From NCBI GenBank assembly GCA_029237825.1, contig JAQZBQ010000014.1, positions 1 to 64,000 of the forward strand: a stretch of 64,000 nucleotides of DNA, written 5' to 3'. The notes under the pieces are model-generated. The model was not told the origin of the DNA. It saw only the letters and a list, made by a program, of their open reading frames with translations, and searched no databases. Numbering within the stretch: the stretch's first letter is position 1; the number at the start of each line of letters is the position of its first letter. Position numbers and translations under genes: made by a program. Positions 1-64,000 of this stretch are shown piece by piece. The stretch is from Bacteroidota bacterium (GTDB taxonomy: Bacteria > Bacteroidota > Bacteroidia > B-17B0 > Aurantibacillaceae).

Positions 1-1
1 T

Positions 2-343
2 CGTGCTTATGTATCTAAAGGTACAGGAGTAATTACTATCAACAAAAGAGATTATAAAGAATACTTTAAAACTCCAACTTTACAGTACTACGTTTTACAA
101 TCATTAAACAACGCGAAAGCTGTTGGTGAATATGATGTTAAAGTTAACGTAAATGGTGGCGGAACAACCGGGCAAGCTCAGGCGGTGCGTTTAGCAATTG
201 CGAAAGCTCTTGTTGAAATCAACCCTGAATTGAAAAAAGAATTACGTGCAGAAGGTTTAGTTACACGTGACCCAAGAATGGTTGAACGTAAGAAATTTGG
301 TCAGAAAAAAGCACGTGCACGTTTCCAGTTCAGCAAGCGTTAA
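2..343 (+). CDS. rpsI: 30S ribosomal protein S9, 3' part
   Basis: The window opens inside this gene. The readable frame gives the last 113 residues and stops at TAA 341-343. S9 is a small-subunit protein whose C-terminal tail reaches the P-site tRNA. The basic tail KKFGQKKARARFQFSKR is the family hallmark and ends in the conserved K-R. The GGGTTGQAQAVRLAIAKAL segment is also typical of S9. rpsB follows after 29 bases, matching the rpsI-rpsB-tsf order common in Bacteroidota. Only the 5' end is missing, because of the window edge. Confidence 0.97.
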   Translation, partial: RAYVSKGTGVITINKRDYKEYFKTPTLQYYVLQSLNNAKAVGEYDVKVNVNGGGTTGQAQAVRLAIAKALVEINPELKKELRAEGLVTRDPRMVERKKFGQKKARARFQFSKR

Positions 344-372
344 TATTTATTTACAATACTATTATACAAAAC

Positions 373-1218
373 ATGTCAAATACATTCAACGAATTATTAG
401 AATCAGGTGCTCATTTTGGTCACTTAAAAAGAAAATGGAACCCTGCAATGGCTCCCTATATTTATGCTGAGAAAAACGGCATTCATATTATTGACTTAAA
501 CAAAACGGTTGCTAAAATCGATGAAGCAGCAGCCGCTTTAAGACAGATTGCTCGTTCAGGTAAGAAAATTTTGTTTGTTGCTACTAAAAAACAAGCTAAA
601 GATATCGTAGCTGAAAAAGTAAAAAATATTGGAATGCCATATGTTACTGAGCGTTGGCCAGGAGGTATGTTAACCAACTTCGCAACTATCCGTAAAGCAG
701 TTCGTAAAATGTCGCAAATCGACAAAATGGCTACCGATGGAACTTTTGATAATATTTCTAAGAAAGAGAAATTGCAAATTTCACGGGAGCGTGCTAAATT
801 GGAAATCAACTTAGGGTCTGTTGCTGACCTGACGCGTTTGCCGTCCGCTTTATTCATTGTTGATATCGCGAAGGAGCACATCGCTGTTGCAGAAGCAAAA
901 CGTTTAAACATTCCTACCTTTGCTATTGTTGACACAAATTCAAATCCGAACTTTGTGGACTATGCAATTCCTGCAAATGACGATGCTTCAACTTCTGTTG
1001 CTTACATCATTGAATTAATGTGCAAAGCAATTAATGAAGGTTTAGGTGAGCGCAAAATGGATAAAGAAGCTGTTGCTGCTGATGAAAAAGAAGGAAGAAA
1101 TTCTAAAGAAGAAGCGGAAGAATTAGCAGAAGGCTTAAAAGTTAAAGGTGCTAAATCTGATGATGAAGAAGGTGCTCGTAAACCAGCGGCCCGTAAAAGA
1201 ACTACAGCGAAAAAATAA
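373..1218 (+). CDS. rpsB: 30S ribosomal protein S2
   Basis: S2 binds the 30S head-body junction and is needed for S1 recruitment and initiation. The 281-residue product has the usual start (FNELLESGAHFGHLKRKWNP), the RWPGGMLTNF block near residue 95 and the IVDTNSNPNFVDYAIPAND block near residue 190. The last ~55 residues are a charged Lys/Ala/Glu-rich extension ending in RKRTTAKK, longer than in E. coli S2; such tails are common in this phylum. The gene lies 29 bases after rpsI and is closed by a hairpin before tsf, so tsf may be partly uncoupled from it. Confidence 0.97.
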   Translation: MSNTFNELLESGAHFGHLKRKWNPAMAPYIYAEKNGIHIIDLNKTVAKIDEAAAALRQIARSGKKILFVATKKQAKDIVAEKVKNIGMPYVTERWPGGMLTNFATIRKAVRKMSQIDKMATDGTFDNISKKEKLQISRERAKLEINLGSVADLTRLPSALFIVDIAKEHIAVAEAKRLNIPTFAIVDTNSNPNFVDYAIPANDDASTSVAYIIELMCKAINEGLGERKMDKEAVAADEKEGRNSKEEAEELAEGLKVKGAKSDDEEGARKPAARKRTTAKK

Positions 1219-1238
1219 TTTTTCACTATTATAATTTT

Positions 1239-1273
1239 AACGGCCGTTCCTTCAGTGGAAGGCCGTTTTTTTT
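1239..1273 (+). terminator. Hairpin and T-tract after rpsB
   Basis: The arms AACGGCC-TTCC and GGAA-GGCCGTT pair around a short loop and run into eight T residues. It lies between rpsB and tsf on the same strand, so it may act as a partial terminator or attenuator within the operon. Confidence 0.8.
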
Positions 1274-1311
1274 AAACTTAATAAAATACTAATACTTAAA
1301 ATTAAAACAAA

Positions 1312-2139
1312 ATGGCAATTACAGCTCAAGAAGTAAACAAATTACGCCAGCAAACCGGTGCCGGTATGATGGATTGTAAAAAAGCATTAGAAGAAAATAA
1401 CGGAGATTTCGAAAAAGCAGTAGATTTTTTACGTAAAAAAGGTGCAAAAGTAGCTGCTAACCGTAGCGACAGAGATGCAAAAGAGGGAGTAGTTTTAGCA
1501 AAAGTTTCAGCAGACGGTAAACGTGGAATTGTTATCAGCGTTAACTGTGAAACTGACTTCGTAGCTAAAAACGAAGACTTCATTAAATTTGCAGACTCAA
1601 TTGCTACTATCGCTCTGGATAAAAAAGCTGAAAACATAGACGCTATTAAGGCTGCACCATATAACAACGACATTACTGTTGCTGATAAATTCATGGAACA
1701 AGTTGGTAAAATAGGAGAGAAAATTGATATCGGTTATTATGAAGTTATTACTGCTGAAAAAGTAGTAGGTTACATTCACCCGGGTAACCGTGTATCTGTT
1801 GTTGTTGGGTTCAACCAGGCTTCAGTATCTGACGAGGTTGGTCGTAATGTAGCGATGCAGGCAGCTGCTATGGCGCCAGTAGCATTGGATAAAGAAGGTG
1901 TAACACAGGATATGTTAGACCGCGAATTGGAAATTGCGCGTGAACAAATCCGCGCTGAAGGTAAACCTGAAGATATGGTTGAAAAAATAGCTCAGGGGAA
2001 AATTGGTAAGTTTTACAAAGAATCTACTTTATTAAATCAGGAGTACATTAAGGATAACAAATTAAACGTTGCTCAATACTTGCAAAGCGTTGACAAAGGC
2101 TTAACGGCGACAGCGTTTAAACGCTTTTCCTTATCTTAA
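1312..2139 (+). CDS. tsf: Elongation factor Ts
   Basis: EF-Ts is the guanine nucleotide exchange factor that recycles EF-Tu-GDP. The 275-residue product starts with the N-terminal UBA-like module (VNKLRQQTGAGMMDCKKALE), followed by the DxxKAVDFLRKKG helix that contacts EF-Tu. The core dimerisation part carries ISVNCETDFVAKNEDF, and the second core half carries HPGNRVSVVVGFN. Length is normal for the family. It sits downstream of rpsB as in most bacteria and is followed by a strong terminator. Confidence 0.97.
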   Translation: MAITAQEVNKLRQQTGAGMMDCKKALEENNGDFEKAVDFLRKKGAKVAANRSDRDAKEGVVLAKVSADGKRGIVISVNCETDFVAKNEDFIKFADSIATIALDKKAENIDAIKAAPYNNDITVADKFMEQVGKIGEKIDIGYYEVITAEKVVGYIHPGNRVSVVVGFNQASVSDEVGRNVAMQAAAMAPVALDKEGVTQDMLDRELEIAREQIRAEGKPEDMVEKIAQGKIGKFYKESTLLNQEYIKDNKLNVAQYLQSVDKGLTATAFKRFSLS

Positions 2140-2146
2140 TTATATT

Positions 2147-2178
2147 AAATCCCGATTAAATAATCGGGATTTTTTTTG
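2147..2178 (+). terminator. Terminator after tsf
   Basis: A perfect stem AAATCCCGATTA / TAATCGGGATT with a very short AA loop runs into a T8 tract just after the tsf stop codon. This is a canonical intrinsic terminator. Confidence 0.9.
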
Positions 2179-2205
2179 TTCTATTTTAAAAACATTTAAA
2201 ACAAA

Positions 2206-2247
2206 TCCCTTTGTGCACTCTGCCTCTGCTTTGCGCCTCTGCGGTTA
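2206..2247 (+). repeat. CTCTGC/TTTGCG-type low-complexity intergenic repeat
   Basis: Just before pyrH the sequence is built from short repeated words: CTTTGTGC, CTCTGCC, TCTGC, TTTGCG, CCTCTGCGG, ending GGTTAAAA. It is more GC-rich than the flanks and looks like 6-9 bp units in tandem. From memory, similar CTTTGCG/CTCTGCG strings occur dispersed in intergenic DNA of Bacteroidota and other phyla. This is the only copy I find in the window. Its function is unknown; it could be part of the pyrH leader. Confidence 0.55.
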
Positions 2248-2257
2248 AAACATAACT

Positions 2258-2965
2258 ATGAAATACAAACGGATCCTTCTGAAATTATCGGGCGAGGCAT
2301 TAATGGGAAATAAAGGCTTTGGTATTGATCAGCAACGACTGATGGAGTATGCGGCTGAAATAAAAAACGCTTACGATGCAGGTTGCCAGGTTGCCATAGT
2401 AATTGGTGGCGGAAATATTTTCAGGGGAATACAGGCAGAAAAAGGTGGAATGGACCGTGTTCACGGCGATTATATGGGAATGCTTGCGACCGTTATTAAC
2501 TCGATGGCCATTCAATCGTCTTTGGAAGGTTTGGGCGTTCAAACACGGTTACAAAGTGCCATTAAAATGGAACAAATTTGTGAACCATTTATTCGTCGAA
2601 AAGCGGTTCGTCATCTTGAAAAAGGCCGCGTGGTTATTTTTGGTGCCGGTACCGGAAACCCTTATTTTACAACCGATTCAGCAGCCGCTTTACGAGCAAT
2701 TGAAATTGAAGCAAATGTAATTTTAAAAGGTACACGTGTAGATGGCATTTATACCGCTGATCCTGAAAAAGATTCTTCCGCAACCAAATACGACAAAATC
2801 ACATTTGATGAATGTTATAGTAAAGGGCTTGAGGTTATGGACTTGACCGCATTTACTCTTTGCAAAGAAAATAACCTTCCAATAATTGTTTTTGATATGA
2901 ATAAAAAAGGAAACCTGCAAAACCTACTTAAGGGTGAAAAGGTAGGTACCATCGTAGAATCCTAA
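2258..2965 (+). CDS. pyrH: UMP kinase
   Basis: Phosphorylates UMP to UDP in pyrimidine nucleotide synthesis; a cytosolic hexameric enzyme of the amino acid kinase fold. The 235-residue product has the N-terminal [13 protein letters not shown], the glycine-rich [10 protein letters not shown], the acidic [17 protein letters not shown] nucleotide site and [14 protein letters not shown]. These are diagnostic for bacterial PyrH. The usual neighbour frr is not downstream here; instead a convergent unrelated gene follows the terminator. Confidence 0.97.
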
Positions 2966-2983
2966 CAAATTATTATTGCCGGG

Positions 2984-3015
2984 AGCCTGTAAACCAATAG
3001 TTTTACAGGCTTTTT
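2984..3015 (+). terminator. Terminator after pyrH
   Basis: The stem AGCCTGTAAA / TTTTACAGGCT with a seven-base loop is followed by TTTTT. It separates pyrH from the convergent phosphatase gene. Confidence 0.88.
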
Positions 3016-3020
3016 CATTT

Positions 3021-6000
3021 CTAACTAATTCGTATTCCAATGAGCAAGACGTCATCAACCTGTTCCATTCCAGTTTTCCATGAATCAAACTCTTTTTGAA
3101 GCCGCACCTTTTGATCAGTCATGTTCAGATTACTGATGCTCACCAAAAGTTCCTTCAATTGCTTGTACATGAATTTTTTTCCTTTTGGCCCTCCAAATTG
3201 GTCGGGCATACCATCAGTAAGGGTATAGATCATATCGCCACTTATCAATGAGAAATCATGCTGCTGAAATGGAAGGCTATCGCGGTCATGTTTACCAACT
3301 GGCATTTTATCTGCTTTTAATTCAATAATTAACCCGTTGCGCACTACCCAAATTGGGTTATTTGCCGCACTATAACTAAATACTCCGTCTTTTAAATTAA
3401 AGCATATTAAGCTGCAATCCATCCCATCCTTCCCTCCTGCTTCACTCCCGTCATTAGCCAGGTGCTTAATGATCTTTGCCCGTGTATAATTTAAAATATC
3501 TCCCGGATATTGTAGTTTTTGCCCTTCAATTGCTTCGTTTAAGCATGAAATGTTTAGCATACTCATAATAGCTCCAGGAACGCCATGACCGGTACTATCT
3601 GCAGTTACTAATGCAAATTGACCACTCTCCATCTCTGCACCCCAATAAAAATCTCCACTGACTATATCTTTGGGCTGAAAAAAAACAAAATATTCTTTCA
3701 GGTTTTTGTTTAAGAGTTGATCGCTGGCAAGTAGCGAACGCTGAATGCGCTGCGCATAATTGATACTATCAACGATCTCCTTATTCTTATGTTCCAATTC
3801 ATGCTTCTGGTCGACAATTGTTTTTGTACGTAAGGCAATTGTATTCTCTAAATTAATATTCTTTTCTTTTAACCTTCGCGTGTATAAGTTTACGAAAATC
3901 AGTATGGCACTAATCAATAGCAATATATAAATGATGTATGCTAATGTAGTTCTGTACCATGGAGGAAGAATGGTAAAGGAAAAGCGTACTTCATCCGATT
4001 CCATTCCCAAAATATTTTTTGCCTTTAAATGAAAGGTATAATGTCCTTCATTAATTTTGGGGATCTCTATTACTTTTCTTTCTGCCCATTCACTAAATCC
4101 CTCATCTGCTCCTTCAATATAATAAGCGAATTTTATGAGGTCGGGTCCAAAATAAGTACTTGCAGCCGGATACACATACAACTGATTGTTTTTAAAAGGA
4201 ATTTTCTCCGACTCAAATGTAAACTCGCCCGAATAATTTTCTAATAAGCTGCTGTCCTTGGATGTACCAAAATATGCTTTTGAAATAATGGTTTTGAATG
4301 TAGAAGGTTTCAGGGCTTGCTTAAGATTAAAACAAAATAACCCCTGATTGGTTCCAATATAAACTTTGTTGTTGGAATAAAAGAAATGCTTGGCATTAGC
4401 ACCTTGTATACGATTTAAAAACGACGTTGAAATTTTAAATTTTCCGTTTTCGTTGGCAATACTTACAATTTCTTCTGTGCTTTCTTTGTTTTTATCTTCA
4501 TGGGTAGCCTGAAACCAAATTTCATTTTCGATCTGAGCTGCAGCCGAAACCAATACTTTTGTCGGGAAAAGATTCATCTCTTTAGCAGGAACAACCGCCT
4601 TGGGAGCAGACGGATTCCACTTAAAAAAGCCTGCATCAGTTGCGAAAAATAATTTGCCATTATAATTAAGCAGGTGATTTTCATTCAGGCTTGGCAATCC
4701 ATCCTTTGTTGTTAAGTGTACTATCTTTCCACTTGTTGTAACGATAAACACACCGTTGTTAGACGTGGCTGCGGCGATGTTGCCATTGTTGTCGCTGGCG
4801 ATATATCTTACCGCGCCGATATCTTCCTTACGGATTCTTATTTCAAACTTATCTCCATTGAGTTTTCCTATATAAAAGTGATTGTCGGTACCAACACACA
4901 AATCTCCATTAATACTATCATAAAAAACAGAATATATAAATTCATCCAGCACAGATTTATAGGTTGAGCCATTATAAACAAACAATCCATCTTCTGATGC
5001 AATGAACATTTTTTTGTTAGAAACAGATAACGAAAAGCAACCTGCTTCTATGGGTGTTACTTCGAATTTAGAAGTCTTTTCATTTAATTTTAAAAGTCCT
5101 TTATCGGTCGCTGCAAACGTTTGTCCATTAAATAACATCACATTTTCTACAATCCCCTTAATTCCGTCTGCTTTCTTCCAGAAAGTTATCGGTGTATTCG
5201 TTTCATTAAAACTAATTCCAAAATTTAAGGAAAGCCATAAATTATTATTTGCATCCTTATAAATGTTCTTTACCGCATCGTCCTGCAGTCCGTTATCGGA
5301 ATTTAATCTTGAAATAATTTTAAACGTACGATCTGTTATGATCATCCCTCCTTTAAGGCTACCGAAGGCGTACCGATTATCCCCGATACTGGCCCCGCAG
5401 TACAATTCCTTCTCATTAAGCCAGGAATCAATTCCGGAAGTTCGTCTGACAAAAACAGATTTGGAAGGATTTTTATCATTATAGTATAACAAATAAATAC
5501 CATCATGCCTGGTTGCCACTATGTAGGTATTACCTTCTAATGGAATAATGGCATACACTTTTTTATTTTCAAAAACTTCCGAACCTTTAACGAAATGTAG
5601 CTCGCCGTTTTCAAAAACTTTGAATCCTTTTTCAGTTTCCCTTATAAAAAGGTGTTGGCCCACTTTGAAAAACGTATGGAAAAAAGGACCTTCGGGTGTA
5701 AACGATTTTACCTCCTTTTGATTATACCAGAACAATTTTTCATTACTTCCAAAAAACACATCGGTTCCAATGCAATGGGTGGCCCAGGTAGAACTGAATT
5801 CTTTGTCCTTGGCTGAAAGCTGCTGCGAAAGTGAAATGTATTTCAATGATCCGCGCAGATCAGCTTTAAGGTAGCCGAACTCGTTATCGCCTCCCACATA
5901 AATTTTATCTTTTTCATCTTTATCTAACGAAAATGCACTGGCATTATCAGTTAAAAAAATGTTTTTCCAAAATCGCCCATTATAAACAATTACTCCAGTG

Positions 6001-6230
6001 AGGTTGGCAAAGTACAATTTTCCAACAGTGTCCTGTACAGCATCCCAATTTTGGTCACTTCCACGATATACCGCAGGGGTAAAATTATTGGTATAGCCAT
6101 TTCCCTCCTGCGCATTTAATGAAACAGTGATGAAATAAAAGAAAATTAAGAGTATTAAATACGATCGGGAAGCCCCTGTCACAATTACGTTCACAAGAAG
6201 TAAATATAAACTTAAAAAACGGAAAAGCAT
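3021..6230 (-). CDS. Two-component-type beta-propeller sensor with SpoIIE/PP2C phosphatase output
   Basis: A 1069-residue membrane-anchored signalling protein. Hydrophobic residues ~22-40 ending near SLNAQ look like a signal peptide. Residues ~45-690 are repeats with short Trp/Tyr-Gly motifs, including NNLWLSLNFGISFNE and KLFFATDAGFFKWN, as in the seven-bladed propellers of Bacteroidetes hybrid sensors. A Y_Y_Y-like domain follows (~695-755, FAYYIEGADEGFSEW). Then come one transmembrane helix (~763-785), a coiled coil (~785-825) and a SpoIIE-type PP2C serine phosphatase (~840-1069) with GDFYWG, ADSTGHGVPGAIMSM and TLTDGMPDQFGG. The inferred role is to sense an outer ligand and dephosphorylate a cytosolic target such as an anti-sigma antagonist. 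No such partner gene is adjacent. A later start inside the first 20 codons is possible. Confidence 0.85.
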   Translation of the reverse strand: MLFRFLSLYLLLVNVIVTGASRSYLILLIFFYFITVSLNAQEGNGYTNNFTPAVYRGSDQNWDAVQDTVGKLYFANLTGVIVYNGRFWKNIFLTDNASAFSLDKDEKDKIYVGGDNEFGYLKADLRGSLKYISLSQQLSAKDKEFSSTWATHCIGTDVFFGSNEKLFWYNQKEVKSFTPEGPFFHTFFKVGQHLFIRETEKGFKVFENGELHFVKGSEVFENKKVYAIIPLEGNTYIVATRHDGIYLLYYNDKNPSKSVFVRRTSGIDSWLNEKELYCGASIGDNRYAFGSLKGGMIITDRTFKIISRLNSDNGLQDDAVKNIYKDANNNLWLSLNFGISFNETNTPITFWKKADGIKGIVENVMLFNGQTFAATDKGLLKLNEKTSKFEVTPIEAGCFSLSVSNKKMFIASEDGLFVYNGSTYKSVLDEFIYSVFYDSINGDLCVGTDNHFYIGKLNGDKFEIRIRKEDIGAVRYIASDNNGNIAAATSNNGVFIVTTSGKIVHLTTKDGLPSLNENHLLNYNGKLFFATDAGFFKWNPSAPKAVVPAKEMNLFPTKVLVSAAAQIENEIWFQATHEDKNKESTEEIVSIANENGKFKISTSFLNRIQGANAKHFFYSNNKVYIGTNQGLFCFNLKQALKPSTFKTIISKAYFGTSKDSSLLENYSGEFTFESEKIPFKNNQLYVYPAASTYFGPDLIKFAYYIEGADEGFSEWAERKVIEIPKINEGHYTFHLKAKNILGMESDEVRFSFTILPPWYRTTLAYIIYILLLISAILIFVNLYTRRLKEKNINLENTIALRTKTIVDQKHELEHKNKEIVDSINYAQRIQRSLLASDQLLNKNLKEYFVFFQPKDIVSGDFYWGAEMESGQFALVTADSTGHGVPGAIMSMLNISCLNEAIEGQKLQYPGDILNYTRAKIIKHLANDGSEAGGKDGMDCSLICFNLKDGVFSYSAANNPIWVVRNGLIIELKADKMPVGKHDRDSLPFQQHDFSLISGDMIYTLTDGMPDQFGGPKGKKFMYKQLKELLVSISNLNMTDQKVRLQKEFDSWKTGMEQVDDVLLIGIRIS

Positions 6231-6337
6231 ATTCTAACGTTCGACGAACTTAAAAAATTCCTGTTTCAATTTACTTTTTAACATGACTACTTACACAACG
6301 AGCCGAAAAAATCCTATTTTTGATAAAAAAATCATAC

Positions 6338-8824
6338 ATGAAAAAATTTCTATTTACTTTTCTGGTAGCACTATCGCTCACAAATATGTTCGGGCAATCC
6401 ATTCCAAACGGTGGTTTCGAAAACTGGAACACTGTTTCCTACGAAAACCCCACAGGCTACCAAACTTCTAATTTGCAGGAAAATAACGGTGTTATCGGGC
6501 CTGTAAGCGCTGTTAAAACAAACGATGCCTTCCACGGCAACTTCGCAATCCGTTTAACTACCTCTTTGTCTGGACTTGATACCGCCTTTGCCTATTTTTG
6601 TAATGGTGATCCGGGCAAAAACCCTCCTATAGGAGGCATACCCTATAACCAGGCTCCGACAGGAATCCGACTTCACTATAAAAGTGATATTAAAACTAAT
6701 GATTCTGCTTTAATTTTGGTGATGTTTAAAAAGAATGGTGCATTAGTAAACCAGTATATGTTCACCATTAAACAATCAAAATCCTCTTATACGCTCTTCC
6801 AGAAGAACTTTACACCAGCGTTATCAACTACACCTGACACGGTAATTTTTGCGGCTGCATCCAGTTTCCCATTTGGCGCTAACAGAGGCGTACCTGGCAA
6901 CATGATTCAGCTGGACAGTATCCGGTTTACTGGCGTTAGTGTACAGCCTTCTCCATTAAATGGTGATTTCGAATCCTGGCAATCGCTAACAAACTCTCAA
7001 ATAATCGGGTGGAATATCAGTGGTAATAATGAAGGAAATATATACCGTACTACTGACGCTTACAGTGGCTCGTACGCTCTGGAACTTCAAACCCAACCTC
7101 CTTCATTTGGGGGAGGCGGACTTCACGCTGCACAGGCAATAACAGGAAAATGGACACATAATGGCCCTCCTGTTGGCGGATTACCCTATTCCAATATGAT
7201 TGATACATTGGTTTTATATTATAAATACCTTCCGGCAGATCCAATCGATTCTGCTGCAGTGTCACTGATGTTTACAAAAAATGGCAGTTTCGTATTTGGT
7301 ATGCAAAAACGACTGAAAGTGTCTGGTGGATATACCATGTTTCAATATCCGATCAGTATTCCAGGCTCTGTCACACCAGATACGCTTATGATTAGTCTGG
7401 CATCATCTTCTTACTCCTCCTATCCTATTCCGGCATCCTTTATTGGGTCCGATTTAAAAGTGGATAACCTGTATTTGAAATCTCAAAAAATGCCTGTCGC
7501 AAATTTTAACCTGCCTTCTTCAGGATGTATAGGCCAGCCTGTTCAATTAACAGATAATTCGGCAAATATGGTTAGTGGCTGGAACTGGATTATGCCGGGC
7601 GGAAGTCCTTCCAGTTCTATTCAACAAAACCCACAGGTAACGTATTCAACTATTGGCACAAAAACCATTACACTTTACGCAACTAACGTTATTGGAACAA
7701 CAAACACCAGTGCCGCATATACCAGGACGATTGGAATTTACTCAATACCATCTGTAAACGCGACTTCTGCAACGATATGTGGCGGCTCAACTGCTACGTT
7801 ATCAGCAAGCGGCGCAACCACTTATTCGTGGAGTTCTGGTCAATCAACAGGAACCATAACGGTTACGCCGACTATTTCTGCAAATTACACCGTTACCGGA
7901 ACAACAAACGGCTGCTCTAATACAGCAGTGTCTTCGGTCCTAATTCCCGCCACTACTATTCCTGAAATTTGCATGGTATCATTGGATTCAGTGTTTGCAA
8001 ATAATATTGTTTATTGGGATAAAACAGTAAATGCTAAAATTGACAGTTTCATTATTTACCGGGAAGTAAGCACAAACACCTACAAACGGATTGGCGCACA
8101 GCATTATAACAAATTCAGTCGTTTTATTGACACTGTAAGAAGTGTTGGGCCAGCAAATGGCGACCCTAATATTACTTCTTACCGATACAAACTTCAATTA
8201 CGTGATAGTTGTGGAAACTACAGTGCGATGAGCCCTTATCACAATAATTTTTATTTCACCACGGTATCTAACGGAAGCTTTATTTGGAATTCGTATGAAA
8301 TTGAAGGTCAACCTGCCACACCGGTAAGCACATGCGATTTACTGAGGGATAATTTAGGAAATAACACATGGATGGTTGTTGGTAGCTGCGCCGGTACTCA
8401 GAACAATTTGAATGATCCGGCTTTTGCCTCTTTTCCTAACGCGTTATGGAGAATTGATGGCCTGGGATTCACATGCAACCCGACATACAAAGGTATTCAG
8501 GCCATTAGCAAATCCAAATCAAATGTAAAAAACAATTTTAATGTAGGAGGTTTACCTACCGGCCTTGATAACAATCTATTAAACGCAACTATTAACCTGG
8601 GACCAAATCCGGCATCTTCAGAATTAACGGTATCTTTTGGGCATGACCTTAAAGCTGAAACCAAACTTGTTATAATAGATGTTGTTGGTAAAGAACTTTC
8701 AAGCCATAGAATTAACCAGGGTTCAACTTGTGTACTTCCTGTGAACGATTTATCAAATGGCGTGTATTTTGTAAGAATTGAACAAGGAAAGCATATAGTT
8801 GTAAGAAAATTTGTAAAAAGCTAA
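6338..8824 (+). CDS. Secreted multidomain protein with PKD domain and type IX sorting domain
   Basis: I chose the ATG at 6338, which begins a clean signal peptide (MKKFLFTFLVALSLTNMFGQ); a TTG six codons upstream is less likely. The 828-residue product has two similar N-terminal modules. Each starts with a G-FE-W signature (PNGGFENW and PLNGDFESW) and contains VGGLPY or IGGIPYNQ, suggesting duplicated carbohydrate-binding-like beta-sandwiches. A PKD-like domain follows (TDNSANMVSGWNWIMPGG). Next is an Ig-like SprB-type repeat (ATICGGSTATLSASGATTY), then an FN3-like stretch. The last ~75 residues (NPASSELTVSF ... GVYFVRI ... VVRKFVKS) are a type A T9SS C-terminal domain. It is predicted to be exported by T9SS to the cell surface or medium; the ligand is unknown. 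Confidence 0.85.
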   Translation: MKKFLFTFLVALSLTNMFGQSIPNGGFENWNTVSYENPTGYQTSNLQENNGVIGPVSAVKTNDAFHGNFAIRLTTSLSGLDTAFAYFCNGDPGKNPPIGGIPYNQAPTGIRLHYKSDIKTNDSALILVMFKKNGALVNQYMFTIKQSKSSYTLFQKNFTPALSTTPDTVIFAAASSFPFGANRGVPGNMIQLDSIRFTGVSVQPSPLNGDFESWQSLTNSQIIGWNISGNNEGNIYRTTDAYSGSYALELQTQPPSFGGGGLHAAQAITGKWTHNGPPVGGLPYSNMIDTLVLYYKYLPADPIDSAAVSLMFTKNGSFVFGMQKRLKVSGGYTMFQYPISIPGSVTPDTLMISLASSSYSSYPIPASFIGSDLKVDNLYLKSQKMPVANFNLPSSGCIGQPVQLTDNSANMVSGWNWIMPGGSPSSSIQQNPQVTYSTIGTKTITLYATNVIGTTNTSAAYTRTIGIYSIPSVNATSATICGGSTATLSASGATTYSWSSGQSTGTITVTPTISANYTVTGTTNGCSNTAVSSVLIPATTIPEICMVSLDSVFANNIVYWDKTVNAKIDSFIIYREVSTNTYKRIGAQHYNKFSRFIDTVRSVGPANGDPNITSYRYKLQLRDSCGNYSAMSPYHNNFYFTTVSNGSFIWNSYEIEGQPATPVSTCDLLRDNLGNNTWMVVGSCAGTQNNLNDPAFASFPNALWRIDGLGFTCNPTYKGIQAISKSKSNVKNNFNVGGLPTGLDNNLLNATINLGPNPASSELTVSFGHDLKAETKLVIIDVVGKELSSHRINQGSTCVLPVNDLSNGVYFVRIEQGKHIVVRKFVKS

Positions 8825-8848
8825 TCAAAAGACAACTTAGTTTTTGGA

Positions 8849-8876
8849 GCCTCAGTTAATTAACTGGGGCTTTTTT
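8849..8876 (+). terminator. Terminator after the T9SS protein gene
   Basis: The stem GCCTCAGTTA / TAACTGGGGC (one G-T pair) with a two-base loop is followed by six T residues, 24 bases after the stop codon. Confidence 0.88.
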
Positions 8877-8960
8877 CATGACCATTTTAATTCATAACAG
8901 GCCTCCTCACTCTTATAATTATTGTTATTTTTGAATTGTCTAATCACCAATTCTAAACTT

Positions 8961-10034
8961 ATGTCAAAAGTTCACAATTTTAGCGCCGGCCCCGGTATTT
9001 TGCCTTTAGAAGTTTTAAAAGAGTCTTCCGAAGCTTGCATCAATTTTGATAATATGAATTTATCCTTACTCGAAATATCACACCGAAGTAAAAATTATGT
9101 GGCGGTAATGGATGAGGCGAGGGCTTTGGTGAAAGAGCTTTTTGAGGTTGGAGACGAGTATGAAGTGCTATTTTTAGGTGGAGGGGCCAGCATGCAATTT
9201 GCAATGGTTCCTTATAACCTGTTGACAGACAAAGGTTACGCTGCATATCTGAATACCGGAGTTTGGGCAAGCAAAGCTATTAAAGAATCAAAAATTATTG
9301 GCAACACAAAAGTGATCGCCTCGTCCGAAGATAAAAACTTCAGCTATATCCCAAAAGGATATGAAATTCCAAACGATGCGGATTATTTTCACATTACTTC
9401 AAATAATACCATTTATGGAACGCAATTAAAAAGCTTTCCTAAATGCGAAGTACCACTAGTGTGCGATATGAGTTCTGACCTATTCAGCAGAAAAGTGAAT
9501 GCAAAAGATTTCACCTTAATTTACGCGGGTGCTCAAAAAAATATTGGTCCGGCTGGCAGTACCATGGTAATGGTAAAGAAAGACGCATTAGGAAAAACCG
9601 GGCGAAAAATGTTATCCATGCTGGATTATCAGGTTCATATAAAAGGGGAATCGATGTACAATACTCCGCCTGTTTTTCCGGTGTATGTTACCATGTTAAC
9701 CTTGCGTTGGCTTAAGAAAAATGGTGGCATCGCTTGGATAGAACGTTTGAACCAGGAAAAAGCTGATTTATTGTATAATGAAATTGACCGGAATTCCTTA
9801 TTTTATGGCACTACAGCCAAAGAAGACCGAAGTAATATGAACGTGTGTTTTCTTCCAACAAAAACGGAATTAGAAGCTGAATTTGATAAATTATGGAAAA
9901 GTGCAAACATAGACGGTATCCGCGGACACCGTGATGTAGGCGGTTACCGTGCCTCCATATACAATGCCATGCCTATTGAAAGTGTAAAGGTTTTAGTGGA
10001 TGTGATGAAAGACTTCGAATCTAAATTTGTTTAA
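8961..10034 (+). CDS. serC: Phosphoserine aminotransferase
   Basis: A PLP enzyme converting 3-phosphohydroxypyruvate and glutamate to phosphoserine; also used in B6 synthesis. The ATG at 8961 gives the canonical N-terminus VHNFSAGPGILPLEVL; the 13 upstream codons open to this frame have no family match. The 357-residue product carries FLGGGASMQFAMVPYNL, the Schiff-base lysine in YAGAQKNIGPAG, and C-terminal GHRDVGGYRASIYNAMP, which grips the phosphate. Length fits the family. No serA or serB is adjacent, so the rest of the serine pathway lies elsewhere. Confidence 0.97.
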   Translation: MSKVHNFSAGPGILPLEVLKESSEACINFDNMNLSLLEISHRSKNYVAVMDEARALVKELFEVGDEYEVLFLGGGASMQFAMVPYNLLTDKGYAAYLNTGVWASKAIKESKIIGNTKVIASSEDKNFSYIPKGYEIPNDADYFHITSNNTIYGTQLKSFPKCEVPLVCDMSSDLFSRKVNAKDFTLIYAGAQKNIGPAGSTMVMVKKDALGKTGRKMLSMLDYQVHIKGESMYNTPPVFPVYVTMLTLRWLKKNGGIAWIERLNQEKADLLYNEIDRNSLFYGTTAKEDRSNMNVCFLPTKTELEAEFDKLWKSANIDGIRGHRDVGGYRASIYNAMPIESVKVLVDVMKDFESKFV

Positions 10035-10068
10035 AGCATTACAACAATAATAATCAAGGCCACACGTT

Positions 10069-10749
10069 ATGTATAAAGTGAAACATTTCATCATTTATAT
10101 ATGCATTGCGAGTGGCCTTTTTTCTTTCGCACAGGAAAAAGCTCCTGATCTTCCAAGGTTTTCTTTAAGGATGAATATCGGCATCCCAAAAATTACGTCA
10201 AGCGAACAGTACCGCCATTCATTTTCTGGTGTGGTTACTGCGGACGGAAGTATCAATTATAAATTGTTTTCCAATTTTAATGTTGGGTTGGGATATAACT
10301 ATACCTATTTTAAATGTCAGAAATATTTTCGGGATCCGTTGCGTGATAACATCAACACGATTTTACAAGTTCAAAATGGTTATCTGAAACTTGGATATGA
10401 TCACTTTTTTAGTGACAATGGTTTCGCTGTATTTGCCGTAAATATGGGTGCGGGCCAGGGAAAATACGGCAGCGTGCGTTACAAACATGATTCGTTAATG
10501 GGCAAAACACCCGTCGAATTTTCAAATGCGTTTATTGAACCTCTGATCGGATTATATTTTATTGTTGATCCAAACTTTGCGATTGGCGCACACGTTTCGT
10601 ACAATTACAGTTTTACCAAATTTGATCCGCTTTATCCTCAATTTCACCAATGGGGCCCGGAGGGGTACACCAAAATATCTAACAAATGGAATATGAGCAT
10701 GATCACACTGGGATTTGGGTTCTATTACGGCATTGGTAAAACACAATAA
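10069..10749 (+). CDS. Predicted outer-membrane beta-barrel protein
   Basis: A 226-residue protein with an N-terminal signal peptide (IYICIASGLFSFAQ). After it come alternating polar/aromatic strands such as LFSNFNVGLGYNYTYFKC, GYLKLGYDHFF and ITLGFGFYYGIGKTQ. The last strand ending near the C-terminus and the many Tyr/Phe/Gly residues resemble OmpA/OmpW-like small barrels (outer membrane protein beta-barrel domain). I do not recognise a specific family. It lies 34 bases after serC on the same strand, so it may be co-transcribed, but a functional link is not evident. Confidence 0.6.
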   Translation: MYKVKHFIIYICIASGLFSFAQEKAPDLPRFSLRMNIGIPKITSSEQYRHSFSGVVTADGSINYKLFSNFNVGLGYNYTYFKCQKYFRDPLRDNINTILQVQNGYLKLGYDHFFSDNGFAVFAVNMGAGQGKYGSVRYKHDSLMGKTPVEFSNAFIEPLIGLYFIVDPNFAIGAHVSYNYSFTKFDPLYPQFHQWGPEGYTKISNKWNMSMITLGFGFYYGIGKTQ

Positions 10750-10755
10750 AACGTG

Positions 10756-11997
10756 TTATTCAAATCTCAGGCATTCAATCGGATCGAGTTGCGACGCTCT
10801 TTTGGCTGGTAAATAACCACTTATCAATCCCACAATTAAACACACTGAAAACCCTATGATGATCCACATCCAGGGCATAAAAAAAGATGAACTTAACTGG
10901 AATGAAATAAGATTAGCGGCTATTATTCCCATGAGGATACCAAAGAAACCTCCGCAAACACAAATCACAATACTCTCAATTAAAAACTGTCGTTTAATCG
11001 TTTCTGAAGTAGCTCCCAGGGCTTTACGTATGCCAATTTCTTTTGTGCGTTCAGTAACCGAAACCAACATAATGTTCATTAACCCGATGGAAGCGCCAAT
11101 CAGTGTTATAATTCCGATGATTAAAGCGCCAAGTGAAGCCTTGCTGGTTAATCCAATTAACATACTTGCTAAGCTATCCGCACGGGTAATTTCAAAGTTA
11201 TCTTCTTCACCAAGCGAAACCTGTCGTATCTTCCGCATTAAGCCGTTGGCTTCCCCTAAAGCCAGTTCAAGCCAGTGGGCATCTTTTGCTAAAACACTGA
11301 TCGTGAAATTCATGTCGGGCCGTCCAAAATACTGGCGCGCAGCGGTTAAGGGAATGATACTAATTTTATCACCTCCAAATCCCATACTGTTTCCTTTACT
11401 GGCCAAAACACCAATAACCTTATACTTTCCACCATTGATAGACACGGTTTTATCAAGTGCTTTTTGCTTGCCGGTAAATAAAGCAAACTCAACATCTTTC
11501 CCAATAATCACAACATGCGCACCGCTGATAATTTCCTGCGGGGAAAAGTTTCTTCCCTTTTCCAATTCATAACCACTGGTTTCTAAATAATTTTCATCGC
11601 CACCAAAAACCTGAATATTTGGATTTGTTTTCTGCGATTCAAATTTCAGACGTGAATTGAACGACGCTAGCGTAGAGACAGCAGTTGTGACCGGAAAATT
11701 AAATTCATTTTTAAATCGCAATGCTTCTTTATAAGTAATGGCTTCATATTTTTTCGCGCGCTTGCCGTGCCTTCCCACTCTTACATTCATATCCCGGTTT
11801 CGGATTGTGAACGAATTTGCCCCCATACTTGTGAAGTTGCTATTAATGGAGCCTTTCATTGCATCAATGGCAGATGAAATTCCAACCAAAGCTGTGATTC
11901 CAAAAAAAATAATCAGCATCGTTAGAAAAGCACGAAGTTTATTTCCCTTTATTGAATCGGTAGCAACCTTAATGTTTTCCTTCAATAATAAAGCCAT
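10756..11997 (-). CDS. ABC transporter permease, FtsX/MacB type
   Basis: A 413-residue inner-membrane permease. The first transmembrane helix (~20-42, AFLTMLIIFFGITALVGISS) is followed by a large MacB-type periplasmic domain (~50-260). Three C-terminal helices of the FtsX fold contain SVTERTKEIGIRKALGA, a strong signature of the family, and the protein ends PAKRASQLDPIECLRFE. MacB-like permeases act by mechanotransmission with a separate ATPase and often a HlyD-like adaptor, exporting peptides, lipoproteins or drugs. Neither partner is adjacent, so it must pair with an ATPase elsewhere. The substrate is unknown. Confidence 0.88.
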   Translation of the reverse strand: MALLLKENIKVATDSIKGNKLRAFLTMLIIFFGITALVGISSAIDAMKGSINSNFTSMGANSFTIRNRDMNVRVGRHGKRAKKYEAITYKEALRFKNEFNFPVTTAVSTLASFNSRLKFESQKTNPNIQVFGGDENYLETSGYELEKGRNFSPQEIISGAHVVIIGKDVEFALFTGKQKALDKTVSINGGKYKVIGVLASKGNSMGFGGDKISIIPLTAARQYFGRPDMNFTISVLAKDAHWLELALGEANGLMRKIRQVSLGEEDNFEITRADSLASMLIGLTSKASLGALIIGIITLIGASIGLMNIMLVSVTERTKEIGIRKALGATSETIKRQFLIESIVICVCGGFFGILMGIIAANLISFQLSSSFFMPWMWIIIGFSVCLIVGLISGYLPAKRASQLDPIECLRFE

Positions 11998-12054
11998 GCC
12001 ATAAATGTAATTAAACTACTTCATTTAGTAATGTATAAATATTCCTTTCATGCA

Positions 12055-13434
12055 TTATTCAGACAATCCTTTCACAGCATTCTCATAGTCAGGTTTGTCG
12101 AGCAAGGTTGAATCAATCCTGTCGGAATCTAAACTACCAAAAACATTCACATATGCATTAAACGTCATGCCATCATAATCAATGATATTATACTTATACT
12201 GGATGGTTTGAAAAATATTAAGCATTAACAAAAAAATTAAGAAACCATAAAAGGTTACTTTCAGATTTCTGGCTGACCTTGAAATAGTTTCAAAAACACA
12301 CGTTAAAGAAAGCGCCAATAATGGATAAATATCTATCATGGCTCTTTGGCTAAAAGAACCGCCGTACCACCAACACCACCAACTTGACAGAAGATAGACG
12401 TATAATGGCAGTATAATCATAACGGATAAGCGAAATGGTGAAACCAGGTGATTGCGCATACGGAAAATCCCTAAAACAGCTATTGCCATTACCGGTGTAT
12501 AAATAAACCAGCCTTTACGGAAACCTACTAAAAAGTCAACTATGTGAGGTTGTTCGAAATAAAATTTCTCTGCACCATATGAAAATACCAGGAAGTTTCC
12601 GGTAACATATAGGTAATATAAAAACTGAGGGAGGACAATTAGGGAAGCGATACATATAAAAGAAATAAAATAATAAGGGTGAGTTCTGATAAATGAAAGA
12701 CGTTGGCGAAATTCAACGCGAGAACTGATCCCGTAAAGAAACAAGGCTAATACTAAAAATACATTAAACGGACGGATAAGAATAATAAAACCGGCACAAA
12801 GCGACAGGATGAGCACGAATTTAAACGCGGGGCTTTGGTAAAATCGGTGTACGTAAGACAGAAAAACAGAAAAAAGCGAGAACGTATACGCATGTGACAT
12901 AGCCGCTTCAACCGCTGAATAATAAAGCAGATTGGTTCCAAAAAAAACAAAAATCAAGGACACCGCCGAAATTTTCTCATTAAAGAATTCTAAAAGCAGT
13001 TTTCTTAAGTGCAACAGCCCAACGAACACATAAAATAATCCTGAAAACTGAATCATTAATTGATAGATATCCGAGAAGCCATCAGAAGGATATCCCAATG
13101 GCGAAGCTAACAGATGCGCCAAAAGGAAAAATGGCGCATATAAAACCGACATCCCCATGGGATATTTCAGGACATGATTTCCATTATCATCATCGATGTA
13201 AGCATATTTGCTTCCAGCATAGAACGCCTCGGTGCTGTCGTTAATAAAATTCAGGCGCACATCTTTCTCAATGATAACAGCCGGTAAATAACTGTAATAG
13301 CCTGTAACATCCCATTTTATTACATCCTCAAATCGGTATTTCACCAAATTCAAATGTACCTGGATAATTGTGAGGCATGCCAGTAAAATTACTCCAACAC
13401 TTGGTTTACGTGACAGATAATCGTATATAAACAT
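12055..13434 (-). CDS. Polytopic membrane protein, GT-C glycosyltransferase-like
   Basis: About 459 residues from the ATG at 13434; a TTG four codons upstream could also serve. Roughly ten hydrophobic helices are visible. The first loop carries acidic residues in DVIKWDVTGYYSYLPAVIIE and, further on, ALTG-like YPMGMSVLYAPFFLLAHLL. This loop pattern (acidic residues after helix 1, then a YP-G-PLY-P-like motif) is that of GT-C or PMT-type membrane glycosyltransferases that use polyprenyl-phosphate sugars. The catalytic assignment is inference; no specific family is recognised. The gene follows the M24 peptidase homologue on the same strand with only a short gap. Confidence 0.6.
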   Translation of the reverse strand: MFIYDYLSRKPSVGVILLACLTIIQVHLNLVKYRFEDVIKWDVTGYYSYLPAVIIEKDVRLNFINDSTEAFYAGSKYAYIDDDNGNHVLKYPMGMSVLYAPFFLLAHLLASPLGYPSDGFSDIYQLMIQFSGLFYVFVGLLHLRKLLLEFFNEKISAVSLIFVFFGTNLLYYSAVEAAMSHAYTFSLFSVFLSYVHRFYQSPAFKFVLILSLCAGFIILIRPFNVFLVLALFLYGISSRVEFRQRLSFIRTHPYYFISFICIASLIVLPQFLYYLYVTGNFLVFSYGAEKFYFEQPHIVDFLVGFRKGWFIYTPVMAIAVLGIFRMRNHLVSPFRLSVMIILPLYVYLLSSWWCWWYGGSFSQRAMIDIYPLLALSLTCVFETISRSARNLKVTFYGFLIFLLMLNIFQTIQYKYNIIDYDGMTFNAYVNVFGSLDSDRIDSTLLDKPDYENAVKGLSE

Positions 13435-13450
13435 GAACGGTTTCAAATCG

Positions 13451-14134
13451 TTACATTAGGATTTGTTCAAAAAATCCACCAATTTGTTTTTCAGCATTAA
13501 TAAAATGAATTTCAAGAATCCAATTGCGTTTACTTCCACTTTCACCTGGTGACAACATGTTTATATGATTATCAGGGTGAATGTAATTAACAATACCATC
13601 TCCTTCAATTTTTTCATGCGGAAAATTTCCGATCAAATGCCCCGCAATCCCGCCGCCAAAGGCCCAGCCGAATTTCTTTGCCAATTCTGCAATAAATCGA
13701 TAAAATTCCGATCCGGTTATTTCTTGTTTACCGAAATAATAATCGCGGGAAATTTTCCAGGCACTTTCAACATCATTCTTCAATTTCAGTTTAGTACCGT
13801 CATTTCCTAAAACATAGGTTCGTCCCACATCTGCTTCCCATTCTTTGAAAACTGGTCCAAAATCAAAAAACAGAATATCATCATTTTGAAGCATGAGATC
13901 TGGCGGGTTTTCCCTGTATGGAAACAGAGTATTTTTTCCTGCCCGCACGATACGTTTATGCCAGTATTTTTTTATACCAAATAATTGGAAGGCGAGTTCG
14001 TAAAGTTCAGCATTCAACTGCTTTTCAGATTTACCTGGCACAATTAACTTACGTTCTTCTGCTTCCTGAAATAAAAAGAGAGCTTTTTTTTCCGCCTCTA
14101 TCAGTTGCTGTAAAGTCCCATTCACCGGTTTCAA
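13451..14134 (-). CDS. M24-family metallopeptidase homologue (Xaa-Pro aminopeptidase-like)
   Basis: A 227-residue single-domain pita-bread protein. The five expected metal ligands can be placed: two aspartates in FDFGPVFKEWEADVGRTY, the histidine in AGHLIGNFPHE, the glutamate in WILEIHF and the last glutamate in GGFFEQIL. It should therefore be a dinuclear-metal hydrolase acting on short peptides, or a creatinase-like relative. It lacks the N-terminal domain of typical PepP. No ATG is available at the 5' end; the first codon used is TTG, and a GTG three codons later is the alternative. Its real substrate cannot be read from sequence. Confidence 0.82.
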   Translation of the reverse strand: MKPVNGTLQQLIEAEKKALFLFQEAEERKLIVPGKSEKQLNAELYELAFQLFGIKKYWHKRIVRAGKNTLFPYRENPPDLMLQNDDILFFDFGPVFKEWEADVGRTYVLGNDGTKLKLKNDVESAWKISRDYYFGKQEITGSEFYRFIAELAKKFGWAFGGGIAGHLIGNFPHEKIEGDGIVNYIHPDNHINMLSPGESGSKRNWILEIHFINAEKQIGGFFEQILM

Positions 14135-14211
14135 AATTTGAGAATAACTTTTTAAATATTTTCTAAAATTAAACTATAATTTAAAGCTTTCATAGTTAGC
14201 CTCAAATAAAA

Positions 14212-16500
14212 GTGATTCTCTGTATTGCCGAAAAACCAAGTGTTGGGAAAGAAATTGCACGCATTGTTGGTGCTACAAATCGCCGTGACGGTTTTTATGA
14301 AGGAAACGGATATTTAATCAGCTGGACATTCGGACATCTCTGTACATTAAAAGCACCCGATGATTATAGCAACGATTGGAAACGGTGGGACTTGAATTTT
14401 CTTCCGATGATTCCACCACGTTTTCAGTTAAAGGTGATAGAAAACAGTGGAGTACAAAAACAATTTCAAACATTAAAAACACTGATTGATCAATGCAAGG
14501 AAGTGGTTAACTGCGGTGACGCCGGAATTGAAGGGGAGCTCATTCAGCGGTGGGTTTTAACGAAAGCGTCCAATTCAAAACCAGTGAAACGACTTTGGAT
14601 CTCATCCATGACAGATGATGCAATCAGGGAAGGATTTTCCAATTTAAAAGACAGTAAAGAATATGATTTGTTATATGCCGCAGGTAATGCCAGGGCTATT
14701 GGTGACTGGTTGTTAGGAATGAATGCAAGCAGGTTATATACGGTTAAATATGCGCAGGGAAAAGGAGTGTTGTCGATTGGCCGTGTTCAAACCCCTACCC
14801 TCGCCTTGATAGTAAACCGTTACCATGAGATTCAGAATTTTAAACCTGAAATATATTGGGAATTAAAAACAACATACCGCAACGTTATTTTCAATTCAGC
14901 CAAGCGAAAATTTACAAAACGCGAAGATGCTGACCAGCTATTGGAGAGTATCAAAAACCATTTGTTTGAAATTGTTTCAAGTACAAAAAAAAATGCCAAT
15001 GAAAGTCCGTTACCGCTGTTTGACCTGACGTCCTTACAGGTTGAATGCAATAAAAAATTAAATTTCACCGCGGATGACACCCTCAAGCATTTACAGAAAC
15101 TATACGAGTCGAAACTTGTGACCTACCCACGGGTAGATACGACATACCTTCCAGAAAACATGCATTCTAAAATAAAAGGCATTTTAGAAAACATGAAACC
15201 ATATGAACAGTATATTTTACCGCTGCTTGATAAACCCATTAAAAAAAGTAAAAAAATATTTGACGATAAAAAAATTACCGATCATCATGCTATCATTCCT
15301 ACAGGTGTTGTACCTCCTTCGGGTATGTACTTACCTGAGAAACAGGTGTACGACCTTATTGCCAGGAGGTTTATTGCAGCATTTTACCCCGATTGTGTTG
15401 TGAGTAATACGGTTGCCATTGGTGAGGTTGATGGAAATGAATTTAATGCTACCGGAAAAGTTATTTTAGAGGAAGGTTGGCGTATTCTGTTTCCGAAAAA
15501 AGAATCTTCTACACAAGCCGAAGACAAGGAAAAGGAAGATGAGGAGCAACTCATGCCGCTATTTATTAAAGGAGAAAAAGGAGAGCACTCGCCAGATCTT
15601 CAGGAAAAGCAAACTCAGCCACCAAAAATGCACACAGAGGCAACCCTCTTACGCGCCATGGAAACTGCGGGTAAACACGTGGATAACCCGGAGTTACGAG
15701 AATTAATGAAAGAGAACGGTATTGGCAGGCCGTCTACGCGTGCTAATATCATCGAAACCTTATTTAAACGAAACTATATTTCCCGCCAACGGAAAAATCT
15801 GGTGCCAACTATTACGGGAATTCAATTGATTAAAACGATCAACAATGAGTTATTAAAGTCAGTGGAATTAACCGGTATTTGGGAAAAAAAACTACGCCAG
15901 ATTGAAAAAGGCGAATACGATCCGCAACATTTCTTAACGGAAATGAAAATGATGGTAACTGACCTAACAACGGAAGTAAAAACTGAACAAGGCAATTCTA
16001 TAACCATCCAATCAGAAAAAACAAACCTATCGAAACAGCAAAGTGCACCGGCAAAAAAGGAAATTAAATCAAATGTCAGTGCGAACCAGACAAAAGAAAA
16101 ACTAAACGAGAAGTGTCCGAAATGCAATTTGGGAAAGATAATTAAAGGAAAATCAGCTTTTGGGTGCTCTGCTTTTAAGGAAGGTTGTGATTTTAAAATA
16201 CCTTTTGAATATACTGGTAAAAAATTAAATGAGAAGCTCGTGTTTTCCCTGATCCAAAAAAGAAAATCGCCCTCATTAAAAGGTTTTTCAATGAATTCAA
16301 AGAAAGTTAACGGCCATTTAGTTTTGGAATCGGATTTCACCATTCGGTTTATCGAAGACGTTAACAAAAAAACATCAACGCTTTTAGTTGCCGAAAATGA
16401 GTCATGTCCGAAGTGCAATAATGGAACTGTTATTAAAGGGAAATCATCTTACGGTTGTAACCGGTATAAGGAAGGCTGTGATTTCAGGCAGGCATTTTAA
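14212..16500 (+). CDS. topB: DNA topoisomerase III
   Basis: A type IA topoisomerase that resolves single-strand-linked DNA, often with RecQ. It begins with GTG; a TAG five codons upstream excludes a longer ORF. The TOPRIM domain starts LCIAEKPSVGKEIARIVGAT and carries CGDAGIEGELIQ. The catalytic tyrosine is in TYPRVDTTYLP (Tyr305). ENGIGRPSTRANIIETLFKR near residue 505 is the conserved type IA block. Two C-terminal repeats (~634-665 and ~732-762) share the pattern CPKC-N-G--IKGKS--GC---KEGCDF and look like zinc-binding topoisomerase modules. At 762 residues it is of normal length. Its last 17 bases overlap the convergent pseudouridine synthase gene. Confidence 0.95.
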   Translation: MILCIAEKPSVGKEIARIVGATNRRDGFYEGNGYLISWTFGHLCTLKAPDDYSNDWKRWDLNFLPMIPPRFQLKVIENSGVQKQFQTLKTLIDQCKEVVNCGDAGIEGELIQRWVLTKASNSKPVKRLWISSMTDDAIREGFSNLKDSKEYDLLYAAGNARAIGDWLLGMNASRLYTVKYAQGKGVLSIGRVQTPTLALIVNRYHEIQNFKPEIYWELKTTYRNVIFNSAKRKFTKREDADQLLESIKNHLFEIVSSTKKNANESPLPLFDLTSLQVECNKKLNFTADDTLKHLQKLYESKLVTYPRVDTTYLPENMHSKIKGILENMKPYEQYILPLLDKPIKKSKKIFDDKKITDHHAIIPTGVVPPSGMYLPEKQVYDLIARRFIAAFYPDCVVSNTVAIGEVDGNEFNATGKVILEEGWRILFPKKESSTQAEDKEKEDEEQLMPLFIKGEKGEHSPDLQEKQTQPPKMHTEATLLRAMETAGKHVDNPELRELMKENGIGRPSTRANIIETLFKRNYISRQRKNLVPTITGIQLIKTINNELLKSVELTGIWEKKLRQIEKGEYDPQHFLTEMKMMVTDLTTEVKTEQGNSITIQSEKTNLSKQQSAPAKKEIKSNVSANQTKEKLNEKCPKCNLGKIIKGKSAFGCSAFKEGCDFKIPFEYTGKKLNEKLVFSLIQKRKSPSLKGFSMNSKKVNGHLVLESDFTIRFIEDVNKKTSTLLVAENESCPKCNNGTVIKGKSSYGCNRYKEGCDFRQAF

Positions 16501-17134
16501 ATTCTGGCTCCGCTTTAAATTCCATAACCGATAAAGTTACCGGATGCTGAATGATGAGTTTGTAAGCATGAAGGGCAATTGCATCATCGCGGAAATGCTC
16601 TGTTGATCCATATAAAGCATCACCAACTATCGGGCATCCTTCACTGGCTAACTGAACGCGGATTTGATGAAATTTACCGGTGTGCAACCGGATATTCCAA
16701 AAATAATAATCACCCAAAGACTCTACACTGTACCCAAGTTTTACTGCTTCAGCATAAGGCGTGCCTTCCGGCACCAGTACCGCTTTTTTCTTTTCTTTTC
16801 TATGCCAGTGTTCCAAAATGCCAACCTTATTTGCCGGGGCGTGGCCTGTTAATGCAACGTAGTACTTTTCAACCATTCGCTGCGCGAACTGTTCACTAAG
16901 ATTTCGTAAATGTTCTTTCTTTTTTGTAAAAAGAACGATGCCGCTCACAGGACGGTCTAAACGATGCAAATGCTGAACATAAGGTTTTCCTTCACCGTTG
17001 GATTCGTTCAGATAAGATCTTACCTTTTGTAATAAATTCGGGAAATTATTGCGATCGGGTTCAACCATAAGGCCAGCGGGCTTATTGCAAACCAACAAAA
17101 CGTCATCTTCAAATATTATATTAAGACCTGACAA
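16484..17134 (-). CDS. RluA-family pseudouridine synthase, TruC-like
   Basis: A 216-residue enzyme isomerising uridine to pseudouridine in tRNA or rRNA. LNIIFEDDVLLVCNKPAGLMVEP is the typical N-terminal block. HRLDRPVSGIVLFTKK holds the catalytic aspartate. TGKFHQIRVQLASEGCPIVGDALYG is the C-terminal signature. The HRLDRP form without an S4 domain points to TruC (tRNA U65) rather than RluC/D, but the target is inferred. The frame has no ATG at its 5' end; TTG at 17134 is the best start, since a TAG lies eight codons upstream. Its 3' end overlaps topB tail-to-tail. Confidence 0.88.
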   Translation of the reverse strand: MSGLNIIFEDDVLLVCNKPAGLMVEPDRNNFPNLLQKVRSYLNESNGEGKPYVQHLHRLDRPVSGIVLFTKKKEHLRNLSEQFAQRMVEKYYVALTGHAPANKVGILEHWHRKEKKKAVLVPEGTPYAEAVKLGYSVESLGDYYFWNIRLHTGKFHQIRVQLASEGCPIVGDALYGSTEHFRDDAIALHAYKLIIQHPVTLSVMEFKAEPEFKMPA

Positions 17135-17155
17135 CTTTTCCTTAAATAAAAATGT

Positions 17156-17524
17156 CTAGAATTCAACGTGGTATACATCAGATTTATTTCGAAGAATCCC
17201 TAATACTTCAAAACCCCCTTCCTGGGGAATAATTTCTTTTAAATCAAAGCTGGTACAATCTTTACTGAGGCCCTCAAAAATAAGGGTAAATCCGCGCCCG
17301 TCGTTTAAGGTCCATTGGGGGGCAAAAGTAATATTAAAAGCGGTTATTAATTTTGCACGTTTCCCTGTTCCATGTTCAATTAAAAATGTAGAAGGCCAGA
17401 TGCGGTAAGCATAATCGGCGCCGCAGGAACAATGCACGATGGTTTGCCGCTCTTCAGATTGGAGCGACTTAACTTCCACATCCGAAGTCGATTCAATCTC
17501 CACTAGCTCTTCATTTTCATTCAT
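17156..17524 (-). CDS. Hypothetical protein, 122 residues
   Basis: Not recognised. The N-terminus is acidic and disordered-looking (NENEELVEIESTSDVEVKS). It is followed by a compact core with two close cysteines (VHCSCGADYAYRIWPSTFLI) and a C-terminal beta-rich part ending DVYHVEF. No signal peptide or membrane segment is seen. It lies between the pseudouridine synthase and HrpB genes on the same strand, with gaps of 21 and 63 bases, so it could be in one transcription unit with these RNA-related enzymes. Any RNA role is guesswork. Confidence 0.6.
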   Translation of the reverse strand: MNENEELVEIESTSDVEVKSLQSEERQTIVHCSCGADYAYRIWPSTFLIEHGTGKRAKLITAFNITFAPQWTLNDGRGFTLIFEGLSKDCTSFDLKEIIPQEGGFEVLGILRNKSDVYHVEF

Positions 17525-17587
17525 TATACAAAAATAACCAGATTATTTAAATTAGCACTTCATTGATTTATAAACTATCTCTTTTAC

Positions 17588-20071
17588 TCATTTGATACTT
17601 CTTCCCTTTGCAACAGCTTTCGCGCTCCACGGATCGTCAGGCCAGGCATGCTTAGGATATCGCCGCTGCAATTCTTTTTTCACCTCATGGTAAGTTTGAT
17701 TCCAGAAACTTTTTAAGTCGTTTGTAACTTGTACAGGCTTATAGCCAGGCGACAAAAGGTGAAGAACAGTTTTTATCCTCCCGTTATTTACTGTGGGAGT
17801 ATCAGCTAGTCCGAACACTTCCTGAAGGCGAACAGAAATGACAGGACTGGCTCCGTTGTTAAAATAGGCGATTCCAATTTTAGAACCACTCGGGACTTCT
17901 AATTTTGAAGGCGTCCACAGTTCTAATTGTTGCTGTTGTTCCCATGGCAACGAATGCAGGAGGCATTCAAACAGATTGATCCTTTTCAGGTCCTCTGCTT
18001 TGCGTATTTGGCTTAAGAAAATTCCAAGCCACTCTTTTACATTATTCAGCAAATATTCAGTGCTTACATCCGACCAATTATCCGACGGATTCCATATCCG
18101 CAGACTGCTGATCCGATTTTGCAGTTGAAGGAACTTATCTGTAAAATCAAGTAATTTCTCACCGTCGTCTTTAAGTGCTTTGGAAATTACGTCCTCCACA
18201 ATCACGGGATCTGGATGAAGCAACGGTTTAGTGCTCAATACAATGCTTCCAATTTTTTGTTCGGTAAGACATACCAGTTCTCTTTTTCTTGAATCCCAGG
18301 ATATGTTTTGTCGTTCCTTAACGAGATCAATTAGGTCTTTGGGATTTAGGGGAGCTGCAAGAAATATTTTACCGAGGCCCGAACGTAAATCCATATTAGC
18401 AACAGAAATCCAGGGCTCATGAGCTAAATCATCTGCATGTCCTATTGCAGCCACCTTTCCGTTTGCTAGTTGAAATTGCGCGTTATTTCCAGGACGGGCC
18501 GATGCGATACGTTCGGGATAGGCATAGGCAAGTAATAATCCTGTAGCATAGGGGTCAACGACTCCGTCATCTGCACCTACATTTAATTGTATTCGGTACA
18601 GCTGGGAGTGTTTTTCTATACGTTTATATTTCTGATTTAATGCCCCTTGAGATCTTGATCGACGCAGAGCTTCAACGCGGAGATTGAGATCAATGCCGCT
18701 TTCTTTAGGCAGAGGATCCCGCTCTTCTAAAACAGCAGCCACATCACAAGCCAACTGCTTCATACTGATTGTATCGGCTAATAAAAGCATGTGGGCGATA
18801 CGCGGATGACAGGACATTTTGTGAATCTGGTTTCCATGCGCTGTAATTTTATTTTCATTTAACGCGCCAAGCTCATTAAGTGTATCATAAGCATATTGAA
18901 TTGTGCTATCAGTGGGCAAGGATAAAAATCCCATCTGCTTAATATCCTGTGTTCCCCATTTACTAACTTCCAACACTAAGCTGCAAAGGTCCGCTTCCAT
19001 TATCTCGGGCACTCTATGTTCAGAAAGCCGTTCATGTGTTGCTCGCGTCCACAACCTGATGCAAACGCCGGAATCTATACGTCCGGCACGGCCGGCACGT
19101 TGATCAGCTGCATCTTTTGATATCCGAACGGTTTCAAGTCTGGATAATCCTGAAGGCGGATCGAATTTTGAACGTCGGGTAAAACCGCAATCAATTACTA
19201 TCCGGATACCTTCAATGGTGAGACTGGTTTCAGCAATCGATGTAGCTAACACAACTTTTCTCTGCCCATTTCTGTTTGGCATTATGGCTGCATACTGTTC
19301 CTGGTGCGGTAACATACCATACAAAGGATGAATTTTAAAATCCGGTATCAGTTTCCGCAACAAATCTTCACATTTTCGAATTTCACCTTCCCCTGGAAGA
19401 AAAGCCAATACATCGCCATCATGTTTTTTAACTGATCTCGTAACGGCCTGGGAAACCAATTCTGCTAAAAAGAATTCATCAGCATCATTCTCATAAATAA
19501 CCTCCACAGGAAACTGCTTTCCTCTGCTTTCAATAACAAGCGCGTTCAACATTTTTTGCAATTGTGGAATATTAAGCGTTGCTGACATCACTATTATGCG
19601 AAGGTCGGGGCGAAGAACCTGCTGTACTTCACGGCACAAGGCCATAGCCAGATCTGCCTGAATGTTCCGTTCATGAAATTCGTCAAAAATAACGAGACCA
19701 TATTCTTCCAATGCATTGTCAGCTTGTAACATCCGGGTCAGAATTCCCTCCGTTACTACTTCAATACGGGTATATTCGCTCACCTTATTTTCAAACCGAA
19801 TGCGGTATCCAACCGATTGTCCCACGGGTTCGCCCAACAGTTCCGCCATTCTCAAAGCAATGCTTCGCGCGGCAAGGCGCCTGGGTTCAAGCATAATAAT
19901 TTTCTTACCTTTGAGAAAAGTTTCATTCATTAATGCCAGCGGCAGCACGGTACTTTTTCCCGCGCCAGGAGGAGCGCCAATGATAATTGACGTATGGCTC
20001 ACGAGTCCTGCTTGAACTTCCGGAATAATTTCTGTGACCGGCAGCGAAATATGTGAATAATCAAACGTCAC
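17588..20071 (-). CDS. hrpB: ATP-dependent helicase HrpB
   Basis: A DEAH-box RNA helicase-like protein of 827 residues. Walker A is IGAPPGAGKSTVLPLAL (~32-48). The DEFHERN box is near residue 130, SATLN near 160 and the QRAGRAGR motif VI near 320. A helicase-associated domain and the HrpB-specific C-terminal domain follow, ending with KYPKHAWPDDP-like RRYPKHAWPDDPW. Translation appears to start at GTG 20071. Its cellular substrate is not established in this phylum. It may be the lead gene of a unit running into the 122-residue protein and the TruC-like gene. Confidence 0.93.
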   Translation of the reverse strand: MTFDYSHISLPVTEIIPEVQAGLVSHTSIIIGAPPGAGKSTVLPLALMNETFLKGKKIIMLEPRRLAARSIALRMAELLGEPVGQSVGYRIRFENKVSEYTRIEVVTEGILTRMLQADNALEEYGLVIFDEFHERNIQADLAMALCREVQQVLRPDLRIIVMSATLNIPQLQKMLNALVIESRGKQFPVEVIYENDADEFFLAELVSQAVTRSVKKHDGDVLAFLPGEGEIRKCEDLLRKLIPDFKIHPLYGMLPHQEQYAAIMPNRNGQRKVVLATSIAETSLTIEGIRIVIDCGFTRRSKFDPPSGLSRLETVRISKDAADQRAGRAGRIDSGVCIRLWTRATHERLSEHRVPEIMEADLCSLVLEVSKWGTQDIKQMGFLSLPTDSTIQYAYDTLNELGALNENKITAHGNQIHKMSCHPRIAHMLLLADTISMKQLACDVAAVLEERDPLPKESGIDLNLRVEALRRSRSQGALNQKYKRIEKHSQLYRIQLNVGADDGVVDPYATGLLLAYAYPERIASARPGNNAQFQLANGKVAAIGHADDLAHEPWISVANMDLRSGLGKIFLAAPLNPKDLIDLVKERQNISWDSRKRELVCLTEQKIGSIVLSTKPLLHPDPVIVEDVISKALKDDGEKLLDFTDKFLQLQNRISSLRIWNPSDNWSDVSTEYLLNNVKEWLGIFLSQIRKAEDLKRINLFECLLHSLPWEQQQQLELWTPSKLEVPSGSKIGIAYFNNGASPVISVRLQEVFGLADTPTVNNGRIKTVLHLLSPGYKPVQVTNDLKSFWNQTYHEVKKELQRRYPKHAWPDDPWSAKAVAKGRSIK

Positions 20072-20237
20072 AACGACTGTGAAAGTATGAAAAACTGATG
20101 AACATTTTCAGATTCGCATATACGCGATTACGTTTTTTCAACTTGCATCTTACAGAAAAATTCGTAGGCACTTAAATCATCCGGTTTAAACCGAAAAAAT
20201 CCGTATTGATCAAACAATTTCCGGAACAGCACTAATT

Positions 20238-20256
20238 AGAAATAATTTTGTCTAAC
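20238..20256 (+). promoter_or_regulatory. Candidate promoter core for the 143-residue membrane protein gene
   Basis: The string AGAAATAATTTTGTCTAAC lies 14 bases before the ATG at 20270. It contains TAATTTTG at 20243-20250, which matches the Bacteroidota -7 consensus TAnnTTTG. A nearly identical string occurs at 59748-59765 upstream of another small membrane-protein gene. No clear -33 TTTG is placed at the expected distance. Confidence 0.45.
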
Positions 20257-20269
20257 CAAACAACAGCCC

Positions 20270-20701
20270 ATGAAAAAAAACATTCCCTACCGACTAATCT
20301 TTGCCGTTGTGGCCGGAATTGCCACTACGATGATTCTCACAGGTATTACCAATATTGTAATGCATTCGATTGGATTGCACCCTGCTCTTTTCCAACCCAT
20401 GTATGACGACACAGAAGCACAACTGGCTTTATTTTACCACAGTTTATATGCTATCTTCGGTGGGTTTATTACCGCTTTGATAGCAAAAAACAAAGCCAGA
20501 AGAGCGGTATTTATACTAGGTACAAAAGAACTCATAATGTGGGGAATTGGAGCCATCCTTTTATGGCAGCATGCCCCTGCATGGTACACCATTACAAAAG
20601 CATTGTTAGGCATTCCGCTCGCATGGATTGGAGGGATACTTTATGAGACTTACAAAAAAAGAAAATCGCTGTTAAGCGCCAGAACGCTTCCGCTGGTTTA
20701 A
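20270..20701 (+). CDS. Small integral membrane protein, 143 residues
   Basis: Four hydrophobic segments are visible: LIFAVVAGIATTMILTGIT (~9-27), LFYHSLYAIFGGFITALIA (~53-71), FILGTKELIMWGIGAILLW (~80-98) and ITKALLGIPLAWIGGILYE (~107-125). A basic tail ends the protein. I do not recognise a function; such proteins are often called hypothetical in Bacteroidota. It has its own candidate promoter and stands alone between the divergent hrpB and the following stress genes. Confidence 0.7.
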   Translation: MKKNIPYRLIFAVVAGIATTMILTGITNIVMHSIGLHPALFQPMYDDTEAQLALFYHSLYAIFGGFITALIAKNKARRAVFILGTKELIMWGIGAILLWQHAPAWYTITKALLGIPLAWIGGILYETYKKRKSLLSARTLPLV

Positions 20702-20766
20702 GATACAACAATCCGTTTAACCAGTAACCGTCGGCAATACGATGGTTCTAATCTTGTGTGAAAGTA

Positions 20767-20856
20767 TTAAATTCCTCCTTTATCTTTTTTCTTAGCCTTG
20801 GCTATGAAAAAAATGACTATGGCAATTCCGACAAATATTAAAAAAGGTAGTAACAT
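20767..20856 (-). CDS. Candidate 29-residue single-span membrane peptide
   Basis: In the 368-base stretch 20702-21070, which otherwise lacks a gene, the minus strand encodes a 29-residue peptide from ATG at 20856 to TAA at 20767. Residues 2-19 are a continuous hydrophobic helix (LLPFLIFVGIAIVIFFIA) followed by a strongly basic tail (KAKKKDKGGI), obeying the positive-inside rule. This design is typical of real bacterial microproteins. There is no clear ribosome binding site, which is normal in this phylum. The rest of this intergenic stretch shows nothing I can name. Confidence 0.45.
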   Translation of the reverse strand: MLLPFLIFVGIAIVIFFIAKAKKKDKGGI

Positions 20857-21070
20857 ATATAATTTGGTTTTTAAATCAATATTAAGGTTTACCATGCCTA
20901 ATTCTATTACATGTTTTTGGAAATGGACTATTCATCGGAATTGATTCAAATAAAATCCTCTTTAGTTCCTGTATGAAACACATAATATTATTTCGAGAAT
21001 TTGTAACAGGATAAACATAAGCCATCCTGATTTTTACCTATAATCTCAATACCAATTTAAATCAACAAAC

Positions 21071-21409
21071 ATGGCGAAATATTCAAAAAAAGCTCAAGAA
21101 AAAGTTGAGCAAAGCATGCACGAGTTCAAGGAAGGAACACTTAAATCAGGCAAAGACGGAAAAGGTGGAAAAGTGAAATCAAGAGAACAGGCTATTGCTA
21201 TCGGCTTAAGTGAAGCGAGACAGGAAGGCGCTAAAGCCCCTAAAAAAGCATCGGCAAAGAAGCAAGGAGAAAAAGCCCGTTCAAAAAAAACCTCCCCTAA
21301 GAAGTCAACTGCAAAAAAAGCGACTGCTAAAAAAGCCGCTAAGAAAGCTGCCCCAAAAAAGTCTGGTGCAAAAAAGAGTACAAAGAAAACATCAACGAAA
21401 TCTAAATAA
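21071..21409 (+). CDS. DUF6496-type protein with histone H1-like lysine/alanine tail
   Basis: A 112-residue basic protein. Residues 1-55 (VEQSMHEFKEGTLKSG ... SREQAIAIGLSEARQEGAK) match the DUF6496 pattern. Residues ~55-112 are KKA/KKS/KKT repeats as in bacterial histone H1-like and Hc1-like proteins, so this part probably binds DNA or another polyanion. The tail is low complexity. The SDR gene starts seven bases downstream, implying co-transcription. In other bacteria similar proteins appear among stationary-phase and stress genes, and that agrees with the neighbours here; the function itself is unproven. Confidence 0.75.
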   Translation: MAKYSKKAQEKVEQSMHEFKEGTLKSGKDGKGGKVKSREQAIAIGLSEARQEGAKAPKKASAKKQGEKARSKKTSPKKSTAKKATAKKAAKKAAPKKSGAKKSTKKTSTKSK

Positions 21410-21415
21410 CCGGCC

Positions 21416-22285
21416 GTGCAGAAAAGTAATCCAAAGAAACCGTTGGTAAAGCGCCAATCCCAATCGCAACCAGGACTTGAATTTAAAATGGACCCCAAAC
21501 CCGAATTCGATGATGGTTTATCAATTAAGAACAAGCTATTTAATAAAAAATGTATTATTACGGGTGGAGACAGTGGTATCGGGCGGGCAGTTGCAATTGC
21601 TTTTGCCAGGCACGGCGCTGATGTTGCTATTATTCATCTGAAATCAGAAATTAAAGATGCAAATTTCACTGCAAACTATATTCGTGATAAGTACAAGCGA
21701 AAATGCTTAACGGTTATCGCCGACATTTCAAAAGAAATGGAATGCAAAAATGCAATAAAAGCTATAGCTAAGGAATTTAAACAAATTGACGTGCTAGTGA
21801 ACAATGCGGCTGTTCAGTTCCCTGAAAAAAACATTACGGATATTAAAACAACTAATCTTGTAAAAACGTTCTCAGTAAATATCTTTGCAATGTTCTGGAT
21901 AACCCAGGCAGCTTTACGCTTTATGAAAGAGGGAAGCAGCATTATCAATACTAGTTCAGTTACTGCGTACAGAGGCAGCCCCGAGCTATTAGATTACAGT
22001 GCAACCAAAGGTGCAATCGTATCATTTACAAGAAGTTTGTCGGCAAATTTAATGGAAAAAGGCATTCGGGTGAACGGCGTTGCTCCTGGTCCGGTTTGGA
22101 CACCCTTAATCCCTGGAACATTCCCTCCAAAAAAAGTATCGGAATTTGGATCTGATTCACCCATGAAAAGACCCGGTCAAACAGAAGAACTCGCACCAGC
22201 ATATGTTTTTCTTGCTAGTCATGACTCTAGCTATATGTCCGGACAATTCATCCATGTAAATGGAGGAGAAATCGTTAACGGATAA
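21416..22285 (+). CDS. Short-chain dehydrogenase/reductase, YghA-like
   Basis: A 289-residue NAD(P)-dependent oxidoreductase beginning with GTG seven bases after the previous gene. The N-terminal tail QPGLEFKMDPKPEFDD is typical of the YghA/general-stress SDR subgroup. The Rossmann motif is ITGGDSGIGRAVA (TGGxxGIG), with NNAA near residue 128. The catalytic triad is Ser (NTSSVTAYRG), Tyr (LDYSATKGA) and Lys. NGVAPGPVWTPLIP follows, and FIHVNGGEIVNG closes the protein. The substrate is unknown; this subgroup is often induced by general stress. A bidirectional terminator lies downstream. Confidence 0.9.
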   Translation: MQKSNPKKPLVKRQSQSQPGLEFKMDPKPEFDDGLSIKNKLFNKKCIITGGDSGIGRAVAIAFARHGADVAIIHLKSEIKDANFTANYIRDKYKRKCLTVIADISKEMECKNAIKAIAKEFKQIDVLVNNAAVQFPEKNITDIKTTNLVKTFSVNIFAMFWITQAALRFMKEGSSIINTSSVTAYRGSPELLDYSATKGAIVSFTRSLSANLMEKGIRVNGVAPGPVWTPLIPGTFPPKKVSEFGSDSPMKRPGQTEELAPAYVFLASHDSSYMSGQFIHVNGGEIVNG

Positions 22286-22303
22286 AAAAAATTAAATCAA
22301 AAA

Positions 22304-22332
22304 AAAACTCTATCACATCATGATAGAGTTTT
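22304..22332. terminator. Bidirectional terminator between SDR and Hsp20 genes
   Basis: The stem AAAACTCTATCA / TGATAGAGTTTT with a five-base loop is flanked by A-rich sequence on one side and T residues on the other. It lies between convergent genes and can serve both strands. Confidence 0.85.
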
Positions 22333-22352
22333 AATTGAAATCCCGGTTTGGC

Positions 22353-22799
22353 TTATTTCACCTCAATTTCCTTTTTAGATTTTCTCGTTGTCATTTCCTT
22401 TTTTGGGATAATAATCTGCAGCATGCCGTTATGGTATTTAGCGTCAATCCCTTCTTCCTTTACATTTTCCGGCATCGGAAAACGTCTGGTAAAGCCTGAA
22501 TACGAAAATTCACGGCGCCAGTAATTTTCCTTTTCCTCCTTCTCTTCATTACTCCGTTCATTAGATATGATAAGGTCTCCGTTGTCTACTTCCACTTTAA
22601 AATCCTCCTTTTTTAATCCTGGCGCCGAAATATCCACCCTGTATTCTTTATCGTTTTCTGAAATATTAGCTGGTGGCATTTTTCCAATGACTGAAAAGTC
22701 ATCATCCAAAAAATCAGGTATTGAAAATTTACTGTTGAAAAAGGTGTCAGCAATCGTTGGAAATAAACCATTTCCGCTTCTTTTTTTAATAAGTGTCAT
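22353..22799 (-). CDS. Small heat-shock protein, Hsp20/alpha-crystallin
   Basis: An ATP-independent holdase chaperone of 148 residues. The alpha-crystallin domain spans ~38-140, from EYRVDISAPGLKKEDFKVEVDNGDL to the beta-9 region GMLQIIIPKKE. The FTRRFPMPENV block and the A-x-x-x-N-G-x-L motif (AKYHNGML) are present. The short C-terminal tail (KKEIEVK) contains the I-x-V motif used for oligomer contacts. It begins TLIKKRSGNGLFPTIADTFF, as in Bacteroidota Hsp20s. A second Hsp20 is encoded at 53852-54304; that one has a strong Shine-Dalgarno and this one does not. Confidence 0.93.
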   Translation of the reverse strand: MTLIKKRSGNGLFPTIADTFFNSKFSIPDFLDDDFSVIGKMPPANISENDKEYRVDISAPGLKKEDFKVEVDNGDLIISNERSNEEKEEKENYWRREFSYSGFTRRFPMPENVKEEGIDAKYHNGMLQIIIPKKEMTTRKSKKEIEVK

Positions 22800-22949
22800 T
22801 TGATTTTGAATTAAAGGTTATTAACTAAATTTTACCAGTTCCATCAGGACATTACTAAACAAATATCCCACCCTTTTTAGATTGGACTGTTATATCCAGC
22901 TTGCTTTAGTTTATACCTTCAGTAATAAATAAAAATGACATTGCAATTA

Positions 22950-25580
22950 TCAGGCAGTTACAGGAATCTGACTACACATACTTTTTTGTATCCTACATAC
23001 CGTTGCCAGGGTTTCTTTTACTTCGTCGGCGGTAATAAATACAAAATTATCCTTCTGAGCCTTTTCAATAGCATACTGAATCGCTTCGGCTTCATTACTG
23101 ATCACTTTAACCTGCATGTCGGGATTAACGCTTCTAACGCCATCCATCATAAGGTTTGTCATTTCCTCATTAGTGCGCCCGCGGCCATCGGTATCATGCT
23201 TAATAATAAGTTCATCAAACATCTGGGCGGCATAATAACCTATATTTCGGATATCGCAATCCCTTCTATCACCGGTGGCAGAGACAACTCCAATCTTGTG
23301 AGAAGCATTGACGCTTTCCATGTATTTTTTTAGTTCAATGTAACCTCCTTCATTATGAACATAATCAACCATTACCTTAAAATCGCCGAATTCGAATAAA
23401 TTCATACGTCCTGGAGTGAGCTCCGGTGAAGGAATAAACGTTTTTAATGAACAAACGATTTGTTCTTTCGTAAACTTACTTATAAAAGCAGCCAGTATGG
23501 ACGGCAGAATATTCTTAATCATGCATTCTGCTTTACCCGAATAAGTGAGTGGTACATCCACTACTTTTATGATCCGTGTTTTCCATTTTCCTTCGCACAC
23601 CACAAAGTAGTCATCTTCTATTATCGCCGCCAATCCATTGTTTGCACAGTGCCGTCTAATCCGTTTGCTATTGGCATCCGTACTGAATAACGCGATTTTG
23701 CAATCAAGGTCACGTCGCATCTCATATACTAAATCATCATCAGCATTTAAGATGGCATACCCGTTCTCCATAGTTGTTTGAGGCACAACAGCTTTTACAT
23801 TTGCAATATCCTCCAAACTCCGCAAACCATCCAATCCAATGTGATCTTCTGAAATATTAGTTACAATACTGATGTTGCATTTATCGAAACCTAACCCCGA
23901 CCTCATAATTCCACCTCTTGCACATTCCAAAACTGCAAAATCAACTGCAGGATCACGAAGTATGGTTTGAGCACTTGATGGCCCGCTACAATCGCCGTAA
24001 TAAATTAAATGCTGATTAATAAATATGCCATCCGTAGTAGTAAAACCAACATGATGCCCTGCGCCTTTAGCAAGATGGGCAACCAAACGGGTAGTCGTGG
24101 TTTTTCCGTTAGTTCCGGTTACAGCTACAATAGGGATACGTGAGGGCGCATCATTAGGAAATAACATTTCAATAACGGGCGCGGCCACGTTACGAGGTAA
24201 ACCATGCGATGGAGAAAGGTGCATTCTAAACCCAGGACCTGCGTTTACCTCCAACACAGAGCCACCATTCTCACTAATCGGGGTTTCTATGCTTTCGGCC
24301 ATCACATCGATACCGCAAATATCGAGGTTCATTAAGCGGGCTACACGTTCAGCCATGAACACGTTATCAGGATGAACAAGATCTGTGACATCTGTAGCTG
24401 TTCCGCCTGAACTAATATTAGCTGTACTCTTTAGAAATAATTCTTTTCCTTCCGGCAACACAGACTTTAAATCCAGTTTATGCTCTGCGAGAATTTCCAG
24501 CGTTCCTTTATCAATTTTTATTTTTGTAAGAGTCTTTTCATGGCCTTCCCCACGTCGTGGGTCAAGGTTTACTTCCTCAATTAATTCTTCAATGGTAGAT
24601 TTACCATTCCCTGTAACCATTGCAGGGGTCCTTTTTGCAACAGCAATCAACTTAAAATTCACGAGCAAAAATCTGAAATCAGTTCCCTTGATATACTGTT
24701 CAACAATAACATCTTCAGATACAGATTGTGCAAAGCGAAAAGCGTTCAGGGCCTGCTCATAAGTCATTATATTAGTTGTTATTCCTCTTCCGTGATTCCC
24801 GTCAATGGGTTTGGTTACTAACGGGAAACCGATCTCATTGATGGCATCTCTTAATTGCTTTTCCCGATAAATCACAGTTCCTTTAGGCACAGGAATATAT
24901 TCTTTACGCAATAATCGTTTGGTTTTTTCTTTGTCACATGCAGTATTCACAGCCATATTACTAGTTGTAGAAGCAACTGAAGTACATACATGCTTTTGTC
25001 TGTTACCATAACCTAACATCAATCCTGAGTTGTTATCAATTCGGGTAAATGGTATATCACGTTTTTCAGCTTCTTTGATTAAAGACATAGCAGTTGGACC
25101 GTATTGTTCCCGAACAAAAATGCGCTTCAACTCTTCAAGATCTTTTTCCAGCGCATAAGGTTCGCCCGCTGCCAGCTTTTCAACAAGCCTGCAAGAAGCC
25201 TGCGCAGCATAGATGCCCGCATTTTCAATCATGTAAGCAAACACAATGTGATACACACCTTTGACGTCGGTAGATCTTGTACGGCCAAACCCGCAGTCCA
25301 TGCCTGCCAAAGTTTGAAGTTCCAATGCAACGTGTTCAATAACATGTCCCAGCCAGGTGCCTTCCTTTACCCTTTCAAAAAAACCACCGTCCCTCCCTTC
25401 CGAGCATTGGTGACTGTATAATGTTGGCAATGAATTTTTTAATGCTTCCTCGAAACCTTCGATTTTATTTGTGGGAAGATCTTCATACTTGCCCAAGTCC
25501 AGTTTCATGTAAATAAGTTTCTTCCTGTAAACGGACCAAACATTCGGGCCACGCATAACTCTGATTTTAAGGATTTCCAT
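22950..25580 (-). CDS. cphA: Cyanophycin synthetase
   Basis: An 876-residue enzyme that polymerises aspartate and arginine into cyanophycin, a nitrogen and carbon store. An N-terminal domain (1-~160) carries SEGRDGGFFERVKEGTWLGHVIEHVALELQ in two adjoining blocks. An ATP-grasp module follows (~215-470), with KPIDGNHGRGITTNI and EVNAGPGFRMHLSPS. The C-terminal Mur-ligase-like module has the P-loop VAVTGTNGKTTTTRLVAHL and VGVVSATGDRRD-like GVVSATGDRRDCD. Length is typical. No cyanophycinase or isoaspartyl dipeptidase gene lies nearby. An FNR-like palindrome sits 78 bases upstream of the start. Confidence 0.94.
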   Translation of the reverse strand: MEILKIRVMRGPNVWSVYRKKLIYMKLDLGKYEDLPTNKIEGFEEALKNSLPTLYSHQCSEGRDGGFFERVKEGTWLGHVIEHVALELQTLAGMDCGFGRTRSTDVKGVYHIVFAYMIENAGIYAAQASCRLVEKLAAGEPYALEKDLEELKRIFVREQYGPTAMSLIKEAEKRDIPFTRIDNNSGLMLGYGNRQKHVCTSVASTTSNMAVNTACDKEKTKRLLRKEYIPVPKGTVIYREKQLRDAINEIGFPLVTKPIDGNHGRGITTNIMTYEQALNAFRFAQSVSEDVIVEQYIKGTDFRFLLVNFKLIAVAKRTPAMVTGNGKSTIEELIEEVNLDPRRGEGHEKTLTKIKIDKGTLEILAEHKLDLKSVLPEGKELFLKSTANISSGGTATDVTDLVHPDNVFMAERVARLMNLDICGIDVMAESIETPISENGGSVLEVNAGPGFRMHLSPSHGLPRNVAAPVIEMLFPNDAPSRIPIVAVTGTNGKTTTTRLVAHLAKGAGHHVGFTTTDGIFINQHLIYYGDCSGPSSAQTILRDPAVDFAVLECARGGIMRSGLGFDKCNISIVTNISEDHIGLDGLRSLEDIANVKAVVPQTTMENGYAILNADDDLVYEMRRDLDCKIALFSTDANSKRIRRHCANNGLAAIIEDDYFVVCEGKWKTRIIKVVDVPLTYSGKAECMIKNILPSILAAFISKFTKEQIVCSLKTFIPSPELTPGRMNLFEFGDFKVMVDYVHNEGGYIELKKYMESVNASHKIGVVSATGDRRDCDIRNIGYYAAQMFDELIIKHDTDGRGRTNEEMTNLMMDGVRSVNPDMQVKVISNEAEAIQYAIEKAQKDNFVFITADEVKETLATVCRIQKSMCSQIPVTA

Positions 25581-25658
25581 AGGAGGTTGAGAATTGAGTA
25601 TGCTCTGTTAAATATGATTGTTCATCTAATTTTATTGGTTTAAAGACACCCAATTTAT

Positions 25659-25672
25659 CTGATAAATATCAT
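25659..25672. promoter_or_regulatory. FNR/CRP-like palindrome upstream of cphA
   Basis: CTGATAAATATCAT has the TGAT-N4-ATCA core of FNR sites (consensus TTGAT-N4-ATCAA). It lies in the 302-base divergent region between cphA and mscS, 78 bases from the cphA start and 210 from the mscS start. The rest of that region shows no gene. A similar site stands between the cco operon and its regulator genes. Confidence 0.5.
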
Positions 25673-25882
25673 ACCGATACTTTTTAATTTACCAGTATTA
25701 ATTTAAAAAGTGCCTTTTCCACAAAGTTGATTGAAGCGGGTTCATTTATTATTACATTTTTTACATAATACCTTACAATAATATTACAAACCCATTCATT
25801 ACAAATGTTGTAACCTAATATGGCCTCCTTGTAAGACAAAATTCAACTTCAGTTACATCTTTGTATTAGGCGCCGTTTTATA

Positions 25883-26923
25883 ATGAAAGAAGCAATTTCC
25901 TATCAAAAATTTATTTCAAACGATCACTCCTTGATAGAAAAAGCCGGCCTTTCTGTTGCCATCACGGCGGGGGGCATTATAATCTCAATTTTACTTCTGT
26001 ATTTACTCAAAAAATGGTCTAAGCGAAAGGAACACTATTTCCCGATGCTGATTGATAAGTATCTCAAACTACCTGGGATATTATTATTCATCGTCATTAC
26101 GCTAAATATTGATCTTGCAATATTTCATGAAGACATCAATGAAAGGGTCTACCAAATACTCAGACACGCTTTACAAATTACTCTGATTATTGCCATAGGC
26201 ATTTTATTAATGAGAGTGATTGGCTTGATTAACACCATTATTCTAAAATTTTATCAAAAACAAAACCGAAAAGATTATAAATTCAGAAGTCTCAAAACAA
26301 AATTTCAACTTATTCAGCGTATCCTGAATGTTATCGTAGTGGTAGGAACGTTGGCATCCGTATTAATGACTTTTAATAATGTGAAACAAATTGGGAGCGC
26401 ATTATTAGCTTCAGCGGGAATAGCAGGTATTGTCATTGGTTTTGCAGCTCAAAAAAGTCTGGGTTCGCTCTTAGCGGGAATCCAAATTGCAGTATCTCAA
26501 CCCATAAAAATTGATGATACGGTGATTGTAGAACATACCTACGGTGTAGTTAGTGAGATTACCCTTACCTACGTTGTAATAAATACCTGGGACGAAAAAA
26601 AACTGATTGTACCCATAAATTACTTTCTGGAAAAACCTTTTGAAAATTGGACGAGATCATCGCCGGAGATACTGGCATCCGTTAAACTCGTGGTAGATAA
26701 TTCAATCTCCATCTCAAACCTTCGATCGGAATTTGAAAAATTTCTTACTCAAAATACACTCTACGATAAACGAAATTCTGATTTACTTGTAACGGATGCG
26801 TCAGGCAAAACAATGGAACTGCGGCTAACGATGAGTGCAAAAAATGCAGAAGATGCGTTTAGGCTGGAATGTCAGGTGCGTGAAAAAATTTTAAATTATA
26901 TAACCGAAAAATTGAAAACATGA
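25883..26923 (+). CDS. Mechanosensitive ion channel, MscS family
   Basis: A 346-residue inner-membrane channel that opens on hypo-osmotic shock. Four predicted helices occupy the N-terminal half. The pore helix region holds ALLASAGIAGIVIGFAAQKSLG and SLLAGIQIAVSQPIKIDDTVIVE, the MscS beta-domain junction signature. The C-terminal cytoplasmic part includes NYFLEKPFENWTR. It has an extra N-terminal helix pair compared with E. coli MscS (286 residues), as in YbdG/YnaI-like members. Two unknown genes follow with overlapping start and stop codons. Confidence 0.92.
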   Translation: MKEAISYQKFISNDHSLIEKAGLSVAITAGGIIISILLLYLLKKWSKRKEHYFPMLIDKYLKLPGILLFIVITLNIDLAIFHEDINERVYQILRHALQITLIIAIGILLMRVIGLINTIILKFYQKQNRKDYKFRSLKTKFQLIQRILNVIVVVGTLASVLMTFNNVKQIGSALLASAGIAGIVIGFAAQKSLGSLLAGIQIAVSQPIKIDDTVIVEHTYGVVSEITLTYVVINTWDEKKLIVPINYFLEKPFENWTRSSPEILASVKLVVDNSISISNLRSEFEKFLTQNTLYDKRNSDLLVTDASGKTMELRLTMSAKNAEDAFRLECQVREKILNYITEKLKT

Positions 26924-27159
26924 AGAAAGGGAGAGAAGATAAAATGAATGAAGAAACTAAAGAGGTTAAACTCATATTTAAAAGAAAAAATGCTGTTGTC
27001 ATGAAAAAAATCACTTTAAAAAATTCAGGCGGAGGAATACAAAAAAATTATCAGCCGGGTCCGCTTACCTACCAAGAAGCAAAAACAGAATGGATCAATA
27101 AAAAGAGAAAAATTAAATGGAATTTGATTCCGAGGAACGAAAAAAACAATAAAGGCTAA
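26920..27159 (+). CDS. Hypothetical small basic protein, 79 residues
   Basis: Its ATG overlaps the mscS stop as ATGA, and its own stop overlaps the next start, so the three genes look translationally coupled. The product is rich in Lys and Glu. It has a central GGGIQKNYQPGPLTYQEAK segment and a basic tail (KKRKIKWNLIPRNEKNNKG). No signal peptide or membrane helix is visible. I do not recognise it. A later ATG (M9, or M28) could be used instead of the overlapping one. Confidence 0.6.
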   Translation: MKKGREDKMNEETKEVKLIFKRKNAVVMKKITLKNSGGGIQKNYQPGPLTYQEAKTEWINKKRKIKWNLIPRNEKNNKG

Positions 27160-27782
27160 TGGAGAAAAAATCGGTGCCATTTGTTCCCGCTCAAAAAAAA
27201 GGAGGCCACACAGGCGCTCAACACTCAGTAAAGGCTACCAATCGAAAAGAAGCACTTCAAATTTTTGAAGACGCACGGAAAAGACTGTTAAATATTAACA
27301 GGTGGCAGAACATTTGCGGCAGTGGAAGTGCTGAATTCAGGCTGACTGATAAAAATGGGCAGACATTAAATTTTGTGAAGCCCAGGATAGGTAACCTTAT
27401 TCGTATTAAATTACCCGCACCAAAGAATCAATCCGGAAAAGGCTTTGACTGGGTTAGAATTGAGGCCTTTAAGCATACAAAAGACCAGCTGAATGACGAG
27501 GAACAATACGGTTTCAGGGTAAGACCGGTTCAAAACCCTTTTGAAAAAGATGGAGAAAGTGCGCATTTTTATACCTCGGATGCAAGTAGTACATTCCTGA
27601 TCAGTCGTAAAGGAAGAATATTAACAGCAAAGGAATTTGGAAGAAATGAAATTCCTAATAGCAATCCACAGTCGCTCCTGAATAAAATAAGAAATATAAT
27701 AATAGCAGTTGCTGCTATGGCTGGGTTTGCAAAACCTCAATGGAAAAAATTAATGAAAGGAATTCTTGAAGGGAATTCCTGA
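27159..27782 (+). CDS. Hypothetical protein, 207 residues
   Basis: Starts within the preceding stop codon (TAATG). The N-terminal PFVPAQKKGGHTGAQHSVKATNRKE is basic. A compact middle region contains INRWQNICGSGSAEFRLTD and IRIKLPAPKNQSGKGFDWVRIE. Then come ESAHFYTSDASSTFLISRKG and a C-terminal hydrophobic stretch (IRNIIIAVAAMAGFAKPQW) that may be membrane-associated. Proteins of this appearance occur as conserved unknowns in Bacteroidota, but I cannot name the family. The coupling with MscS suggests a role linked to osmotic or envelope stress; this is inference. Confidence 0.65.
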   Translation: MEKKSVPFVPAQKKGGHTGAQHSVKATNRKEALQIFEDARKRLLNINRWQNICGSGSAEFRLTDKNGQTLNFVKPRIGNLIRIKLPAPKNQSGKGFDWVRIEAFKHTKDQLNDEEQYGFRVRPVQNPFEKDGESAHFYTSDASSTFLISRKGRILTAKEFGRNEIPNSNPQSLLNKIRNIIIAVAAMAGFAKPQWKKLMKGILEGNS

Positions 27783-27802
27783 CTTTAAAAATAATCGCCT
27801 TG

Positions 27803-28273
27803 CTATTTTGTCAATTTTAGTATGAATTGGTAAAGGTCGTCGCAGGCTTTCTGTCTGATTTGTAAAGGCGTGCCGCGATAGTTTTTCCTAAGGTTGTGGA
27901 CCTTATTTTTAAAATATACTGAAAAAAACACTGTACCAACCGGCTTGCCTTTCGTTTCACTTCCGCCTTCGGAGGCTAAACCGGTTATGGCGGCACAAAT
28001 GTCGGCTCTGATGATACCAGAAAGGTTTTTTGCAAGTTTTTCCGTTATTTCTGATGATTCGCAGCTGAATTGATTAACACAACTTTTTGAAATGCCCAAT
28101 ACGTCCATTTTTACTTCCGGGGTATAACAGATTATAGAACCTTTTAGGACATCTGAAGTTCCTTTGAAATTAGACAACTTTTGAGTCGCTAATCCGCAGG
28201 TCATACTTTCTGCCAGGGCAAGAGTTAAACCCTTTTGCTTCAAGGATTTTATAAATTTATTAGCAAGGATCAT
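27803..28273 (-). CDS. CinA-family nicotinamide-nucleotide amidohydrolase domain protein
   Basis: A 156-residue stand-alone CinA C-terminal domain (PncC-like). This enzyme class deamidates NMN to nicotinate mononucleotide in pyridine nucleotide recycling. Seen are LALAESMTCGLATQKLSNFKG (family AESxTGG), SIICYTPEVKMDVLGIS (family GG-xxYxxxxKxxxLGV) and ITGLASEGGSETKGKPVGTVF. The AESMTCG form deviates from the usual AESCTGG, and Gly-Pro in the IAGPGG block is replaced, so activity might be altered. Short PncC paralogues beside stress genes are common in this phylum. Confidence 0.85.
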   Translation of the reverse strand: MILANKFIKSLKQKGLTLALAESMTCGLATQKLSNFKGTSDVLKGSIICYTPEVKMDVLGISKSCVNQFSCESSEITEKLAKNLSGIIRADICAAITGLASEGGSETKGKPVGTVFFSVYFKNKVHNLRKNYRGTPLQIRQKACDDLYQFILKLTK

Positions 28274-28491
28274 AAACAGAATGTCTTTATAAAATTGTCA
28301 CGTGAACCTGCAAAGAACGTTACAGGCATTTCCCGAAATATTACAAAAAACACGTTCAAACAAGTAAGATGAACCTTGAGCAATTAATGCATATGTGCAA
28401 TATTAAACTCGAAAATTGTAATACAATCCGTTCATCCAATTTACATTTTTGGATTAACCATTCCGAAAAGGAATTTAAAATCCATATGTAT

Positions 28492-28671
28492 ATGAAAACA
28501 AGAGTTTATTTGAATGCCATTTTATTATGCTTTGTGTTAAGCTTACAAAGCTGTGCCGCTGTTGAAGGCATTTTTAAAGCGGGAGCTGCAACCGGCATTA
28601 TTGCAGTTGTAATTGTTATCGCGTTGATCATCTTTGTAATCACCAGGTTTAGAGGCAACAAACGACCGTAA
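28492..28671 (+). CDS. Small lipoprotein with C-terminal membrane helix
   Basis: The ATG at 28492 gives a 59-residue product with a clean lipoprotein signal (LLCFVLSLQSCAAVEG, lipobox LQSC). The sequence GIFKAGAATG follows, then one strong helix (IIAVVIVIALIIFVITRF) and a basic end (RGNKRP). The frame is open upstream to 28369, but that part has no signal character. Similar SC-x-x-x-GIFKAG-x-x-x-G proteins recur in Bacteroidota stress regions, in my recollection. Function is unknown; it may be tethered to both membrane leaflets. Confidence 0.7.
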   Translation: MKTRVYLNAILLCFVLSLQSCAAVEGIFKAGAATGIIAVVIVIALIIFVITRFRGNKRP

Positions 28672-28683
28672 GATTATTACTAC

Positions 28684-28719
28684 AAAAAAAACTCTGTAAA
28701 AATTTACAGAGTTTTTTTT
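28684..28719. terminator. Bidirectional terminator between lipoprotein and katE genes
   Basis: The stem AAACTCTGTAAA / TTTACAGAGTTT with a three-base loop is flanked by A and T tracts, so it can terminate both converging transcripts. Confidence 0.87.
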
Positions 28720-28737
28720 ATGGATAAATTTGGCTGA

Positions 28738-30897
<2,160 letters not shown>

Positions 30898-30938
30898 AGT
30901 TGATTTTCTTGTGATGATGTGAGAAATGATATTCGCTT

Positions 30939-31508
30939 TTAAATCCCTAACTTCTGATTATTCAGGGCAGTAATTTTTGTAGGTGTCAGGTAAGGCTCAT
31001 GCACAGGATGATTCCGAGAGGGATGCATGCTGAGCGCTTTCACGTATTCAGCTAATTGTGTAGACAACCCGTGTTTGATTACCGAATTGTCCAGGGCCAT
31101 TTCGATCCGTATATTTTTTTTGAGATGAATCCGATCAAGTGTATCGTTAATTAATGCCATCATGCGATTCCTCTTACAAAACTGTATAAGTGCAAGTTCT
31201 CGCGCAACCGCGCCAATTTGGGCCTCGGTGGACATGTTCTTTAATATTAACTCCGGCTGTTCGGATTCCCGGATATAAATTTTAAAAACCTTTTTTGCTC
31301 GAGGTATGAAAACATTAGAAAGTATGGCCTCCGTTTTAACCGGCCAGCGTAACCGTTTATGCAATTGAAATTCAATGGCCGTATTTTTTAGTTCAGGGTA
31401 ATGCGACAGCGCTATTAAAATCGGCTTTTCATAATGGGCAGGAATGATTTTATTTTTACTGAATTGAACTTTAAGATCTTCCGCTCTTAATGTAGTTGAG
31501 AGTTTCAT
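30939..31508 (-). CDS. Hypothetical protein, possibly a degenerate metalloprotease homologue
   Basis: A 189-residue soluble protein upstream of katE on the same strand (41-base gap). Its layout recalls a Bacteroidota family of predicted zinc proteases that read ...AQIGVIGHELSH... and later ...RHGLGYQL-E... as I remember them. Here the first motif is AQIGAVARELALIQF and the second VIKHGLSTQLAEYVKAL, so the HExxH zinc site is missing (R-E-L-A-L). If the relationship is right, it is an inactive homologue. This assignment rests on pattern memory only; the safe call is hypothetical. Confidence 0.55.
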   Translation of the reverse strand: MKLSTTLRAEDLKVQFSKNKIIPAHYEKPILIALSHYPELKNTAIEFQLHKRLRWPVKTEAILSNVFIPRAKKVFKIYIRESEQPELILKNMSTEAQIGAVARELALIQFCKRNRMMALINDTLDRIHLKKNIRIEMALDNSVIKHGLSTQLAEYVKALSMHPSRNHPVHEPYLTPTKITALNNQKLGI

Positions 31509-31717
31509 GATAAAAGGTTAAGGATCATCGGGCAAATGTCGGTGATACCTATTCAAAAGAGTTTACATGGATCGGCACATATTATTACAGATTTGTATTC
31601 AAAAGATTTCTATTCCTAAAACTATATAAGCAATTCCTGAATAGGTATAATATAAAATGATTTGTCCCACAGCACCTTTGTACCCAATCAACCCAATAAA
31701 AAACTAAAAAACATATT

Positions 31718-32368
31718 ATGAAAAAGCAACTTCTTGTATTAGGCATCGCGTTAAGTATGAGTGCATTAAATGCACAAACAACTACACCAACTCCAAAAAA
31801 AGGAACAGACTCTAAAGGTACCGAACAACCCGGAACACAAAAAGGGTCAAAACAAAACAACCAGAATAGCAACCAGCAAAATGGTACCCAAAAAGGAACG
31901 CAAAACGGGAAACAATCAACTGAACAAAAAGGAATGCGTCAAAGCGGAACAGGTGAAACTGAATCATGGAATTCAGTAACTCCACCTTCATCGGTGAGTG
32001 ACAAATTCAGCTCTGAATATCCAGGCATGGATGTGAAATGGTCAAAAGATGGAGAAAATTATTCAGGTGAGTACATGGACAACAGCACCAACATGGGTAG
32101 AAATGTTGTTTATGATAAAGACGGAAACATCATCCGTACAGATAATGAAATGAGTCCTGATGGCTTAAATTATCCGTCTACTATCGGTGACTACCATAAC
32201 AAAAACTTCCCAAATGAGGGTTATAAAGTATGGCAAACTGATGATGGAAAAGGAAATAAATGGTTCTACACAAAACGCAAAAACGGAACAATCTGGTTTG
32301 ATAAAGACGGTAACTATTACCCGGGTAAATCAGGAAAATCCGATGAGAAAATTAAAAACACAAAATAG
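31718..32368 (+). CDS. Secreted low-complexity protein with PepSY-like C-terminal part
   Basis: A 216-residue exported protein with signal peptide (QLLVLGIALSMSALNAQ). Residues ~20-80 are a Gly/Gln/Lys/Asn/Thr-rich linker with imperfect repeats of the type GTQKGxxQN. The C-terminal ~130 residues read as two PepSY-like beta units: SVSDKFSSEYPGMDVKWSKD, then YPSTIGDYHNKNFPNEGYKV, each followed by a YDKDGN/FDKDGN-type hairpin. PepSY-like units often bind or inhibit peptidases, but no partner is seen. A string AAATGATTTGTCCCA 50 bases upstream resembles the candidate promoters at 20238 and 59748. Confidence 0.65.
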   Translation: MKKQLLVLGIALSMSALNAQTTTPTPKKGTDSKGTEQPGTQKGSKQNNQNSNQQNGTQKGTQNGKQSTEQKGMRQSGTGETESWNSVTPPSSVSDKFSSEYPGMDVKWSKDGENYSGEYMDNSTNMGRNVVYDKDGNIIRTDNEMSPDGLNYPSTIGDYHNKNFPNEGYKVWQTDDGKGNKWFYTKRKNGTIWFDKDGNYYPGKSGKSDEKIKNTK

Positions 32369-32381
32369 TAGAAACCAAACA

Positions 32382-32417
32382 ATTAAAAGGAAACAAATCG
32401 TTTCCTTTTAATTTTTA
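32382..32417 (+). terminator. Terminator after the PepSY-like protein gene
   Basis: The perfect 13-base stem ATTAAAAGGAAAC / GTTTCCTTTTAAT with a five-base loop is followed by a T-run. It lies just upstream of the DUF4142 gene. Confidence 0.85.
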
Positions 32418-32430
32418 AATACCAGACCTT

Positions 32431-32934
32431 ATGAAAAAAATTATTTTTATAATCTTACTTTCAATTGTTTCCTATGTCTCAAAAGCTCAGGTATCTGACA
32501 GAGACAGAAAGTTTGTAAAAGAAACAATCGAGGGCGGCTTATATGAAATTAAGTTGTCAGAACTCGCGTTAATCAAAAGTGGTGTTCCACAGGTTAAAGT
32601 ACTTGCCAAAATGATTGTTGAGGATCATTCTAAAAGCAATAAAGAACTGAAAGACCTGGCAGAAAAAAAAGGTATTGCAGTTCCAAGTACAATTACCGAT
32701 AACGCCATCAAGTACTTTGAAAAAATTTCGAAGAAAGAAGGGAAAGATTTTGACAAGGCCTATTCAAAATGCATGAAAATGGATCATAAAAAAGACATCT
32801 GTCGTTTCAAAAAAGAGGCGAAAAAAGGAAGTGACTCTGATCTGAAAACCTGGGCCTCCAATATGGTACCGGCCCTTGAACGCCACAAAGACATGGCGGA
32901 TGATGCCTGTAAAGCCGCAAAAGATAGCAAATAA
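32431..32934 (+). CDS. DUF4142-family secreted protein
   Basis: A 167-residue protein with signal peptide (IIFIILLSIVSYVSKAQ). The mature part is helical and fits DUF4142, a ferritin-like four-helix fold: FVKETIEGGLYEIKLSELAL, then VKVLAKMIVEDHSKSNKELK and LKTWASNMVPALERHKDM. The last helix ends with the usual H-x-x-M/A region. Two cysteines (SKCMKMDHKKDICRF) are unusual and may form a disulfide. The function of DUF4142 is not established; members are often induced under stress. Confidence 0.83.
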   Translation: MKKIIFIILLSIVSYVSKAQVSDRDRKFVKETIEGGLYEIKLSELALIKSGVPQVKVLAKMIVEDHSKSNKELKDLAEKKGIAVPSTITDNAIKYFEKISKKEGKDFDKAYSKCMKMDHKKDICRFKKEAKKGSDSDLKTWASNMVPALERHKDMADDACKAAKDSK

Positions 32935-32965
32935 AAAAAAGACGGTTTTTTAACCGTCTTTTTTT
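32935..32965. terminator. Bidirectional terminator after DUF4142 gene
   Basis: The stem GACGGTT / AACCGTC is flanked by A8 upstream and T8 downstream. It overlaps the stop region of the convergent gene at 32964-33398. Confidence 0.88.
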
Positions 32966-33398
32966 AAATTGATGAAACCAAAAAGGCTTGTAAATGGTTT
33001 TCTATACTTGTCAGGTTCGCGTTCATATAATATTTCTTCAGTATATTCCGGCTATTTATAAGAATATGCCGTATCCGTTCACTGGATACGCCCCTGCAAT
33101 TAAACGATGTATCAGATAAAGCTTTTTCAATCTTAAACTCCTGCCCTTTCATTTTCCCGAAAATATGGAGCCTGTATTTTCCAGCGTTAAATTTGCATAA
33201 GTAAATATTCAGCCACCCTTCACTGACAATGGCATCCTGATAAATCACCTCCATATCACCATCTTGTACTGTAAGCCCACATTCAACCGGATTCACTATC
33301 TCCTGTTTTATCTCAGGAGGAGAAGCCATGAAATCGACTTTAAAATCGATGATTTCGAGTGGTTTTCCGTCAGTGACAGGAACTTTAAAACTCTTCAT
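32964..33398 (-). CDS. Hypothetical protein, 144 residues
   Basis: Not recognised. The N-terminal half is beta-rich (SFKVPVTDGKPLEIIDFKVD, WLNIYLCKFNAGKYRLHIFG). The C-terminal half is helical and basic (GVSSERIRHILINSRNILKKYY). There is no signal peptide or membrane segment. It stands alone, convergent with the DUF4142 gene. Coding is supported by ATG start, length and the balanced residue composition only. Confidence 0.55.
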   Translation of the reverse strand: MKSFKVPVTDGKPLEIIDFKVDFMASPPEIKQEIVNPVECGLTVQDGDMEVIYQDAIVSEGWLNIYLCKFNAGKYRLHIFGKMKGQEFKIEKALSDTSFNCRGVSSERIRHILINSRNILKKYYMNANLTSIENHLQAFLVSSI

Positions 33399-33747
33399 TG
33401 TATTGGTATTAATGTATTATTATATAAAAGTATGCAACATTGCATTTGTGTAAGGCCATTATTTGTTGAAAAGCCTATTCTAAAAGTTTAAAACCCCAAA
33501 TGAATCGTTCGAAAGGCAAATTTGTTAATATGATCTTAATAAATTATTAACAATAATTTGCATATTCCTAAAAATCAAACACATAAAAAAGCAACACCCC
33601 GTAACTAGTAAAACGGTTATCAACAAAATTTTTACATTTTTAGGCTGGAAAATTCGTTGATGACTATGATTTATCACCGACGATATACGGGAAGTTTATA
33701 TTATTTAAAGAAACAAGATTTAAATTTATTGACTACTAGGAGGATAG
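33399..33747. other. 349-base AT-rich stretch without a recognised gene
   Basis: I see no convincing ORF, hairpin-plus-T-tract or RNA signature here. A 42-codon plus-strand frame begins at the ATG near 33662, but it runs into the antisense of the next gene and has no protein-like features. The stretch probably holds the promoter of the leftward gene at 32964-33398. Confidence 0.5.
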
Positions 33748-34014
33748 TCAGCGTTTTCTTCTATAAAGGTCTGATAAATCAACCTTGACAGTGAAAAGAT
33801 TAATACGTTCTTCCCGTGAATCGAGAACTTCCACATATTGCACTTCAGGAGAATGCAGATTATAATATACTTCAACCAATACGGTGTCTACTACATATAA
33901 ATTAATGTAAAAGCCAAAATACTTAATTTTCGAAATAAATTCCCCATGGCGGCGAACAATGTCCATTTTATCAGACAAAGAAAACGAATTAAATATGGCT
34001 ACATTCAGCGGCAT
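33748..34014 (-). CDS. Hypothetical protein, 88 residues
   Basis: Not recognised. It is downstream of the CxH-CxxC mini-protein gene on the same strand, with eight bases between them, so the two are probably co-transcribed. The product has SFSLSDKMDIVRRHGEFISK followed by a beta-rich middle (YFGFYINLYVVDTVLVEVYYN) and a basic end (LSDLYRRKR). It has no signal peptide. Length and fold are compatible with a small soluble alpha-beta protein. Confidence 0.55.
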   Translation of the reverse strand: MPLNVAIFNSFSLSDKMDIVRRHGEFISKIKYFGFYINLYVVDTVLVEVYYNLHSPEVQYVEVLDSREERINLFTVKVDLSDLYRRKR

Positions 34015-34022
34015 ACGTAAAT

Positions 34023-34208
34023 CTATTTAGAACTTAAATAAATAATTCGGCCACATGACACACAAACTTTGTCTTTCGTTTTTTTGTCTGCCTTAAGGTA
34101 ATCATGGAAGCAAACGTCATCCTTGATGAGTTTAATACTTGCTTCCTCCGTTTTTTTTTGAAAAATTATTTTCATAGGACCAATTTTTAAGCAATTTATA
34201 CTGATCAT
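34023..34208 (-). CDS. Mini zinc-ribbon-like protein (CxH-x13-CxxCG), copy 1
   Basis: 61 residues from ATG 34208, or 50 from the second ATG at 34175. The C-terminal half contains VCFHDYLKADKKT and DKVCVSCGRIIYL. This places Cys33-x-His35, thirteen residues, then Cys49-x2-Cys52-Gly. Three other tiny ORFs in the window (34740-34943, 59047-59184, 59444-59584) share this spacing exactly. The arrangement suggests one zinc ion held by three Cys and one His. Function is unknown; a regulatory or redox-sensing role is speculation. It leads a two-gene unit with the 88-residue gene. Confidence 0.65.
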   Translation of the reverse strand: MISINCLKIGPMKIIFQKKTEEASIKLIKDDVCFHDYLKADKKTKDKVCVSCGRIIYLSSK

Positions 34209-34310
34209 ACAAAGACTGGATAATTTATTGTTGGAATTAGATTTTCAATCGTTCAAAACACGTAAAGTAAGCCTGAAAATCCGGGCATAATCAGGCTCAT
34301 CAACAAACAC

Positions 34311-34631
34311 ATGTTTAAAAAGGAAAGAAAACTACATGAATCCTGTAAGTTAACATCGCCCTGTGCACCTGATATTGCGGGCATGAAAGAAATAAAAATA
34401 ATCAATGAAGAAGTTGTTGGCAATGTGCATATCATGGAAAACAGCCAGTTCAATTGCATTCGGTCTCCTATGGTTATTTTAGCAGAAAACATAACTGCAA
34501 GGTTATTTGGCCAAATTAAGGATATTCTTATCAATGAAGGTTCCACCGTTTATATACATGGAAGCGTAACCGGAAAGATTGAAAACCGGGGTGGAGATAT
34601 TCAAATATTTAACCATTCAAATCAAGATTGA
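34311..34631 (+). CDS. Hypothetical protein with beta-helix-like repeats
   Basis: 106 residues (82 if the ATG at 34383 is used). The C-terminal half reads as regularly spaced beta strands with alternating Ile/Val and Gly: VVGNVHIMENSQF, SPMVILAENITARLFGQIKD and STVYIHGSVTGKIENRGG. This pattern is reminiscent of bactofilin-type right-handed beta-helices, but it is much shorter than a bactofilin core, so the link is weak. Two cysteines occur near the N-terminus. An antisense frame of similar length exists; I prefer this one because of the strand periodicity. Confidence 0.5.
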   Translation: MFKKERKLHESCKLTSPCAPDIAGMKEIKIINEEVVGNVHIMENSQFNCIRSPMVILAENITARLFGQIKDILINEGSTVYIHGSVTGKIENRGGDIQIFNHSNQD

Positions 34632-34739
34632 TTCAATCCACGCATTAAATCCGGGCTGTTAGCTATTTATATTAACTTTTAAGCTAAAATACGCAAGCGA
34701 AAGTGTTATAAACATTAGTTTTGTTGAAAACCTCACGTC

Positions 34740-34943
34740 GTGAAGAGACTGCATAAAATAGGAGACATTTTCGTTTTACAAATTAATAAACACGAAAAAT
34801 GTGTACATCCAGTTTTAAAGATGTCGAAAAACAGTGGTGAAAAAATTTGTGCCAAGTGTGGAAGGTCAATATATATTCTCAGCAACTCGGAAAACCCGAT
34901 ACACCTTGTGATCTCAGAAAACAAAAAAGAAAACGAACAGTAA
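34740..34943 (+). CDS. Mini zinc-ribbon-like protein (CxH-x13-CxxCG), copy 2
   Basis: 67 residues beginning with GTG; no ATG is available in frame before the motif. It carries KCVHPVLKMSKNS and KICAKCGRSIYIL, so Cys21-x-His23, thirteen residues, Cys37-x2-Cys40-Gly. Copy 1, 530 bases away on the other strand, also has CGRxIYx after the second CxxC, so these two are the closest pair of the four. A charged tail follows (ENKKENEQ). The first 20 residues (KRLHKIGDIFVLQINKHE) have no counterpart in the others. Confidence 0.6.
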   Translation: MKRLHKIGDIFVLQINKHEKCVHPVLKMSKNSGEKICAKCGRSIYILSNSENPIHLVISENKKENEQ

Positions 34944-35051
34944 ACCTATCTTTTAACAATCAAGAGAAAATAAAATAGATTTTGAAATAGAATCGTAAGG
35001 GGAAGATCGAAAACAGAAAATTTCCCAAAACACAATATTTCTAGAAACAGT

Positions 35052-35294
35052 TTAACATTCTATCTGGCAATTCAAGCTAAAATTTCCTGTGTCATCGCTT
35101 CCGCTTTCGGTATGTCCTTTGCATTTGGACTCTGCGCCACTCCTTGAGTCGCGATAGGTGGTCTTAGAATAGTCACGGATGTTTTCTCCTGTACTACCTT
35201 TATAAATTTTGGAACAGGTGCATGTGTAATCTTTTCTGCAGGATGCAAACATACAGCATACAAAAACACATCCGAGAATAGATAACTTTTTCAT
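35052..35294 (-). CDS. Small cysteine-rich lipoprotein, 80 residues
   Basis: The lipoprotein signal LSILGCVFVCCMFASC ends in a lipobox (FASC). The mature part begins RKDYTCTCSKIYKG and ends NFSLNCQIEC, with Cys residues at both ends that could pair in the periplasm. The pattern of a CxC start, an A-x-x-KC middle and a Cys-rich end is seen in small Bacteroidota lipoproteins of unknown function. It stands alone. Confidence 0.65.
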   Translation of the reverse strand: MKKLSILGCVFVCCMFASCRKDYTCTCSKIYKGSTGENIRDYSKTTYRDSRSGAESKCKGHTESGSDDTGNFSLNCQIEC

Positions 35295-35391
35295 AATTGA
35301 TCTAAACCTAGGGAAAATTCCCGAACAGGATCCAATTATTCGGTGAAGGCAGAAATATGATCGCCCACATTATCTTCTTTATTTTAGGTAA

Positions 35392-35430
35392 AATAAAAAA
35401 CCGTGGTACGAACGTTCCACGGTTTTATTA
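35392..35430 (-). terminator. Terminator of the 122-residue protein gene
   Basis: The arms AAACCGTGG and CCACGGTTT pair around a loop of ten bases. On the minus strand the stem is followed by a T-rich run, 19 bases after the stop codon at 35449. Confidence 0.85.
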
Positions 35431-35448
35431 AAATCTACGTCTTTAACA

Positions 35449-35817
35449 CTAAGCCCATTGACTCAACTCCTCACCTTGCCGGTTTTGTTCTGCAAGAGTC
35501 CAGCTATCGGTAACGGTGGTTTCAAGCCATGACCGGCCCGATTTTCGAAAAACCTGTACACCAAGTCCATATACATCTCCGAAGTTCTGTTCGAGTTCGC
35601 ATACTTTCATTTCTGGCACAATAGTAATATCGCCTTTATTGTGTTCAGTGCGACACTCGCCCAACGTCATGCTACTATGCTTAACTAACTTTTTTGAAGA
35701 AGCAGCACCGGGCTTGTGTGGCTTAGAAAAAAATTCGAGCTTTAAATAAGGGAAAATGCGATTGAATTCTTCCTGTATGGCAAAAATTTTTCTGTTATCG
35801 TTAATTGCTATTTTCAT
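35449..35817 (-). CDS. Conserved hypothetical protein, 122 residues
   Basis: A soluble protein. Its blocks IQEEFNRIFPYLKLEFFSK, GDITIVPEMKVCELEQNF and VYGLGVQVFRKSGRSWLETT recur, as I remember, in many Bacteroidota genomes as an unnamed conserved family. The final TDSWTLAEQNRQGEEL is also typical. No catalytic motif or signal peptide is visible. It has its own terminator and is a single-gene unit. Confidence 0.7.
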   Translation of the reverse strand: MKIAINDNRKIFAIQEEFNRIFPYLKLEFFSKPHKPGAASSKKLVKHSSMTLGECRTEHNKGDITIVPEMKVCELEQNFGDVYGLGVQVFRKSGRSWLETTVTDSWTLAEQNRQGEELSQWA

Positions 35818-35869
35818 GATTCGTTAGTAAGTATGTGTTATTGGTTATAGATAATCGGCAATTCAAGGA

Positions 35870-36184
35870 CTAAAAAATCAAAATGATTAAATCAAGAATA
35901 ACTGCGATGCCACTGAGGTAAAAAATTGCCCTCATCGGAGCTACAGCTAATACCAGGGCCAAACTGATAATAGTTGGAAATGCCACCAGCGCAAGTTTTA
36001 GAATATCATCCTGTGCTCCAAATGACGCTGCAACACCTCCAAGGCACCCGATAAAAATTACCAACATAGAAATGATGCCGTAACGGTTAAATTCCATTTT
36101 TTCCCAAAACGGACTAACAGATGTTGAAAGTTGCTTTGATGTTTGCGATACATTTCTGGTTTGAGCTTTGATTGTTGTTTCCAT
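35870..36184 (-). CDS. Small membrane protein with three helices, 104 residues
   Basis: After a polar N-terminus (TIKAQTRNVSQTSKQLS) come three hydrophobic helices: ISMLVIFIGCLGGVAASFGA, LALVAFPTIISLALVLAVA and AIFYLSGIAVILDLIILIF. No family is recognised with certainty. It lies downstream (on the minus strand) of the regulator gene but is separated from it by a terminator. Confidence 0.65.
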   Translation of the reverse strand: METTIKAQTRNVSQTSKQLSTSVSPFWEKMEFNRYGIISMLVIFIGCLGGVAASFGAQDDILKLALVAFPTIISLALVLAVAPMRAIFYLSGIAVILDLIILIF

Positions 36185-36307
36185 AGTTTATTCTATTTAA
36201 TGATTTTATTAATTATGACTTATCGTCAATTGATATACAAATTTAAAGAGAAGAGAAAACCTGGCGAATGAGCGCAGTCATTTAAAGGCATGACCTTTAT
36301 CAGTAAC

Positions 36308-36334
36308 AAAAAAAATCCACATGATTATGTGGAT
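36308..36334 (-). terminator. Terminator of the kinase-regulator operon
   Basis: The perfect stem ATCCACAT / ATGTGGAT with a four-base loop is followed, on the minus strand, by eight T residues. It closes the leftward unit of the histidine kinase and the receiver-CRP regulator. Confidence 0.88.
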
Positions 36335-36363
36335 TCGGAATATAAAAAAAATAAAGAAAAAAA

Positions 36364-37425
36364 CTAGTTCTTCATTTTAGCGAGCTTATCATAATTTAAG
36401 ATAGTGATCTGTCCACCTGAAATTTCAATAAATTTATCCTCCTTAAAATCACTCAGCGTTCTTATCACTGTTTCGGTAGCTGTTCCCACCATATTAGCAA
36501 GGTCTTCACGTGAGACATTCATACTGAATTTCTGTTCATCTGCCTTCTTGTATTTATCAGATAGTTTTACCAGCGCTTCTGCAACCCGTTTTCTCACCGA
36601 GTTATAAGCAAGCTTAACTAATTGCTTTTCTTTGTCGCGTAAATTATTAGAGAGTATTTCAATAAATCGTTTTGAGACGTCCGAATTTTTGTATAATAAC
36701 GCGAAAAAATCTTCCTTGGGAATAATCAAAATCTCCGAATCTTCCAGAGCAGTTGCTGAACTGGTATATTTCTCATCCTGCAACAGCGACAAATAACCAA
36801 AAAAATCACCTTCTTTATGGAGTTCCGTAATCAGTTCCTTCCCTAATTCATTCGTTTGAAAAATTTTAACCTTGCCTTTATTTACAAAAAAGATCCCTTT
36901 TGGGTAACCACCTTCCTTATAAATCTCATCTTTCTTTTTAAAAATTCTGATATCGCGTTCTTCTGACAATTTTTTTAAAGAATCGATACCTTTTGCTTCG
37001 TTGATAAAATCATTGATACCGGCGAAATTTTTAGTAAATTCCTTTTTCAGGATATCATTTTTTTTCAAGCGGCTCTCAATTGCATTCAATAATTCAACAT
37101 CATCAAAAGGCTTGGTAAGGTAATCGTCTGCGCCCATTTCCATTCCTTTTCTAAAGTCGCCTCTTTCTGCTTTAGCAGTTAAAAAAATAAAAGGGATCCC
37201 AGCGGTTTCCTCATTTTTGGATAACAAATGGAGTGCTCCATGCCCATCTAAAACAGGCATCATGATATCACAAATAATTAAATCTGGTTTTTCTTTTTGT
37301 GCCTTTTCTACGCCATCTTTGCCATTTACAGCAGTGATAACATCGTATTGCGCCAGCGTTAAGATCTCCGCAGTGTTCTCCCGAACATCCTGATTATCTT
37401 CAATCAATAATATTTTTTTGCTCAT
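36364..37425 (-). CDS. Response regulator fused to a CRP/FNR-type transcription factor
   Basis: A 353-residue fusion. Residues 1-~120 form a receiver domain with the phospho-acceptor Asp53 (LIICDIMMPVLDG) and the conserved FLTAKAERGDFRKGMEMGADDYLTKP in two adjoining pieces. Residues ~150-265 form a cyclic-nucleotide-binding-type beta barrel (GKVKIFQTNELGKELI, LHKEGDFFGYLSL). The C-terminal ~80 residues are a CRP-type winged helix (SREDLANMVGTATETVIRTLSDF). The N-terminal cysteine cluster of classical FNR is absent, so oxygen is not sensed through an iron-sulfur cluster. Phosphorylation by the kinase eight bases upstream is the likely input, and the cco operon across the divergent promoter the likely target. 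Confidence 0.9.
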   Translation of the reverse strand: MSKKILLIEDNQDVRENTAEILTLAQYDVITAVNGKDGVEKAQKEKPDLIICDIMMPVLDGHGALHLLSKNEETAGIPFIFLTAKAERGDFRKGMEMGADDYLTKPFDDVELLNAIESRLKKNDILKKEFTKNFAGINDFINEAKGIDSLKKLSEERDIRIFKKKDEIYKEGGYPKGIFFVNKGKVKIFQTNELGKELITELHKEGDFFGYLSLLQDEKYTSSATALEDSEILIIPKEDFFALLYKNSDVSKRFIEILSNNLRDKEKQLVKLAYNSVRKRVAEALVKLSDKYKKADEQKFSMNVSREDLANMVGTATETVIRTLSDFKEDKFIEISGGQITILNYDKLAKMKN

Positions 37426-37433
37426 ATTTAATT

Positions 37434-38618
37434 TTAAACTTTATTAGGTACAATTAATGTAAAAGTTGTTCCGTCATTTTCCTTGCTTTCAACATCAATA
37501 GTACCGTTCATCAACTCGGCGTATTTAGCAACAATGTTAAGGCCAAGTCCTGTTCCCTGAATGTGTGTGGCATTATTTCCTCTGAAAAAACGTTCAAATA
37601 AATGCTTCTGATCTGCTTCAGAAATTCCGATTCCATTATCTTTCACTGTAATCTTTATAAAAGAATTGGAAACATGACAGGCAACATCCACCACTCCATT
37701 TACCGGTGAGAACTTAATGGCATTTGAAATCAGATTAAACAATACGTTTTTCAAGAACTTCTTATCGATACAAGCGATTTCGTTACCTGTATGAGTATGG
37801 CTTAAAACCTGCCCTTGTGTGGCCATCGACTTCATTTCTGAAATGACTTCGGCCACAAATGATTTAACCTGAATTTCTTCCGGCATATTTTCCAGTTTCC
37901 CTTCCTCAAGTTTGCTTACAGAAAGGAAATCATTTAAAATATCAGTGAGGTTATTGATTGAAGTTTTTATTTTTGTTACGTGCTTGCTTTGATTTTCCTT
38001 ATCATTCTGCTCACCATATTTTGTGACTAGGGAAAGCGAAGACATCATTGTGGTAAGCGGTGTTCTGAATTCATGGGATGCCATGGATACAAAGCGAGTT
38101 TTGAGTTCATTTAACTCACGTTCCTTTTGCAAGGCATTATGCAGGTCTTTCTTGGTTTTCTCCAATTCATGAATGGCTTCTTCCAGAATCATCGTCCGGT
38201 TTTTCACTTGCTTTTCAAGCTCCGCCGAATAGTTTTTCATCCGCTCTTCTGCTTGTTTTCGCAAGGTTGTATCAACGATAAAAGCCACCACAAATTTACC
38301 TTCCCCGGTAGTATATGGACTCAAACTGATCTCAACAGAAACCTCGGTTCCATCCTTTTTTAAACCATATAAATCAATTCCTACACCCATGGATCTGGCA
38401 TGTGGGTGCTCGTTGTAATCCTCACGGTACTTTTGATGCTTGGAGAACCTTGGTGGAATTAGAACTTCAATTTTCTTCCCTAACAATTCCCCTGATTCAT
38501 ATTTAAAAAGGCGCTCGGCACTTGGGTTAATCTTAATTATCTCGCCTCGTTCATTAGTGATCAGGATGCCTTCTGTTGCATAAAGAAACAGTGCGTCAAT
38601 ACCTTCTTTAGTATCCAT
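37434..38618 (-). CDS. PAS-domain sensor histidine kinase
   Basis: 394 residues from the ATG at 38618; an upstream TTG eight codons earlier is less likely. A single PAS domain spans ~5-115 (ATEGILITNERGEIIKINPS, SAERLFKYESGELLGK, LYGLKKDGTEVSVEISL). A coiled coil follows (~120-175). The H-box SHEFRTPLTT holds His182. The ATPase domain has NVLFNLISNAIKFSP, DNGIGIS and GTGLGLNI. No transmembrane helix is present, so it is cytosolic. Its place next to the cbb3 operon resembles FixL, and the PAS has a histidine in RFSKHQKY at about the right place. However, this histidine is also common in non-haem PAS domains, so haem binding is not shown. Confidence 0.92.
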   Translation of the reverse strand: MDTKEGIDALFLYATEGILITNERGEIIKINPSAERLFKYESGELLGKKIEVLIPPRFSKHQKYREDYNEHPHARSMGVGIDLYGLKKDGTEVSVEISLSPYTTGEGKFVVAFIVDTTLRKQAEERMKNYSAELEKQVKNRTMILEEAIHELEKTKKDLHNALQKERELNELKTRFVSMASHEFRTPLTTMMSSLSLVTKYGEQNDKENQSKHVTKIKTSINNLTDILNDFLSVSKLEEGKLENMPEEIQVKSFVAEVISEMKSMATQGQVLSHTHTGNEIACIDKKFLKNVLFNLISNAIKFSPVNGVVDVACHVSNSFIKITVKDNGIGISEADQKHLFERFFRGNNATHIQGTGLGLNIVAKYAELMNGTIDVESKENDGTTFTLIVPNKV

Positions 38619-38698
38619 TTGTAGTATCGCAGAATTATTCAAAGCTAAGATAGTAAATTATTCAAGAACGAATTTATTCTGATTAAATGTGTAGAAAA

Positions 38699-38712
38699 AT
38701 GATATATATCAT
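38699..38712. promoter_or_regulatory. FNR/CRP-like palindrome in the divergent cco promoter region
   Basis: ATGATATATATCAT is a perfect palindrome matching TTGAT-N4-ATCAA at eight of ten positions. It lies 66 bases before ccoI and 80 bases before the kinase start, so one site could control both directions. The linked receiver-CRP protein is the natural candidate to bind it. Confidence 0.6.
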
Positions 38713-38778
38713 ATAAAGCTCTGACTCAACTCAAAGGAGAAAAGCGCATTGTTCTCGAATTTTGAAAGCTGAAATACC

Positions 38779-41238
38779 ATGGAAAATACAATTCAACAAC
38801 CTGTAACCAAAACCATCTGTTACCATTGCGGGGAAGACTGTGACAACGATTCTATTGAAACAGACGAAAAAATATTCTGTTGCCACGGATGCAAAACCGT
38901 TTACGAAATCATTAACCAAAACAACCTCTGCTCCTATTATGACATAGAAACAGCTCCGGGAATAAACCAGAAAAAAGCCATCCGTTCCGGCAAATTTGAT
39001 TTTCTAGATGATGCAAAAATAAAAAGCGAACTTATTCACTTTAAGGATTCAGAACAGGAGCATATTACTTTTTACCTACCTCAAATGCACTGCAGTTCTT
39101 GCATCTGGATTTTAGAGAATCTGAAAAAAATCAATCCAGGCATTACACGTTCACAGGTAAATTTTATTAAAAAAGACGTAACCATTGTATATGATTTTAA
39201 AAAAACCACGTTAAAAAAAGTAGCTGAAACACTTACCCTGATTGGTTATGAACCGCACATCAGTTTAAATAATGCAGAAGGAAAAAAAGTAAAAAAAACG
39301 GATAATTCACGTATAGTAAAACTCGGCATTGCGGGGTTTTGTTTTGGGAATATCATGATGTTAAGCTTTCCCGAATACTTTTCCATGGGAGAAATAGAAG
39401 ACCCAAAACTCCAACAGTGGTTTAATTATTTAAACTTAATCCTTTCGCTTCCTGTATTTTTTTATTCAGCTTCAGAATTTTTTGTATCGGGTTACAAAGG
39501 CCTTCGGCAGAAATTTCTAAATATCGATGCGCCCATTGCGCTTGCTGTACTGATTACATTTTTAAGAAGTGTTTACGAAATTTTATTAGAAACCGGCTCG
39601 GGATACCTGGATTCCATGAGTGGGATTGTTTTTTTTATGCTGGTTGGCCGGTATTTCCAAAACAGAACTTATCAGAATATTTCCTTTGATCGGGATTTTA
39701 AATCCTACTTCCCCTTAGGTGTTAGTGTCATTAACAGTGACAATACTGAAAAACAAGTATCTGTGTCTGATTTAAAACCCGGGGACCGGATTAAAATCCA
39801 CCACGACGAAATTATTCCTGCCGATGGCATACTTTTTCTAGGAAAAGCCACTATTGATTACAGCTTTGTAACCGGGGAATCATTGCCGGTAGAAAAATCA
39901 ATCGGCGAAATTGTTTATGCCGGAGGAAAGCAAACTACTGGAGCTATAGAAATGGAAGTTGTAAAGGAAACCTCTCAAAGCTACCTCACTCAGTTGTGGA
40001 ATAATGAAACTTTTAAAGAAAACAAAGAAGAACCTAAAAAGTCCTTTATTCATAGTGTTAGCCGGTACTTCACCTACTCGCTATTTTCTGTTGCTTCCAT
40101 AGCTGCTGCATATTGGGCAATTAATGATACGTCAAAAATCTGGAACGCTGTTACCTCCGTGTTAATTGTAGCCTGCCCTTGTGCCTTACTTTTGAGCGCC
40201 ACCTTCACCAATGGCAACATGATCCGGATATTAAACAAATATAAATTCTTCGTAAAAAATGAATCAGTTATTGAACGCATGGAATCTATTGATACCGTTG
40301 TCTTTGACAAAACAGGCACTATTACCGAACAAACCCAATCCGAGATACATTTTGAAGGAAACCCATTAAACCAGGAACAAAACCGCATAATCCGGTCACT
40401 TGCCGGGCAGTCCAATCATCCCCTGAGCAGACATATTCTTTCCTGCCTGCCTTTTGACAAAACACTTCCTGTAAAAAGTTATGAAGAAATTAAAGGGCAA
40501 GGGACAACCGCGACGATAGCCGGTAGCCTTGTGAAGATTGGGTCGGCGCAGTTTGTTACCGGAAGTAATCACTTTTCTTCGAGCCGGGGTAGCAGGATTT
40601 TTGTGAGCATCAATGATGAGTTCTTAGGATGCTTTGTCATACAGAACAATTATCGGAAAAACCTTCGGGAAATTATTTCTGCCTTAAAAAATCAGTTTCA
40701 ACTTAAAATTCTGTCGGGAGATAACGCCTCCGAAGAGCCATTCTTAAAAACTGTGTTTGGCAATCAAACTGAAATGCTGTTTAACCAAAAGCCTGAAGAT
40801 AAGCTAAGGGTTATAAAAAAACTCCAGCAAAGAAAAAGAAAAGTGCTGATGATTGGCGACGGTTTAAACGATGCCGGTGCTCTTAAACAAAGTGATGTCG
40901 GGATAGCAATAAGCGATAATACCAACACCTTTTCGCCGGCGTGCGATGCTATTTTATCTGGAAAAAACTTCATCCTGCTTAACGAGTTGATCCGGTATTG
41001 CAGGAAGCAGAAACAAATTATCTATTCAAGTTTTGTTCTTTCTGTAGTCTATAACTTGGTTGGTCTCTATTTCGCAGTTCAGGGAGATTTAAAACCGGTA
41101 ATTGCAGCAATTCTGATGCCGGCAAGCTCCGTAAGTATCGTATTGCTTACAACTGGCATGAGCGCATTTTATGAACTGAAGTTAAAACGTATGAACCTGA
41201 CAAAAGTCAGTTTTTCCCCTGATACCCATCATTCTTAA
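38779..41238 (+). CDS. ccoI: Copper-translocating P-type ATPase for cbb3 oxidase assembly
   Basis: An 819-residue P1B ATPase exporting Cu(I) for CuB insertion into the oxidase. Residues 1-60 carry a Cys-rich region (ICYHCGEDCDN, FCCHGCKTVYE) typical of the FixI/CcoI branch. A heavy-metal-associated domain follows with MHCSSCIWILENL (~103). The CPC motif of helix 6 (ACPCALLLSATF) is near 464, the phosphorylation site DKTGTITE near 511, and GDGLNDAGALKQSDVGIAIS near 693. About eight helices are expected. It is the first gene of the cco operon, 66 bases from the FNR-like site. Confidence 0.94.
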   Translation: MENTIQQPVTKTICYHCGEDCDNDSIETDEKIFCCHGCKTVYEIINQNNLCSYYDIETAPGINQKKAIRSGKFDFLDDAKIKSELIHFKDSEQEHITFYLPQMHCSSCIWILENLKKINPGITRSQVNFIKKDVTIVYDFKKTTLKKVAETLTLIGYEPHISLNNAEGKKVKKTDNSRIVKLGIAGFCFGNIMMLSFPEYFSMGEIEDPKLQQWFNYLNLILSLPVFFYSASEFFVSGYKGLRQKFLNIDAPIALAVLITFLRSVYEILLETGSGYLDSMSGIVFFMLVGRYFQNRTYQNISFDRDFKSYFPLGVSVINSDNTEKQVSVSDLKPGDRIKIHHDEIIPADGILFLGKATIDYSFVTGESLPVEKSIGEIVYAGGKQTTGAIEMEVVKETSQSYLTQLWNNETFKENKEEPKKSFIHSVSRYFTYSLFSVASIAAAYWAINDTSKIWNAVTSVLIVACPCALLLSATFTNGNMIRILNKYKFFVKNESVIERMESIDTVVFDKTGTITEQTQSEIHFEGNPLNQEQNRIIRSLAGQSNHPLSRHILSCLPFDKTLPVKSYEEIKGQGTTATIAGSLVKIGSAQFVTGSNHFSSSRGSRIFVSINDEFLGCFVIQNNYRKNLREIISALKNQFQLKILSGDNASEEPFLKTVFGNQTEMLFNQKPEDKLRVIKKLQQRKRKVLMIGDGLNDAGALKQSDVGIAISDNTNTFSPACDAILSGKNFILLNELIRYCRKQKQIIYSSFVLSVVYNLVGLYFAVQGDLKPVIAAILMPASSVSIVLLTTGMSAFYELKLKRMNLTKVSFSPDTHHS

Positions 41239-41270
41239 CATCATACGACACCGGTAATTTTACACCCGCA

Positions 41271-41462
41271 ATGAGCGCATTTTTCATCATGATAGGAGCA
41301 AGTTTAGTATTAGCCGTTGGGTTTTTAATCGCTTTCATCTGGTCTGTAAAATCTAACCAGTATGAAGACGATTATACTCCTTCTGTCCGAATGCTTTTTG
41401 ACAATACAACTAACCAAAAAAAAGATAAAGAAACAAAGCAACAATCAACAAAAACAAAATAA
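41271..41462 (+). CDS. ccoS: cbb3 oxidase assembly protein CcoS
   Basis: A 63-residue single-span membrane protein with AFFIMIGASLVLAVGFLIAF as its helix and the family-typical W-S-V-K-S-x-Q-Y-x-D-D (WSVKSNQYEDD) after it, then a polar tail. CcoS is needed for cofactor insertion into CcoN. It lies between ccoI and ccoNO, two bases before the latter, as in other Bacteroidota. Confidence 0.92.
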   Translation: MSAFFIMIGASLVLAVGFLIAFIWSVKSNQYEDDYTPSVRMLFDNTTNQKKDKETKQQSTKTK

Positions 41463-41464
41463 AA

Positions 41465-43591
41465 ATGGAACTAGAAAAATTTCAGTACGACAACAAAACG
41501 GTTAAAATGTTTGCCTACGCGACAATAGTCTGGGGATTAGTCGGCATGCTGGCCGGACTCATTGCGGCCATTCAGCTCTACCTTCCGTCCTTAAACCTGT
41601 CATTGCCGTATACAACATTTGGTCGTGTACGACCGGTTCATACCAACGCTGTAATTTTTGCTTTTGTAGGTAATGGAATTTTTATGGGTGTTTATTACTC
41701 GTTGCAAAGGTTATTAAAAGCCCGCATGTTCAGTGACTTATTAAGTAAAATCCATTTCTGGGGGTGGCAACTGATAATTGTATTAGCTGCGATTACTCTT
41801 GTATTAGGAAAAACCACCGGAAAAGAATACGCTGAGCTCGAATGGCCGATAGATATTCTGATCACCCTTGTATGGGTTGTATTTGGTTGGAACATGTTTG
41901 GAACCATCATCCGTCGCCGTGAACGCCACCTATACGTGGCAATCTGGTTTTACATTGCAACCTTTGTTACTGTGGCTATGCTACATATCGTAAACTCCGT
42001 AGAAATACCTGTTTCATTCTGGAAATCCTATTCATGGTATGCTGGAGTACAGGACGCATTAATCCAATGGTGGTACGGACACAATGCAGTGGCATTCTTT
42101 TTAACCACACCTTATTTAGGTTTGATGTATTATTTCCTTCCAAAAATGGCACAGCGCCCGGTGTATTCCTACCGTTTGTCAATCATCCATTTCTGGGCTC
42201 TGATTTTTCTCTACATCTGGGCAGGTCCTCACCATTTACTTTATACTTCCGTTCCTGACTGGGCACAATCTCTAGGAGTTGTGTTCTCGGTAATGCTAAT
42301 TGCACCATCCTGGGGTGGAATGATTAATGGGTTACTAACTTTACGGGGCGCGTGGGATAAAGTTCGCGATAATGTAGGGTTGAAATTTTTAGTAGTGGCT
42401 GTAACCGCCTACGGTATGGCAACCTTTGAAGGCCCGATGTTGTCATTAAAAAGCGTAAGTGCTATCGCGCACTATACAGATTGGATTGTAGCACATGTGC
42501 ATGTTGGTGCGCTTGGATGGAATGGTTTTATGACGTTTGGTATTCTTTATTGGCTCATTCCAAAACTTTTTCAAACCAAATTATATTCCCAAAAAATGGC
42601 GAACGCACACTTTTGGATTGGTACATTAGGCATCTTATTATATGCGGTTCCAATGTACTGGGCTGGGTTCATGCAAAGCTCTATGTGGAAAGATTTTACA
42701 CCAGAAGGGCAACTGAAATGGCAATTTATGGATACCGTTACTAAAATGATTCCATTCTACATTGCAAGGTCTGTAGGGGGCACTTTATACCTGGCAGGTG
42801 CGGTATTAATGACCTACAACTTAATCAAAACTATCAAAGCCGGCAGCTTTCTTGAGGTAGAAGAAGATGAGGCGCCAGCATTAAAAGGGGATTATGTAGC
42901 CCATTCAAAAGATCACTGGCACCGCTGGATTGAAAGAAAACCAATTCAATTAATGGTATTAAGCTTAATTGTTGTTGCCATTGGCGGAATCATAGAATTT
43001 GTACCTACATTCCTTGTAAAGTCAAATATTCCAACCATTGCCAGCGTAAAACCTTATACACCGCTCGAATTACAGGGACGCGATATTTACGTAAGGGAAG
43101 GTTGCTATACCTGCCATTCACAAATGATTCGTCCTTTCAGAAGTGAAACGGCAAGATACGGCGAGTATTCCAAAGCGGGAGAATTTGTATATGATCACCC
43201 GTTTCAATGGGGAAGTAAACGCACTGGCCCGGACCTCGCACGTGAAGGCGGAAAATATCCTGACAGCTGGCATTACAATCACATGCTCGATCCAACGTCT
43301 ATGTCTCCAGGATCCATCATGCCACAATACCCATGGTTGCTGGAAGATCAAATAGATGGTAATTCAACCATGGCGAAAATAAAAGCGATGAAACGCCTTG
43401 GTGTTCCATATCCGGACGGTTATGAAAAAATTGCCCTGAGTGACATGGAAAAACAGGCCAACGAAATAACGGCCAATCTAAAAAAAGACGGGATTGAAAC
43501 TCTTCCGGACCGTGAAATCGTTGCACTGATAGCCTATTTGCAACGACTTGGTAAAGATATTAAATCAGAAAAAGTAACCGATAAAAAATAA
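41465..43591 (+). CDS. ccoNO: Fused cbb3 cytochrome c oxidase subunits I and II
   Basis: A 708-residue fusion of catalytic CcoN (~1-480) and monohaem CcoO (~500-708). CcoN carries haem and CuB histidines in RVRPVHTNAVIFAF, WWYGHNAVAFFLT, GPHHLLYTSVPDW and DWIVAHVHVGALGWNGF. A helix (~490-512) then anchors the CcoO part with its c-type site GCYTCHSQMIRPFRSE and a distant methionine (SPGSIMPQYPWL). The enzyme reduces oxygen to water with high affinity and pumps protons. The fused form is usual in Bacteroidota. The 708-residue length fits a complete fusion with no frameshift. Confidence 0.96.
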   Translation: MELEKFQYDNKTVKMFAYATIVWGLVGMLAGLIAAIQLYLPSLNLSLPYTTFGRVRPVHTNAVIFAFVGNGIFMGVYYSLQRLLKARMFSDLLSKIHFWGWQLIIVLAAITLVLGKTTGKEYAELEWPIDILITLVWVVFGWNMFGTIIRRRERHLYVAIWFYIATFVTVAMLHIVNSVEIPVSFWKSYSWYAGVQDALIQWWYGHNAVAFFLTTPYLGLMYYFLPKMAQRPVYSYRLSIIHFWALIFLYIWAGPHHLLYTSVPDWAQSLGVVFSVMLIAPSWGGMINGLLTLRGAWDKVRDNVGLKFLVVAVTAYGMATFEGPMLSLKSVSAIAHYTDWIVAHVHVGALGWNGFMTFGILYWLIPKLFQTKLYSQKMANAHFWIGTLGILLYAVPMYWAGFMQSSMWKDFTPEGQLKWQFMDTVTKMIPFYIARSVGGTLYLAGAVLMTYNLIKTIKAGSFLEVEEDEAPALKGDYVAHSKDHWHRWIERKPIQLMVLSLIVVAIGGIIEFVPTFLVKSNIPTIASVKPYTPLELQGRDIYVREGCYTCHSQMIRPFRSETARYGEYSKAGEFVYDHPFQWGSKRTGPDLAREGGKYPDSWHYNHMLDPTSMSPGSIMPQYPWLLEDQIDGNSTMAKIKAMKRLGVPYPDGYEKIALSDMEKQANEITANLKKDGIETLPDREIVALIAYLQRLGKDIKSEKVTDKK

Positions 43592-43613
43592 TTTATAATA
43601 AAACGCAATCACA

Positions 43614-43781
43614 ATGAAATTCAGAAATTATTTAGAGGCAATTACAGGTATCGGAATTTATCCACTGATATCATTAATTCTGTTTGTTGCATTTTTCGGG
43701 TTAGTGACATTATATGTCATTAAAGGAAATAAAAAACATTTTGAAAAATTAAGCAATCTTCCAATTAACGATAAAAACTGA
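43614..43781 (+). CDS. ccoQ: Small cbb3 oxidase subunit, CcoQ-like
   Basis: A 55-residue single-helix protein between ccoNO and ccoP. FRNYLEAITGIGIYPLISLI leads into the helix (LISLILFVAFFGLVTLYVI), followed by the basic segment KGNKKHFEKLSNLP. Position, size and the short helix followed by a K-rich tail match CcoQ/FixQ, which stabilises the oxidase. It is short and easily missed by gene callers. Confidence 0.85.
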   Translation: MKFRNYLEAITGIGIYPLISLILFVAFFGLVTLYVIKGNKKHFEKLSNLPINDKN

Positions 43782-43786
43782 TCGCT

Positions 43787-44953
43787 ATGAACCTTCTTAA
43801 AAAAACACAGTACGGCCTGGCATTTATATTGTTACCACTATCAGGCTTCTGCCAGAGTGAAAGTATAAAGTCAGGTTCATCCTATTTTTCAAATGCCTTA
43901 TTCCTCACACTTTTTATTACAATTATATTGTTGGCAATCCTGATTGTGGCCCTCGGCGGGGCATTTAAAAATATTGCAGACAGTGATTACCTAATCAATA
44001 AATTTAAGAAAGATGAAGAGTCGAACACAAATTCCACTAAAATTGTTGCGACCTTACTTCTCTTCGTTTCATCCTTCAGCATGTTTTCACAGAATACTGT
44101 TGCTGGATTAAAAGATGACGGACGAATAGGTGGGCTCGATAGTTTTACATTCTATTTTATGATTGCCCTTGTTGCCCTGGAACTTATTGTTTTAGCCCTC
44201 ATGCTTTTCCAGTTCAATGTACTAATACGCACATCGAAAACAGTAAAAGAAGTTCCAAAAAGAGAATCAACAATTATGCAGAGCCTGGTTGGTGCGGTTG
44301 CTGTTGAGGAAGAAGATAGTATTTTACTGGAACATGATTATGACGGGATCCGGGAATTAGATAACGATCTTCCTCCCTGGTGGAAATACGGATTCTATCT
44401 GACGATCGTTGTTTCCGTCGTGTACATGTTGCATTTCCATGTATTAGGAACAGGCGACCTTCAACTAAAAGAATATGAAAACGATATTGCAGAAGCCAAA
44501 CTGGCCGTGGATGAATACATGAAAAACTCGGCCAACAATGTTGATGAAACAACTGTGAAGTTGCTTACAGAGCAAAGTGACCTCGAAACAGGGAAGGATA
44601 TTTTCATTTCAAACTGTGCCGCCTGCCATGGAAGAGCCGGTGAAGGTTCTGTAGGACCAAACCTTGCTGACAATTACTGGCTGCACGGTGGAAGTATCCA
44701 GGATGTATTTAAATCCGTGAAGTATGGCTGGGTTGAAAACGGCATGAAATCCTGGAAAGAAGACTTATCTCCCATGCAGATTGCCCAGATATCATCGTTT
44801 ATCAAGTCACTAAAAGGCACAAATCCGCCAAACCCTAAAGCGGCGCAAGGCGATTTGTATACAGAAGGTGAAGCAACAACGCAGGACAGCACACGCGCAC
44901 AAACAATGGCTCAACACACTGGAGCTGACACACTGGGTACCTCAAAACAGTAA
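43787..44953 (+). CDS. ccoP: cbb3 oxidase cytochrome c subunit III, monohaem form
   Basis: A 388-residue membrane cytochrome c. The N-terminal ~165 residues contain a signal-like helix and further helices (LFLTLFITIILLAILIVALG, FTFYFMIALVALELIVLAL). Then comes the CcoP signature DNDLPPWWKYGFYLTIVVS (~200). The cytochrome domain has a single CxxCH (NCAACHGRAGEGSVGPNLAD, ~278) and its methionine in GMKSWKEDLSP. Proteobacterial CcoP has two haem c sites and lacks the long N-terminal part, so this is a single-haem, N-terminally extended version. Its stop overlaps the ccoG start. Confidence 0.93.
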   Translation: MNLLKKTQYGLAFILLPLSGFCQSESIKSGSSYFSNALFLTLFITIILLAILIVALGGAFKNIADSDYLINKFKKDEESNTNSTKIVATLLLFVSSFSMFSQNTVAGLKDDGRIGGLDSFTFYFMIALVALELIVLALMLFQFNVLIRTSKTVKEVPKRESTIMQSLVGAVAVEEEDSILLEHDYDGIRELDNDLPPWWKYGFYLTIVVSVVYMLHFHVLGTGDLQLKEYENDIAEAKLAVDEYMKNSANNVDETTVKLLTEQSDLETGKDIFISNCAACHGRAGEGSVGPNLADNYWLHGGSIQDVFKSVKYGWVENGMKSWKEDLSPMQIAQISSFIKSLKGTNPPNPKAAQGDLYTEGEATTQDSTRAQTMAQHTGADTLGTSKQ

Positions 44954-46368
44954 TGGACACTATAAACCATAAACCAAATATAAGTAAGGATTCTTTCAGA
45001 GACACGATTGCAACGGTTGATAAAGATGGAGAAAGAGTATGGGTATATCCTACAAAACCAAAAGGGAAATACTACGATTTGCGTACCTGGTTCACATGGT
45101 TTTACCTGGCTGTATTCTTTACCCTGCCTTTTATAAAGTACAACGGGGAACCTTTGTTCTTATTTAATGTTGCTGAAAAAAAATTCATCCTATTCGGAGC
45201 AATCTTCTGGGCGCAGGATTTTTTCATCTTCGGTTTAGGAATGCTGATCTTTATTGTAATCATTGCTCTTTTCACTGTAGTATTCGGTCGCTTGTTTTGC
45301 GGATGGGCTTGCCCCCAAACTATATTCATGGAAATGATCTTCCGGAAGATTGAATACTGGATTGACGGAGACGCCAATTACCAGAAAGCACTTAAAAAAA
45401 TGCCATGGAATGCTTATAAAATCAAAAAGCGGCTAATAAAATTCCTGATTTTCTATGGAGTATCTTTTATTATTTCCTGCGGCTTATTAAGTTATATCAT
45501 TAGCGTTGATCAGGTTTATTCTATCCTGAAAAGCCCAGCGCTTCATACCGGATATTTTATTGGAATCCTCCTTTTTACAACAGTATTTTTTTTCATTTAT
45601 TGGTGGTTCAGAGAACAGGTTTGTCTTATTGTTTGTCCTTATGGAAGAATGCAAGGTGTTCTTACAGATAAAAACACAGTTGCTGTTGCATATGATTACG
45701 TTCGCGGTGAAGACCGCCATAAGTTCAAGAAAAATGAGCTAAGAATCGGGGGCGATTGTATCGACTGTAATTTATGTGTTAAAGTGTGTCCAACGGGAAT
45801 TGATATCCGTAACGGATTGCAACTTGAATGTGTGAGTTGTACAGCCTGCATGGACGCATGCGACAACATCATGGAAAGTGTTGGATTGGAAAAAGGTCTG
45901 ATACGATATGCATCGGAAGAAGGAATCAAAAATAAAGTAAAACTGCGTTTTACCACACGGATGAAAGCCTATTCAGTTGTATTGCTTGTATTGGTAGGCG
46001 TTGAAGTTGCACTTTTAACAACACGCTCAGATTACGATGCTACTATTCTTAGGGCAAAAGGCATGCTGTTCCAGGAGCAACCCAACAATCAGCTAAGTAA
46101 TGTATTTACAATTAAGCTCGTAAACAAAACAAGGAAACAATTGCCAATCGAATTAAAGGTAGAAAACTTTAAAGATTATAAATTAAAAATGATTGGGAAA
46201 GACATCACATTGAAGAGCGAAGGAATCAGCGAGGGAGGATTTTTTGTATTCCTTAACAAATCAGACATCCATGATCGAAAAGTAAAACTTGAAATTGGTG
46301 TATATACAAACGGAAAAAAAATCAAAACCGTTAAAACCAATTTCCTTGGACCAATAAAATTTAAATAA
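44953..46368 (+). CDS. ccoG: Cytochrome c oxidase accessory protein CcoG
   Basis: A 471-residue membrane ferredoxin-like protein that acts as a cupric reductase in cbb3 assembly. Transmembrane helices occupy ~45-240, with FCGWACPQTIFMEMIFRKIE and EQVCLIVCPYGRMQGVLTD. Two [4Fe-4S] clusters are bound by CIDCNLCVKVCPTGIDIR and CVSCTACMDACD. The C-terminal ~110 residues form the IG-like FixG domain. ATG overlaps the ccoP stop (TAATG), so the genes are co-translated. Confidence 0.95.
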   Translation: MDTINHKPNISKDSFRDTIATVDKDGERVWVYPTKPKGKYYDLRTWFTWFYLAVFFTLPFIKYNGEPLFLFNVAEKKFILFGAIFWAQDFFIFGLGMLIFIVIIALFTVVFGRLFCGWACPQTIFMEMIFRKIEYWIDGDANYQKALKKMPWNAYKIKKRLIKFLIFYGVSFIISCGLLSYIISVDQVYSILKSPALHTGYFIGILLFTTVFFFIYWWFREQVCLIVCPYGRMQGVLTDKNTVAVAYDYVRGEDRHKFKKNELRIGGDCIDCNLCVKVCPTGIDIRNGLQLECVSCTACMDACDNIMESVGLEKGLIRYASEEGIKNKVKLRFTTRMKAYSVVLLVLVGVEVALLTTRSDYDATILRAKGMLFQEQPNNQLSNVFTIKLVNKTRKQLPIELKVENFKDYKLKMIGKDITLKSEGISEGGFFVFLNKSDIHDRKVKLEIGVYTNGKKIKTVKTNFLGPIKFK

Positions 46369-46383
46369 CCTAATAAACATACT

Positions 46384-46818
46384 ATGAATTTTGGAAATAA
46401 AATAGTTATCCTTTACGTAAGCTTTGTCTCGCTTATCGTAACACTCGTAACACTCTGCTATAAACAAGATGTGGAACTAGTCACAAAAGACTATTACGCA
46501 CAGGAGTTACAGTTTCAGAAAAAAATAGACGCCATGGAGAATGCCAAAAATACCAATGAAACCATTACTCACCAGGTCAATAAGAACGGAATCGTTTTAA
46601 CCATTGACTCATCCTTACTTACATCCGATTTTAAAGGAACAGTTACCTTGTTCAGGCCATCGGACTCGAAAATGGATGTTAGTTATCCGTTGGCATTTAC
46701 AGAACTCGAGCAGGTAATAGAAACGGGCAATCTTGTACGCGGAGTATATAAATTACAATTATCATGGGTTAGTTCTTCCAAATCCTATTATAAAGAAGAA
46801 GTCATATACATTCAATAA
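46384..46818 (+). CDS. ccoH: FixH/CcoH-like cbb3 assembly protein
   Basis: A 144-residue protein with one N-terminal helix (IVILYVSFVSLIVTLVTLCY) and a beta-rich periplasmic domain. The segment VELVTKDYYAQELQFQKKID is the FixH signature (VxxDYYxxGL/ELxYQ). The C-terminal part (GTVTLFRPSD, GVYKLQLSW) fits the FixH fold. CcoH helps CcoN-CcoI interplay during copper delivery. It lies 15 bases after ccoG. Confidence 0.88.
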   Translation: MNFGNKIVILYVSFVSLIVTLVTLCYKQDVELVTKDYYAQELQFQKKIDAMENAKNTNETITHQVNKNGIVLTIDSSLLTSDFKGTVTLFRPSDSKMDVSYPLAFTELEQVIETGNLVRGVYKLQLSWVSSSKSYYKEEVIYIQ

Positions 46819-46820
46819 CA

Positions 46821-47573
46821 ATGTCATTGTTTATCGCAGCCATATCACTGGGTTTTTTAGGTAGCTTCCACTGCATAGGTATGTGTGGGCCTATTGCCCT
46901 TGCGCTTCCGGTAAATCACTATATGCCGCTTAAAAAATATGCAGGAATTACATTATATAACGCCGGACGCATTCTAACCTACTCTTGTCTTGGATTGATA
47001 TTTGGAGGCTTAGGGCACTCGTTTTTTATGGGTGGTTTCCAGCAAGGTGTCTCAATCACTCTTGGAATTCTTCTACTCACTTCGGTTATTTTACCAAAAC
47101 TCTCATTACTCAAGGCCTTTCAGTTAACCTTTCTTTATAGCGCTATCGCTAACCTAAAGAACCGGCTGAGCATACTATTTCACAAAAAAGGAATACACAT
47201 ACTATTTGCAATCGGCGCATTAAATGGCCTGTTGCCATGCGGTTTGGTATACCTGGGTCTTGCTGGGGCAATAGCAACAGGAAATTACTTAAACGGCGCT
47301 GAGTTTATGTTGTATTTTGGGATGGGAACAGCACCAATTATGTTCGGTACAACCGTTCTGGGTCAATTCATTTCCATGAGCTACCGAAATGCAATACGAA
47401 AAACAGTACCTGTTATTGTAACGCTTATGGCTGTTCTGCTAATTGCTCGCGGTCTGAATTTAGGAATACCTTATCTGAGTCCCGAATTTGATCATGATTC
47501 AAAAGTATCATGTTGTGAAAAACCAAAAACAGAGCACTCTACAATTCTGTGTGCGCCTAAAAAATGTCATTAA
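46821..47573 (+). CDS. SafE/UreH-like membrane protein in the cco operon
   Basis: A 250-residue polytopic protein of the sulfite-exporter TauE/SafE and UreH-like clan. About six helices are seen. The first holds the Cys motif GSFHCIGMCGPIALALP (~13-29), and NGLLPCGLVYLGLAGA near 145 is a second Cys-bearing block. This GxHCxxMCGP form is common next to cco genes, where it is thought to take part in copper or haem delivery to the oxidase; in this window that is inference. The tail is Cys/His-rich (SCCEKPKT, CAPKKCH), suggesting metal binding. Confidence 0.85.
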   Translation: MSLFIAAISLGFLGSFHCIGMCGPIALALPVNHYMPLKKYAGITLYNAGRILTYSCLGLIFGGLGHSFFMGGFQQGVSITLGILLLTSVILPKLSLLKAFQLTFLYSAIANLKNRLSILFHKKGIHILFAIGALNGLLPCGLVYLGLAGAIATGNYLNGAEFMLYFGMGTAPIMFGTTVLGQFISMSYRNAIRKTVPVIVTLMAVLLIARGLNLGIPYLSPEFDHDSKVSCCEKPKTEHSTILCAPKKCH

Positions 47574-47585
47574 AAAATACAAATT

Positions 47586-48824
47586 ATGTTCTGGGAAAAA
47601 TATTCATACTCGCAAATTAAAAGCAAAGTGTTTGAGGCGCTTAGCAGAAATACCAATTACCGTTCAGAAAAAATTCTTGGCATACCAGGAACATTCCTCG
47701 ACACCAATATATTTTATGATGATGCGCCTTTTTTAAAAGACGCGCCATTCTTATCAACATTGATTGCAAATCCTAATCACATCGGGGTGCATACCTTTGG
47801 CGATGAACATGAAGATTTTTTCAAGGGGACGCAGGAAATCGAAAAAGACCTGATTAAAATTTGTGCTGAAGAGATCTTCTCAGCTGACCAGGGGAGTTAT
47901 GATGGATATGTTGCCAGTGGTGGAACTGAAGCCAATATTGAAGCACTTTGGATTTACCGTAATTATTTCAAAGAGGAGTTTCAAGCCGAATTAAACGAAA
48001 TAGCCGTTGTATATTCAGCGGATACACATTATTCAATTCCAAAAGGAATGGATCTTTTAAATCTTCACGGTATTGAAATTAAGGTTGACCACATATCGCG
48101 GAAAATCCTTATTAAAGACCTCGAAACAAAAATTGAAAAAGCGATTGCCAAGGGATATAAATATTTTATTGTCAATATAAATATGGCGACAACCATGTTT
48201 GGTTCAGTAGATGACATTGACCAGATTACAGCCTTGTTAAATTTGTTGCGCATCAATTACAAACTTCATGTAGACGGAGCTTACGGTGGATTCATTTACC
48301 CCTTCATAAAACAGGAAAGCAGTTTTACTTTTAAGAATGAAAACATTTCATCCTTTTCCATAGACGGGCATAAAATGCTGCAGGCGCCTTATGGTACAGG
48401 AATTTTTCTGGTGCGTAAAAACTTCCTTAAATATGTTTGCACCAACGAAGCCGGATACGTGAAAGGCAAAGACTTCACATTGTGCGGGAGCCGTTCAGGG
48501 GCGAATGCAGTGTGTGTCTGGATGATCCTGCGTACCCATGGATCTGCCGGATGGAGGGTTAACATGCACCACCTGATTGACCGGACAACATTTATCTGCG
48601 AGAAACTCGATGAATGGAAAGTTGAATACTTCCGAAACCCCGACCTGAATATTGTTACGCTTAATTCGAAGTACATCACCGAAAGCCTGGCAAAAAAATA
48701 CCATCTGGTTCCCGACAGCCATCATAACCCTTTGTGGTACAAAATTGTAGTGATGCCACATGTAAGACAGGGCGTAATCGATGATTTCCTAACTGAATTA
48801 AAAAATGAACAAAAAACCAAGTAA
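47586..48824 (+). CDS. PLP-dependent group II decarboxylase-like protein
   Basis: A 412-residue fold-type I PLP enzyme. GYVASGGTEANIEALWIYRN holds the phosphate-binding region, HVDGAYGGFIYP the aspartate that contacts the ring nitrogen, and SIDGHKMLQAPYGTGIFLVRK the Schiff-base Lys263. Substrates in this family are acidic, aromatic or basic L-amino acids; glutamate or histidine decarboxylase-like activity is possible, but I cannot pick one. Its place between oxidase assembly genes and hemN is not explained by respiration alone. The stop lies one base before the hemN start used here. Confidence 0.85.
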   Translation: MFWEKYSYSQIKSKVFEALSRNTNYRSEKILGIPGTFLDTNIFYDDAPFLKDAPFLSTLIANPNHIGVHTFGDEHEDFFKGTQEIEKDLIKICAEEIFSADQGSYDGYVASGGTEANIEALWIYRNYFKEEFQAELNEIAVVYSADTHYSIPKGMDLLNLHGIEIKVDHISRKILIKDLETKIEKAIAKGYKYFIVNINMATTMFGSVDDIDQITALLNLLRINYKLHVDGAYGGFIYPFIKQESSFTFKNENISSFSIDGHKMLQAPYGTGIFLVRKNFLKYVCTNEAGYVKGKDFTLCGSRSGANAVCVWMILRTHGSAGWRVNMHHLIDRTTFICEKLDEWKVEYFRNPDLNIVTLNSKYITESLAKKYHLVPDSHHNPLWYKIVVMPHVRQGVIDDFLTELKNEQKTK

Positions 48825-48825
48825 C

Positions 48826-50178
48826 ATGACTGATCTTGTTTTAAAATATAATGTCCAGGCGCCCCGATACACGAGTTACCCAACGGTACCTTACTGGGAC
48901 AATAACCTGAACGAACGCCAGTGGGCCGAGCATATTAAAAAATCGTTTATACAGCATAATAAAGACGGCATTAGTTTATATATCCATTTGCCTTTTTGCG
49001 AAAGCCTCTGTACTTACTGCGCGTGCAATACCCGAATCACAGTAAATCATGCAGTTGAACTCCCATACATTGAAACCTTGCTGAAAGAATGGCAATTGTA
49101 CCTGAATCAATTTGGAGAAAAACCTCTGATTAAAGAGATTCACCTAGGAGGAGGAACTCCTACATTTTTCTCTCATCAAAACCTTAAACTTTTATTAAGT
49201 AACATCATCAAATCCTGCGATGTAAGTAACAAATCAGATTTTAGTTTCGAAGGTCATCCGGGAAATACAACCAGAGAGCATCTTCAAACTTTATACAACC
49301 TTGGCTTTAGAAGGGTAAGTTATGGCGTACAGGATTTCGACGAAAAAGTTCAAAAGACCATCAACCGTTACCAGACATTTGAAGAAGTGAAATATGTGAT
49401 GGATACTGCGCGCTCCATCGGATACACTTCGATAAATATCGACTTGGTTTATGGTTTACCTTTCCAAACCAACAGTTCAGTTCGGTCCACCGTTGAACAG
49501 ATCATTACTTTAAAACCCGAGCGCATAGCGTTTTATAGTTACGCGCATGTACCATGGTTAAAACCAGGCCAGAGGAAGTACACCGAAAAAGACCTTCCGG
49601 TTGCTTCTGAAAAAAGGAATTTGTACGAGATTGGTAAAGAATTATTTATTGAGGCAAACTACACCGACGTGGGAATGGATCATTTCGCACTACCTGGAGA
49701 TGAATTGTTAACCTCATTTCATGAAGGAAAACTTCATCGCAATTTTATGGGTTACACAACCAACCCAACCAAATTACTGATTGGACTGGGGTGTTCTTCC
49801 ATCAGTGATACATGGGATGCATTTGCTCAGAATATTAAAACCGTTGAAGCGTATACTTCCGCCGTAAACGAAGGCAGGTTTCCGGTTATGAAAGGACATG
49901 TATTAACCGGGGAAGATCTTGCAATCAGGCAACACATCCTAAACCTAATGTGCCGGAATTATAGTGACTTTAACGGGTCAGATGGAGACAAAGCCATTCT
50001 TGAGGAATGCCGTGAAAAACTTAATGACTTTATAGAAGATGGTTTAATCCATATCACTGAAAACACAATTCATTTAACCGAACCGGGAAAACAGTTCCTA
50101 AGGAACATTTGCCTTGTTCTGGATAAACGGTATTGGAGTAAACAACCAGCGACGAATATTTTTAGCACAACTGCATAA
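48826..50178 (+). CDS. hemN: Oxygen-independent coproporphyrinogen III oxidase
   Basis: A radical SAM enzyme making protoporphyrinogen IX without oxygen, so it supplies haem under low oxygen. I place the start at ATG 48826 (TDLVLKYNVQAPRYTSYPT follows), which matches the usual short N-terminus; a longer in-frame ATG at 48805 would overlap the decarboxylase. The cluster motif CESLCTYCACN (Cx3CxxC, with the fourth Cys) is near residue 63. HLGGGTPTFFSHQNLKLLL follows, and YGLPFQTNSS lies in the middle. The 450-residue length is normal. Its clustering with cbb3 genes and trHb supports micro-oxic expression. Confidence 0.95.
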   Translation: MTDLVLKYNVQAPRYTSYPTVPYWDNNLNERQWAEHIKKSFIQHNKDGISLYIHLPFCESLCTYCACNTRITVNHAVELPYIETLLKEWQLYLNQFGEKPLIKEIHLGGGTPTFFSHQNLKLLLSNIIKSCDVSNKSDFSFEGHPGNTTREHLQTLYNLGFRRVSYGVQDFDEKVQKTINRYQTFEEVKYVMDTARSIGYTSINIDLVYGLPFQTNSSVRSTVEQIITLKPERIAFYSYAHVPWLKPGQRKYTEKDLPVASEKRNLYEIGKELFIEANYTDVGMDHFALPGDELLTSFHEGKLHRNFMGYTTNPTKLLIGLGCSSISDTWDAFAQNIKTVEAYTSAVNEGRFPVMKGHVLTGEDLAIRQHILNLMCRNYSDFNGSDGDKAILEECREKLNDFIEDGLIHITENTIHLTEPGKQFLRNICLVLDKRYWSKQPATNIFSTTA

Positions 50179-50180
50179 TC

Positions 50181-50552
50181 ATGAAAAAAGACATTTCAAC
50201 AATCGAAGATATTCAGTTAATGGTAGACACGTTTTATGAACGCATCCGGGAAGATGAATTACTTGCGCCAATTTTTAAAGATCGCATCGAAAATAAATGG
50301 CCGGAACATCTGGAAAAAATGTACCGTTTCTGGCAAACCATTTTGCTCGAAGAACACACGTATCACGGTGCACCATTCCCTCCCCATGCAACCATGCCGG
50401 TAGATGAAAGTCACTTTTCAACATGGGTTAAAATTTTTACTAATACCGTGAACGATCTGTTTGATGGTCCGGTTGCCGATGAAGCAAAAAAAAGGGGAAC
50501 TTTGATGGCAGCTATATTCAATTCAAAGATCAGCCATTTCAGGCAAAATTAA
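50181..50552 (+). CDS. Group III truncated haemoglobin
   Basis: A 123-residue 2-on-2 globin. The segments ELLAPIFKDRI, HLEKMYRFWQTILL and HGAPFPPHATMPVDESHFSTW fit the group III pattern (no glycine motifs, and P-x-x-H-x-x-M before the F helix). The likely proximal histidine is in DESHFSTW. These globins bind O2, NO or peroxide. It begins two bases after the hemN stop, so it is part of the same micro-oxic operon and may protect the oxidase from NO or buffer oxygen. Confidence 0.88.
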   Translation: MKKDISTIEDIQLMVDTFYERIREDELLAPIFKDRIENKWPEHLEKMYRFWQTILLEEHTYHGAPFPPHATMPVDESHFSTWVKIFTNTVNDLFDGPVADEAKKRGTLMAAIFNSKISHFRQN

Positions 50553-50614
50553 TACCAGTAATTCCAGTATAGAATTAGAAAAAAAGAGCAAATACAGTCT
50601 CAACACGAAAAATT

Positions 50615-51718
50615 ATGAATCAAGCCGTTCGATTTAACAGTTCTGATAAAAAGGAAAAACAGTTCGTGATGGATTTGCGAAAAAGGGTTAATGATTACTT
50701 TAAATCCAATCAGATTTCCCCGAAAGCAAACACAGCAATGGTATTTAAAACCATCATTTTAATCAATTCCTACCTGCTTCCATTTTTGGCGATCCTGCTC
50801 ATACCAATGAACATTTGGATTGCAGGTCTTTCATGTATAATAATGGGTTTTGGTATTGCGGGCATTGGCATGGGCGTAATGCATGACGCATGCCATGGTG
50901 CTTATTCAAGAAGAAATTGGGTAAACCACCTTTTAGCAGGATCTCTTTATCTGTTGGGAAGCAATGTCTTGAACTGGAAAATACAGCATAACGTTTTGCA
51001 TCATACCTATACAAATCTGTCGGGACTTGATGAGGATATTGACGACAAAGGACCAATTCGCCTTTCAGAAAATAAACCGGTGAAATGGTTTCATCGCTAT
51101 CAATTTATATATGCGTTTGCCTTTTATGGTTTAATGACGCTTACCATGCTTACCAATGATTTTACCAGGCTTTACAAATATCATAAAGCCGGTTTGGTAA
51201 AAAGCCAAAATAAAAAGATGGGCATTGAATTTACTAAAATGATGGCCAGGAAAATCATTTACCTGGCGGCCATTTTTGGCTTGCCGCTTTGGCTAACCGA
51301 TTATACATGGTGGCAAATTTTGATTGGGTTCTTCGTCATGCACTGGACTGCAAGTATAATTTTAAGTTTTGTGTTTCAAATGGCACACGTTGTGGAAGGC
51401 GCTGAACAGCCTGTTACCGATCCTCTGATTCCAACTGAATGGAGTGTGCATCAGCTTCATACTACTTCCGACTTTGCAAGAAACAATAAATTCATATCAT
51501 GGTATGTTGGAGGATTGAATTTCCAAATCGAACACCATTTGTTCCCGAACATCTGCCATATCCATTACAGCAAATTGGCGCCGATTGTAGAACAAACAGC
51601 CAGGGAATATGGCATTCATTACAACCTAAAACCATCATTTCGATCGGCGCTGCTTTCTCACATTTATCGGTTAAAAGAGCTGGGGAAAATAAAGAAGATT
51701 GGATCAAGCCTTACTTAA
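50615..51718 (+). CDS. Membrane fatty acid desaturase
   Basis: A 367-residue di-iron desaturase with four or more helices. The three His boxes are HDACHG (~92), HNVLHH (~125) and QIEHHLFP (~307). The QxxHH form of the third box is that of front-end or acyl-CoA/linoleoyl-type desaturases, but without a fused cytochrome b5 domain. It follows the globin gene by 62 bases. Desaturation needs O2, so expression from a micro-oxic operon would be notable. Its 3' end overlaps the convergent VOC gene by eight bases. Confidence 0.9.
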   Translation: MNQAVRFNSSDKKEKQFVMDLRKRVNDYFKSNQISPKANTAMVFKTIILINSYLLPFLAILLIPMNIWIAGLSCIIMGFGIAGIGMGVMHDACHGAYSRRNWVNHLLAGSLYLLGSNVLNWKIQHNVLHHTYTNLSGLDEDIDDKGPIRLSENKPVKWFHRYQFIYAFAFYGLMTLTMLTNDFTRLYKYHKAGLVKSQNKKMGIEFTKMMARKIIYLAAIFGLPLWLTDYTWWQILIGFFVMHWTASIILSFVFQMAHVVEGAEQPVTDPLIPTEWSVHQLHTTSDFARNNKFISWYVGGLNFQIEHHLFPNICHIHYSKLAPIVEQTAREYGIHYNLKPSFRSALLSHIYRLKELGKIKKIGSSLT

Positions 51719-52091
51719 AAAAAGCAATCACATGGCCGTCCGGATCAGCACAATACGACACTTCATCGCCCCAGTTCCTTAATTGCGAATCACTGATTTT
51801 CTTTGCTCCTGCTTCCAGTGCATTGTTTAGTGCTTCATCAGGCTCAACCACTTTTAGATACAATTCACAGCGTGGAATCCCGTTTCCCATTGATGGGTTT
51901 GGCAATTGCGGCTCCAGTATTTTAGCTATTCCGGATTCAGGCATCAAACCCAGTTTAAAATCCTTGGTTAACAAAAATTCCGTCATTCCGGGAACATGCA
52001 AAACAGGTTCATGGGCAAGAATAGACTGGTAAAACGCTTTGCTACGTTCCTGATCGGAGACGTACAAAATAATCATCGGTTTTTTTTCCAT
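51711..52091 (-). CDS. Glyoxalase/VOC-superfamily protein
   Basis: A 126-residue single-subunit VOC protein with PMIILYVSDQERSKAFYQSIL at the start and EVSYCADPDGHVIAFFK at the end; both blocks are typical. Metal ligands are not complete (the first strand lacks the usual His), so it may be a binding protein rather than an enzyme. The substrate is unknown. It overlaps the desaturase 3' end tail-to-tail. Confidence 0.82.
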   Translation of the reverse strand: MEKKPMIILYVSDQERSKAFYQSILAHEPVLHVPGMTEFLLTKDFKLGLMPESGIAKILEPQLPNPSMGNGIPRCELYLKVVEPDEALNNALEAGAKKISDSQLRNWGDEVSYCADPDGHVIAFFK

Positions 52092-52118
52092 ACAAAATGT
52101 TCGCTCTAAGATACAGTT

Positions 52119-53639
52119 TTACGGCCGGCATAACCGCATAAAAGCATCCGGCAAATGATCAATGATGTCTGAGGCTATTAATGACTGCTGGCCTTTAACA
52201 CTTGTCGCAAAATCCGCAGCGAGTCCGTGAATAAAAACACCTACATTAGCCGCTTCAAGAGGATGGTAAGATTGCGCTAAAAGCCCCGTAATGATACCCG
52301 TTAGGACGTCGCCGCTTCCGCCCTTTGCCATGCCCGGATTGCCGGTTGAATTGAAATAACAATGGCCATCCGGGGTTGATATGCATGTATGCGCTCCTTT
52401 TAAAACCACATATACCTGATGTAATTGTGAAAATTCAACCTGGAGTAAATTTCTGTGGAAATCATTTTCGGCAATTCCAGCAAGTCTTTCAAATTCTTTA
52501 AGGTGTGGTGTTAGGATGGAGTGTTTGGGAATACTTCCTAATAAGTCTGGCCGGGAAGATAAAATATTCAGAGCATCTGCATCCAGTACCATTGGCCTAA
52601 CTGAATTTTTCAAAAGACTCTCAAACACAAGCACAGTTCCCTCACCGGTTCCAATCCCCGGGCCGATACCAATGGCCCTGTAATTATCAGTTGGAATTAT
52701 TTCTGAAATGAATTGAGTATTTTGATCGGCCATCACCATAGATTCCGGAACGGCCGTTTGAACAGGAAGGAAACCGCAACCGGGAACCTGCATCGTCAGC
52801 AAACCTGTTCCTGTTCTCAAACATGCCCTCGCCGCCAGAATAGCCGCCCCGATTTTCCCTTCTGAACCTGCAAGGATGAGTGAATGTCCGAAATTTCCTT
52901 TATGTGAAAACTTACGACGATGTTTCAGCGTACATTTAACCGTTTCTTCAGTGAGGTAATAATACCTGGCAGGTTCAGATTCCAGGAATTGCGGATGCAA
53001 CCCAATATCCAGCACAATAAATTCTCCTACGAACAACTCATTGTCCGGAAAGAAAAATGACGGCTTCGGAAACTGGAAACACAAAGTAAAATCCGGCCTT
53101 ACGATCGCCGATTCAGGGTTTGAATGTTGGTCTGCAAATAATCCAGAAGCTAAGTCAACAGACAAAATCACAGCTTTACATGCGTTGATGCTCTCGATTA
53201 CCCGAGCTGTCAATCCCTCAATAGGTTTTGATAACCCGGTCCCAAACAGTGCATCAATGATGACTGAATTTTCAGGTACAAGAGGAATATGCTCCTCTGA
53301 TTCGATATACGTAATTTCGTATTGCGGACGTTTCTTTAAAGCCTCTTCATTTGTAAGAAAATCCTTTGAACATTTGCCTGACGACTGAATCACATAGGTA
53401 CAAACCGAATAACCATCGTTCAGTAACAGTCTCGCAATTGCCAAACCATCTCCACCGTTATTGCCCGTGCCGCAAAATACGTAGAACGCGAATGGCTTGT
53501 AGGGTCGGTTTTTAATCCAACCCGCGCAGGCAACGGCCGCGCGTTCCATTAATGCAAGCGAATCTACCGGTTCGTGTTCAATCGTAAAACGATCTGCCTG
53601 CCGGGTTTGTTCAACAGAAAAAACTTTTGTGGCTTTCAT
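52119..53639 (-). CDS. nnr: Bifunctional NAD(P)H-hydrate epimerase and dehydratase
   Basis: A 506-residue repair enzyme for hydrated NADH/NADPH. The N-terminal epimerase (YjeF_N, ~1-215) has CGTGNNGGDGLAIARLL (~55) and a catalytic aspartate region DALFGTGLSKP. The C-terminal ADP-dependent dehydratase (ribokinase-like, ~225-500) has AILAARACLRTGTGLLT, TPHLKEFERLAG and NPGMAKGGSGDVLTGIITG. Both halves are full length. It is divergent from the downstream Hsp20 gene. Confidence 0.95.
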   Translation of the reverse strand: MKATKVFSVEQTRQADRFTIEHEPVDSLALMERAAVACAGWIKNRPYKPFAFYVFCGTGNNGGDGLAIARLLLNDGYSVCTYVIQSSGKCSKDFLTNEEALKKRPQYEITYIESEEHIPLVPENSVIIDALFGTGLSKPIEGLTARVIESINACKAVILSVDLASGLFADQHSNPESAIVRPDFTLCFQFPKPSFFFPDNELFVGEFIVLDIGLHPQFLESEPARYYYLTEETVKCTLKHRRKFSHKGNFGHSLILAGSEGKIGAAILAARACLRTGTGLLTMQVPGCGFLPVQTAVPESMVMADQNTQFISEIIPTDNYRAIGIGPGIGTGEGTVLVFESLLKNSVRPMVLDADALNILSSRPDLLGSIPKHSILTPHLKEFERLAGIAENDFHRNLLQVEFSQLHQVYVVLKGAHTCISTPDGHCYFNSTGNPGMAKGGSGDVLTGIITGLLAQSYHPLEAANVGVFIHGLAADFATSVKGQQSLIASDIIDHLPDAFMRLCRP

Positions 53640-53787
53640 GCGATAAAGGTATGATGAGAAATTTTCAAAATGTTATGTTTTAATAACCATGTTTGGTGAA
53701 ATGCCACGCCCTTCAACAATGAAAAAATGTCATTTATATAAATGAAAAAAATTCAGGAGTAAGTCACAATTTCATTTTAAAATGGCG

Positions 53788-53803
53788 TGGCACACACTTT
53801 GAA
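53788..53803 (+). promoter_or_regulatory. Sigma-54-like -24/-12 element upstream of hsp20
   Basis: TGGCACACACTTTGAA matches the sigma-54 consensus TGGCAC-N5-TTGCA except that the -12 GC is GA. The spacing is right. Transcription would begin near 53814 and give a leader of about 38 bases. No enhancer-binding protein gene lies nearby, and the -12 GC dinucleotide is the most conserved part, so this is tentative. Confidence 0.35.
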
Positions 53804-53840
53804 ATTATGATTAAAAAATTAATTATTAACCATTTTAAAA

Positions 53841-53847
53841 AAGGAGG
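53841..53847 (+). promoter_or_regulatory. Strong Shine-Dalgarno sequence for hsp20
   Basis: AAGGAGG ends four bases before the ATG at 53852. It fixes that start against the longer in-frame ATG at 53807. Most other genes in this window have no such site. Confidence 0.85.
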
Positions 53848-53851
53848 AAAT

Positions 53852-54304
53852 ATGACACTCATCAAATGGAACCCTTCAATGGGTAAAGAAAAACAAACAC
53901 AAACCGCGCCGTCACTGGATAGTTATTTTGGATCGTTCTTTAAGAATGAACTATTTCCAAAGGATTACGCCGGATATATGCCATCCGTGAATATCACTGA
54001 ATCTAAAGATTCGTATGGCATTGAGGTTTCAGCGCCGGGTTTTGAAAAGAAAGATTTCAACCTTTCCATTTCCGAAAATGTACTTACCATTTCAGGTGAA
54101 AAAACCGCGGAAAGCGTAAGCGAAGAAAAAACCTATGTAAGGAAAGAATTTAACTATGGCACTTTCAAACGGAGTTTTAATTTGGCTGACTTAGTGGATG
54201 AAGACCACATTGACGCCAAATACGAAAATGGAATTCTAAAAATTGAACTTCCAAAAAATGACCGGGCGAAATCAAAGAATGTAAAACATATCCAAATTGG
54301 ATAA
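53852..54304 (+). CDS. Small heat-shock protein, Hsp20/alpha-crystallin (second copy)
   Basis: 150 residues from the ATG set by the strong Shine-Dalgarno. The alpha-crystallin domain (~42-140) includes DSYGIEVSAPGFEKKDFNLS, NVLTISGEKTAES and the A-x-x-x-x-G-I-L motif in AKYENGILKIELPK. YVRKEFNYGTFKRSFNLAD is the usual middle block. The C-terminus ends KNVKHIQIG with an I-x-I contact motif. It is a holdase for unfolding proteins. It is clearly diverged from the first copy at 22353-22799. A terminator follows. Confidence 0.93.
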   Translation: MTLIKWNPSMGKEKQTQTAPSLDSYFGSFFKNELFPKDYAGYMPSVNITESKDSYGIEVSAPGFEKKDFNLSISENVLTISGEKTAESVSEEKTYVRKEFNYGTFKRSFNLADLVDEDHIDAKYENGILKIELPKNDRAKSKNVKHIQIG

Positions 54305-54314
54305 TTGTGGGAGG

Positions 54315-54341
54315 GCCCTGATAATTTCAGGGCTTTTTTTT
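54315..54341 (+). terminator. Terminator after hsp20
   Basis: The stem GCCCTGA / TCAGGGC with a short loop is followed by eight T residues, 10 bases after the stop codon. Confidence 0.9.
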
Positions 54342-54390
54342 GATAAAGAACTAATCGCCTAATTGATCGATTTATCAATTATAAATTAAA

Positions 54391-57300
54391 TTAATAAACC
54401 AGGATCGGAACTGAAGTGGTTGTTACATTTTTTCCTCCGTCGCTCACATACAAATACAAACGGTACTTAGCCGGTTCGTTAGGAATTCTGATTCGGACAC
54501 TACGGCCATTTTCTGAAGGCGTTAATTCATCAACGCTTGCCATATACTCGTTCTTAAGCAATAACCATTCGTATTTAAAGTGCTGGCCGTGTGGCGCATT
54601 GGTGATGGTAGCAATGTCATATTCCCTACCAGGAAGCACTTGTTGTGGCAAGTCAATTTTAACAGAAGGAAAATCCTCACTCTTTTGATGCGTCCACAAT
54701 TCCTTCAATGCATAGTAACTTGGTTTTAAACGTCCCTGGTGATCACTCAACCCAAACCAGGTGTAACTACCCTCCATCCTATCGTGCCAGCAGTATGCGA
54801 ATCCTCCAATATTATCGCCCTTATTAGCAAGCACATAGGTTGACCATTGTTCTTTAAACCAATTTGCTTTTTCTTCGTCACTATCTTCTATCTGTCGCCC
54901 GTTAATGGCCTTGTTGTACCTTGGATCCCAGTAGCCACGTGGGCCAAATTCTGAAACAAGGTATGGTCGGGTAGAATCAAAGGCACAGAAAGTTTCTTTT
55001 AAAATGCTGATTTGCTCTTTGTAATATGAGTTGATACCAATTGCATCCAACGAAGGAGCTCCATCATGGAAAGCTGCTACTTCGCCCGGAAGCTGGTACT
55101 TCTCATGCTCCATCGAACTAAATACCGGACGGCCAGGATCGAGTTCATGAATGCGTTGTGCCATTTTTTCAAGCATCTTCACATAGGATTCACGAACCTT
55201 CGTAAGGTATGGTTTAGAAAAACGGTGCTTTAAAAGTCCCCAGGTTTCATTTCCCACCGACCAGGCTAATACCGATGGATGGTTCCGGAACTCCAATACT
55301 TTTTCTTCCACCTCCTTCATGTATTCGTTTACCCGTGCCGAGTCCCTGTAATAGTCTATTCTAGGATCAAACCAGAAACCATACTGCACCTTCAGGTTGT
55401 ATTCACCGGCAATATTCAGTACATTTTGATCATACATGCTAAACGAATAACGACGAATGGTATTTGCACCCATCGCGCTGATGCTGGCAAAATCTTCTTC
55501 AAGCCGGCGACGGGTTAAGGGCATGTTCCCATCACGCCAGTCATGACCGGTATTATAAGCCACTCCTCGAATGTAAAAGGGCTTATCATTTATCAGTAAC
55601 TGAAAGTTGCCGGTCTTCCCTTTAACAAACGGAGAATGGTAACGCTTGCGTACTGATTCGACTGCAGCAACAGAAGGCTGTTCATAAAAAGGTTTTTCTT
55701 TAAAGTAATCTTCTGTGTTTACATTTTCAAGTTTAACGATGGTATTCCCGTTCATACAGAAATCTGCTTTATACACCTCTTTTTGGCCGTTACCGTTTTT
55801 AATCCATTCCCGCTTTTGATTGAGGATAACTGCCGCTTTAATCTCTTTCATATTCTGGATGTCCTGGTAGGCTTTTGCCAACCATGAACTTTGAGCCGCA
55901 CTTCTTAGTGTTCCAAATTCTACTAGCATTACGGGTTTCCGGTGTTTTATCAGTTGTGGGCGATGAACAGCATACAATGTTTTAAACGATTTCCATTCAC
56001 CAGAGGTAGGATCGGAAGAATAATTTAAAGTTTTGACCCCTAACCAATCGACAAAGGATGTGCCCGGGAAATTTTTTTCAAAATTGCCTGACTCTGGGGT
56101 CCATACCCAGGTAATGTTTGAAACGCCGTTAGCATTGAAAAAAGTATAAAGGTATTGCCAGCCCCGCACCGCATCATTATCAGTATTACTTTTAGATTCA
56201 TTATAAAGTACCGGGTTCAAAAACACAGGGTTTGCAAACGTACGAAAAGTATTAGCATAGAACTTTAATTGTTCATCATATTTATTTTCCAGAACGCCCT
56301 TCCAGTCGGTTTGGTAAAATTCATTCAAAGGAAGGTGCCAGCTAATTAAAGGTGTATAGCCCTTTTCTGAAATCCGTTTTAAAATCTGGCCTGTATGGCC
56401 ACCACTTACAAGCGTGTCGTTAATCGTAATAAGATCAAAACTTCTTCCCATTTTTTTATCAAAATCCTGTGCAGAGGCAAGGTTCAGGTTTGATAAGGAA
56501 ATACCCTGGTAAAAACCACCAAGAAATTTTTCTCTGCGTTCATCTGCCAGCTCCAGTTCGCTTTCACTGTTACTGTAGCTCAAAAAAACCAGCGCGCCAG
56601 CTAGCAATAATACAACAGGCGCACTTTGTGCTAAAGCGTGAAAACTGTTTCTTGCTCTTGAGCTTAACCAATTATAGGCAGTAATCAACGGGGCTAAAAA
56701 AGGAATGCTATTTACCTTTGCATCAAGCGATTTTAACAATTTCTGCTGACTCATAACCACCACAAAACCCATTATACCAATATTTATTAATGCGTAAGAA
56801 GCCATCGCGATACTATATGGTGTCCAGTCAATTGATAAACCATAAAGAATCACAACAAAACAAATGATGGTTATGAGGAAGTTAGGGATACTGAGTTTCC
56901 AGTAGTTTTCGTGTACGTCTTCTTTGGGCGTTGGAATGTATGGCACTTTAATATTAAAAATTGAATACACGAATCCTACCAAAAAAATCCACCAGGTTGC
57001 AGTACGAAGGATACCACCGGCAAGGTGAAGTCCACGCTCATGCTTTTCAAGCAGCCACCGCTGAGCGAACAGTCGTATCACCAGAGATAGCGCGCATAGA
57101 GGAAGGAATAAAATCGCAAAATTATTTATATCTACTTCCCATGGAACCTCTGCCAGTACCAACGCCAAACTTGGAATCAATACATCAATCAGATTGATCA
57201 ATCCAAATAAAAAATAAAGAGGGATACACAGGTAATGAATTTTCTGACGCCATGTAAATTTTTTAAAGAGCCCGGGATAGGTATGAAACAAAAGCTCAAA

Positions 57301-58230
57301 TGTTCCACGCGACCATTTCAATTGTTGCTTATAGTATGCAGAAAGAGTTGCCGGAACCAGTCCTTTCGTGAGCATTTCTGGAACATAAATAGAACGCCAG
57401 CCTTTCGCATGAAGTTGCATTGCTGTATGCATATCTTCCGCCAAACCAGCCGCATGACCACCGATTGAATCGAGCGCCGAACGCCGGAATGTGCAGTTCG
57501 CACCAATAGCCTGCACAGTTCCATAGGTATTCATGCACATCATCATGGGACCGTAAAAGTGATAAGTCTGTTCAGCGGCACCACGCGCGATGATGCTTTC
57601 ATTTTGGTTATAATATCCTTGCACGCATTGCACATATCCAATCGTTTCATCTTCAAAGTATGGTAGTACCCGGTCAAGGAATTCGGGAACCGGAATATGG
57701 TCGGGATCAAGAACAACACAAATTTCTCCTGTTGCTTTACTGAGTGCATTATTAATGTTTCCGGCTTTAGCATTGGTTTTTATTTGTCGTGTTACATGAA
57801 TAACACCGAGCTCGTCGCAGATTCTTTTTAACGCTGGATCATTGCCTTCGTCACACAAATAGTTGGTATGCGGATAACGGATCGCAACCATCGCTTTCAA
57901 TGTGTTAATAATCATTTCCTGAGGTTCACCAGGACAAGCAGTAGTAAGTACATCTACTGTGTATTGCTTATAAGTGGAAGGCATTTCGGGAATACTTAAG
58001 CTCCAGTAATGGTACCATTCATGAAGCATTTTTATAAGTTTAAAGGCCAGGCCAAAACATAGCAGCCAGAATAAGGGTCCACATCCAATGTGTTCGGGAC
58101 GCGCAAACCACACAACAAAAATGAGCATAGTAATTAGACCGCAACTGATAAGAAACCGTATGGTACGGACATCCCACTTTTTTAACTGGCTTACTTTTAT
58201 AATAGATGGTGTTGCGTAATTCTGTTTCAT
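54391..58230 (-). CDS. Giant fusion: GT2 glycosyltransferase, GH26-like and GH2-like hydrolase domains
   Basis: 1279 residues from the ATG at 58230; the TTG upstream is less likely. Residues ~90-320 are a processive GT2 domain (LCDEGNDP, DPDH at ~174, AEDMHTAM, QQLKWSRG at ~303) with flanking membrane helices, as in cellulose synthase-like enzymes. After a helix at ~537, residues ~573-813 resemble a GH26-type barrel (WVWTPESGNFEKNFPG, VDWLGVKTL, KPVMLVEFGT). Residues ~875-1180 are a GH2-type barrel: INDKPFYIRGVAYN, SVGNETWG with the acid/base Glu (~993) and VSEFGPRG with the nucleophile (~1093). An Ig-like tail follows. The likely role is making and trimming an exported polysaccharide; the sugar is unknown. 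Confidence 0.85.
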   Translation of the reverse strand: MKQNYATPSIIKVSQLKKWDVRTIRFLISCGLITMLIFVVWFARPEHIGCGPLFWLLCFGLAFKLIKMLHEWYHYWSLSIPEMPSTYKQYTVDVLTTACPGEPQEMIINTLKAMVAIRYPHTNYLCDEGNDPALKRICDELGVIHVTRQIKTNAKAGNINNALSKATGEICVVLDPDHIPVPEFLDRVLPYFEDETIGYVQCVQGYYNQNESIIARGAAEQTYHFYGPMMMCMNTYGTVQAIGANCTFRRSALDSIGGHAAGLAEDMHTAMQLHAKGWRSIYVPEMLTKGLVPATLSAYYKQQLKWSRGTFELLFHTYPGLFKKFTWRQKIHYLCIPLYFLFGLINLIDVLIPSLALVLAEVPWEVDINNFAILFLPLCALSLVIRLFAQRWLLEKHERGLHLAGGILRTATWWIFLVGFVYSIFNIKVPYIPTPKEDVHENYWKLSIPNFLITIICFVVILYGLSIDWTPYSIAMASYALINIGIMGFVVVMSQQKLLKSLDAKVNSIPFLAPLITAYNWLSSRARNSFHALAQSAPVVLLLAGALVFLSYSNSESELELADERREKFLGGFYQGISLSNLNLASAQDFDKKMGRSFDLITINDTLVSGGHTGQILKRISEKGYTPLISWHLPLNEFYQTDWKGVLENKYDEQLKFYANTFRTFANPVFLNPVLYNESKSNTDNDAVRGWQYLYTFFNANGVSNITWVWTPESGNFEKNFPGTSFVDWLGVKTLNYSSDPTSGEWKSFKTLYAVHRPQLIKHRKPVMLVEFGTLRSAAQSSWLAKAYQDIQNMKEIKAAVILNQKREWIKNGNGQKEVYKADFCMNGNTIVKLENVNTEDYFKEKPFYEQPSVAAVESVRKRYHSPFVKGKTGNFQLLINDKPFYIRGVAYNTGHDWRDGNMPLTRRRLEEDFASISAMGANTIRRYSFSMYDQNVLNIAGEYNLKVQYGFWFDPRIDYYRDSARVNEYMKEVEEKVLEFRNHPSVLAWSVGNETWGLLKHRFSKPYLTKVRESYVKMLEKMAQRIHELDPGRPVFSSMEHEKYQLPGEVAAFHDGAPSLDAIGINSYYKEQISILKETFCAFDSTRPYLVSEFGPRGYWDPRYNKAINGRQIEDSDEEKANWFKEQWSTYVLANKGDNIGGFAYCWHDRMEGSYTWFGLSDHQGRLKPSYYALKELWTHQKSEDFPSVKIDLPQQVLPGREYDIATITNAPHGQHFKYEWLLLKNEYMASVDELTPSENGRSVRIRIPNEPAKYRLYLYVSDGGKNVTTTSVPILVY

Positions 58231-58446
58231 GCTTCTTCCCCCAAAATGTTTCAAATCGAATCACATCTGTTGATTCAATATTACAGCGGTTTTCAAAGAA
58301 TTAAACAAGGATTCGTTAAAGTGGGTAATCGCATAGATAATGCTCGCATTCGTTACACTGATTTATAAAAGTAACGTTAACGCTATATAACAAAAGGTTG
58401 TAAACACCCTATACAAGAATGCAGAAAACTGTAAATCGGAAATGGA

Positions 58447-58887
58447 TTAGTTGTATTTTGACTTATGAAGAGACTGTGCTTCTTCAATTGAATGCGACAC
58501 AGACATATTACGCTCCTTTTTCGCCATCACAGCAAGGTGCTTATAGAATTTTGAAAGTACTTCCAATTCTTCTTCGGTTAAAGACTCCACATCTACCAGG
58601 CGGTTACTCGGCCCTTTTAAGGAAGCCACCAACTCATTCAACTTCAAATGGACGGCCCGTGAGTCTTTATTTTGTGCCCGCTGAATGAGGAACACCATTA
58701 AGAATGTAATTATAGTGGTGCCTGTGTTTATCACTAACTGCCAGGTATCTGAAAACTGAAACACCGGGCCGGTGATTACCCAAACTGCAATCAAAGACAC
58801 GGCAATAACGAATGCAAGCGTTGAACCACTAAAAGCGGTTACTTTGTGGGCTACTTTTTCAAAGAAATTATTACTCTTGTGTTTCAT
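58447..58887 (-). CDS. Low-affinity iron permease family protein
   Basis: 146 residues from ATG 58887; a TTG eight codons upstream is not preferred. FFEKVAHKVTAFSGSTLAF and two helices (FVIAVSLIAVWVITGPVF, LVINTGTTIITFLMVFLIQ) followed by RAQNKDSRAVHLKLNEL form the family signature. Despite the name, iron transport by bacterial members is not established. It is a single gene, with an AT-rich 216-base gap towards the GT-GH fusion gene. Confidence 0.85.
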   Translation of the reverse strand: MKHKSNNFFEKVAHKVTAFSGSTLAFVIAVSLIAVWVITGPVFQFSDTWQLVINTGTTIITFLMVFLIQRAQNKDSRAVHLKLNELVASLKGPSNRLVDVESLTEEELEVLSKFYKHLAVMAKKERNMSVSHSIEEAQSLHKSKYN

Positions 58888-59046
58888 GGCAGATATTTTT
58901 CTGGAAGACAAACTTTTTTTTTAGTAGTCAAACATTACGAAATAGAATGCAAGCTACAATTTTTTTAACTCAAAGATAACCATGAAACAATTACAATTCC
59001 AAAGTGTATTGACGCGCTAAAATAGTGTCAACTCAATGCAGGGGCT

Positions 59047-59184
59047 TCACGATATGGTTTCTCCACAGGCTACACATACTTTTATACCGGCTGGAACCAT
59101 TAATTTTAAGAATGAATGGTAACAGCGATCTGCATTAACTGACAACGTGTAATTTTTCGGTGATTTGTTTTCTGACGTTTTCAT
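59047..59184 (-). CDS. Mini zinc-ribbon-like protein (CxH-x13-CxxCG), copy 3
   Basis: A 45-residue frame from ATG 59184 to TGA 59047. Residues DRCYHSFLK and IKVCVACGETIS place Cys21-x-His23, thirteen residues, Cys37-x2-Cys40-Gly, identical in spacing to the copies at 34023, 34740 and 59444. The N-terminus KTSENKSPKNYTLSV is polar. No obvious ribosome binding site is present. The recurrence of the pattern is the main coding evidence. Confidence 0.6.
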   Translation of the reverse strand: MKTSENKSPKNYTLSVNADRCYHSFLKLMVPAGIKVCVACGETIS

Positions 59185-59320
59185 AACCTTTTTTTTTATA
59201 AAATTAATTCGGCAAATGACCTTGATTATACAATTTTGGATTAACGCTCGTTTTCATAAGTTGAAAACATAAAAGCAAAAAACCAAACCGGCATTGAGTA
59301 AAAAGCATGATGAGATGTGA

Positions 59321-59464
59321 TTCTATATTCAAGCTCGAAAGATTTCTACTGAAAAAACCGTGGGGTATTATAAGGAGAAGCATGGGTTGGTTACCGGGCA
59401 AACAGCCGAAATCATTGGTAGCAAATTGGGGAACGTTACCGAATTAATGACAAGGCATAGTTAA
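59321..59464 (+). pseudogene. Possible gene remnant or short CDS with unusual start
   Basis: A 47-codon open frame with protein-like content: TEKTVGYYKEKHGLVTGQTA and EIIGSKLGNVTELMTRHS. It begins right after a TGA at 59318-59320 and has no ATG; a GTG at 59360 is the only likely start. The even codon choice and the Gly-Gln-Thr / Lys-Leu-Gly-Asn pattern look like the end of a real protein. It may be a decayed 3' fragment. The last 20 bases overlap the oppositely oriented copy 4. Confidence 0.35.
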
Positions 59465-59584
59465 GACCTGTCCACAAGTTAAACAAACACGATCGTTATT
59501 GGCTTTTCGTACTTCGATATACGGGTGCAGGCATAAGTGCTCTGTGTTAGTTTCCGGGATAGGTTGGCTGGCAATTGGATCCAT
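59444..59584 (-). CDS. Mini zinc-ribbon-like protein (CxH-x13-CxxCG), copy 4
   Basis: 46 residues from ATG 59584. HLCLHPYIEVRK and DRVCLTCGQVLTMPCH give Cys18-x-His20, thirteen residues, Cys34-x2-Cys37-Gly, the same spacing as the other three. It has CLHP after the first Cys, like CVHP of copy 2. The N-terminus DPIASQPIPETNTE is acidic and Pro-rich. It lies 260 bases upstream of copy 3 on the same strand; the gap contains a remnant-like frame on the other strand. Confidence 0.62.
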   Translation of the reverse strand: MDPIASQPIPETNTEHLCLHPYIEVRKANNDRVCLTCGQVLTMPCH

Positions 59585-59747
59585 TTTAACTTGATTTTAT
59601 GATACAAAAGTAATACACCAATAGGCCTTAGCATCACATTTTTGATGAAAGCGGTAAATTGTCTGTTAGCCCGGAAAGGGAAAGGAAAGAACTCTATTAA
59701 AAGAAAACCAGAAAAATAGTCCGAGATTATTTACGTCAATTAACAAC

Positions 59748-59765
59748 AGAAATAATTTGTCTAAC
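59748..59765 (+). promoter_or_regulatory. Candidate promoter core upstream of the 48-residue ORF
   Basis: AGAAATAATTTGTCTAAC differs by one missing T from the string at 20238-20256. It lies 92 bases before the ATG at 59858. The similarity of these two intergenic strings suggests a shared promoter element. Confidence 0.35.
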
Positions 59766-59857
59766 GATTACAAAGTTGCTATCAACGAAACAATAAAAAT
59801 ATGGATGATTCCTGTTGTACCTTTACATCAGATTAGTAATAATTAAAAATTGAACTT

Positions 59858-60004
59858 ATGAAAAACTTAATTTTATTGGCCATTGGTGGGGCAGTCCTTA
59901 CCTGGGTCGCAAAAAATTATAAAATCAATTCTTTAGAAGACGTTAAGAACTTGGTACCACAAATTAAAAACCTCGTTCCAACCTTAAAAGAAGCGGTTGC
60001 TTAA
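59858..60004 (+). CDS. Small protein of 48 residues with N-terminal membrane helix
   Basis: ATG 59858 to TAA 60002-60004. Residues 3-17 are hydrophobic (NLILLAIGGAVLTWVAK), followed by a repeated amphipathic part: VKNLVPQIKNLVPTLKEAVA contains the unit KNLVP twice. The terminator right after the stop and the candidate promoter upstream support a real gene. Function is unknown; the length and shape are compatible with a membrane-associated stress microprotein. Confidence 0.55.
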   Translation: MKNLILLAIGGAVLTWVAKNYKINSLEDVKNLVPQIKNLVPTLKEAVA

Positions 60005-60014
60005 TCACATACAT

Positions 60015-60704
60015 TCATTTTTTGAGCCCGGAAACACCATCCGGGCTTTTTTCGTGAAAGGAATTCTCCTTCAAAATTCGCCACGTGAAAACTGCGATAA
60101 CCGAGCCAACTATAGGTGCGAGTACATACACCCATAAATAATGTGTATGACCCGAAACGAAAGCCGGGCCAACAGATCGCGCAGGGTTCATCGATGCGCC
60201 TGATACAGGGCCCGCGAACATAGCTTCCAGTAAAACCACAGAACCAATTGCGAGGCCGGCAAACATCCCTTGTTCATTACTTCCTTTGGCTACATGAAGA
60301 ATCGTTAGCATAAGAAAAAACGTAAGAATAATTTCCATGATACCGGCCTGCCAACCAGAACCGGACGGCAACGTCGTTCCTAAAAGTTGGTTTGCCGGAA
60401 ATAGCAATTGCAAAATGAAACTTGCCAGGAATGCTCCGGTGATCTGGCTGAATACATAGGGAACAATCTCCTTTGCAGGAAAAAGCCTCGCGAGCCAAAA
60501 CCCAAATGTAACAGCGGGGTTGAAATGTGCACCAGAGATTTCGCCCAGGGTATAAATCATTGCTGCTACAATCAAACCGAAGGTTACAGCTATTCCAGCA
60601 TGCGTGATTACGCCTCCCGATTCCTGATTAACAATAATGGCACCAGTTCCGCAAAAAACAATGGCAAAGGTCCCAATCATTTCAGCTAAATACTTTCTCA
60701 TCAT
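60015..60704 (-). CDS. MIP-family aquaporin/aquaglyceroporin of the arsenic operon
   Basis: A 229-residue channel with six helices and two half helices. Both NPA boxes are present: GAHFNPAVTFGF and GASMNPARSVGPAF. Position behind an arsenate reductase gene matches the aqpS-type modules, where arsenite made by ArsC leaves the cell through the channel. No ArsB or Acr3 pump is in the window, so this would be the exit route here; that is inference. Its first 23 bases overlap the arsC 3' end. The last ~10 codons run through the terminator hairpin at 60025-60052. Confidence 0.92.
   Translation of the reverse strand: MMRKYLAEMIGTFAIVFCGTGAIIVNQESGGVITHAGIAVTFGLIVAAMIYTLGEISGAHFNPAVTFGFWLARLFPAKEIVPYVFSQITGAFLASFILQLLFPANQLLGTTLPSGSGWQAGIMEIILTFFLMLTILHVAKGSNEQGMFAGLAIGSVVLLEAMFAGPVSGASMNPARSVGPAFVSGHTHYLWVYVLAPIVGSVIAVFTWRILKENSFHEKSPDGVSGLKK
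60025..60052 (+). terminator. Terminator after the 48-residue ORF, inside the MIP gene 3' end
   Basis: The stem AGCCCGG / CCGGGCT with a nine-base loop is followed by six T residues on the plus strand. It lies within the last codons of the leftward channel gene, so the same DNA encodes the channel tail and ends the opposing transcript. Confidence 0.82.
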
Positions 60705-61323
60705 TTTTAAAATTTACTTTAGAAAAAACATATAACGATTCCAATGCAATCAGGCGGCTGCATGAATGGTACATGTCATCCTGCTGTGGACTGTGATCGG
60801 ACTCTTTAGGATCTTTGTAAGGGGTGGCTATCCGTAATTCCACACCAGGAATAAATGGACAATTTTTCTCGGCATCTCCGCAGGTCATGATAGCAGCAAC
60901 GTGAGTATTAGGATTGAAGGAATCATCATACGTTTTAGAAAAACAGGTAAGAGGCTCCTCGTTCAGATCATAATAAACTTCATATACAGGGTTAATCTCC
61001 CCGGATACCCTCCGGATATCAAACCCGATTCTCTGAAGAGCCCGAATGGCATTGGGATGAAAGGCCGTAACCTCAGTCCCTCCCGAAAATGTATGAATAC
61101 CCTTCACATGAAAATAGGCTGCAGCTACCTGCGCCCATATCTGACCAAAATGGCTGCGACGGGAGTTATGGGTACACACATACATCAGTTGAACAGGCAT
61201 ACCTTTGTGTAACTTTTCAGAAATGTATCCGGCAATTTTTTCTAAAGCCTCTTTTCGTTCTTCGGGAATACTAGTAAACTCAAGTGCTAATTCACTGCAG
61301 AAGGTTTGAATCGCATGTATCAT
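60682..61323 (-). CDS. arsC: Arsenate reductase-like low-molecular-weight phosphatase
   Basis: 213 residues from the ATG at 61323, which lies 13 bases after the DUF6428 gene and matches the usual N-terminus (IHAIQTFCSELALEFTSIP); an upstream ATG at 61383 would overlap that gene by 47 bases. The phosphatase loop is VCTHNSRRSHFGQIWAQ (C-x5-R). ATP-free thioredoxin-type enzymes also need two resolving cysteines; candidates are in AAIMTCGDAEKNCPFIPG. The product reduces arsenate to arsenite. It is longer than ArsC of S. aureus (131), as usual for this subgroup. Confidence 0.9.
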   Translation of the reverse strand: MIHAIQTFCSELALEFTSIPEERKEALEKIAGYISEKLHKGMPVQLMYVCTHNSRRSHFGQIWAQVAAAYFHVKGIHTFSGGTEVTAFHPNAIRALQRIGFDIRRVSGEINPVYEVYYDLNEEPLTCFSKTYDDSFNPNTHVAAIMTCGDAEKNCPFIPGVELRIATPYKDPKESDHSPQQDDMYHSCSRLIALESLYVFSKVNFKNDEKVFS

Positions 61324-61336
61324 AAACTGATTTGGC

Positions 61337-61810
61337 TTAGCAACAATTACTTCCCGGTGTGCAGCAGGAATTTTGATTAACACTCGGGTCTTTCAGTTTC
61401 ACATTCATTTTTTCGGGTGGTATACCGCATGCGTCGCTGGCTAAACAATTGGTTTGCTTAGCGGTTAACAGGAAATGACCATCTTTAAAGTCCATGCCAT
61501 ATTTTCCAATGGTATTGCCCTGGTACTCCACTTCTATCTCTGCATCCTCTACACCCAATACTTTTTCTGATAAAGCAATAATCGCACTTAATTTTTGCGG
61601 CGCTAAATGGTGATCATAATCGCCCGCTTCCCATAGTTGAAAGCTCACTACTTTCTCATGTCGAACTGTTCCGCCACAATCAATAAAGTGTTTAATAACC
61701 TGCCCTACTTCTGTGACGTGAAAATGATCAGGAACGTTAGTCCCGTCGGGTAAGCTAAAATGCAAGGTCTCTAAGGAATTTAAATGGCTTTTGAATTCGG
61801 ATAATTTCAT
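61337..61810 (-). CDS. DUF6428 protein of the arsenic operon
   Basis: A 157-residue protein with LSEFKSHLNSLETLHFSLPDG, VPDHFHVTEVGQV, FIDCGGTVRHEKVVSFQLWE and HHLAPQKLSAIIALSEKVLG, all typical of the DUF6428 family found between arsR and arsC in Bacteroidota. The tail carries paired cysteines (NSCCTPGSNCC), which could bind arsenite or transfer it. The family's function is not known. It lies 41 bases after arsR. Confidence 0.88.
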   Translation of the reverse strand: MKLSEFKSHLNSLETLHFSLPDGTNVPDHFHVTEVGQVIKHFIDCGGTVRHEKVVSFQLWEAGDYDHHLAPQKLSAIIALSEKVLGVEDAEIEVEYQGNTIGKYGMDFKDGHFLLTAKQTNCLASDACGIPPEKMNVKLKDPSVNQNSCCTPGSNCC

Positions 61811-61851
61811 GGTTTCTATTTTAATCGGTTAATAACGATATTTAAAGTTTA

Positions 61852-62181
61852 TTAGCAGCATTTGTTTTTCGACTGGAACGATGAAAATAATGTTTCCAGA
61901 TAAGAACTAGCCTGTCCCCATTCTTTCTCATCTATACAATAACATACTTTCACACCCTCGATATCGCCTTTTATTAAACCTGCTTCTTTCAGTTCCTTCA
62001 AATGCTGTGAAACCGTGCTTTGTGAAAGAGGCAACTCATCTACAATATCGCCGCAAATACAGGACTGTTTTTTTATCAGGAGCTGAAGTATTGCTACGCG
62101 GGCAGGATGAGCAAGTGCTTTCGCATACCGAGCAATTTTATTATCACGCACAGTGAATTCTTCCGCTTTTGTTGATCCCAT
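61852..62181 (-). CDS. arsR: ArsR-family arsenic-responsive repressor
   Basis: 109 residues from ATG 62181; the longer frame starting with GTG 62220 would run through the operator palindrome. The winged helix spans [18 protein letters not shown] to [20 protein letters not shown]. The Cys-bearing segment [12 protein letters not shown] near the recognition helix and the C-terminal FQSKNKCC could bind As(III). The repressor is expected to leave DNA when As(III) binds. It is the first gene of the ars operon. Confidence 0.92.
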
Positions 62182-62190
62182 CACTTTTAA

Positions 62191-62212
62191 TTTATCGTAA
62201 AGATACGATAAA
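62191..62212. promoter_or_regulatory. ArsR operator palindrome
   Basis: Nine-base arms TTTATCGTA and TACGATAAA are separated by AAGA. The palindrome is perfect and lies ten bases before the arsR start. The size and form are those of ArsR/SmtB-type operators, so autoregulation of the operon is very likely. Confidence 0.8.
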
Positions 62213-62242
62213 GCATACACAATTCCAAATCTATCTACAACC

Positions 62243-63412
62243 CTATCTATTTCCTATTTCTTCGTCGATAACTGTTTCCATGTGATTGGGTTCTTCTGCC
62301 GCTTTCTTTTCCAGTTGTATGAGTGAAAGCGCGTCGGGATGGATGAATCCTTTTTCAACTGCGTGTGCAGCAGCAACCGAACTGTCGGGAACAAGAACCA
62401 TTTCTACTTTATGTTCCAACATGCCCTCCGAAATTTTTTTAATTTCCATATCCCGTCTGTCAATGGAAACGTCACGGATATAAGAAGCAAGTATCCGTCC
62501 CGGGAATTCCCGGATGATATCCGCATAAATTTCAGGATCATGTTGCCCGCTGTCGCCTATCAGAATAAAGTTAAGCTGTGGGTAGGCATTTAAAATATTC
62601 CTGATCTGTCGGGGCTTATGAATACCATGAGATTCAGAAAACAGCTTGTTGTGCGTGAAGCCATAGTCTTTCAAAAACAAAGGTCCGTTCGGGATCTTAT
62701 TCAATTCTAAAAAATCGATGAGCAAATCATAGAGGTTCCACGGACTACTCGACACATAAAAGATAGGATTATCTTCAGCGCCGGAAAACCCTTTTTGCAA
62801 GGCATGATAAAAAGCAGACACGCCTTCAAATGGCAAACGGGAGTGGGCATTGTTTAAAAATGTAAGGTACATGGATTTCAGCAAACTCGTTGCATGTGTC
62901 GTTAACACCGTATCGTCAATATCACTGATCACACCAAAGCGGGCCGTTGAAGGTGGTGTCATCACTTCAGCCCGTGCATGAACCGGCGGTTGAAAGGGAA
63001 AAGGCGATTCGAGCAGTTCAATGACCGGATGGTGCCAGAGTTCCTCAGCGGGAAGAGGATTGTTGAGTCCTACCGGCAATTCAAAATAGCCGTCCTCATC
63101 CGATTCAAATTCGTGTTCCGTGTCGCTGAACTTCACTTTCAGTTTCGCTCCGGCAATTTCCATGCTGCTTAGGCGCTTATACGTATTATGAAGGTTCTTC
63201 CATACCGTGTCGCGGTCAGTCACTTCAATGTTTTTATTAATCAGTACACGGCCCCGCAAGTACAATTCGTTTGAACTGGCATAAGTCCGGTAAGTCAGGA
63301 TGTGAACATTCATGTGCAAGCCCAGCCTTTGGCGTAGCCTCAACCTCATGCGATCAAAATATGTTTCGGATGAATTACCCAGCCGGTAAAAAATGCGTTT
63401 CCAGTCTTCCAT
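62243..63412 (-). CDS. App1-family phosphatidate phosphatase-like protein
   Basis: A 389-residue HAD-like hydrolase of the App1 (DUF2183) family. The catalytic [13 protein letters not shown] (DxDxT-type) is at ~168. [20 protein letters not shown] and [15 protein letters not shown] carry the other conserved parts, and [18 protein letters not shown] is the acidic end motif. The N-terminal ~150 residues hold a beta-sandwich-like piece ([20 protein letters not shown]). Yeast App1 dephosphorylates phosphatidate; bacterial substrates are uncertain. It is convergent in direction with the ars genes (same strand, upstream of arsR) but not part of that operon. Confidence 0.87.
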
Positions 63413-63591
63413 GTTAAGCTATAAATTCAGCATTAAAATACTTAACCATCCGCAGTAAAACAATTGCAAATTTAGTTTGTGAAACCTACTGCAATTCATC
63501 TCATGATTTAAATCAGTTTTACATTTTTATAGCATTTCCTTCCGTTTGTTTTGCAAGCGGTGATTGTAATTTTGCAACAAACAAACCCGCA

Positions 63592-64000
63592 ATGAAAACA
63601 ATAGTTTTATCAATGGCCACAGCAATGCTGCTCTCAAGCTGTAGCCATGAACCAACAGCCAATATACAGGAATCCGGAACAGATGCGCCAATTTCTACGA
63701 AACACGATACACCGGACAATCCCCTGGGAATTGAAACCGATCATGGTAAAAAGTGGAAAGTAGATGCAGCCATGATGGCGCACATTCAAAAGATGGAAGA
63801 GGGACTTCGCTCATTTTCAGGATCATCACTTCCTGAATTTAAAACACTCGCGCAGCAAACCAATGGGCACCTGAATGAACTGACTTCGTCCTGCACCATG
63901 AGCGGACGAGCACACGATGAGCTCCATAAATGGTTAGTACCGTTCCTCGACCTGGCAACCGATTTTGAGAAGGCTGAAAATGAAACAGCTGCAGCGTCTA
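63592..64000 (+). CDS. Lipoprotein, cut by the window end
   Basis: 136 codons are visible from ATG 63592 with no stop before the window edge. The signal is VLSMATAMLLSSCSHEP (lipobox LSSC). The mature part is helical with HIQKMEEGLRSFS, and then CTMSGRAHDELHKWLVPFLD (C-x-M-x-G-x-x-H-D-x-L-H). From memory, this Cys/Met/His helix pattern recurs in small Bacteroidota lipoproteins near metal-resistance genes and may bind metal; the role is not established. Confidence 0.65.
   Translation, partial: MKTIVLSMATAMLLSSCSHEPTANIQESGTDAPISTKHDTPDNPLGIETDHGKKWKVDAAMMAHIQKMEEGLRSFSGSSLPEFKTLAQQTNGHLNELTSSCTMSGRAHDELHKWLVPFLDLATDFEKAENETAAAS

Follow-up and report, generated by a model that had tools for sequence, protein, structure and literature searches.

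Cyclic beta-1,2-glucan synthases of the GT84-GH94 type provide a precedent for the polymerization and processing of a glycan by one and the same protein. In pseudomonads, BcsA-like 'Orphan' GH17-GT2 proteins (NdvB in P. aeruginosa) have been proposed to act as cyclic beta-1,3-glucan synthases, and a phosphoglycerol decoration of the OpgB/MdoB type has been postulated for GH17-GT2 systems, with one adjacent MdoB homolog found in Desulfofustis (PMC10237404). Among glycanases, BuGH158 is a strict endo-beta-1,3-glucanase in which N136, E137 and E220 are each essential by mutagenesis (PMC7157763); a further solved GH158 (9oro/9p2f) was soaked with laminaritetraose and with G4G3G.

Here we describe a protein encoded in a 64,000-nucleotide stretch of Bacteroidota DNA (contig JAQZBQ010000014.1, positions 1 to 64,000; hereafter the window). 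Like the GH17-GT2 proteins, it combines a BcsA-like GT2 with a clan-A glucanase/transglycosylase-type barrel, predicted to be periplasmic, in one chain; in those proteins, however, the GH17 barrel precedes the GT2, whereas in the present protein the synthase comes first and is followed by two barrels, one GH26-fold and one GH158-like, and the fusion has a stand-alone GH158 gene as its companion. Pfam detected no GH17 module in the 1279-residue protein, which leaves the functional analogy unaffected, and neither GT84 nor GH94. An earlier note, made from the sequence of the window, had called a protein that both makes and cuts a glycan unusual, but the pseudomonad proteins and the GT84-GH94 synthase are precedents. 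Our literature search found no GT2-GH26-GH158 protein, nor any GT2-GH26 protein of Hymenobacter or Spirosoma.

Results

The gene is a single frame of 1279 residues without internal stop, read from 58230 down to 54391 on the minus strand, with the following features (all minus strand):

54391..58230, minus: whole gene, GT2 / GH26-like / GH158-like / Ig-like fusion, 1279 aa plus stop
56620..58182, minus: BcsA-type GT2 synthase, residues 17-537 (sequence searches, motifs, fold match to 9b8v)
56581..56637, minus: last transmembrane (TM) helix, residues 532-550 (hydropathy, positive-inside count)
55678..56520, minus: GH26-fold module, lichenase-like, acid/base lost, residues 571-851 (fold and sequence searches)
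56203..56208, minus: L675-Y676, in place of the His-Glu (acid/base) of active GH26 relatives (family alignment)
55918..55920, minus: E771, GH26 nucleophile position, Glu retained (family alignment)
54679..55632, minus: GH158-like clan-A barrel, catalytic residues intact, residues 867-1184 (sequence and fold)
55246..55251, minus: N994-E995, acid/base pair, equivalent to N136-E137 of BuGH158 (alignment)
54949..54951, minus: E1094, nucleophile, equivalent to E220 of BuGH158 (alignment)
54394..54663, minus: C-terminal Ig-like beta-sandwich common to GH158 enzymes, residues 1190-1279 (sequence and model)

The chain thus begins with a BcsA-type GT2 synthase, continues as a GH26-fold barrel and ends, as its third module, with a clan-A barrel and an Ig-like domain. 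Pfam recognized the GT2 (E 4e-24) and a GH2-type barrel (E 8e-16), and weakly a GH26 (E 5e-5), and sequence searches of the PDB matched residues 9-401 to BcsA (E 4e-36), 678-812 to the lichenase CtLic26A (E 3e-10) and 874-1278 to GH158 (E 6e-27). AlphaFold2 models of residues 1-1190 (54 family sequences as input; pLDDT 87.2, pTM 0.72) and 566-1279 (18 sequences as input; pLDDT 85.9, pTM 0.87) were compared with solved structures using VIA-align 2. Searches and models bear out the layout given in the earlier note, of one 1279-residue polypeptide with three modules; its labels 'mannanase-like' and 'GH2-like' for the second and third modules did not survive, and it had omitted the strand, which is minus. 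An assembly error or chance is ruled out by full-length orthologs with 53-76% identity in six further members of the family, by more fusions among named genomes and by the recurring GT2-GH26-clan-A order. The fusion of three enzyme folds is confirmed as real.

The GT2 module comprises an N-terminal pair of TM helices, a cytosolic GT-A domain and channel TM helices, and its model matches BcsA (9b8v; Z 32.9, rmsd 2.7, 470 aligned residues). In 54 family proteins, D127, D175 and D177 (DxD), E265, Q302 and W306 are invariant, and D266 is kept with a single exception (53/54). The QxxRW motif reads Q302QLKW306, with K305 replacing arginine in all 54. The sequence YIPTPK at 431-436, in which Y431, P433, T434, P435 and K436 are invariant in the 54 proteins, resembles a gating loop, and we take it to be the counterpart of the BcsA gating loop, where the motif is FxVTxK. 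The proposal of a membrane polysaccharide synthase, against which absent GT2 catalytic residues would have counted, therefore stands: these residues are present and conserved, on a BcsA fold. The module shares with BcsA the GT2 motifs, the channel and the gating-loop-like motif, but differs in having QxxKW instead of QxxRW, no PilZ domain detectable by Pfam in the 1279-residue protein, and a C terminus that runs into two barrels. It also fails the test for BcsA proper, scoring 164 bits against a cut-off of 699 with the CelA NCBIfam equivalog. Hydropathy analysis places TM helices at 24-42, 48-66, 341-359, 371-389, 451-469, 474-492 and 532-550, and the distribution of positive residues (positive-inside count) fits a GT domain in the cytosol and barrels in the periplasm. 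Helix 532-550 is accordingly predicted to lead from the cytosol out into the periplasm, which would place both barrels outside.

The middle module superimposes on CtLic26A of Clostridium thermocellum (2bv9; Z 28.9, rmsd 2.4, 260 aligned residues; 18% identity), confirming the GH26 fold that had been proposed; on both sequence and fold, identity as a mannanase was dropped in favor of this lichenase, a beta-1,3-1,4-glucanase. Although the two share the GH26 fold, the catalytic acid/base is missing in the window module, as the earlier note had suspected. The nucleophile E771 is present in the window protein, and several orthologs have no Glu there. Because the acid/base His-Glu is replaced by L675-Y676, this module is probably non-catalytic.

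The last barrel with its Ig-like domain matches GH158 9oro (Z 38.0, rmsd 2.7, 370 aligned residues), and PDB sequence matches of this barrel are led by 9oro (E 1e-28) and 6pal (E 7e-20), followed by a beta-glucuronidase of GH2 (E 5e-10). The barrel, the Ig fold and the catalytic Asn-Glu/Glu set that define GH158 were all found, so that the intact Glu pair suggested previously (N994-E995 and E1094) is upheld. Identity as GH2 was rejected: Pfam names GH2_C, yet GH158 comes first by a wide margin in PDB sequence and fold searches. In addition, the barrel of GH2 enzymes is preceded by a sugar-binding and an Ig domain, whereas in the 1279-residue protein a GH26 module precedes it and the Ig domain trails it, the latter as in GH158. 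We assign the barrel as GH158-like, its sequence and model being nearer to GH158, a family of endo-beta-1,3-glucanases, than to other clan-A families. BuGH158 (6PAL) and GH158(Pro) (9ORO) likewise have the barrel plus Ig-like domain and the Asn-Glu/Glu set, and roughly 370 residues align with them at Z 37-38, but identity is only 26-28%, and the barrel is tethered to a synthase here, whereas those enzymes serve glucan uptake.

Among 87 genomes from the family-level group to which the source genome belongs, 7 (this one included) carry the fusion. A scan of a species-genome collection with two peptide patterns, which undercounts relatives, yielded 59 loci, 17 of which hold a three-module protein; wherever a taxon is given these are Bacteroidota, with one weak GH-only match (L109) for which the phylum is unstated. 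Relatives at E below 1e-60 occur in 16 of 395 genomes spread over Bacteroidota, a sample that adds six full-length three-module proteins (L112-L117) and brings the total to about two dozen. Two-module GT2-GH26 proteins (n = 36, 813-872 aa) are found in Hymenobacter, Spirosoma, Larkinella, Fibrella, Rudanella and others. Two loci (L120, L121) encode GT2-GH158-like proteins with a GH26 gene nearby, and in three (L041, L106, L123) the genes are fully split, the GT2 adjoining a membrane-anchored GH26 with intact motifs (HEMN ... EFG). This is a conserved Bacteroidota protein family, not a one-off.

The catalytic sets of the two barrels decay reciprocally. In type I (the window protein and 15 others) the GH158-like set is intact and the GH26 acid/base is lost; in type II (Paucihalobacter L072 and L112-L116) the GH26 pair is intact and the GH158-like set is lost. 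One protein (L058) retains both sets, in another (L117) both are damaged, and the GH158-like set is not intact in L120 and L121, which lack GH26 in cis, or in a fragment (L122). Sequence conservation follows the same division: mean pairwise identities (%) are 68 for GT2, 26 for GH26 and 59 for the GH158-like module in type I (n = 16), with GH26 exceeding GH158-like in 0 of 120 pairs, and 62, 44.5 and 35.5, respectively, in type II (n = 6), with GH26 above GH158-like in 15 of 15 pairs, the pairs not being independent. In a tree of the GT2 part, type II, L117, L120 and L121 form one supported group (99/98); type I proteins as a whole group together only weakly (48/65), and the root is uncertain. 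Because of this common grouping and the non-independence of the pairs, the reciprocal decay may come down to just two or three events. A three-module ancestor with both barrels active is plausible, since split genes carry intact GH26 and L058 keeps both sets.

In the window, the fusion gene is preceded upstream (5') by a gene for a low-affinity iron permease and, further away, an apparent arsenic operon; downstream of the fusion gene, an Hsp20 gene is convergent with it. No further polysaccharide gene was seen among these neighbors. The earlier note had concluded that the rest of a cluster is missing, but most relatives have GH158 close by. In 50 of the 59 scanned loci, a stand-alone GH158 with intact residues is encoded near the synthase gene, on either side of it and in either orientation, most often as its direct neighbor. 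This protein carries an N-terminal signal or anchor, and its profile (A2) matches 9oro (E 6e-97) and BuGH158 (E 1e-72). Origin of the three-module protein by fusion of the adjacent GH158 was rejected, as that neighbor still stands beside the fusion and is only about 25% identical to the fused barrel. In the source genome, the stand-alone partner lies on another contig (C33), away from the fusion. In another genome (G071), the fusion has the iron permease one gene away on one side and GH158 and further genes on the other; because the same block of further genes trails GH158 on C33, a rearrangement in the line of the window probably separated fusion and GH158.

In seven loci, the gene directly downstream of the fusion encodes an LtaS/OpgB-like protein. 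It is about 810 aa long (in L054 it is divided between two frames) and combines some six TM helices with a domain of the sulfatase superfamily. Among solved structures, VP1736 and LtaS-type proteins come closest to it, and two NCBIfam models, for phosphoglycerol transferase I and for lipoteichoic acid synthase, match below cut-off. In the source genome, its homologs are all distant (21-24% identity). A phosphoglucomutase gene is found near the fusion in two loci (L035, L036). Separately, a 610-aa GT2/STAS locus lies near the fusion in two genomes (G024, G013) and is also present in two fusion-negative ones (G014, G031).

Discussion

On balance, we favor a beta-glucan synthase of the inner membrane that carries a periplasmic processing glycanase in cis, a reading that we hold with some confidence. 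The notion that one chain both polymerizes and cuts a glycan is supported by the GT2 residues and an active-looking second barrel. The product is read as a beta-glucan because both glycanase modules are nearest to beta-glucan enzymes, CtLic26A and GH158. The GT2 would polymerize glucose from UDP-glucose in the cytosol, as its fold and motifs allow, and the growing chain would be threaded through the membrane channel into the periplasm, where the tethered, dead GH26-fold module may bind or guide it and the GH158-like module, with its catalytic residues in place, would cut or transglycosylate it. The most likely product would be a short, possibly cyclized, beta-1,3- or mixed-linkage beta-1,3/1,4-glucan; a definitive linkage signature is not known for GT2 sequences (PMC10237404). 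The separate GH158, to judge from synteny, may work in the same pathway, and in some species the product probably receives a phospho-substituent from the membrane-bound LtaS/OpgB-like transferase. In-cis processing is favored by the intact GH158-like set of all 16 type I proteins and L058. The reciprocal decay, the stand-alone GH158 near most synthase genes, the LtaS/OpgB-like neighbors and the split genes with intact GH26 also speak for the favored reading. Selection would keep the processing step through the GH158-like module in one lineage and through GH26 in another: the cutting step seems to be what matters, and the barrel that catalyzes it seems swappable between lineages.

More tentatively, the system may correspond, in Bacteroidota, to the osmoregulated periplasmic glucans, self-contained in making, cutting and perhaps circularizing a beta-1,3/1,4-glucan, with the catalytic role exchanged between modules and an OpgB-like phospho-decoration. 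This idea arises mainly because the LtaS/OpgB-like neighbors parallel the pseudomonad GH17-GT2 systems; the presence of that gene in only part of the loci, with none but distant homologs in the source genome, counts against the favored reading.

Periplasmic glycanases tied to synthases are common in exopolysaccharide (EPS) systems, and the fusion might likewise carry a quality-control hydrolase in cis, BcsZ- or PgaB-like, that trims or releases a long, cellulose-like secreted EPS. The BcsA-type fold of the GT2 and the phosphoglucomutase neighbors would agree with such a role, but the recurrent partners are GH158 and, in seven loci, the LtaS/OpgB-like transferase, and no BcsB- or BcsC-like genes occur among the annotated neighbors at four loci (L035, L036, L037, L041), most neighbors elsewhere being without annotation. 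We regard this possibility as rather unlikely.

Somewhat less likely still is a product other than beta-glucan, that is, another synthase-dependent polysaccharide, as is probably made by the Sinorhizobium meliloti pSymB operon of GT2, DUF995 and GH26 (L126). That operon likewise pairs a synthase with a GH26 and is homologous to the split-gene Bacteroidota pair (28% identity between its GH26 and that of G067), its GT2 being 27% identical to that of the window protein, but its genes are separate, GH158 is absent, and UDP-sugar-modifying genes (UDP-glucuronic acid decarboxylase, galE) are present, so that pairing of synthase and GH26 need not mean a glucan. It may resemble the arabinose-containing polysaccharide locus. 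By contrast, the annotated neighbors at the same four Bacteroidota loci include no UDP-sugar-modifying genes, and an unrelated GH158, a family whose characterized member acts on beta-1,3-glucan, occurs twice, in cis and in trans.

That both barrels only bind glycan and the separate GH158 is the sole enzyme is improbable: GH26 has decayed in most members and the GH158-like barrel in the Paucihalobacter lineage, and proteins of the two-module type whose GH26 is dead are still found next to an intact stand-alone GH158, yet the lineage of the window keeps the GH158-like set invariant and this module nearly as conserved as the synthase.

If the processing-synthase reading is true, the family would be a second, independent fused 'polymerize and process' glucan synthase, outside Proteobacteria. 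The reciprocal decay raises its interest beyond that of a simple synthase-glycanase fusion, as it would amount to a natural experiment in which either barrel may lose catalysis while some processing enzyme stays. Genes that automated annotation would label as cellulose synthase, mannanase and beta-galactosidase would then belong to a single pathway, open to testing in culturable members of Hymenobacter, Spirosoma, Larkinella and Paucihalobacter.

Gene neighbourhood of the fusion

The three-module fusion (GT2, GH26-like and GH158-like) is adjoined in G075, the genome of the closest relative, by the same gene block that the window carries as an apparent arsenic operon:

60015-62220, minus strand: aquaglyceroporin-like channel, ArsC-like phosphatase and ArsR-type regulator, the names being a reading of the sequences

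The cargo of the channel, on the same reading, is perhaps arsenite. Two further loci were considered:

L036, 12561-14987: gene for the LtaS/OpgB-like partner of the fusion
L048, 118000-137000 of contig C13 in genome G000: conserved locus

In the former, ~145 residues precede the first predicted transmembrane helix; judged from its sequence, this N-terminal part looks like a domain of the starch/glycogen-binding type, and Pfam gave no match within it. The latter encodes a second cellulose-synthase-like GT2 (610 aa), a STAS-domain protein, T9SS-sorted proteins, a GH57 protein and a GT4, and loci of this type are linked to the fusion in genomes G024 and G013 only.

Relatives and a probable rearrangement

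Three more loci were noted:

L126, Sinorhizobium meliloti pSymB: operon of a GT2 synthase, two DUF995 proteins and a GH26
L040, 16415-17551: gene for a tyrosine recombinase, directly following the fusion in G075
L070, Fibrisoma limi plasmid pFLIM01: two-module (GT2-GH26) family member with an adjacent GH158 gene

The split GT2 and GH26 genes of Bacteroidota are homologous to the GT2 and GH26 of the S. meliloti operon. The recombinase gene may be connected with the event, probably a rearrangement in the window's line, that parted the fusion from its GH158 partner, and the two-module synthase and its GH158 gene, being plasmid-borne in F. limi, may constitute a mobile pair.
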